From positions 1 through 25,606 of IMG/VR virus record IMGVR_UViG_3300020442_000157: DNA of 25,606 bases, one strand, 5' to 3'. The stretch comes from a virus. Position numbers and translations under genes: made by a program. Shown piece after piece: positions 1 to 25,606 of this stretch. Numbering within the stretch: position 1 is the stretch's first letter; every line of letters starts with the position of its first letter. The notes below the pieces were generated by a model. The model made no database searches. It was not told where the DNA came from and worked only from the letters and a program-made list of their open reading frames with translations.

Positions 1-1
1 A

Positions 2-121
2 GAGGGTCAAGACGAAGAGGATAAGCAGAGACACTTAAACATTGTCAAGAATAAATTATCAGGTTGGCATGGTAGTGTGCATTGTGAGTTAGAATATCTT
101 ATTGCAAGGTACGTAGCATGA
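2..121 (+). CDS. C-terminal end of a probable replicative primase/helicase (partial)
   Basis: The frame is open from the window edge to a TGA that overlaps the next gene's ATG (ATGA). The visible 39 residues read like the end of a DnaB/T7 gp4-type helicase: an acidic stretch followed by a KNKLSGWHG segment, similar to the LKNRFxGxxG segment near the C-terminus of these helicases. Position directly before the nuclease and DNA polymerase supports this. The fragment has no Walker motifs, because those would lie upstream, so the function is inferred from a short match and context only. It could also be an unrelated hypothetical protein. Confidence 0.5.
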   Translation, partial: EGQDEEDKQRHLNIVKNKLSGWHGSVHCELEYLIARYVA

Positions 122-570
122 GGGATTTATTTGGATTTAAATTAAAGGAGAAAGCCATTGTTAAAGATACACTGGTATGCATTAAATGCAACACAACACA
201 ACCCATAGATCAATTCAATGCAATGAACTATGCTAGTGATAAACCATCAGAGATAAAAAGGACATGCAGAACTTGCATGAGAAACCAATCTAATTTAGTT
301 AAACAACTAAAGAAACAAAACCCATATCCTAATGAACATTATAAATGTCCTATATGCGACAGGGATATAGAAGAGATAGGCAAGTATAACCAACCACGTT
401 TACAGAATTGGGTGTTAGATCATTGCCATGAGACTGGTACATTCAGAGGGTGGCTATGCCATCACTGTAATGTAGGTCTAGGTGGATTCAAAGATAGCTT
501 GACAAGATTGAAAAAAGCTGTAGAATACATGACTAGACATAAGGAGACAGTAAATGAAGACAGTAATTGA
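118..570 (+). CDS. Endonuclease VII-like HNH/zinc nuclease
   Basis: This 150-residue protein carries the hallmark of the recombination endonuclease VII family (T4 gp49 type, a His-Me finger nuclease that cleaves branched DNA). A CPIC zinc pair at 77-80 is followed by DHCHETGTFRG at 101-111 and LCHHCNVGLGG at 113-123, giving the second zinc pair and the catalytic DHC-H core. A second CxxC pair set at Cys21/24 and Cys50/53 forms an N-terminal zinc knuckle. The start is backed by AAGG about 8 bases upstream and an ATGA overlap with the preceding gene. The 3' end overlaps the polymerase gene by 17 bases. The likely role is resolving branched replication or recombination intermediates. A homing-type nuclease is the alternative, but its coupled position in the operon argues for a phage housekeeping role. 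Confidence 0.88.
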   Translation: MRDLFGFKLKEKAIVKDTLVCIKCNTTQPIDQFNAMNYASDKPSEIKRTCRTCMRNQSNLVKQLKKQNPYPNEHYKCPICDRDIEEIGKYNQPRLQNWVLDHCHETGTFRGWLCHHCNVGLGGFKDSLTRLKKAVEYMTRHKETVNEDSN

Positions 571-2578
571 TGTAGAGAATACAGTACAAAAGCGTGAGGG
601 TAAGTTACACCTTGATCCTTTTGAAGAGAATAATGAATTAGTTATGGTAGGTGCATTGACTGAAACAGGAGATGAACATCTTATAAGAATGAGTGACGAC
701 AATGCATCCATAACAATACAATCCATACTAGACGAGACTACAGTAATGATAGGACATAATATTGTCCACGATTTAATGTGGCTATGGGAGTGTGGATTTA
801 AGTATGATGGCAAAGTATTTGATACCATGCTTGGTGAATACATACTACAAGAAGGACAGAAAGAATCCTTGACACTGGAGATGTGTGCAATGAGATATAA
901 TCTTGAGACTAAAAAACAAGATACGCTCAAAGAATATTTTAAGAAAGGATATTCAGTTGCTGACATACCACCTAATGAGTTATCTGATTACTTATCTGCT
1001 GACTTACATGCTACACAGCAGTTAGCAAATGAGATATACATAAAGCTATCATCAGATACATACAGCCACTTGTCTAATACAGTTGATCTTACTAATGACG
1101 TGGCACTGTGTCTAGCTAGGATTTATCGTGCTGGTTTTTGTGTTGATACTGATAAACTTAATGCTGTTCGTAATGACTTTACAAAAGAAAAGCAAGAGAT
1201 AGAAGAGGAGTTAATAAAAGAAACAAGATACTTCATGGGTGATACACCTATTAATTTAAACAGTCCTGAACAATTGTCATGGCTTATCTATTCTAGAAAA
1301 CCTAAAGATAAACACGATTGGGTTATGACATTCAACTCTCACATGCCAAAGGAAGAGTTTCGTAGTGCAATGAATGCTAAAGCAGACATATTAAGAAAGA
1401 CAAAGGCAGAGCAGTGTCATGTGTGTCATGGTCATGGCAAGATAAGAAAGACTAGAAAGGATGGCACACCTTATGCAAACGAGAATAGATGTGTAGAGTG
1501 TGATGGATTAGGATATAAGTTTATTCCTACATCTGAATTAGCAGGTATGGGTTTCACACCACCAACTGCAAAGTGGATATCTGCAAATGGATTTACTACA
1601 AGTAAGAATAGTTTACAGTACCTAAAGTCTGTTGCTCGTCAAAAGAATATGGATAGAGCAGAGAACTTTTTAGGTAAGGTTATTAGATTATCTGCATTAG
1701 ATAGTTATCTCTCTTCATTTGTTGAGGGTATATTTAATAATATAAAGTCTGACGGAAAGCTACACGTTAGATTATTACAACATCGCACAGCGACAGGTAG
1801 ATTTAGTGGAGCAGACCCTAACATGCAGAACATGCCAAGAGGTGGTACGTTTCCTGTTAAGCGTGTGTTCGTGTCACGATGGGATGGTGGTAAGATATTA
1901 GAAGCAGACTTTGCACAGTTAGAGTTTAGAACTGCTGCATATTTATCACAAGATGAAGTAGCAATGATGGAGATAAACAATGGGTTTGACGTACATAACT
2001 ATACTGCCAAGATTATTTCTGAAGGTGGTCAAAATATTAGTAGGCAAGAAGCGAAAGCACACACATTCGCACCACTCTACGGAGCTACAGGGTTTGGGAG
2101 GTCACCTGCTGAAGCAACGTATTATAGACAGTTCACGGAAAAGTACAAAGGCATCGCACTTTGGCATTCCAAATTGGCTAAAGAAGCTCTAAACGATGGC
2201 AGAATAAAGACACCATCAGGAAGATCGTTTGCTTTTCCTGATGTGCAGAGAAGGTTTAATGGTTCACCCACACACTTTACGCAGATAAAGAACTTTCCTG
2301 TACAGAGTTTTGCAACAGCAGATATTGTTCCTGTTACGTTGTTAGAGATTGAAAAAGAATTACAAAGTATGCAGTCATGTATAGTAAATACAGTACATGA
2401 TAGTATAGTAATAGATGTACACCCTAATGAGGTTGATAGCGTACTTGATGTAATAAAAAATACTAATGATAAATTGAAAATAATTGTTGACAAACAGTTC
2501 AAAATAGATTTAAATGTACCATTAGTATTAGAAGCAAAAATAGGTGATAATTGGCTTGACACAAAAGACGTTAGCTGA
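554..2578 (+). CDS. Family A DNA polymerase with 3'-5' exonuclease and internal DnaJ-like zinc module
   Basis: This 674-residue replicative polymerase is of the Pol I/T7 gp5 class. The proofreading exonuclease is N-terminal: Exo I D6/E8 (VIDVENT), Exo II GHNIVHD at 67-73 with Asp73, and Exo III YLSAD at 146-150. Residues about 284-325 hold a CHVCHGHG...CVECDGLG module with Cys288, 291, 313 and 316, a half DnaJ-type zinc finger. Polymerase motif A is EADFAQLEFR at 450-459, with Asp452 as metal ligand. Motif B is R497-K501-F505-Y509-G510. Motif C is VHDS with Asp616. Phe505 aligns with E. coli Phe762. The start has AAGGAG at 541-546 and lies inside the preceding gene. A central DnaJ-like domain in this enzyme is known from SAR116 phage HMO-2011, which is the main taxonomic clue here. 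Confidence 0.96.
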   Translation: MKTVIDVENTVQKREGKLHLDPFEENNELVMVGALTETGDEHLIRMSDDNASITIQSILDETTVMIGHNIVHDLMWLWECGFKYDGKVFDTMLGEYILQEGQKESLTLEMCAMRYNLETKKQDTLKEYFKKGYSVADIPPNELSDYLSADLHATQQLANEIYIKLSSDTYSHLSNTVDLTNDVALCLARIYRAGFCVDTDKLNAVRNDFTKEKQEIEEELIKETRYFMGDTPINLNSPEQLSWLIYSRKPKDKHDWVMTFNSHMPKEEFRSAMNAKADILRKTKAEQCHVCHGHGKIRKTRKDGTPYANENRCVECDGLGYKFIPTSELAGMGFTPPTAKWISANGFTTSKNSLQYLKSVARQKNMDRAENFLGKVIRLSALDSYLSSFVEGIFNNIKSDGKLHVRLLQHRTATGRFSGADPNMQNMPRGGTFPVKRVFVSRWDGGKILEADFAQLEFRTAAYLSQDEVAMMEINNGFDVHNYTAKIISEGGQNISRQEAKAHTFAPLYGATGFGRSPAEATYYRQFTEKYKGIALWHSKLAKEALNDGRIKTPSGRSFAFPDVQRRFNGSPTHFTQIKNFPVQSFATADIVPVTLLEIEKELQSMQSCIVNTVHDSIVIDVHPNEVDSVLDVIKNTNDKLKIIVDKQFKIDLNVPLVLEAKIGDNWLDTKDVS

Positions 2579-2610
2579 TATAACTAGAACACTTTATGAA
2601 AGGAGTTTAT

Positions 2611-3495
2611 ATGAATATAGATACGAATAATTTTGCAGACATGGCACAGAAGATGGGTATGGGAGTGGACATAACGCAAAAGAAACAGACAGCACAACTT
2701 GCTCGTCTTAAAATACAACACTCACCTATTATGGGTGAGGTTGAAGTCAAGGGTAAAAAGACTCAAGCTGCTATAGTCAATGGTGGTTCTTATAGAATTG
2801 ATGATTTAGCAAGTGAGAGTATATTCTACTCTGACGATGTAACAATCAGACCCTATGTACAAAGATTTATGTACAAGAAGTTTGTTAAACCTGAGTCAGG
2901 CAAAGGTTTCTACGTTAAAACTATTATGGCAGACAACTTAAATGTTGATCTGAAGGACAACATGGGTGGTTTTAATTGTGGTAAACCAGCAGGTTTTGTA
3001 AAAGACTATCAAGCATTGCCTGTAAAGACAAAGGAACTCTTGAAGAGTATTAAAAGAGTGAGGGTATTGATTGGAACACTATCAGCAGGGTCAGTTCTGA
3101 ATGCTGATGGTAATGATGTCATGGAGATTGGAGACTTACCATTTATTTGGGAAGTGGACAACCGAGATGCATTCAAGATTATGGGAGAACCTATAGCTAA
3201 AATAGGTAGTAGGAAACACCTTCCCGTACAGTACAAAATCAAGTTAGGTTCTGAACAACGAAAGTTGCCTAACGGAAATGCGTACTACCTACCTACTGCA
3301 ACTTTACAAGACGAAGTGTTGGAAGTAGAAGATAGCACACAAGATCATTTCTCTGACTTTATGCAATGGATTGAGAATTATAACTCTTATATCTTTAATG
3401 CATGGAATGATAAAGCAAAGCCTGAAGAGCTATCTAAGTCTGATAAAGATGTAGTATCAGAACTTGTTGATGTTGATGATGAAGTACCATTCTAA
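2611..3495 (+). CDS. Probable single-stranded DNA-binding protein with SSB-type acidic tail
   Basis: I chose the ATG at 2611 because AAAGGAG at 2599-2605 sits 5 bases before it. The in-frame ATG at 2596 lies 5' of that site and would place it inside the gene. The product is 294 residues. It ends with a very acidic tail closing in DVDDEVPF, close to the DDDIPF tip of bacterial SSB, which recruits replication partners, and comparable in role to the acidic, Phe-ending tail of T7 gp2.5. The body is a mixed, probably beta-rich fold with no motif I recognise. Its place between the polymerase and the exonuclease fits an ssDNA-coating replication protein. The TAA overlaps the next ATG by one base (TAATG). 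The function is inferred from tail and context. Confidence 0.7.
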   Translation: MNIDTNNFADMAQKMGMGVDITQKKQTAQLARLKIQHSPIMGEVEVKGKKTQAAIVNGGSYRIDDLASESIFYSDDVTIRPYVQRFMYKKFVKPESGKGFYVKTIMADNLNVDLKDNMGGFNCGKPAGFVKDYQALPVKTKELLKSIKRVRVLIGTLSAGSVLNADGNDVMEIGDLPFIWEVDNRDAFKIMGEPIAKIGSRKHLPVQYKIKLGSEQRKLPNGNAYYLPTATLQDEVLEVEDSTQDHFSDFMQWIENYNSYIFNAWNDKAKPEELSKSDKDVVSELVDVDDEVPF

Positions 3496-4355
3496 TGAAC
3501 TCAGCAGAAGAACTAAAGGTACACAGATATTTAGATAAGGCAGTTAAAGGCACTGCAACAATGAGTGATGACACAATTGAGCAGGTTGTGTCACACATAC
3601 GAGACAGCTTGAAGAAACAATTCTCTCCTCAACAGAAGGACTTTCGTATCAGGATGTCCAACATTGGCAGACCTTACTGTCAACTTTGGTTCTTAAAAAA
3701 CAAACCTGATTCACGTATACATCCACCTGCTAAGACGATAATGAATTTTATGATAGGTGATATCGTTGAAGCAGTATTCAAAGGGATACTACGTGAGTCA
3801 GGTGTTAAATACGAAGACGATAATAGTGAGGTGTCTCTAGAAATAGAGGGCAACAGTATTAAAGGAACGTATGATTTATCTATCAACGATTCAGTTGATG
3901 ACATTAAATCTGCATCTATGTGGTCTTACACAAATAAGTTTGTATCATTTGATACTATCAAGGACAGTGATCCGTTTGGTTATGTAGGACAACTAGCAGG
4001 TTATGCTAAAGCTGCCAAGAAGAAAGTTGGTGGTTGGTGGGTTATTAATAAGAACAATGCAGAGTTTAAATATATACCTGCTACTACATTGAACCTTGAT
4101 GAAGAGATAGATAAAATTAAAAAGACATTCAAACGTCTTGAAGAAAATAAATTTGAAAGGTGTTATGAAGCAGAAGATGAAACATTCAGAGGTAAACCTA
4201 CAGGTAACAAAGTTCTCAGTAAGAATTGTACCTTTTGTGAGTTTCGCTTTTCATGTTGGACTTCTCTTGTAGAGAAACCACAGATGGCATCACAGGCAAG
4301 AGAGCCTAAGATGATGTCCTATGTTTATGAAAAAGGAAAGGAGTACAATGTATGA
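3495..4355 (+). CDS. PD-(D/E)XK exonuclease, Cas4/RecB-like, with predicted Fe-S cluster
   Basis: This 286-residue nuclease shows the PD-(D/E)XK core: GTYD at 124-127 (Asp127), DDIK at 135-138 (Asp136, Lys138) and the RecB-family QxxxY motif as Q166-Y170. One cysteine before the core (Cys62, in PYCQLWF) and three after it (Cys245, 248, 254, in NCTFCEFRFSC) have the spacing of the 4Fe-4S staple of Cas4 and AddB nucleases. It probably resects DNA ends or degrades host DNA, the job done in T7 by the unrelated gp6 exonuclease. It is coupled by TAATG to the SSB-like gene upstream and by an ATGA overlap to the small gene downstream. Cas4 relatives are common in phages; there is no CRISPR context here. 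Confidence 0.85.
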   Translation: MNSAEELKVHRYLDKAVKGTATMSDDTIEQVVSHIRDSLKKQFSPQQKDFRIRMSNIGRPYCQLWFLKNKPDSRIHPPAKTIMNFMIGDIVEAVFKGILRESGVKYEDDNSEVSLEIEGNSIKGTYDLSINDSVDDIKSASMWSYTNKFVSFDTIKDSDPFGYVGQLAGYAKAAKKKVGGWWVINKNNAEFKYIPATTLNLDEEIDKIKKTFKRLEENKFERCYEAEDETFRGKPTGNKVLSKNCTFCEFRFSCWTSLVEKPQMASQAREPKMMSYVYEKGKEYNV

Positions 4356-4555
4356 CAACAACAATAGATGAAATGGCTGATATGATTAAGGAAAAAGAAA
4401 AAGAACTCTTTGAACTTAAAAAAGAATATCGTGAACGTAGATCAGAAGGTTTACGTCATGCTATTGAACAGCGTAAAGAAGCTGAAAAGTTAGTGCGTGA
4501 AGAAATGAAAGCACTTGGCTATGACTATGGTTCTACTGTACGTTATTGGTTGTAG
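4352..4555 (+). CDS. Small coiled-coil hypothetical protein
   Basis: This 67-residue, highly charged protein is almost entirely predicted helix. Lys/Glu-rich heptad-like stretches run from about residue 6 to 53, then a short tail contains LGYDYGSTVRYW. The gene overlaps the exonuclease stop by 4 bases (ATGA), and its TAG directly abuts the ATG of endonuclease I, so it is translated within the same run. No catalytic motif is visible and I do not recognise a family. Position suggests an accessory role in DNA metabolism, perhaps as a partner of a flanking nuclease, but that is only inference. Confidence 0.75.
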   Translation: MTTTIDEMADMIKEKEKELFELKKEYRERRSEGLRHAIEQRKEAEKLVREEMKALGYDYGSTVRYWL

Positions 4556-5011
4556 ATGTCAGCGTATAGTGCTAGACAGATAGCACGAAAGAATGGGTAT
4601 AGGAGTGGTTTAGAAGATACTCTTGCCACTTACCTAAAAGAATTAAAGGTAGCTTTCACATATGAAAAGCTAAAGATAGAATGGGAAGACCTTGCTTATC
4701 GCACCTATACCCCTGATTTTGTATTAGACAATGGTATAATAATAGAAACTAAAGGAATATTTAATACTTTAGATAGACGTAAACATAAGGCTATTAAAAA
4801 ACAACATCCTAAATTAGATATTCGTTTTGTGTTTACAAATAGTAAAAGAAAATTACGTAAAGGTGCAAAGTCTTCTTATGCACAGTGGTGTATCCGATAT
4901 GGGTTTCGTTATTGTGATAGAGTAATTCCCGAAGACTGGTTAAAAGAAAAGGGAAAGAAATTGACATTGACATTCATACCTTTTAAAGGTAGAAAAGTAA
5001 AAAGGAGTTAG
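4556..5011 (+). CDS. T7-like endonuclease I (Holliday-junction resolvase, gp3-like)
   Basis: This protein has 151 residues, against 149 in T7 gp3, and is recognisable along its length. RSGLE at 16-20 gives catalytic Glu20. YTPDF at 51-55 gives Asp54. IETKG at 63-67 gives Glu64 and Lys66. These match the T7 catalytic set Glu20, Asp55, Glu65 and Lys67. Further matches include DRRKHKAIKKQHPKLDIRFV in the middle and the C-terminal IPEDWLKE. The enzyme cuts four-way junctions and branched replication intermediates, and in T7 also helps break down host DNA. The start abuts the preceding stop without a clear ribosome-binding site, so translation is probably coupled. Confidence 0.96.
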   Translation: MSAYSARQIARKNGYRSGLEDTLATYLKELKVAFTYEKLKIEWEDLAYRTYTPDFVLDNGIIIETKGIFNTLDRRKHKAIKKQHPKLDIRFVFTNSKRKLRKGAKSSYAQWCIRYGFRYCDRVIPEDWLKEKGKKLTLTFIPFKGRKVKRS

Positions 5012-5012
5012 T

Positions 5013-5363
5013 ATGAAACCAATAGATAATAAACATTTTAAACCAGAAGATTTTGTGGTCAATGTAAGACCAATATTGGATAAAAAAAGAACATGGACAG
5101 GTCAAGTTGAAATAAATATTCTTTCATCAAGGGAGAATGGTCTATCTAATTTTGATAACGAATCGCTTTTTCATCTTTGTACATGCATGTCTGCTGTAAT
5201 TCCAATGATGGAAATGGACAAAGATTTATTGTTTGAGATAGAAGAGTTTATAAAAGAGTTAAAGAAAAATGATACAAAAGAGAATGATAAGTTGACAGTG
5301 CAAAGCAAAGATGGTAATGTCATCAAACTAGATTTTAAATCTGATACTGAAGGGAGTGCTTAA
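5013..5363 (+). CDS. Hypothetical early protein
   Basis: This 116-residue protein has no family I recognise. Visible features are a Met-rich central helix (about residues 52-66, CTCMSAVIPMMEMDK with two Cys), a Lys/Glu-rich helical stretch, and a final DGNVIKLDFKSDTEG strand-like tail. A strong ribosome-binding site (AAAAAGGAG) lies about 5 bases upstream of the ATG, stronger than for its coupled neighbours. The last base of its stop codon is shared with the ATG of the DUF3310 gene. No signal peptide or membrane segment is visible. Operon position places it with the replication and nucleotide genes. Confidence 0.8.
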   Translation: MKPIDNKHFKPEDFVVNVRPILDKKRTWTGQVEINILSSRENGLSNFDNESLFHLCTCMSAVIPMMEMDKDLLFEIEEFIKELKKNDTKENDKLTVQSKDGNVIKLDFKSDTEGSA

Positions 5364-5653
5364 TGAATGCTACAATGAAAGATATAATAGAATTTGAAAA
5401 GGGAAATACTGTAGATGAGTTCCTATCAGAAGAGTCTGATATGGTTAATCATCCACCACACTACAACCAAAAAGGTATTGAGTGTATTGATGCCATTGAA
5501 GCAGCAACAGACATAGGGTTTGAGTATTATCTACAAGGAAACATAATGAAATATCTATGGAGATATAGATACAAAGATGGTTCTCAAGATTTAAAGAAAG
5601 CTCTTTGGTATCTTAATAAATTAATAGAGATTAGAGATGCGAATAAAAGTTAG
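5363..5653 (+). CDS. DUF3310 (SaV-like) protein, related to part of T7 gp1.7 nucleotide kinase
   Basis: This 96-residue protein has the DUF3310 signature: NHPPHYN at 29-35, ECIDAIEAA at 40-48, then GNIMKYLWRY at 59-68, and DLKKALWYLNKLIE at 76-89. The domain occurs in many phages and in T7 gp1.7, which has been described as a nucleotide kinase acting on dTMP and dGMP. At 96 residues it is about the domain alone, roughly half of gp1.7, so whether it has kinase activity is open. It overlaps the upstream stop by one base and sits two genes before ribonucleotide reductase, which fits a nucleotide-pool role. Confidence 0.88.
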   Translation: MNATMKDIIEFEKGNTVDEFLSEESDMVNHPPHYNQKGIECIDAIEAATDIGFEYYLQGNIMKYLWRYRYKDGSQDLKKALWYLNKLIEIRDANKS

Positions 5654-5654
5654 G

Positions 5655-5813
5655 ATGTGGTTGAATCTAGACGTAGACCCTGAAGATTATTTAATACCTT
5701 CAGATGGAGACATCACGGAAGAGTTAGAAGATGGTATACGTGAATACATACACGATATTAATGGAGTAGAAATTAAAACAATGAAAGTAACACAGGAGAT
5801 AAAAGATGAATAA
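5655..5813 (+). CDS. Small acidic hypothetical protein (52 residues)
   Basis: A 52-residue reading frame exactly fills the gap between the DUF3310 gene and ribonucleotide reductase. It begins MWLNLDVDPEDYL one base after the upstream stop and ends with TAA 8 bases inside the reductase gene. It is strongly acidic, with many Asp/Glu residues and a helical ITEELEDGIREYI segment. The ribosome-binding site is weak, so coupling to the upstream gene is likely. The dense operon leaves no other use for this 150-base stretch, which is the main argument that it is real. Function is unknown. Its tail contains the ribosome-binding site of the reductase gene. Confidence 0.65.
   Translation: MWLNLDVDPEDYLIPSDGDITEELEDGIREYIHDINGVEIKTMKVTQEIKDE
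5794..5798 (+). promoter_or_regulatory. Ribosome-binding site of the ribonucleotide reductase gene
   Basis: AGGAG lies 7 bases before the ATG at 5806, inside the end of the small acidic gene. It fixes the reductase start and gives that gene its own translation signal in addition to coupling. Confidence 0.75.
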
Positions 5814-7776
5814 CGATATAAAATTACCAACAGATTATCAAAACTTTATTGCACTATCTAGATATGCTAGATGGCTAGAGCATGAGAGTAGAAGGGAAAC
5901 ATGGGCAGAGACAGTAGAAAGATATGTAAATTATATTGTTACTCATGTTTCTAAAAAACATAATTTAGATTTATCTCTTGAGTTGCAAGAGAAAATATAC
6001 AATAATATAATTAATTTAAATGTAATGCCAAGCATGAGAGCTTTAATGACAGCAGGTAAAGCACTAGACAAATGTAATGTAGCAGGATATAACTGTTCTT
6101 ACTTACCTGTAGATAGCCCTCGTGCATTTGACGAATGTATGTATATTCTTATGTGTGGTACAGGTGTGGGTTTCTCTGTAGAAAGAGAGAACATTGATAA
6201 ACTTCCTGTAGTTAATGAACACTTTGAAGATAGTACAACAGTAATTAAAGTTGCCGATTCAAGATCAGGTTGGGCAAGGGCAGTGAGAGAACTTATCGCT
6301 ATGTTATATGTAGGTCAAGTTCCTAAATTTGATGTTGAAGATGTCAGACCAGCAGGTGCAAGACTTAAAACATTTGGTGGTAGAGCTTCCGGTCCTGAAC
6401 CACTCGTAGACTTTTATCGGTTTTGTGTCGCAGTGTTTAAGGGTGCAGCAGGTAGAAGGTTATATCCTATAGAATGCCACGACATAATGTGTAAGATTGG
6501 TGAGGTAGTAGTCGTAGGTGGGGTTAGACGATCTGCTCTCATCAGTCTTTCAAATTTAGGTGATGACCAAATGAGGTATGCTAAATCAGGTCAATGGTGG
6601 GAGAATGAAGGACAACGAGCATTGGCTAATAACAGTATAGCATACAAAGGTAAGATCAGCATGGAAACATTTATGCGTGAATGGTTGGCACTTGTTGAAA
6701 GTAAATCAGGAGAGCGTGGTATATTCAACAGAGAGTCAGCTAAAAGACAAGCAAGTAAAAATGGTAGACGAGATGTTGATCATCAGTTTGGTTGTAACCC
6801 TTGTAGTGAAATCATACTTAGACCATATCAGTTCTGTAATCTATCTGAAGTTGTGGTAAGAGAAGACGATACAGAAGAAACTCTTCTTGAAAAAGTAGAG
6901 GTTGCTACAATACTTGGTACACTTCAAGCTACTCTGACTGACTTTAAATATCTACGAAAGATATGGAAAGACAATACAGAAGAAGAAAGATTACTTGGAG
7001 TATCATTGACAGGTATCATGGACAGCAAGTTATTAAATAGTTACAATACAATCTACTTGGAAGATGGTCAAATGGTTTTTGATGAAACATTTGTAGGTAA
7101 TATTTTAGAAAGGTTAAAGGAGAAAGCAATTGAAACAAACAAACAATATGCAAAGGCTTTGGGTATACCTCAATCAACTGCCATCACTTGTGTTAAACCA
7201 AGTGGTACTGTTTCTCAACTCGTGGATAGTGCAAGTGGCATACATACTAGATTTAGCGAGTATTACATTCGCACTGTACGTGGTGACAACAAAGACCCAT
7301 TAACAGAGTTTATGAAGTCAGAGGGTATACCAAACGAACCTGATGTAATGAAACCTGATAGCACTACAGTGTTTAGTTTTCCAATGAAAGCACCTAAAGG
7401 AGCAGAGACAGAGCTTAGTTCACTAAACCAATTAAAGACATGGGCTATCTTTCAAAAGTATTGGTGTGAACATAAACCATCTGTAACCATATCAGTCAAA
7501 GAAGAAGATTGGTTAAAGGTAGGTGCATGGGTATATGAAAACTTTGAAGATATATCAGGTATAAGTTTCCTACCACATAGTGATCATACATATGCACAAG
7601 CACCTTACCAAGCTATTGATAAGGAAAAGTATGACGATCTAGTAAAACAGATGCCTAAAGATATTGATTGGAATAGACTTGTTGAGTTTGAGAAAGGTGT
7701 TGACACCACAGCAGGTAGTAAAGAACTTGCATGTACAGCAGGTGTATGTGAAGTCGTAGACATAATAGCAACATAG
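5806..7776 (+). CDS. Adenosylcobalamin-dependent ribonucleoside-triphosphate reductase (class II, monomeric)
   Basis: This 656-residue class II enzyme makes deoxynucleotides from ribonucleoside triphosphates using coenzyme B12. Key residues match Lactobacillus leichmannii RTPR. NPCSE at 331-335 carries the thiyl-radical Cys333 (RTPR Cys408) and Glu335 (Glu410). Cys97 (NCSYLP) and Cys344 are the substrate-reducing pair (Cys119/Cys419), with the 11-residue Cys408-Cys419 spacing kept. The C-terminal CTAGVC (Cys643/Cys648) is the CX4C thioredoxin-reduced shuttle pair (Cys731/Cys736). Other visible motifs are MCGTGVGFSVER at 116-127 and KPSGTVSQL near residue 465. It is shorter than the 739-residue RTPR. 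It makes phage DNA synthesis dependent on cobalamin in the host. Start fixed by AGGAG at 5794-5798. Confidence 0.95.
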   Translation: MNNDIKLPTDYQNFIALSRYARWLEHESRRETWAETVERYVNYIVTHVSKKHNLDLSLELQEKIYNNIINLNVMPSMRALMTAGKALDKCNVAGYNCSYLPVDSPRAFDECMYILMCGTGVGFSVERENIDKLPVVNEHFEDSTTVIKVADSRSGWARAVRELIAMLYVGQVPKFDVEDVRPAGARLKTFGGRASGPEPLVDFYRFCVAVFKGAAGRRLYPIECHDIMCKIGEVVVVGGVRRSALISLSNLGDDQMRYAKSGQWWENEGQRALANNSIAYKGKISMETFMREWLALVESKSGERGIFNRESAKRQASKNGRRDVDHQFGCNPCSEIILRPYQFCNLSEVVVREDDTEETLLEKVEVATILGTLQATLTDFKYLRKIWKDNTEEERLLGVSLTGIMDSKLLNSYNTIYLEDGQMVFDETFVGNILERLKEKAIETNKQYAKALGIPQSTAITCVKPSGTVSQLVDSASGIHTRFSEYYIRTVRGDNKDPLTEFMKSEGIPNEPDVMKPDSTTVFSFPMKAPKGAETELSSLNQLKTWAIFQKYWCEHKPSVTISVKEEDWLKVGAWVYENFEDISGISFLPHSDHTYAQAPYQAIDKEKYDDLVKQMPKDIDWNRLVEFEKGVDTTAGSKELACTAGVCEVVDIIAT

Positions 7777-7789
7777 AAAGGAGAATATT

Positions 7790-7948
7790 ATGACGGAAGA
7801 AACAAAACCAATGACAGCTTTGGAAGTACAAGAGTTGATCATAGGCTCGTCTGAAAAGATGAAGTTGTTAAATATATTTAATAGTTTAATGCAAGAAAAT
7901 ACTGCACTTAAAAAACAGATAGAGGAGATGAAGAATGCTAAAACGTAG
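7790..7948 (+). CDS. Small hypothetical protein with C-terminal helix (52 residues)
   Basis: A 52-residue frame fills the gap after ribonucleotide reductase. A textbook ribosome-binding site, AAAGGAG at 7777-7783, sits 6 bases before its ATG. The C-terminal half (from about residue 24: MKLLNIFNSLMQENTALKKQ) looks like a short leucine-zipper-type coiled coil, which suggests a dimer. The stop lies 14 bases inside the next gene. I recognise no family; the strong translation signal and tight packing are the evidence that it is expressed. Confidence 0.75.
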   Translation: MTEETKPMTALEVQELIIGSSEKMKLLNIFNSLMQENTALKKQIEEMKNAKT

Positions 7949-8177
7949 ACATGGTTTAAAAAAGTATGATGCACCTCTGCGAATACAGTTTGATAAAGGC
8001 AGAAGTGCTTTCTTTAGAGGTACAGATTACAATGGTAAACTTTTAATGCCACCTTATAATTCTAACTCAATGCAGTATAGAGAGTGGTTACGTGGATTTA
8101 ACTCTGCATTTGCACAAAATATTAAGAAGGTTAAGAATTATGAATCTAGAAGAGGAAGCAAAACAGTTCATGCATAA
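7935..8177 (+). CDS. Small basic protein resembling ribosome modulation factor (RMF)
   Basis: This 80-residue basic protein starts at an ATG preceded by GAGGAG at 7922-7927. Residues 28-57 resemble the core of bacterial RMF: an RG pair (28-29), a Gly, MPPY at 38-41, then WLRGF at 51-55 and a following Ala. E. coli RMF has RGYQAG, MCPY, then WLGGW and a following Ala, with an 8-residue gap from Tyr to Trp where this protein has 9. RMF dimerises and silences 70S ribosomes. Short RMF-like proteins are widespread in Proteobacteria and their phages. The match is by eye over about 30 residues, so the family call is tentative. It overlaps both neighbours and is translated as part of the operon end. 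Confidence 0.75.
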   Translation: MLKRRHGLKKYDAPLRIQFDKGRSAFFRGTDYNGKLLMPPYNSNSMQYREWLRGFNSAFAQNIKKVKNYESRRGSKTVHA

Positions 8178-8502
8178 TAGGAACAGATGTTTATTAGTAG
8201 CTTCAGACTATCAACTGAAAGCAAAAGAGACAGCCATCTTTCCTAAAGACAAAGCTCTTGAGTATTTATGTTTGGGTTTAGTGGGTGAAGCAGGTGAGAT
8301 AGCTAATAAAGCTAAGAAGGTTATACGTGACAATAAGAAAGATCACGATCTTGGTGGTGAGATTGGGGATGTGTTATGGTACTGTGCTATGTTAGCTGAC
8401 CATTTAAAGTTAGATTTAGGTGCTATAATGCAATCTAATCTTGACAAGTTAAGTGATAGAAAGAAACGTGGTGTGTTAGGTGGTAGTGGAGATAAAAGAT
8501 AG
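8140..8502 (+). CDS. MazG-like nucleotide pyrophosphohydrolase
   Basis: I chose the ATG at 8140 (product MNLEEEAKQF..., 120 residues): AAGAAGG at 8124-8130 precedes it at normal spacing, and the in-frame ATG at 8092 only adds residues deep inside the previous gene. The MazG metal-binding signature is complete: EAGE at 50-53 and EIGD at 74-77 (ExxE...ExxD), followed by VLWYCAMLADHL. MazG enzymes release pyrophosphate from nucleoside triphosphates. Marine phage versions have been proposed to lower ppGpp, and a cyanophage enzyme was shown to prefer deoxynucleotides. With ribonucleotide reductase just upstream, a nucleotide-pool role is the likelier one. It is the last + strand gene, ending one base before the opposing gene's stop codon. 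Confidence 0.93.
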   Translation: MNLEEEAKQFMHNRNRCLLVASDYQLKAKETAIFPKDKALEYLCLGLVGEAGEIANKAKKVIRDNKKDHDLGGEIGDVLWYCAMLADHLKLDLGAIMQSNLDKLSDRKKRGVLGGSGDKR

Positions 8503-8520
8503 GTTAGCCCAGCTTACCTA
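8500..8520. terminator. Hairpin at the convergent junction, possible bidirectional terminator
   Basis: The 21 bases spanning both stop codons form a near-perfect inverted repeat: TAGGTTAGC pairs with GCTTACCTA around a CCA loop, 8 base pairs with a single T-T mismatch. It carries the + strand MazG TAG at one end and the - strand stop codon inside. Read on the - strand, the hairpin is followed by an ATCTTTTATC tract, a short U-run. On the + strand the following bases are T-rich but broken. This looks like a terminator for one or both transcripts, but stem strength is modest. Confidence 0.5.
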
Positions 8521-11500
8521 GATTTCTTCCTATTATAATTCCTACTCTGTACGCACCATCTTCTTCTATTGTTCTTCCTTTGTTGTGAATTTTATAGTAT
8601 TCATTCGCTAACTTACGTAAACCTCTAGGTAGATTAATCCATTTTCCTCTATCAAAAGGAGTGAAAGCACCAGTAGTGTCTTGCAGAGATTTAGAGTAGC
8701 CTATTCGTTTCGCTATAACTCTAAGTCTTTGCAATTCTAATTTAACTGCATTCTTTTTCTGTGCTTCTGACATCTCTGCATATCTTGGAGACTCAATTAA
8801 TTTTCCTATAAATGTCTCTACCAAAGGACCTAGTTCACGTTTTGTGTACAAGTCAGCTTTCTTATCTCCTAGTGATGGCAGTATCTCAAAGTATTTATAT
8901 CCCAATCTAACTAATTCTTTTTCTGCAGGGTTAGCTCTCTCTTGAAATCTTAAACCTAGTATTTGTCCAAACAAAGGAGACTGTGTTCTTACTGTGTCTT
9001 CTCTAGTTGGAGACTCAAACTCTGGAAGCTGTTGAGAGAGTATAGGAATATTCTTTTGTATCTTTGCTATGAAAGCATTGACTGCTCTTTCTTTTGTTCC
9101 TATTCCTTCTATTGCATTTGAATCCCTAACAATAGCTTCTTCCTCATCAAAAGCTGCAACAACATCTTTTACCACACGCAGTGGTGTAACAAATCCAGCT
9201 GTTACCTCTCCTAAATAACCACCTATTATTTCTCCAAGTCTCTCTGTTCCAATAGATTCTAATCCACCCTCTGTTCCTATCACTTCGTAAAACTTATCTA
9301 CAGTATATGATGCAGAACCTGCTCTAAACTGAGCACCTGTAAATCCATCTATAAAATCTTTACCTTTTAATTTATCAAGCTCACCATTGTTATACTTAAC
9401 AATCATGTCGGCAACAATCATATAAGGAGCTGCAGGAAAGAAAGGTCTAGTGTCAATCTTTCTACCATCTGATGTAGTTATATTATACCATTCTGTATCT
9501 TGGTTCTTTGATCGTATGTTTATAGCTGCCAGCAATGCGGCTGTTCCTACCATGCCTTTTGATATTCTATCTCTTACTTCTGCCCACTGTTTAGATGAAA
9601 CATCTTTACCTAATCCTGTCATTGCACCTCTAAATGCACCTTGAAACATACCATAAGCCGCATTAGCAGGATTATATTTTAACTGAAAAGACATGGCATT
9701 TGCCATAAATCTAGCGAATGGAAACTCGCCTGTACCAATAACCGGAACCATTGGAAATGCTTCTACAAACTTTACAAAGTGATGTGCAGGTCCGCTCCTT
9801 GGCATAAGAGCAAATGTATTTTTTAAAGCATACTCCATGCTTCCCTTTAACACAGATACAGGAACGCTTTTTCCTTGTTCATATATTGTACTTAAACTTT
9901 GCTTTCCATCAGATGCTCTTCGTAACTTACGATCTATATCAAATGCAAAGAACCCTCTTCTAAAAAATGCATCTTGAATTATATTTAAACTATTCATACC
10001 TCTTGAGAAAGCTGACAATGTTTCTTGTTTTTCTGAACCCACCTCTTGCAAAGCTCTAAATAATATATTATTAATTCTTGGATTGTTTTCTAAAAGAAAC
10101 TGTGAAAACTCACCACTTTTACTTTGTCTTGCTATTGCTTCAAGTAAACCAAAGCTATCTTTAGAAAATTCTCTAAGCCCTGCTTTGAAACCTTCCATGC
10201 TTCTTTGCCCTTTTAACAACGCTTGAGCAGATTTACCTGCATGGTATAGAGCAGAATCTAATGTGTTAGCAGCAGTTTCAAATGTTACAACAGCGACACC
10301 TGTTGCTACGTTTCTTGCTGTGGTAGCAATCTGTGTAACCATCAATGCTCTTCTTTCTCTATCAGCCCTCTTAAAAAACTGATAGAAACTACCCATGCCA
10401 CTAGTTACTTCTTCTTTATCTCCAAACATTTTCTCTATTCTTGATGAAAGTTTTGGGTCAATTTCTAATAAAGTCTTTTTCATTTTTCCTAAAGCACTTC
10501 TATACCCCATCACTTGTGCGGCTTCTCTGATTGTCATTCTTTCCATCTGTGCAAACTCATCTGTTGTTTCTAGGAAATCAAGAAAATCTTTTACTTTAAG
10601 ATTGTTTTTATTTAATGCTCTCTCTAATATATCTGTATCTATTTTTTCTATATTGTTTAGTATATCAAATACTACATCACTTACCTTTTGATCTTTTCTT
10701 TCTAATAAAGTTATAGGAGCTCCTGCATCTTTTTGCTCTTGGGTTATGTCTTCAACAATTTTTCCCATGCGTCTACTTAATTCAAGTTGTACTTTAGTAT
10801 CAACTACAGGTTCAGGAGACAAAGATGTTTGCCTATTTGGTGGCATCAATTGTTCATCTAGTTTTTCTTTTGCTAGTTTAGGGTCAAACTCACTCTTGGT
10901 TGTTTGTTTATTTGCGTCTATATATTTTCTTTCAGCATCAGTAAGAGGACCTTCTATTGGATCAAGTGTTTTAATTTCTTCCTCATCCATAGCTTCTTTA
11001 ATAGCTTTTTTATTTTTACCAAGACCCATAGCTTTGTTTGTTAAAGCTCCTGCACCAGCACCTAAAGCACCACCAATTCCTGCACCAATTATTGCACTAA
11101 AAGCAGTAGATGCTAAATCAATTTCATCATCAGGTTCTTTATCATTCATGTATGCTTTACGTTGTATATCTTGTTGTGCTAGATTAAAACCACTTGCACC
11201 TACTGCACCTGAGACTGAACCACCTATTATGCTTTTTGTCATAGCTGTCTTTGGTAGTATTCTTTTCATTCCAGCTTTAAATCCTAGCTTACCTAAGATA
11301 GCAGTTCCTAGTCTTCCTAAACCAAATCCAAGTAGCCAAGTTGGATCAGTAGCAACAGCACCTACATAGTCTCTTATAGCTCTTCCTGTTGTGTCTCCAC
11401 CCTCTCTACCAAAAGATGGTAAGCTATTATATTCTTCATACAAATCTCCAAACTTTCTTCTTTTTTCTTCGTCAGCACCTCTAAGATAATCTATTTGACC

Positions 11501-11806
11501 CATCATACCTACGGCATTAGTTTCAAAATACCTAGCATGAGAGATAAATCTTTTTACATAGTCTTCATTTGACTCATTGTTTTTTCTTTCGCCACTCTCT
11601 CCTAGCCTAGATACCATGTAATCATTTAAGTTAGACATTAGGTCTCTGTCATTAGCCCAATCTTGTATACTAAATGTGTCAGGATCGTCATCTTTATATT
11701 CAGATGGAGACACCTTTTCTCTATAAGAATCTAACACAGATGGTTTAGAAGAAAAGTATCCTACGTTTGGTTGTGCTAAATTTCTATATTTATCTAATAA
11801 TCCCAT
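8504..11806 (-). CDS. Large internal virion / DNA-ejection protein (T7 gp16-like position)
   Basis: This 1100-residue protein is the last gene of the - strand structural run, in the place of T7 gp16 (1318 residues). The N-terminal 130 residues are polar and helical. Three Gly/Ala-rich hydrophobic stretches follow: about 146-175 (containing DPTWLLGFGLG), 191-210, and 231-256, a glycine-zipper-like run of small residues. Long helical domains make up the rest. I see no lysozyme or transglycosylase motif of the kind found at the N-terminus of T7 gp16. The likely role is ejection into the host envelope, with the glycine-rich segments inserting in membrane. A tape-measure-like or other large virion protein is the alternative. 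The start overlaps the upstream stop by one base (TAATG). Confidence 0.65.
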   Translation of the reverse strand: MGLLDKYRNLAQPNVGYFSSKPSVLDSYREKVSPSEYKDDDPDTFSIQDWANDRDLMSNLNDYMVSRLGESGERKNNESNEDYVKRFISHARYFETNAVGMMGQIDYLRGADEEKRRKFGDLYEEYNSLPSFGREGGDTTGRAIRDYVGAVATDPTWLLGFGLGRLGTAILGKLGFKAGMKRILPKTAMTKSIIGGSVSGAVGASGFNLAQQDIQRKAYMNDKEPDDEIDLASTAFSAIIGAGIGGALGAGAGALTNKAMGLGKNKKAIKEAMDEEEIKTLDPIEGPLTDAERKYIDANKQTTKSEFDPKLAKEKLDEQLMPPNRQTSLSPEPVVDTKVQLELSRRMGKIVEDITQEQKDAGAPITLLERKDQKVSDVVFDILNNIEKIDTDILERALNKNNLKVKDFLDFLETTDEFAQMERMTIREAAQVMGYRSALGKMKKTLLEIDPKLSSRIEKMFGDKEEVTSGMGSFYQFFKRADRERRALMVTQIATTARNVATGVAVVTFETAANTLDSALYHAGKSAQALLKGQRSMEGFKAGLREFSKDSFGLLEAIARQSKSGEFSQFLLENNPRINNILFRALQEVGSEKQETLSAFSRGMNSLNIIQDAFFRRGFFAFDIDRKLRRASDGKQSLSTIYEQGKSVPVSVLKGSMEYALKNTFALMPRSGPAHHFVKFVEAFPMVPVIGTGEFPFARFMANAMSFQLKYNPANAAYGMFQGAFRGAMTGLGKDVSSKQWAEVRDRISKGMVGTAALLAAINIRSKNQDTEWYNITTSDGRKIDTRPFFPAAPYMIVADMIVKYNNGELDKLKGKDFIDGFTGAQFRAGSASYTVDKFYEVIGTEGGLESIGTERLGEIIGGYLGEVTAGFVTPLRVVKDVVAAFDEEEAIVRDSNAIEGIGTKERAVNAFIAKIQKNIPILSQQLPEFESPTREDTVRTQSPLFGQILGLRFQERANPAEKELVRLGYKYFEILPSLGDKKADLYTKRELGPLVETFIGKLIESPRYAEMSEAQKKNAVKLELQRLRVIAKRIGYSKSLQDTTGAFTPFDRGKWINLPRGLRKLANEYYKIHNKGRTIEEDGAYRVGIIIGRNLGKLG

Positions 11807-13980
11807 TATTTATTTTCTGTTTTTGGTTTAATAGTATTAAAGTAGTATGCTAGTGGATCACGAGCCGCTGCAAGAAAATTGCTTTTGTCTTTTTTGTATT
11901 CTTCATACATAAACTCTTCTCCCTCTTGAGAGTTCCACCATCTAAATGCTTCCACTGTTTTTGCTCTATCTGAAATTTCAGTTCCTTTATCTGTAAAGTA
12001 ACCATAGAGTCTAGCCATTGGTGATGCACCCAACATGTCTCCTTCACCTGTAGCCATCACAGTTCTAACTCTTTGAAATGCTTTTGAAAACTCTGCATTA
12101 TCTAGTAAAGAATTAATATCATTCATAAATTCACTCTTACCAGACTGAATAACTTTTGACATATCTTTTTGTATAGGCACTTTATTTGTTGCATCTTCTT
12201 GCTTCTTCGCTTGATCTTTTTGCAATAAATATTGATCATTTAACTCATTATAATATTTAGTTGCTGTGCCTACATCTATTTGATTGTCTAATGCAATAGC
12301 TTCTATAACGTCATCCATTGGTTCATTCGCTTGGATAGCCATCATAACTGCTGTCTTTTCTTGCTTTGTAAATTTTTGAATTAAATCTAATCTATGATCT
12401 AGGTATGCTTGTATATCTTTTCCTCTTGTACCATCACCTTGTTCAAAAGTCATAGTGTCAATCATAAATTTCATACCAATATCATTTTCAAAACCTTTCT
12501 TTAATTCTCCAGTTTCAAAGTCAACAGCATGTTTGTATATACTATATCTTGCTTCGTCATTAATTTGATTTTCTATTTGTTGATATTCTAAAGTTTCAGG
12601 ACCATATGCTTGTCCGTCTTGCAATATATAAAACCCCGGAAGTTTCTTTCCAAAATTTGGAGATGCTTGATCTCTGTCTATAGCACCTTCAACATATCCG
12701 TTTTGTCTTCGTAAATCTGTAGTAATAGCTACCATACGATTTTCTATATATCCAGTGCTTTCATATCCAACCACTTCATTGTTAGCTATTGCCCTGTTTC
12801 TTTGAACAGTCATATCTAATGTTAAAACAGATTGCATTTGTGCATTTACTTGATCTATCTGCTGTGATACTTTTAACGACTTTGGTTTTTTCTTTAACAC
12901 TTCTAACTGTGCATTTAAATCTATTAAAAGCTCTTGCACACTATCAGGTTTAAGCTGTTCTTTTTTTAATAAAACATTTAGGTCTGATATCTTTCTTGCA
13001 TTAGCTCTTCCATACTCTGTAAAATCTTCTAACTCATATTTAGCTTTTAAATTATTTGTTTGCAGTGCTATATTCCTAAGAGCTAAATTCTGCTCCTCTA
13101 AAGGCATCAAAGCTATTTCTTTTATGAGTTTATCTTTATACAGTGGGTGCATTTCTTGGTTGTCTTTAAACTCTTGATTCATTTTAAGCAATGTTGCTTC
13201 ATTAATCTGTGTGTTTATACTATGGTTTTGTAATGCAATTATAGTATCAGCAGGAACATAGTTTAAATTTACAGGTTGATATCCTGTATTTTTACCTAGC
13301 TCACCTAATATTTTTTCTCTATTTTTAATGCCTGCTACAGAAAGTTGCTGATTAAAACTACTTTTAAGATACTCTTCAGGTATACCAATTCCAATAGCTG
13401 ATAAAGTTCCCGCAGCTTCTGCTTGAAATGCCAAGTCAGGGTCTCTATCCAACGTAAATGGATTTCTTCTTTGTGCATACAACTTTGCTTGTGTTGAAAT
13501 ATCTTTTCCATATTGATCTGCTTTTGCAGGATCATAGTCTCCTACTTTTATAAACATACCTTGTAAAAATTTATTTCTAGCTTCATCTGTATATCCACCA
13601 TACTCCTCTTTTCTAGCACCTATTGTAAAACCAGTGGGTGTTGTTACTGTTGATGCTATGTTTTGTTTTTCTTCAAACGCTTTTCTGTGTAATGCCATAT
13701 CATTGTTAAGTGCTTTTATAAAACTTTCTGCACCATCTAAACCACCCATTAAAACAGCTTCAATTTGTTTTTTGTCTAAACCTTGTTGCTTCAATTTTTG
13801 TGCAGCTTCATTGTAGGCAAGTTCATCTTGTTCGTAATTAGAGTTCCACTCATCAAACTTAGTTACATATCTATCTACATATTTATCTGTTATTACCTGT
13901 GCTCTTTGTTCAAGGTCTCTTAATCTTTGTGACCCTCTTTGTGCTGCACCTTTTGCAAACTGCCCTAACATAAAACGCAT
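11806..13980 (-). CDS. Internal virion protein (T7 gp15-like position), mostly helical
   Basis: This 724-residue protein is close in length to T7 gp15 (747) and lies directly before the gp16-position gene. It is almost entirely helix-forming, rich in Gln, Lys and Glu, with no signal peptide or membrane segment. The N-terminal MLGQFAKGAAQRGSQRLRDL is basic and amphipathic. Coiled-coil-like stretches occur around residues 330-380. No enzymatic motif is visible. By length, composition and order it probably forms part of the tube through which DNA crosses the periplasm. It is coupled to both neighbours by one-base TAATG overlaps. The function is inferred from context, not from a motif. Confidence 0.6.
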   Translation of the reverse strand: MRFMLGQFAKGAAQRGSQRLRDLEQRAQVITDKYVDRYVTKFDEWNSNYEQDELAYNEAAQKLKQQGLDKKQIEAVLMGGLDGAESFIKALNNDMALHRKAFEEKQNIASTVTTPTGFTIGARKEEYGGYTDEARNKFLQGMFIKVGDYDPAKADQYGKDISTQAKLYAQRRNPFTLDRDPDLAFQAEAAGTLSAIGIGIPEEYLKSSFNQQLSVAGIKNREKILGELGKNTGYQPVNLNYVPADTIIALQNHSINTQINEATLLKMNQEFKDNQEMHPLYKDKLIKEIALMPLEEQNLALRNIALQTNNLKAKYELEDFTEYGRANARKISDLNVLLKKEQLKPDSVQELLIDLNAQLEVLKKKPKSLKVSQQIDQVNAQMQSVLTLDMTVQRNRAIANNEVVGYESTGYIENRMVAITTDLRRQNGYVEGAIDRDQASPNFGKKLPGFYILQDGQAYGPETLEYQQIENQINDEARYSIYKHAVDFETGELKKGFENDIGMKFMIDTMTFEQGDGTRGKDIQAYLDHRLDLIQKFTKQEKTAVMMAIQANEPMDDVIEAIALDNQIDVGTATKYYNELNDQYLLQKDQAKKQEDATNKVPIQKDMSKVIQSGKSEFMNDINSLLDNAEFSKAFQRVRTVMATGEGDMLGASPMARLYGYFTDKGTEISDRAKTVEAFRWWNSQEGEEFMYEEYKKDKSNFLAAARDPLAYYFNTIKPKTENK

Positions 13981-14462
13981 TACTTAGTCTCCTCTTTTTT
14001 TCTAGACATCAATCCTTTTTCTTCTTTTACAACCTCTGCTGTTTCTTTTATATTCTCTTCTTCCTGATCTAGTTTAGTTAATATAGCATTTATTGCAGCC
14101 TTGTTTGGTTTTTGTTTTTTAGGAACTTCTGAATCCATTGTGTACTTTATCTTTGCTGTTTCAGCCATGCCCTTCATAAACTCCATAAGTATTGGGTTCA
14201 ATAAAAATGCAAGGTCTACACTGTGAACACCTTCCATAACACCACCAGTAGTTATAGATTCAGCTATTGTACTCAAAGGAACACCCATCTTAATTACACT
14301 TAATAGTTTAGTAGATGATTCTTCTTGAACAATTCTTTCAAAGTAAAACTCCATACCATCTTCTATTGTATTTATTTGAGGTGGGTTAAGCCAAGGTCTA
14401 CTGTTTAATTCTGCTGTCATTCCTTGTCCCGGAATAGGTGCTGTAAATCTTTGTTGTTGCAT
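13980..14462 (-). CDS. Hypothetical virion-associated protein with PIPGQGMTAE...PWLNPP motif
   Basis: This 160-residue protein begins with a proline-rich segment (PIPGQGMTAELNSRPWLNPP, residues 9-28), then TIEDGMEFYFERI. From memory, similar N-terminal segments occur in conserved hypothetical proteins of marine myoviruses and podoviruses, but I cannot check this here. A central hydrophobic helical region (about residues 54-96) is followed by a Lys/Glu-rich tail. AAAAAGGAAG precedes the start. Its neighbours are internal virion candidates, so a structural or assembly role is likely; no specific function can be given. Confidence 0.75.
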   Translation of the reverse strand: MQQQRFTAPIPGQGMTAELNSRPWLNPPQINTIEDGMEFYFERIVQEESSTKLLSVIKMGVPLSTIAESITTGGVMEGVHSVDLAFLLNPILMEFMKGMAETAKIKYTMDSEVPKKQKPNKAAINAILTKLDQEEENIKETAEVVKEEKGLMSRKKEETK

Positions 14463-14707
14463 TATGTTACTTCCTTTTTAAATTTATTCTGTATACTGTC
14501 TGTTATCTTTGCAATCTTTATTATGTCTTCTTGCTCACTTTTAGATTTAAGTTTTTGTTGATTTTTTATTATTCTTCTTTGTGGTCTTTGCATCAAAGTT
14601 CCCTTATAATCATCTGCTGGGTTAAAATCTGTTTGTAGCATTTGTGATCTCAAAGCGTTTACTTTTTTGTATGCCATCTCTGCTGCTTTTGTTTTTGCTA
14701 TTGTCAT
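14462..14707 (-). CDS. Small basic hypothetical protein
   Basis: This 81-residue, Lys/Arg-rich protein is predicted helical at both ends, with a polar middle (NPADDYKGTLMQRPQRR). The start has AAGGAT a few bases upstream, and the stop overlaps the next gene's ATG by one base. No family is recognised. Its place between the hendecad-repeat protein and the internal virion genes suggests a minor virion or assembly protein. Confidence 0.7.
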   Translation of the reverse strand: MTIAKTKAAEMAYKKVNALRSQMLQTDFNPADDYKGTLMQRPQRRIIKNQQKLKSKSEQEDIIKIAKITDSIQNKFKKEVT

Positions 14708-14711
14708 ATTA

Positions 14712-16355
14712 TTAATCCTTAATTATAGGTATATCAAGCATTTTACCTACTATTGAACCACCAATTGGACTTGTAAATAAATCCATAACAAATCCACCTA
14801 TTGATGCACTTGCTTCTGCATCTAGTTTTAAATGTGCTAATTCAGTTTGTATCTTTGCGTCAATTTCAGCAAGAGTAAGTTCATGCAATCTATCTTTACC
14901 ACTCTCACCACTTGTCCATGCCCATTCCATTAAGTCACTCATATGTGACCACATATTGTTATAGGCTGTAGTTGATATATCTAACAATGCCTTTGCATTA
15001 AATTCGTTTGCAAAGTTTTGTGATGCATTGTCCGTAGTTGCTATTTGTTGTTTCCATTTTTTGTTAAATTGTGCTATGACTAATTGATTTTGTGCATTAA
15101 ATTGTTCTCTTGCATCTTCTAGTTGTTGATTAAATTTAGCCATTGAATTTTCTTCACCGGCATTAAATTTTTCCATAGCATTTGTTTGTGCTGCATTAAA
15201 CTGTGATATATTGTTTGCAAGATTAGCCATGAACTGATCTGTCTGCATCTTTGATGTAGCATTAAATTGTTTAGCTGCATTGTCAGCAGCTTGATCTGAT
15301 AACATAAAATCTTGTTGTGCTTTTGTGTTAAACAATTCTGTTTGTTGTGCCGCTTCAAAGTTGGCAAGATCAACTTGTAAAAATCTTTTAGAGTTTTCTA
15401 CTGCTGCTTGTTGTCTGTTATTTAGATTTGCTATGTTAAGTGAAGACAACGCTGCTGCTTTTGCAAGTGTAGCTTGTTGTGCATTTGATGCATTAGCTAA
15501 ACCATACTCTGCAAATGTATCTGCATCTGCTTTTGCTATAGGTAATTGTGACTCTAATATTGCGTTAAATACTGCACCACTAGCCATACTACTAGCACCT
15601 AACCCACGAGCTGCCATAGCGTTCATAGCTGATCTTACTGCCGCTGTAGCATATGATGGTATCTGTCCATCTTCAGCTTGAGCACTCAACATTTCTAACT
15701 GACCTTGTACAGTAGCTTTCTTTTGTACTTCAGCTTGTCCTGCTTTTAGAGCCGCATCATATGTCGCTAACTCTTCAGGTGACATATCTCCTTGAGCAGC
15801 TTTCACTAACATGTCGTCAGTTACTTGTGTTGTCTTTGCTTCAGCTTTAGGTGCATCACCAACTTTTGTTGGATCATATGTTTCTGTTTCTACTTTTACT
15901 GGATCATCTGCTGTTGTAGTTTCACCCTTTGTTACTTCTACTTTTGGTTTGTCTGTTTCAACTTGTCCTTTATCATCTCCAACAAATTGATCATCTTTTT
16001 CATCTATTTTACTAGGGTCTATTGTTGTACCCTCTCCTGCTTTTGGTTTTTGTATTTGGTCAATAGTATAATCCATGATGCTTTGTGTATTTTGATCGGT
16101 AGCAGGTTGTGTAGTAGTAGTATCGTCTTTCTTTTCTTCCTCTGTACCTGTGCCTGTGTCACCACCTTCTTGCATCTTTTTAACTACACCACCTTCAGCC
16201 ATCTGCATAGCTCTTGCATTATAGTTTCGCATCATTGCACTCTTATCAGGATTAGCCATTAAGAAGTTTTCAAACTGATTCATGTCACCCATGTGACCCA
16301 TTGAACGTGCAATACGTTGCATCGCTTCAGGTTTAAATGCTTTAAAAGTTGCCAT
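14712..16355 (-). CDS. Virion protein with long helical 11-residue repeats (T7 gp14-like position)
   Basis: This 547-residue protein has three parts. Residues 1-65 are Met-rich and end in AEGGVVKKMQEGG. Residues 66-180 form a low-complexity acidic, Thr/Lys/Asp-rich linker. From about 180 onward it is Ala/Gln/Asn-rich helix. Between residues 342 and 452 a Phe-Asn pair recurs at exact multiples of 11: 342, 364, (Phe only) 375, 386, 397, 408, 419, 430 and 452, with extra hydrophobics often at +4 and +8. Such hendecads make right-handed coiled coils. The C-terminus has a Gly-rich hydrophobic segment (about 519-540). Placed upstream of the gp15- and gp16-position genes, it may be the smaller ejection-tube component, although it is much longer than T7 gp14 (196 residues). 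Confidence 0.7.
   Translation of the reverse strand: MATFKAFKPEAMQRIARSMGHMGDMNQFENFLMANPDKSAMMRNYNARAMQMAEGGVVKKMQEGGDTGTGTEEEKKDDTTTTQPATDQNTQSIMDYTIDQIQKPKAGEGTTIDPSKIDEKDDQFVGDDKGQVETDKPKVEVTKGETTTADDPVKVETETYDPTKVGDAPKAEAKTTQVTDDMLVKAAQGDMSPEELATYDAALKAGQAEVQKKATVQGQLEMLSAQAEDGQIPSYATAAVRSAMNAMAARGLGASSMASGAVFNAILESQLPIAKADADTFAEYGLANASNAQQATLAKAAALSSLNIANLNNRQQAAVENSKRFLQVDLANFEAAQQTELFNTKAQQDFMLSDQAADNAAKQFNATSKMQTDQFMANLANNISQFNAAQTNAMEKFNAGEENSMAKFNQQLEDAREQFNAQNQLVIAQFNKKWKQQIATTDNASQNFANEFNAKALLDISTTAYNNMWSHMSDLMEWAWTSGESGKDRLHELTLAEIDAKIQTELAHLKLDAEASASIGGFVMDLFTSPIGGSIVGKMLDIPIIKD
14997..15332 (-). repeat. Array of 33-base (11-residue) protein-coding repeats
   Basis: Inside the 547-residue virion protein, the FN(A) motif recurs every 33 bases through about ten units, two of which have lost the Phe. 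The repeat is clear at protein level and degenerate at DNA level, with recurrent ATTAAA (antisense of TTTAAT) marks on the + strand. Confidence 0.85.
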
Positions 16356-16357
16356 AA

Positions 16358-16588
16358 TTATTTACCTATTAATATCTTATCTAATTTATCTTCTAATCTT
16401 TGAAGAGCATCCATTACAGTATGCATGTCTTCCTTAACGTCATCACGTTTTGCATACTCCTCTCTTGTTTTATTCAACAGTATGTCAAGTCTTTTTATTT
16501 CCATAAACATACCACGAAAGACCCATATAGCAGGAGCTATTACGACTGTAAGTATTCCATTCCAAAATAGTATAGGGTTTATTTCCAT
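16358..16588 (-). CDS. Small membrane protein, holin candidate
   Basis: This 76-residue protein has a single predicted transmembrane helix near the N-terminus (about residues 5-25, FWNGILTVVIAPAIWVF), then a charged amphipathic coiled coil to the end (TVMDALQRLEDKLDKIL). One membrane helix plus a soluble coiled coil and a length under 80 residues resembles small phage holins such as T7 gp17.5 (67 residues). It could equally be a membrane-anchored accessory protein. AAGGAT precedes the start at good spacing. No endolysin gene is recognisable next to it, so the lysis call rests on topology and size alone. Confidence 0.7.
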   Translation of the reverse strand: MEINPILFWNGILTVVIAPAIWVFRGMFMEIKRLDILLNKTREEYAKRDDVKEDMHTVMDALQRLEDKLDKILIGK

Positions 16589-16591
16589 AGT

Positions 16592-17497
16592 TTATCCTTG
16601 TGTTAACATATTATTGTTTGTAGGTGCAGAAGAACTTGTTCCTCCAGAATCAGCCCTATTATAATTGCAATTTGTTCTTAATTGACAAAACATATAGTCT
16701 CCATCACTTCCTGATGTTGTTTGTGCTCTCATAGTTAATGTTGTAGCAGCAGGTAATGTTGCTTCAAGATAAAGATGACTATTTAAATTTATATATATGT
16801 TTCCTGATACACTATCTCCATCATTATAATCACTTGCATCACGATTACTTCTATTACCTACTTTTATACTAACTCCTGTACCAGTTAAGCTAATATACCC
16901 ACCATTTGTTCCTGTTCCTCCATGAATACCTTCAAGAGTATATATACCTGCATGGGAAAGTTTAAACTGTACCTCAGTATGTCCAGTGTATGTACCACCC
17001 CCATAAGCACTACCTATTATTGTTACTAACTGACCAAAGTTATATCTATATGATACAGCACTATTTGCATCTTGGTAATTAGAAGCATAGCCACCATTAG
17101 CAAGGTCAGGTCGCATTGAGTTTCCAGACCAACGACCTACTTGAGCTGCATATGAACTTAAATAAACACCTGAACTTCCATCATTAGGGTTAGTAACAGT
17201 TGGGTTAACTATTTTATAGCCACCATAATAATCTGTTAAATCTATAGAACCACTTTCAGGTATGTTTTGATTTGCTTCTGTATCTAATGATGGAACAACA
17301 CCACCATTATCGTATATTGATATAGGTCTACCATCATTAGTACCTGCTACATAAGTAAAATTACTTACTGCATAAGTAGCAGGGTTAGCAACATTATTTT
17401 CACCCTTATGTAAATTAGTTAAATTTATAGACCCACTTAACCCATAAAAATCACGAATAGCTGTTAAATTTATTGAGCCACTAGTCGGTAGAGCCAT
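16592..17497 (-). CDS. Tail-fibre-like structural protein with SGSINLT repeats
   Basis: This 301-residue protein is rich in Gly, Ser, Asn and Thr, with no charged clusters, typical of beta-structured receptor-binding proteins. Its N-terminus has three copies of an SGSI(N/D)LT motif, at residues 6-12, 21-27 and 82-88; the first and third are followed closely by an aromatic-Gly pair. Similar N-terminal segments are common in marine phage fibre proteins. The C-terminal half (from about 100) looks like a beta-rich domain with a GTYTGH segment and Asn/Gly-rich loops. The start lies 17 bases inside the S74 fibre gene, with AAGGA upstream. It is probably a minor tail or fibre component; the receptor is unknown. 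Confidence 0.72.
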   Translation of the reverse strand: MALPTSGSINLTAIRDFYGLSGSINLTNLHKGENNVANPATYAVSNFTYVAGTNDGRPISIYDNGGVVPSLDTEANQNIPESGSIDLTDYYGGYKIVNPTVTNPNDGSSGVYLSSYAAQVGRWSGNSMRPDLANGGYASNYQDANSAVSYRYNFGQLVTIIGSAYGGGTYTGHTEVQFKLSHAGIYTLEGIHGGTGTNGGYISLTGTGVSIKVGNRSNRDASDYNDGDSVSGNIYINLNSHLYLEATLPAATTLTMRAQTTSGSDGDYMFCQLRTNCNYNRADSGGTSSSAPTNNNMLTQG

Positions 17498-19352
17498 GGC
17501 ACTTACATCCTTGTTTATGTTCGTTTATTTCTGTTTTTAATTCTTTTATTGCTTCTATAAGAATACCAACCATGTTACCATAAGCTACAGATTTATATTC
17601 ATTATCCACAACAACTTCTGGTAATATTTTTTCTATTTCTTGTGCAATTACACCTGTGCCTTTTTCAGCTTGCATTGTATAAGTTACACCACGCATCTTC
17701 ATAACTTTGTCTAGAGCATTGTCTATTGTTTGTATGTCAGACTTTAGTCTTTCATCCGATGTCGCTGTAACCTCTGCACCTGATACTGTTCCTGAAGCCG
17801 TGCTTATGTTACCTGTGGCTGTAATAGCTCCTGTAGCAGCAAGTGTTGAACCATTATAAGTTAAACCAGATTCAGCTTCTAATGTATCGGCAGTACCACT
17901 TCCTGTTATAATTCGGTTGTCAGCGTTGTTATTAATGGTTGTTAATGTAACTGTACCAAAACTTAAATTACCAGATGCATCCGTCTTTAAAAATTGTCCT
18001 GCACTTCCGTCACTAGCAGGTAAAGTAAACTCTGTATCACTTGCTGTCTTTTTTAATGTACCTATATTTGTACCAGTTGTATCACCTGTTACGTTGCCTG
18101 TTACGTTGCCTGTTACATTGCCCTCAAGATTAGCGACAAGTGTTCCTGTAGTTATTGTAAGATCACCTGTACTTGCTCCTGTAAATGTGCCTGTTCCAAC
18201 TATAAATTTATCTGCACTCTCATCAAAACCTATGAAAGCATTATTAGCTGACCCTCTTTCAATAACAATTCCTGCATCATTAGAAGGTGATCCACTTGTG
18301 CCATTTGCTAACTCTATTAATGAATCAGTTGCAACAGTATTAGTTGTTGATACAGTTGTTGTTGTACCATTTACTGTTAAACCTCCTGACAGAGTTAATG
18401 ATCCTGCAATTGTTACAGCTTGATCAGCAAGTGTTATTAAATCTGTGTCATCTGTATGTCCAATTTGTGCACCATTGATATTAACATTATCTATGACAGC
18501 CTGTGTTATGGCACTGTTTGTACCAAGTGTAACACCATCAATTGTACCTGCATCTATATCTGCTGTATCAGCTACAAGTGCGTCTGTTGTAACTGTGCCA
18601 TCAAAGAAAGCATTCTTATATTCTAAAGAAGATGTTCCTAAATCTATTTGATTAGTTGTTACAGGAGACAATGCACCATCTGCTATTGTCAATCTATTTG
18701 AACCACCTGTTGCTATTGTTATTATATTACTACCTGAAAAAGTAATTGATGTATCTGTATCACCATCTCCTGTTATAGAGTCTAGTTGTATGTCTCCAAC
18801 ATTAGTTATAGCATTATCATTAAAACTTGTTGCACCTAAAGAGTGTGTTCCTGTTGTTGCAGTTATAATACCACCTATTGTTGTAGCACCTGATATATTA
18901 ACTTCAGAACTTGCATCAATGTCAAGCGTTGCTGTGTTTATTTGTACTGTACCATCTGCATCAATATCTAGTTGTCCATCTGTTGATGAGTTTAAAAATA
19001 TTGCAGCATCTCTAAACTGTATCTTTTTATCTGTAGCTACAAGTACATCTCTACCTAGTCCATCAATATAAGCTGTACCATCTATGTATATATCTTTAAA
19101 CTCTAGAGCATCTGTGCCTATACTTAATGTATCGGTTGTCTTTGGTGTAACGAGAGTAGCTGAAACTACAAGGTCTTGAGCAGGACCTATCTTAGTTATA
19201 GCTCCACCATTCTCTGGGTTGCCATCATGCGTATGTCCTGACGTTCCAAAAGCTGTAGCTATTGCATCAAACTCTCCATCAAAATCTGAAGCGTTGATAA
19301 TATTACCATCAGCTATATTGTTTGTCGTATCTGTTCTTGAGTAACCTGCCAT
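17481..19352 (-). CDS. Tail fibre/spike with C-terminal peptidase S74 intramolecular chaperone
   Basis: This 623-residue fibre begins with a segment common at phage fibre N-termini (DGNIINASDFDGEFDAIATAF, then GHTHDG). Its long shaft consists of beta-type Gly/Thr/Asp/Ile repeats. Near residue 406 it has tandem GNVT units. Residues from about 530 form an S74 chaperone: SDERLKSDI with predicted nucleophile Ser532 and Lys537, GVIAQEIEKILPEVV, YKSVAYGNMVGILIEAIKEL. In characterised family members this domain trimerises the fibre, then cuts itself off just before the Ser. The protein ends in a Cys-containing GCKCHGSTD tail. It likely binds the host surface. Confidence 0.9.
   Translation of the reverse strand: MAGYSRTDTTNNIADGNIINASDFDGEFDAIATAFGTSGHTHDGNPENGGAITKIGPAQDLVVSATLVTPKTTDTLSIGTDALEFKDIYIDGTAYIDGLGRDVLVATDKKIQFRDAAIFLNSSTDGQLDIDADGTVQINTATLDIDASSEVNISGATTIGGIITATTGTHSLGATSFNDNAITNVGDIQLDSITGDGDTDTSITFSGSNIITIATGGSNRLTIADGALSPVTTNQIDLGTSSLEYKNAFFDGTVTTDALVADTADIDAGTIDGVTLGTNSAITQAVIDNVNINGAQIGHTDDTDLITLADQAVTIAGSLTLSGGLTVNGTTTTVSTTNTVATDSLIELANGTSGSPSNDAGIVIERGSANNAFIGFDESADKFIVGTGTFTGASTGDLTITTGTLVANLEGNVTGNVTGNVTGDTTGTNIGTLKKTASDTEFTLPASDGSAGQFLKTDASGNLSFGTVTLTTINNNADNRIITGSGTADTLEAESGLTYNGSTLAATGAITATGNISTASGTVSGAEVTATSDERLKSDIQTIDNALDKVMKMRGVTYTMQAEKGTGVIAQEIEKILPEVVVDNEYKSVAYGNMVGILIEAIKELKTEINEHKQGCKCHGSTD
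18085..18120 (-). repeat. Tandem 12-base repeat (3 copies) in the tail fibre gene
   Basis: Three head-to-tail copies of CCTGTTACGTTG as read on the + strand, the third with one change (CATTG), encode GNVT-GNVT-GNVT in the fibre shaft. Near-identical DNA copies suggest recent slippage. Confidence 0.92.
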
Positions 19353-19360
19353 AATAAATC

Positions 19361-21616
19361 CTATGAATGTGTATGTTCTGCGTATTCTAATGTTACAGCA
19401 TCTAATGAGTATGGAGCATCTGTAGACTCTGACTCAAACTGTAATGATGCTGTAAATCCTGATCCTGTAGTTTGTTCTTCAAATATACTTTTTAAACTTT
19501 CTCCACCATACGTTGAAGAACCTACAGAGTTTACAGTTTTAAATGATATCTTAGTATTGTCATTTAAACTAGAGGGTGTTGCAGGACTAAAAGTAAAATT
19601 ACCTGCATTGTTTGTTATAGATGGTGTAGATGATAGTGTAAATACTGTATGTACAAAATCAGCACCTGATCCTGTTCCTTGACCTGCAATTATAAATGTA
19701 TCACCTGCAATTAAATTAGATGTAGATAAATTATCTACTGCAATAGTAGTAACACCTGAACTGTAATTACTTCCGTTGTTTACTAATCCACCATGAGCAA
19801 ACTGCACATTACCATATATAGCTTGTTCACTTGCAACTGCTGTATTAGATATTGTTTTAGTTGCAGGTTGTATTATAGATGGATCAGCAAAGTCATACTT
19901 TAATGAAAAGTTTGAATTAAAACTACCTTGTGGGTCTGTAAATAAAAACATTTTATAAAAAGATTTTCTAACTCTAGGATCAGTAACTGGAAAAAAAGGT
20001 GTAGCAAATGTAGATATTATATTACTACCATCAAAACTATTACCATCTTCCATTTTATATACATACCCATCTGTATGTGCAAACACAATTAATTCAGATG
20101 TACCATTGTAATTACTGTCTGCTACAAATGCTCTTATACCTCTAAGCTCACCCCAAGCTAAACCTTCTTGTAATTGTGTAGCCATTAAACCTTGTGCAGA
20201 AGTTGTAGTAATACTACGATTAAAACCTAATATTCTGTACTGACTTTTTTCTCTAATAACTATACTTGCAAATGATGTATTTCTATTTACAAAGTTTGTT
20301 ACCTCATCCTGTATCTGTTTAGAAGTAACAGCTAAACCAAAATCACCTATCTTATCTGTGGCACTTAATGATCTTATACCATCCGGTCCTAAGAATAAAA
20401 TGTCACCACCTATTTCTTGTATTGTATCAGGTGCTACACACCCAATGTCCATTGTAATAGGTTGTAATTGAAAGTCAGCTTCTGATGAACCTACAAGTCT
20501 TTGTATTCTTCTTTCACTAAATATAATTAGCTGTTCTCTAAATACAACAATACCTGTAATTACGTCACCAACATTTATTGTACCTGCACCTGATGCCGCT
20601 GTAAAATCATCTGCTGTAAATAATGCAGTATACACTATATTAGAACCTTTTGCAAACATTATATGATTTTTAAAGTTTGCTACGTGGGTTGCTCCAATAA
20701 CATCTGAAGGTGCATTGTCTATTGATGTAAAGGTTGCTCCATCAAAAGTAAAAGGTTTGTTTATTTCATCTACACCAACTAAAGTTTCCGTGCCATTAAA
20801 ATTAAAACTAGCAAATCTATGCTTTGACATTAACGATCTATCAGATGATAAAAACGTAACTGCTGCATCATCACTAGGAGAACTAGCAAGAGCAGGGTTT
20901 ATATTTATTGTTGACCCACCTGACGATACAGTTGCATCTGCTGTTACTGTATAAACCTTTGCTATACCTGCTACTGTAAACGTGTCACCTGCTTGAGGTG
21001 CGGCAGTTAATCCATCTATGGCTAATGTACTTCCTGTCTGTGATCCACCATTTACTAATACTGTTCCGTACACAGGTACATTTATTCTAGTCCAATTAGA
21101 TGCAGAACCTGCTGACCTAAATAAGTTACCACCTCTTGCTACAACTGCTGTATCTTCAAAAGATGCTACACCTTCTATATCTCCTGAACCTGTTACAAAA
21201 GTAACAGCTACTTGATCTGTTGCATTTGCTACAAGATTAGGTGTAAAACCAACTGTAACTCTTTTATTTGCTGTTAAGTCTGTTGTATCTACAGATGACA
21301 CAGTATAAACTTGTGCATTACCTGCTACTGTAAATGTATCATTCACGCTAGGAGATGAAAACATGTTCGCTAAAACTATACTACTACCACCTGATGATAC
21401 TGTTGTAGATACTTTAGGCTCACCATAAGGTGGCACTTTATTATCATCAAACTTTTGAAAACCTTCTATTCTTCTAAATCCACCTTGCACAGATGGTTCA
21501 AAGTTACTTAACACTCTAGCTGTATTAGGTTGTTGCATACCATGCTGTAATGGAGATAGATTAGATATTAATCCACCTTTAAATTCTAAAGGATATGTTT
21601 TCCATGTAGTAGGCAT
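19361..21616 (-). CDS. Tail nozzle / tubular protein B-like (T7 gp12 / P22 gp10 type)
   Basis: This 751-residue protein follows the adaptor gene, as T7 gp12 follows gp11. The N-terminus (EFKGGLISNLSPLQHG, then ARVLSNFEPSVQGGFRRIEG) is typical of podovirus nozzle or stabilisation proteins. Their propeller-like strands are visible around 260-530, for example FSERRIQRLVGSSEADF and DILFLGPDGIRSLSATDKIGDFG at about 366-427. Three related beta modules sharing GDTFTVAG...VYTV lie at about 71-145, 184-257 and 610-695. The start directly follows the upstream TAA with only a weak ribosome-binding site, so translation is probably coupled. Confidence 0.82.
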   Translation of the reverse strand: MPTTWKTYPLEFKGGLISNLSPLQHGMQQPNTARVLSNFEPSVQGGFRRIEGFQKFDDNKVPPYGEPKVSTTVSSGGSSIVLANMFSSPSVNDTFTVAGNAQVYTVSSVDTTDLTANKRVTVGFTPNLVANATDQVAVTFVTGSGDIEGVASFEDTAVVARGGNLFRSAGSASNWTRINVPVYGTVLVNGGSQTGSTLAIDGLTAAPQAGDTFTVAGIAKVYTVTADATVSSGGSTININPALASSPSDDAAVTFLSSDRSLMSKHRFASFNFNGTETLVGVDEINKPFTFDGATFTSIDNAPSDVIGATHVANFKNHIMFAKGSNIVYTALFTADDFTAASGAGTINVGDVITGIVVFREQLIIFSERRIQRLVGSSEADFQLQPITMDIGCVAPDTIQEIGGDILFLGPDGIRSLSATDKIGDFGLAVTSKQIQDEVTNFVNRNTSFASIVIREKSQYRILGFNRSITTTSAQGLMATQLQEGLAWGELRGIRAFVADSNYNGTSELIVFAHTDGYVYKMEDGNSFDGSNIISTFATPFFPVTDPRVRKSFYKMFLFTDPQGSFNSNFSLKYDFADPSIIQPATKTISNTAVASEQAIYGNVQFAHGGLVNNGSNYSSGVTTIAVDNLSTSNLIAGDTFIIAGQGTGSGADFVHTVFTLSSTPSITNNAGNFTFSPATPSSLNDNTKISFKTVNSVGSSTYGGESLKSIFEEQTTGSGFTASLQFESESTDAPYSLDAVTLEYAEHTHS
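19532..19789 (-). repeat. Third copy of the GDTF-type module in the nozzle gene
   Basis: Protein residues about 610-695: GVTTIAVDNL, AGDTFIIAG, then VHTVFT and TKISFKTV. This is the most diverged of three modules. Confidence 0.7.
20846..21067 (-). repeat. Second copy of the GDTF-type module in the nozzle gene
   Basis: Protein residues about 184-257: GSTLAIDGLT, AGDTFTVAGIAKVYTVT, then DDAAVTFLS. It closely resembles the first copy. Confidence 0.8.
21182..21406 (-). repeat. First copy of the GDTF-type module in the nozzle gene
   Basis: Protein residues about 71-145: GSSIVLANMF, VNDTFTVAGNAQVYTVSS, then TDQVAVTFV. Confidence 0.8.
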
Positions 21617-22369
21617 TTATAGTGAATCCAGTGATGAACCTGCATTTGTTAAAGATGTTCCAACTCTACCTCTACCACCTGCAACAGGAGTCATGTAAGA
21701 CCTAACATAAATATAATTATTGTTTATTAGAAGTGAACGCATATGTTTAATACCTTCATCAAACTTTTCTTTTGCTACTACAGCATCTTGCGTATTACCT
21801 CTAAATAAATATGCATAGTGCATTGCACCATCAACTATGATATGTTTAAATCTTTCAGGTACGTTTGGTACATCATTATGGTTCTCTAATTCTACAGCTA
21901 TTCTGTAGTATTCATAAACTAATTCATATGCTTTGTCAGGTAAAGGTTGTAGTATGTATTCTAAAGATGGAGCATATATAATAAATCTTGGAACTCCTTT
22001 TACAGGATCAGTTTTATATTCTTGATCAACATACTTTTCTAGGTATTCATTATATGCTAACTCTTTTAGTTTCATAGTTTGATTACCTAAAGTATCGTTT
22101 TCTTTTATTCTAAAACTCCTAAAGTTAATTGTCTTTGCATCATCAGGAAATGGATATCTTGCTGTACTTGCTGTCAATGTATCTTCTTGAAGTACATGGT
22201 TATAGGGCCATTCATATTCTGATTGGTTGATATATCTTACTGAAGCATTGACTGCATCCTTTGCTAGATTATAAAAACCTGATGCAGTAGAAAAATTAGT
22301 AGACGTTAACTCTACTTCATTCAATCTTCTGTTTACATCATTTACAATTGATAAAAAATTATATGCCAT
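21617..22369 (-). CDS. Head-tail adaptor / tail tubular protein A-like (T7 gp11 position)
   Basis: This 250-residue protein begins with FLSIVNDVNRRLNEVEL. A helical region of the type YNLAKDAVNASVRYINQSEYEWPYNH follows at about 48-73, then TASTARYPFPDDAKTINFRSFRI. It resembles the adaptor family found in many podoviruses and SU10-like phages. In these phages a ring of adaptor subunits joins the portal to the tail nozzle. The gene order adaptor then nozzle matches T7 genes 11-12. The ATG overlaps the upstream stop by one base (TAATG), and the TAA abuts the nozzle gene. Confidence 0.8.
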   Translation of the reverse strand: MAYNFLSIVNDVNRRLNEVELTSTNFSTASGFYNLAKDAVNASVRYINQSEYEWPYNHVLQEDTLTASTARYPFPDDAKTINFRSFRIKENDTLGNQTMKLKELAYNEYLEKYVDQEYKTDPVKGVPRFIIYAPSLEYILQPLPDKAYELVYEYYRIAVELENHNDVPNVPERFKHIIVDGAMHYAYLFRGNTQDAVVAKEKFDEGIKHMRSLLINNNYIYVRSYMTPVAGGRGRVGTSLTNAGSSLDSL

Positions 22370-22716
22370 TACTTATCTCTCACAGCTAGTTTAACACTTC
22401 TCTTTGCTGTACTTCCTGTACTATCAGTCATTGAACAAAAAAATGTGTACTCTCTATTTGCAGTACCACCTGCAATATTTATTGTTGCAACAGTTGTTGT
22501 ATTTGTTTGGGATACATTTTGTATGGTATCAGAAGTCGCACTACTAGATGCAGTGGCAAGGGTTTGTCCACTAGCTAGTGTAGTTTCAGTTCCATACTCA
22601 GTTGATTTTACAGACCATGCAACACTACTTATAGTTGCTGTTCCTAAAAACCTAGACCAATCTACACTATAATCTAACTGTTCATCAGGGTCTTTAATGG
22701 GCCATCTGAATGACAT
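22369..22716 (-). CDS. Small virion structural protein, Ig-like beta fold
   Basis: This 115-residue protein starts with WPIKDPDEQLDYSVDWSRFLG (residues 5-25), a signature of small phage structural proteins in tail or neck clusters. The rest is Ser/Thr-rich, strand-forming sequence ending in an Ig-like pattern (REYTFFCSMTDSTG, then KRSVKLAV). AGGAG is placed well before the start. It lies just before the adaptor gene. It is probably a decoration or tail-associated protein; the exact role is unknown. Confidence 0.75.
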   Translation of the reverse strand: MSFRWPIKDPDEQLDYSVDWSRFLGTATISSVAWSVKSTEYGTETTLASGQTLATASSSATSDTIQNVSQTNTTTVATINIAGGTANREYTFFCSMTDSTGSTAKRSVKLAVRDK

Positions 22717-22730
22717 TTAATCTAACTCCT

Positions 22731-23216
22731 CTATGCTGCTATTCTTATTGTTCTATCATCTGATGATGATTGTCTTGCTACAAATGTTAATCTTATTTCT
22801 TCTTTTACGTTTACTGTTCTTTCATCTGCTGTGCTTTTTGCCTTGACGTATACAACTCTTGATATATCAAACTGATCTTTAACTGCTTCAAAATCAAACT
22901 GAACACCTGTAGCAGTAATTGTTCCTGCTGTAAACGTACCAACAGCACTAGCTAATGTTATATCAGCATTTGCTGTTAATGTAACTGTTCCTAGAGAACC
23001 TGTAGTTGCTACACCTGTAGGCACTATAGCAACAGTTGTTGTTGCTGTTCCAATAGAAAGTGTTGCACTTACACCTGTTAAATTTTGAGCGGCTGATGAT
23101 GCTACTGCCGTAACTGTGCCTATTGCTGTTGTTCCTACTACACCTACAGCAAAGGCTGATACATCACCTGATGCTCCAAATGGTGTTTGAGAAAAAGCTA
23201 CAGACGAGAATGACAT
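22731..23216 (-). CDS. Structural protein with degenerate beta repeats
   Basis: This 161-residue protein has an Ala/Thr/Val/Gly-rich region (about residues 15-110) made of about four degenerate units of the type tGV.aT.sIGTvT, a pattern common in marine phage tail-associated proteins. A C-terminal domain with more charge follows (FDFEAVKDQFDISRVVYV, then EIRLTFVARQSSSDDRTI). No membrane helix is likely despite the hydrophobicity, because the strands alternate. It is probably a tail-fibre-associated or decoration protein. The start is 3 bases after the upstream stop with a weak ribosome-binding site. Confidence 0.7.
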   Translation of the reverse strand: MSFSSVAFSQTPFGASGDVSAFAVGVVGTTAIGTVTAVASSAAQNLTGVSATLSIGTATTTVAIVPTGVATTGSLGTVTLTANADITLASAVGTFTAGTITATGVQFDFEAVKDQFDISRVVYVKAKSTADERTVNVKEEIRLTFVARQSSSDDRTIRIAA

Positions 23217-23219
23217 AGC

Positions 23220-23405
23220 TTAGTCTGCTTCTTCTATTGTAAGTTCACCTGCATCAACTTGTCTCATCAATTCAACATAGTCTGAGTTTTCTGTATTTAT
23301 AGGAACAGCCATAACCACTCCATTATTAAGAATTACTCTTATGTTACTATGACTGCCATCATTAGCTAATGTATCCTTTATATATTTTGCCGATTTAATA
23401 TCCAT
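23220..23405 (-). CDS. Small hypothetical protein in the fibre cluster
   Basis: This 61-residue acidic protein ends YVELMRQVDAGELTIEEAD. Similar short proteins with an xxVxxGxLTIxxAD end are frequent next to tail-fibre genes in marine phages. A clear AGGAG precedes the ATG. The fold looks like a short strand pair (IRVILNNGVVMAVPI) followed by a helix. It may assist fibre assembly, but no function is established here. Confidence 0.75.
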   Translation of the reverse strand: MDIKSAKYIKDTLANDGSHSNIRVILNNGVVMAVPINTENSDYVELMRQVDAGELTIEEAD

Positions 23406-23413
23406 ATAATCTC

Positions 23414-24532
23414 CTATAGTTCTGCATCACCAGAAAGAAAGGCATCATCATCACCACTTCCATATACTATAGCTGCAGCACCATCACTAGCACCACTAGA
23501 AGGTATTGGTTCTTGTGATTGCCAAAATAAATCACTTGACCTTACACTTCCTGTTAACGCAAATAATGCACCTGCTCCAGTAGCCACTTCAGCAGTCCAA
23601 TTTCCTCCTATTGCCATTGATGGACCTGTTCTCATTGTTATAGGATGTTGACCTTGATACATAACCCCTGATGTAGAGTTAGTATTAATCTGCATACCAT
23701 TTGCTCCTAATGGTCCGTAGTCATGGTTTGATATAAACTTGTAAAAGTAACGTTGGCATCTTTGTAAATTATCTCCATAACTTTCATGTTTAAATGGTTG
23801 AGCAACATCACCTATATCTAACTGTACACCAGTAATTTCCATATAATCATCATCTGCTCTGCCTATACCTAAATCGTGTCCTACCCATCTATTTGCTTGA
23901 GTCTGATTCGCCCAAGTAGTTTGTGCAGTGCCACTTGTTAAGTTTGTGCCAGAATCAATAGCCCATCTAAGACCTAAACCACTTAATGTAGTTTTATTAG
24001 CAGCTACTTGTTCAAAATCAGTATTTGCAGGAAAAGTTACAGATTTAAATTCCCATGTATTTGCTTGAGATATTGTATAAGTTTTTGTTGTTTCAACTGT
24101 TCCACTACTATGTGTTGTTTGTGCTTCAACAATACCAGTTCCAGTTTTATTTGATTTTACATACCATGATACAGTAAACCTTTCAGCATCAGATTGTCCA
24201 AACTTTAATCTTTGAGTGTCATAACCTTCAATATTATATAAAAAATTTACAAAGTCTGCACCTGCAGGTGTACCACCATTAGAAGTGCATAATGCTTTTA
24301 CAGATGTTTCAAATCCTGCTAGACCTGTTGAACTGTTTTGAGATAGTGTCCAAGTTCCGTGTCCACTTGGTTGAAAGTTCCATCTGTCTACTTGAAAATT
24401 ACTTCCAGATGTTATACTTGCTAAAGACGTTCCTCTTTGTGCTACACGACAATCTCCGTTTATTATCATGTTAGGGATTGCTAAAGAAGACTGACTGCCT
24501 ATCAATGCCGCTAATTCTGCTGCTTTACTCAT
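23414..24532 (-). CDS. Tail fibre / receptor-binding protein (NMIINGDCRVAQRG type)
   Basis: This 372-residue protein has the N-terminal pattern NMIINGDCRVAQRG (about 20-34) followed by VDRWNF, and the later pattern ITGVQLDIGDVAQPFKHESY then CQRYFYKF. Both are typical of a large family of phage fibre proteins with a jelly-roll, possibly carbohydrate-binding, domain between them. The C-terminus is Gly/Ser/Ala-rich and likely variable. AGGAG precedes the start, which overlaps the upstream gene's stop (ATGA). It probably contacts host surface polysaccharide or protein. Confidence 0.82.
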   Translation of the reverse strand: MSKAAELAALIGSQSSLAIPNMIINGDCRVAQRGTSLASITSGSNFQVDRWNFQPSGHGTWTLSQNSSTGLAGFETSVKALCTSNGGTPAGADFVNFLYNIEGYDTQRLKFGQSDAERFTVSWYVKSNKTGTGIVEAQTTHSSGTVETTKTYTISQANTWEFKSVTFPANTDFEQVAANKTTLSGLGLRWAIDSGTNLTSGTAQTTWANQTQANRWVGHDLGIGRADDDYMEITGVQLDIGDVAQPFKHESYGDNLQRCQRYFYKFISNHDYGPLGANGMQINTNSTSGVMYQGQHPITMRTGPSMAIGGNWTAEVATGAGALFALTGSVRSSDLFWQSQEPIPSSGASDGAAAIVYGSGDDDAFLSGDAEL

Positions 24533-24963
24533 GCTAAATCTCCTAATATTGAAATATAATTAGCATCTGTATCTGCCGCAGCCCCATCACTACTAGACCT
24601 AGCACCATAAGCAGATACAAAAGCTAACGAACTTGAACTAGCAGCAATGCTGCCATTTTGATTTATGTCACAATGTCCTCTTACAGAACCTGAAAGGTCA
24701 GACCCACCATCATCACTTGTATCCCATATACCAGTTATTACACATTTATCTGTAGCACTGTTAAAATTAGAACTGTGATTAGTTACAAAAGTTCCTGTAG
24801 CACTGTCAGTAAGACTTGATTGTCCAAAACTACCTCTTGTTGCTTGGTCGGCTGCATCATAGTTTACCCAAGTTTTAATTGTTCCTTCAGCTATAATACT
24901 CGTTGCTACAGAGTTATTGCCACTTGCATCCTTTAACGTATTTACTCTTAGTTCACTTGCCAT
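24529..24963 (-). CDS. Short tail-fibre protein (MASELRVNTLKDASGNNS type)
   Basis: This 144-residue protein begins SELRVNTLKDASGNNSVATS, a signature seen at the start of many marine phage fibre-like proteins. The segment AEGTIKTWVNYDAADQ and then SLTDSATGTFVTNHSSNF continue the family pattern. It is probably a small beta-rich fibre or fibre-cap subunit. Its stop overlaps the next gene's start by 4 bases (ATGA). It lies three bases downstream of the small chaperone-like gene. Confidence 0.78.
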   Translation of the reverse strand: MASELRVNTLKDASGNNSVATSIIAEGTIKTWVNYDAADQATRGSFGQSSLTDSATGTFVTNHSSNFNSATDKCVITGIWDTSDDGGSDLSGSVRGHCDINQNGSIAASSSSLAFVSAYGARSSSDGAAADTDANYISILGDLA

Positions 24964-24966
24964 GTT

Positions 24967-25263
24967 TTAACCCTTTGGATATTTATCCTTTATTGCCTTA
25001 ATAGTCTTTTTCCAACCATCAATACCATTGTGATATAAATCGTCTAACTGGTCTTCAATAGAAGGGTAGGCTTCTGCTCTGTCTCTTTGGTACTTGTTGT
25101 TGTCATAAATAGTTTTAAGCTCTGCTTGTTTATCTAGAATTTGTTTTTTGGTAATTTTAGTTGGATTACCATCAACCCATGTAATCTGATTAATATCTTC
25201 TGCATTTACACTAACTTGTGCATCTGCTTTTAATGCTTTAATTGCGTGTATTATATCTGTCAT
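24967..25263 (-). CDS. Small tail-fibre-associated protein (possible assembly factor)
   Basis: I chose the ATG at 25263 because it forms an ATGA overlap with the upstream stop; an in-frame ATG 16 codons earlier would run back into the tail-fibre gene. The product is 98 residues, starting MTDIIHAIKAL. Its C-terminal half, RAEAYPSIEDQLDDLYH at about 62-78 then IKAIKDKYPKG, is a pattern I know from small proteins next to phage tail-fibre genes, where some act in fibre assembly. It is helical and charged, with no membrane segment. Confidence 0.75.
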   Translation of the reverse strand: MTDIIHAIKALKADAQVSVNAEDINQITWVDGNPTKITKKQILDKQAELKTIYDNNKYQRDRAEAYPSIEDQLDDLYHNGIDGWKKTIKAIKDKYPKG

Positions 25264-25606
25264 CCTGCTATCTCTATTGCTGTAAATACTGAAGCTGTAG
25301 TTCCAGCCCAAGCACTATCTCCATCTGAATACTGACGATTTATATATACAATATAACTGCTAGCATCATTTGGAGTTCCAACTAATACTTTATAAGTAAT
25401 CTCTGATGTAGTGTTTGGACTATCTAAATATTGTAGATGAGCATTTTCAGCTCCATATGTAGTAAGATAGTTAGTCACTCTATATGTGTGAAAATGGCTT
25501 CTTGCCCTGTTAGAACCTACTTGATCTCCCCTAAGTAAAACAGTATCTGTTCCACCTACAGTTCTTTGTAGTAAAGCATCGTAGTGACCATAACCACTTA
25601 AAGAAG
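25260..25606 (-). CDS. C-terminal end of a tail fibre protein (partial, open at window edge)
   Basis: The frame runs open through to the window edge. A GTG at 25478 is not needed as a start, because at least 42 further codons upstream are in frame without a stop. The visible 114 residues include a GDQVGSNRARSHFHTYR stretch, then YLDSPNTTSEITYKV, INRQYSDGDSAW and a closing TAIEIAG. The LDSP-TTS-TYKV and EIAG-type ending is typical of the C-terminal head of phage tail fibres. The start and N-terminal part lie beyond base 25606. Confidence 0.8.
   Translation of the reverse strand, partial: SLSGYGHYDALLQRTVGGTDTVLLRGDQVGSNRARSHFHTYRVTNYLTTYGAENAHLQYLDSPNTTSEITYKVLVGTPNDASSYIVYINRQYSDGDSAWAGTTASVFTAIEIAG

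Follow-up and report, generated by a model that had tools for sequence, protein, structure and literature searches.

The gene analysed here raises the question of whether a phage carries a relative of the ribosome modulation factor (RMF) and what such a protein would do in the infected cell. It lies in a virus record of 25,606 nucleotides (IMG/VR IMGVR_UViG_3300020442_000157, positions 1 to 25,606; the whole 25.6-kb stretch is referred to as the window) with an HMO-2011-type gene set, including MazG, DUF3310, a class II ribonucleotide reductase (RNR) and a DNA polymerase that contains a zinc domain of the DnaJ type. The polymerase matches Pfam DNA_pol_A (E 4.7e-51) and DnaJ_CXXCXGXG (E 1.2e-4), a combination described as a mark of HMO-2011-type phages (PMC9038755), and shares 62-63% identity with the polymerases of CRP-1, CRP-345 and HMO-2011. 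The gene itself (7935..8177, + strand) has an ATG start preceded by a Shine-Dalgarno-like GGAG and encodes a protein of 80 amino acids containing the motifs RG (residues 28-29), MPPY (38-41) and WLRGF (51-55). Its most constant upstream neighbour is the class II (B12-dependent) RNR (5806..7776, +; assigned by Pfam), which is followed by a coiled-coil-like 52-aa ORF from the ORF list (7790..7948, +) that overlaps the start of the Rmf-like gene by 14 nt and to which neither Pfam nor PHROGs assigned a family. Downstream lies a MazG nucleotide pyrophosphohydrolase of 120 aa (8140..8502, +; Pfam MazG E 1.4e-8, phrog_229 E 2.3e-31). From the three motifs, the sequence-only reading had proposed a relationship to RMF and a possible phage control of host ribosomes.

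The ORF is a real gene under purifying selection, with homologs in other phages and dN/dS values of 0.06-0.29 in all 13 family pairs compared. One scan of IMG/VR identified homologs of its protein at 50 loci, and a scan with the family profile yielded at least 580 confirmed relatives, 80 of which were fetched. Five matching loci were found on genome contigs, in three MAG records and with two contigs occurring twice, which probably represent phage contigs binned with MAGs. The resulting family sample comprises 139 loci with 108 distinct gene sequences and 86 proteins, near-duplicates included; family counts are not independent events, since some of the 108 sequences are still near-identical. 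Named carriers include HMO-2011 (phage1322_20), CRP-1 (gp29) and CRP-345 (gp38), in each of which the gene is annotated as hypothetical. Furthermore, the roseophages CRP-3, CRP-212 and CRP-235 contain a shorter ORF directly after RNR (1971-2156 in L058, 2977-3177 in L052 and 1974-2162 in L059, respectively), which matches the family HMM (E 1e-14, 3e-14 and 2.5e-11) and lacks a gene annotation of its own. Six of 11 HMO-2011-type isolates, recognised by their polymerase, carry the Rmf-like gene, and no family homolog was detected in the 25-28 kb searched of CRP-2, CRP-603, CRP-207, CRP-738 and HTVC033P. The Pantoea phage PdC23 encodes a hypothetical protein with two tandem Rmf-like motifs (pdc_038; L055 1758-2147), which matches the family HMM with an E-value of 1.3e-5 and an HMM of bacterial Rmf/CrpP-like proteins with 1.5e-7.

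Taken by itself, the window protein resembles RMF no more than expected by chance, and it is the comparison with its relatives that makes the kinship significant. The protein has no RMF match in Pfam, even at E<=10, and no match in PHROGs, and its sole NCBIfam match (NF041887, 'Rmf/CrpP fold protein'; E 0.13, 11.8 bits) lies below the curated cut-off of 40. Among 42 family members, which form an alignment with rows hand-picked from the family loci, Pfam RMF matches 17 at E<=1 (best 1.9e-5) and is the most-matched Pfam family, followed by P63C with 8 of 42 (best 9.8e-4); the proposed relationship is thus borne out, though not by the window protein alone. Of the NCBIfam models, Rmf_CrpP_fam matches 10 of these 42 members at E<=1, Rmf_like_phage matches 9 (best E 0.0025), and CrpP_fam (NF033696) matches a single member (E 0.052). 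Matches of family members in PHROGs are weak and to unnamed families, the best being phrog_1757 (13/42, E 3e-4). A search of PDB sequences with the first profile returned no RMF and chance matches only (mTOR FRB domain, E 0.19), and PADLOC gave no match for the Rmf-like protein. A tblastn search of phages with E. coli RMF returned 15 records, every one at E 1 or worse; the Vibrio phage matches at E 1 were located within a large protein and were dropped.

Profile-profile comparisons connect the family to RMF through intermediates. Compared with a set of 20 bacterial Rmf/CrpP-like proteins, the family profile reaches P 1.9e-5 and a score of 29.3, where none of 100 column shuffles exceeds 14.5, and these 20 proteins in turn match canonical RMF with P 2.7e-12. 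The bacterial set was found with the Pfam RMF model followed by a motif-pattern filter, which gave a fitting frame in 29 of 40 fetched stretches; four of these were canonical, and 20 of the remaining 25 were used. When compared directly with canonical RMF, the 42-member profile scores 16.0, which is inside the shuffled range (maximum 19.0) and not significant. Upon addition of the CRP-3, CRP-212 and CRP-235 ORFs, the profile matches canonical RMF with P 5.4e-4 and a score of 24.3 (maximum of 100 shuffles, 17.5). RMF is also the sole Pfam match of each of these three ORFs, with E-values of 0.0064, 0.013 and 0.11 and scores of 17, 15.9 and 13 bits, all below the Pfam gathering cut-off of 27.9 bits, as is the window protein, which has no match. 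With an HMM built from the 20 Rmf/CrpP-like proteins, 74 of 86 members score higher than any of the 1,920 decoy ORFs (window protein 8.3 bits, best decoy 6.7), and an HMM of canonical RMF ranks 30 of 86 above the best decoy (window protein 7.2 versus 6.2 bits); three ORFs that turned out to be RMF of E. coli, the protein of PdC23 and a member of the family are left out of the decoys, and with those included no member scored higher than the best 'decoy'.

The predicted fold points in the same direction. An AlphaFold model based on 42 sequences consists of two helices (residues 15-28 and 46-72) joined by a loop, with a mean pLDDT of 82.9. Foldseek against PDB placed E. coli RMF in the hibernating ribosome at rank 1 with a probability of 0.90, although the E-value of 0.8 is, like the Foldseek E-values for RMF in general, weak. 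In a VIA-align comparison ranging over 350,542 chains, the four best matches are RMF chains (Z 5.4, 5.3, 5.0 and 4.6; 52-59 residues aligned) followed by an unrelated row at 3.5, where a Z of about 5 may, according to the tool's own note, reflect merely a common arrangement. Linker length varies across the family, and a second model, built for a member whose linker contains a long insert, retains both helices with two short strands between them; RMF is absent among its 13 Foldseek matches and ranks first in a second structural comparison, though at a Z of only 4.3. Among viral models (BFVD), small phage proteins of uncharacterised function head the list (E 2.4e-3 and probability 1.00 for the first), and two among the 50 matches listed are named ribosome modulation factor. 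At the level of the family, both an RMF profile hit and a two-helix fold were therefore found, on whose joint absence the sequence-only reading had staked its refutation. Because the three roseophage ORFs form a bridge to canonical RMF, they indicate, together with the Pfam family matches, the profile score and the fold, that the assignment was right, and membership of the family in the Rmf/CrpP superfamily is supported by sequence comparison and modelling.

Membership in the superfamily leaves the question of how closely the protein resembles a working RMF. In RMF of E. coli, G16, G23, G43, W40 and W44 are proposed to hold the structure and C29 and P30 to set the loop, and single alanine changes at conserved residues are reported to have prevented the formation of 100S particles or strongly diminished it (Yoshida et al., PMC8126665). 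The same source reports a contact of R45 with C1536 of the anti-Shine-Dalgarno sequence and describes R45, like G23, as needed for dimerisation and not for binding (PMC8126665). The motif line-up proposed from the window alone holds for PY and W, which are separated by 11 residues from P to W compared to 10 in E. coli RMF (P30, W40), and fails for RG, as profile alignment (hhalign) places RMF R15-G16 on K21-G22 and residues 28-29 on RMF A22-G23. The gene can accordingly be divided into a basic N-terminal tail with a family-specific LxKYDAP block, which alignments show to be lacking in RMF (residues 1-14; 7935..7976, +), predicted helix 1 with the invariant G22 on RMF G16 (residues 15-28; 7977..8018, +; AlphaFold, hhalign), a linker with P40-Y41 on RMF P30-Y31 (residues 29-45; 8019..8069, +; alignments, AlphaFold) and predicted helix 2 with W51, R53, G54 and aromatic 55, which continues as a basic C-terminal extension past the length of RMF (residues 46-72; 8070..8150, +; AlphaFold).

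Residues were counted over 87 proteins, comprising the 86 distinct family proteins and that of CRP-212. Equivalents of RMF G16, W40 and G43 are present in all 87 and of P30 in 85, the W44 position is aromatic throughout (Y 43, F 41, W 3), and the G23 equivalent is G in 45. C29 is retained in none, with S, N, P or T in its place in every protein, and neither is R45 (N 78, D 8, S 1). Read against the E. coli RMF mutant data, these counts suggest that the fold residues are mostly kept and that the dimerisation residue R45 is gone. The N-terminus is basic, with K/R at position 3 in 70/87 and R at position 4 in 69/87; the MKRQKRD start of RMF with R3, K5 and R11 is absent from the family, and in this loosely aligned region R3 and K5 have only loose counterparts. 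Besides G22, W51 and G54, which correspond to RMF residues, and the aromatic F/Y/W at 55, the family has invariants of its own (L15, F26, E50 and R53 in 87/87), and L8, K10, D12, A13, P14, Q18, M46, Q47 and R49 are each kept in 86/87. Judging from helical periodicity, R53 and R49 may form a new basic stripe on helix 2. The full set of eight residues required of RMF (G16, G23, C29, P30, W40, G43, W44 and R45) is not present, and because of these residues and the scores below cut-off, the family is, on sequence grounds, not canonical RMF.

The protein is small and basic as first described, with a net charge of +13 and a pI of 10.7; only 2 of 14 other small window proteins compared have a pI >=10.0. 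Median net charge and pI are +13/10.5 for the family, +6/10.1 for RMF (17 proteins) and -4.5/4.7 for the 20 Rmf/CrpP-like proteins. Such strong basic charge favours contact with nucleic acid or the ribosome over whatever use the acidic cousins have. Nevertheless, since these closest profile relatives are acidic and of uncharacterised function, the superfamily need not be ribosomal. Several large Pseudomonadota genomes (G154, G146, G274 and others) contain multiple small, mostly acidic Rmf/CrpP-like genes, with up to five matches per genome and in many cases a P-to-W spacing of 11. The window also encodes an 81-aa basic protein (14462-14707, -; net +9, pI 10.0) amid structural genes.

Counted over distinct gene sequences whose flank is long enough, RNR is located upstream of the Rmf-like gene at 102 of 103 loci and MazG follows it at 86 of 102, with the Rmf-like gene staying in place where MazG is missing. 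In the window, the MazG ORF starts at 8140 within the Rmf-like gene, resulting in a 38-nt out-of-frame overlap, which makes translational coupling possible and a joint product not; the earlier description of the two as co-translated was therefore overstated, retaining only the coupling that the overlap permits. MazG was rejected as a fixed partner on the basis of the 86/102 loci, which weakens the suggestion that the pair acts on the host growth state via ppGpp. RNR was rejected as a necessary partner, as four isolates (CRP-2, CRP-603, CRP-207 and CRP-738) encode it and the 25-28 kb searched in each yielded no homolog. In 15 of 16 MazG-less distinct loci (L020-L027, L030, L031, L093, L099, L119, L122 and L125), an ORF of ~50 aa begins at the same overlapping place, and most of these ORFs have a MazG-like start (LEEEAK..M) followed by a different, coiled-coil-like sequence. 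Further downstream, a conserved ORF of ~83 aa (MQKITPTHDLSWYLKW..) was identified. From the sequences, it looks as if the MazG domain has been replaced behind a conserved start at these loci.

Phages in culture that carry the gene have hosts belonging to SAR116 and to the Rhodobacteraceae (RCA). The presumed host class was represented by that of a MAG titled Rhodobiaceae and taken to be Alphaproteobacteria. Among its 190 genomes, one exceeds the cut-off for RMF and 126 exceed that for the C-terminal domain of long HPF (51 of 61 in the order of this MAG); at the level of the phylum, 53 of 299 genomes exceed the cut-off for RMF. Because the presumed host class rarely scores for RMF and mostly has long HPF, the phage protein is unlikely to serve the formation of 100S particles in the manner of RMF.

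We assign a probability of roughly 0.45 to the reading in which the gene product is an Rmf/CrpP-fold protein carried by the phage, which would bind host ribosomes and modulate translation without dimerisation. The protein would be made during infection alongside nucleotide-metabolism genes and may bind to the host 30S near the 16S rRNA 3' end, which is the site of RMF, possibly through the basic tail at its N-terminus and the extended, likewise basic helix 2. Since the predicted RMF fold is kept and the ribosome-pairing residue is lost, the mode of ribosome contact is probably other than that of RMF. Binding could dampen or redirect host translation, or shield ribosomes, and 100S dimers would not be expected to form, given that the family has lost the residue needed for dimerisation and that long HPF dimerises the ribosomes of the likely hosts. 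A more specific version, which we consider rather unlikely, is that of a phage-specific ribosome factor, in which the Rmf fold without the dimerising residue and with a new N-terminal block and basic helix extension would occupy the anti-Shine-Dalgarno platform in hosts apparently without RMF, so that the phage would bias initiation or lock the 30S while long-HPF dimerisation by the host is prevented or bypassed.

Another possibility, which deserves serious though tentative consideration, is that the Rmf/CrpP fold is real and its role non-ribosomal; the protein might, for example, serve the nucleotide/replication module as a nucleic-acid-binding accessory, or inhibit a defence or a regulator of the host. 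The replacement of the ribosome-contact residue R45 and of C29 with retention of the fold residues is consistent with such a role, as is the near-constant RNR upstream (102/103). The latter link, however, looks positional, given that no homolog could be detected in the searched region of the four RNR-carrying CRP phages mentioned above. Furthermore, the superfamily has acidic members unlikely to bind rRNA like RMF and includes CrpP, whose proposed enzymatic role, the phosphorylation of ciprofloxacin, is reported as disputed (PMC10971285), whereas its strong basic charge puts the phage family back on the RMF side. The absence of a PADLOC match also counts against a non-ribosomal role.

It is unlikely that the protein is a functional RMF that would act with host HPF to convert 70S ribosomes into 100S dimers, leaving the host idle. 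The family relation and fold, the conserved equivalents of G16, P30, W40, G43 and aromatic 44, and reports of HPF-carrying phages (PMC6375957) would fit this explanation, but 86/87 proteins have N or D in place of R45, which dimerisation requires, C29 is replaced throughout, single alanine changes in E. coli RMF reportedly suffice to abolish or greatly reduce 100S formation (PMC8126665), and the presumed host class combines RMF in 1/190 with long HPF in 126/190. The idea that host ribosomes are idled as by RMF itself is therefore not supported. That the protein is a short basic helical hairpin sharing a few residues with RMF by coincidence is hardly credible and already largely refuted, as the negative single-sequence Pfam and PDB sequence searches for RMF and the direct score within the shuffled range are outweighed by RMF being the top Pfam family of the 42-member set, by intermediates that connect both ends above all shuffles, by the 74/86 members that exceed the 1,920 decoys and by RMF taking the four best structural places.

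The family can be compared with several known systems. With RMF (PF04957; E. coli b0953; PDB 2JRM, 4V8G, 6H4N, 9IOT) the family shares two helices and a PY loop, a Gly pair, a W..G-aromatic core, small size and basic charge, but it lacks the MKRQKRD start, C29 and R45, has one extra residue between P and W, and adds an LxKYDAPLxIQF block, a basic C-terminal helix extension and a linker of variable length. The core motif is shared with the NCBIfam families NF041886 (Rmf_CrpP_fam), NF041887 (Rmf_like_phage) and NF033696 (CrpP_fam), as is the P-to-W spacing of 11 with many bacterial members, although the window protein scores far below the curated cut-off and the bacterial relatives are acidic (median -4.5 compared to +13). 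Two BFVD models named 'Ribosome modulation factor', from Delftia phage IME-DE1 (A0A0F7ING3) and an uncultured phage (A0A6J5N1U1), are likewise phage-borne and have a similar predicted fold (Foldseek probability 0.91 and 0.99), but their identity to the window protein is 20-21%. Two further proteins, bS21, which is a ribosomal protein, and HPF, which binds elsewhere than RMF, are unrelated to the RMF fold. Both are reported to be carried by phages (bS21 by pelagiphage HTVC008M, HPF by phage rV5) as small proteins that act on the host ribosome or are intended for it, and phage bS21 is described as entering ribosomes (PMC6375957). No study of a phage RMF-like protein was found in the open-licence literature, and the string 'Ribosom' is absent from the main text of PMC9038755.

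Since NCBIfam and BFVD already catalogue phage proteins of this fold, the family is a new, abundant and diverged subfamily rather than a new kind of protein. It supplies intermediates linking small phage proteins with RMF and is encoded on at least 580 IMG/VR contig stretches. Phages of the HMO-2011 type are reported to be widespread in the ocean and dominant there (PMC9038755). If ribosome binding holds true, the Rmf-like protein would give these phages a direct handle on translation in slow-growing marine alphaproteobacteria.

Follow-up and report, generated by a model that had tools for sequence, protein, structure and literature searches.

The locus and its gene neighborhood

The window analyzed here is a 25,606-nucleotide stretch of viral DNA (IMG/VR record IMGVR_UViG_3300020442_000157). 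On its minus strand lies an ORF of 547 codons whose product contains a long run of 11-residue units (hendecads) between two conserved domains, and which we refer to as the rod protein (Table 1). Based on the relatives of this protein, the window is a fragment of an HMO-2011-type podovirus genome, an assignment consistent with the DNA polymerase, Cas4-type exonuclease, ribonucleotide reductase, and MazG genes of the window. HMO-2011-type phages are among the commonest short-tailed phage groups of the ocean. The SU10-type adaptor encoded by this HMO-2011-type phage connects the marine group with the tail type of Kuravirus. The low-complexity region near the N-terminus of the rod protein varies greatly in length and sequence among relatives, the N-terminal region being approximately 212 residues here and more than 600 in some of them.

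Table 1. Coordinates of the rod gene, its parts, and neighboring genes in the window, with the S74-ending rod genes of relatives
Feature	Position	Strand	Basis or remark
Hendecad-rod protein gene, 547 aa	14712..16355	-	ORF; holds the Phe-Asn repeat
N-terminal ~212 residues: short head, GGVVKKMQEGG motif, variable Thr/Pro/Asp-rich low-complexity stretch	15720..16355	-	N-termini compared
Conserved N-domain, residues 213-275, ATVQGQL...AARGLGASS...LPIAK	15531..15719	-	Alignments and HMM; with C-domain in 264 sequences
Hendecad rod, residues 276-429, 14 hendecads = 154 residues (8 upstream, 6 in Phe-Asn block)	15069..15530	-	Quantized length, zero Pro
Phe-Asn block of rod, residues 364-429, six hendecads; further Phe at 430 and 452	15069..15266	-	
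Conserved C-domain, residues 430-504, FN..W(K/R)(Q/R)...W..D..WAW.S.E...R	14844..15068	-	Gap-free alignment, 27 relatives
Gly/Ala-rich apolar C-terminal tail, residues 515-547	14715..14813	-	Hydropathy
81-aa ORF, lineage-specific, between rod and partner genes	14462..14707	-	Homologues in only 6 loci
160-aa protein (probable partner), FxAPIPG...PW..PPQ motif	13980..14462	-	Co-occurs with rod protein across family
724-aa protein, third large module gene, fast-evolving, no known family	11806..13980	-	
1100-aa protein, last module gene	8504..11806	-	Homologous to HMO-2011-type last late gene
SU10-type adaptor protein, 250 aa	21617..22369	-	PF24175, E 2.2e-17; places virion among short-tailed phages
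751-aa tail protein, HMO-2011 gp44 homologue, nozzle position	19361..21616	-	PHROG hits; homologue in L275
S74-ending rod genes of four roseophages	L019:3165-5024, L021:2307-4721, L023:2169-4703, L029:2676-4460		

The rod gene opens the last late-gene module, ahead of the convergent early region, and is followed in order by the 81-aa ORF, the genes for the 160-aa, 724-aa, and 1100-aa proteins, and then the convergent early genes. The 160-aa protein was found at 241 loci and in 25 phage records, all 25 of which are among the holders of the rod protein, and by this distribution it is a probable partner of the rod protein. Its model contains a small, confidently predicted helical domain (residues 21-110; pLDDT about 96 over residues 31-110), for which a Foldseek search returned no PDB match and one strong viral match, an unnamed 183-aa protein.

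Other members of the family add to this picture of the module. In CRP-603, gp48 (L027:4122-5063), annotated as a 'cell wall hydrolase', sits between the rod gene and the gene for the 160-aa protein. In HTVC115P, the rod gene is directly followed by gp46 (L014:9712-10161), annotated as a 'toxin-activating lysine-acyltransferase'; speculatively, this enzyme could prepare a module protein for membrane insertion by acylation. HTVC033P gp52 (L012:11988-16169), homologous to the last gene of the module, matches LPD38 (E 1.3e-23). This domain is confined to polyvalent proteins of the phage type, which are thought to be injected (PMC5512222). A 51.9-kb relative with a rod of 38 hendecads (G003) encodes both SU10_portal and SU10_adaptor and shares its terminase-portal-capsid-adaptor-tail set with the others, with no long-tail gene recognized.

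The hendecad pattern and the quantized length of the rod

A preliminary description of this DNA had reported Phe on a strict 11-residue register at 14997-15332 of the minus strand (residues 342-453), usually with Asn as the next residue, and both observations were borne out. The window protein has nine Phe residues (342, 364, 375, 386, 397, 408, 419, 430, and 452) on one register modulo 11, and eight of these are followed by Asn, the exception being Phe-Met at 375. The register has two gaps, with Ser at 353 and Thr at 441. Composition shuffles reached a maximum of seven in-register Phe, seen once in 20,000 shuffles, and when the best of any period from 3 to 30 was taken, 2,000 shuffles gave at most six. 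Within the rod, the Phe count at lag 11 has a p of about 5e-5. The hendecads extend far beyond the segment first described, spanning residue 276 to about 452 and then continuing into the ungapped C-terminal domain. Toward the N-terminus of the rod, two hendecads often combine into a 22-residue unit (N-L-x-N-x-Q-Q...) that keeps the same register.

We used tblastn to find relatives of the rod protein, which is present in 27 phage records. These include Puniceispirillum phage HMO-2011, roseophages CRP-1 to CRP-738, and pelagiphages HTVC033P and HTVC103/104/115P, as well as Vibrio phage CHOED, two Aeromonas phages, Pseudoalteromonas Slicky01, and Sinorhizobium and Rhizobium phages. The gene is almost always annotated as encoding a 'hypothetical protein'; one carries the annotation 'huntingtin' and one record has no gene there. 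Scans of IMG/VR yielded 247 additional loci and were performed with clade alignments, the alignment of all relatives being too divergent. Two HMMs then served as anchors for the rod, one modeled on the preceding domain, which ends LPIA[KQ], the other on the following domain, which starts [FS]N..W(R/K), and 264 sequences contained both.

In 263 of the 264 sequences, the rod residues separating the two anchors number an exact multiple of 11; the sole off-register rod (L231) is one residue too long. Sixteen lengths were found, from 10 to 58 hendecads (110, 143, 154, 165, 176, 209, 220, 231, 264, 275, 297, 308, 330, 418, 528, and 638 residues); the cultured phages cover 13, 14, 15, 16, 19, 20, and 28 hendecads. 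Length variation affects the upstream block and the Phe-Asn block alike, each by whole hendecads, and a tree of the end domains (177 tips) requires at least 21 changes in rod length. In a group of loci that includes L254, L262, L264, and L267, the upstream block measures 20, 30, 40, and 50 hendecads, as if a 110-residue block had been repeatedly duplicated.

No Pro and no Cys occur across the 59,302 rod residues of the 264 sequences; Gln, Ala, and Asn together make up 47% of these residues, and Asn plus Gln 31%. Identity autocorrelation across the family is strongly positive at lags 11, 22, 33, and 44 and near zero or negative elsewhere, and the helical repeat with its 11-residue period is common to every relative. 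Register 1 is Asn in 66% of hendecads; Asn is the mark of the whole rod, and Phe is confined to the C-terminal block. In CRP-212 the Phe ladder is lost, with register and rod length kept. The further hydrophobic positions proposed at +4 and +8 from the Phe differ in strength: +8 is clearly apolar (Ile/Val/Met) family-wide, whereas +4 is weaker, with Leu or Met in about 40%. The Asn described earlier as unusual and buried is real and more conserved than the Phe, its burial being a reading of the helical wheel.

Tandem Repeats Finder detected no 33- or 66-bp tandem array in the gene of the window. The repeat therefore looks old, and its register has apparently been kept by selection at the protein level rather than by present DNA slippage. 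The near absence of non-hendecad indels is the feature that points to selection on register, with the qualification that unit duplication alone would already favor whole-unit steps. Judged from these sequences, the rod has grown and shrunk in evolution by whole 11-residue steps.

Predicted helices and relation to known phage proteins

The rod is strongly implied to be helical, a hendecad corresponding to 11 residues in three helical turns, and its two blocks differ in how their apolar residues are arranged. Plotted on a helical wheel, the apolar residues of the Phe-Asn block gather mainly in a single seam (registers 0, 4, and 8). The Phe residues of this block form one strong seam, an arrangement that would fit a small coiled coil no less than a tube. 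The upstream block has two apolar patches, the second harmonic being 0.90 versus 0.51 for the first with bootstrap intervals well apart, and there is little net amphipathicity at 11/3; two such seams would suit helices that each contact two neighbors. The apolar face shifts between the blocks, making the helical periodicity of the pooled rod (peak at 3.74) misleading, and the blocks were therefore analyzed apart. An AlphaFold2 monomer model from 63 sequences consists of helices only, one of them 114 residues long, and predicts no compact globular fold; its confidence is low (mean pLDDT 63, pTM 0.25). The profile of the rod protein matched no solved structure.

At the C-terminus, the apolar tail reaches a 19-residue Kyte-Doolittle maximum of 1.25, which is under the usual transmembrane cut-off, so that no clear membrane helix is predicted. 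In four roseophages (CRP-3, CRP-738, CRP-235, and CRP-212) the rod protein ends in an S74 intramolecular-chaperone domain placed right after the apolar Gly-rich tail; the other relatives are without it. The call for CRP-3 lies above the Pfam cut-off, and those for CRP-738, CRP-235, and CRP-212 are based on the same sequence motif and on PHROG hits. Matches to phrog_4287, a 'DNA ejection protein' family, were obtained for the S74-bearing ends of CRP-738 and CRP-212. We rejected this match as evidence of homology to the rod, since it depends on S74 and disappears once S74 is removed. The match does suggest that S74 occurs within this ejection-protein family, which includes SU10 gp21 and gp22, and S74 is therefore no proof of an external fiber.

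The rod protein of the window matched no Pfam or PHROG family. Across the family, no tape-measure families were found among the Pfam and PHROG hits, and no needle or fiber families among the hits for S74-free sequences. Local-mode hhalign comparisons of the module proteins with T7 gp14/gp15/gp16, P22 gp7/gp20/gp16, and phiX174 H showed no profile relation, with probabilities of 0.2% for T7 gp14, 0.1% for P22 gp7/gp20/gp16, and 0.3% for phiX174 H against 99.4% for the positive control. The module resembles T7 gp14-16 and P22 gp7/20/16 in its position and in the approximate sizes of its downstream proteins, but differs from them in sequence and profile, and the T7 and P22 proteins lack hendecad periodicity. 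The earlier placement of the downstream genes at T7 gp15/gp16 positions accordingly holds for position, and does not extend to a profile match with gp14, gp15, or gp16. T7 gp14 has about 200 residues and 4-5 predicted TM helices (PMC8954989), whereas the window protein has 547 residues and its best 19-residue hydropathy falls short of a membrane span.

Other likenesses lie in the manner of working rather than in descent, and we claim membership of neither the tape-measure nor the phiX174 H family. In siphophages, tape-measure proteins carry Phe- or Trp-marked repeats of 11 residues and gain or lose them in complete units (Belcaid et al. 2011, PMC3271669), and their published Pattern 1, seven [FW] spaced by 11 (PMC3271669), occurs exactly in the window protein and in 11 of the 264 sequences. 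The rod family shares with them the 11-residue unit, the aromatic marker, and the gain and loss of whole units; it differs in belonging to short-tailed phages, in using Asn as the general marker, in a length untied to the tail, and in the lack of a profile match. The tube of phiX174 H contains hendecads and has a lumen lined by Gln, Asn, and Arg (PMC7354561). Gln/Asn-rich hendecad helices are common to both proteins, and H forms a DNA conduit, a role that is only proposed for the rod protein. In contrast to H, in which three hendecads are followed by heptads, the rod family has 10-58 hendecads only, a Phe ladder, and a dsDNA phage background, and shows no homology to H.

Parallels in gene order come from phage SU10, in which gp20-24 are present in the virion and absent from the genome-release intermediate (PMC9509320). 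These genes occupy the same end-of-late-operon position as the rod-protein module, and gp21 and gp22 are like the rod protein in being Asn/Gln-rich, in their long stretches devoid of Pro, and in having a Gly-rich tail at the C-terminus. The SU10 ejection proteins nevertheless show no significant profile similarity to the rod or the C-domain, and have no lag-11 repeat.

Possible functions of the rod

The preliminary description also suggested comparing repeat counts with the width of the periplasm; a dependence of repeat number on the host envelope is not supported. Phages of the same strain, FZCC0040, have either 14 hendecads (CRP-3, -235, and -212) or 19 (CRP-207), and SAR11 phages have 14 or 28. 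Rods of 38-58 hendecads would measure 63-96 nm if straight, the 58-hendecad rods at about 96 nm being far longer than a periplasm. In MQM1, the tail is 9.2 nm (PMC10410586), versus 26 nm for its rod if straight. We therefore rejected a periplasm-spanning ruler as a simple rule, rod length following neither host strain nor tail length.

The proposal that the protein is an ejection-protein candidate stands: its gene lies just ahead of those for the large proteins that close the late operon, the location of the SU10 ejection proteins. Judged from gene order, the rod protein is probably injected with the phage DNA, a candidate role based on gene position and neighbors. The ejection reading is supported by the SU10-like placement, by LPD38 on the homologue of the last gene, and by the SU10-type adaptor and portal. 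For the fuller explanation that we favor, namely that the rod protein is an internal virion (ejection) protein of the HMO-2011-type podoviruses that forms a helical rod or conduit, we estimate the chances to be about even. In such a mechanism, the conserved N- and C-domains would be joined by a continuous alpha-helical rod, with every hendecad marked by Asn and the Phe ladder added in the last block. The head would hold the protein until it leaves together with the DNA or ahead of it, and several copies might then associate laterally along their hendecad seams to give an amide-rich rod or conduit of helices. This assembly could extend the short nozzle into the envelope, and the 160-aa partner might help, as might both large proteins of the module. 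Because such an assembly would require precise register, both from one end domain to the other and along the oligomer, only length changes of whole hendecads would be tolerated.

Several features count against an ejected conduit. S74, present in four homologues, is more usual in trimeric external fibers; the C-terminal tail has no clear membrane helix; and there is no homology to the ejection proteins of T7, P22, and SU10 or to phiX174 H beyond S74. Heads of roughly 70 nm are reported for CRP-9 and CRP-13 (PMC8528129) and for MQM1 (PMC10410586), and rods of 38-58 hendecads approach or exceed this dimension, so that the longest could not be stored straight if the protein is internal. In the literature searched, we found no virion proteomics for the HMO-2011-type group.

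The main rival, which we consider unlikely, is that the protein forms the stalk of a tail needle or fiber: an external, probably trimeric coiled-coil rod on the nozzle, with the variable N-terminal region as anchor and a length set by features of the cell surface. Trimeric coiled-coil tail needles are found in P22 and SU10 (PMC9509320) and share with the rod protein a long helical rod. The S74 domains of CRP-3, -738, -235, and -212 are typical of trimeric fibers and would fit a trimer, very long rods pose no problem outside the head, and the rod gene comes after the tail-fiber genes in the window. Yet no needle or fiber profile matches the rod or its end domains, S74 is compatible with an internal protein given the phrog_4287 membership of SU10 gp21 and gp22, and the gene module differs from that of the needles. 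The composition of needles differs from Asn/Gln-rich hendecads, and the co-occurring 160-aa protein and large end-of-operon genes better fit an internal module. It is improbable that the hendecads instead act as a tape-measure-type ruler, fixing during assembly how long a virion structure (inner core or extended nozzle) becomes, in the manner of long-tailed phages. The Phe/Trp-marked repeats of siphophage tape measures (PMC3271669), with their seven-[FW] pattern exact in the window protein, speak for such a ruler; the mismatch between rod and tail in MQM1 (PMC10410586), the short-tail gene set of the 38-hendecad relative, and the lack of a tape-measure family match speak against it.

The late-gene module, the strict partner protein, and the rod-like helical composition would also be explained by an internal scaffold or core protein that organizes DNA or the core on the portal, outside any conduit. 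We hold this to be quite doubtful, as it explains by itself neither a strict register over 10-58 hendecads nor the positional likeness to the ejected proteins of SU10. Synuclein and perilipins have 11-residue repeats that form lipid-binding amphipathic helices. By analogy, the rod could lie flat on a membrane, a reading consistent with its 11-residue repeats, the single apolar stripe of the Phe-Asn block, and the apolar C-terminal tail. We consider this very improbable, since apolar residues of the N-terminal block are divided between two seams, its net amphipathicity at 11/3 is small, and membrane binding needs no exact register across up to 58 units.

Whatever the function, the quantization of rod length is unusually clean evidence for strong selection on helical register along a very long rod. 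An ejected rod or conduit would also raise the broader prospect, unlikely in our estimate, that podophages have a tape-measure-like ejected protein of their own: an Asn-marked hendecad rod, changing in length only by 11-residue quanta (10-58) and untied to tail length or host strain, that would build an extensible tube or rod outside the virion. If true, such a protein would connect siphophage tape measures functionally with the phiX174 H tube and with podophage ejectosomes. The natural series of rod lengths, including different lengths on one strain, would provide a test of envelope bridging by podophages and of the length of the bridge.
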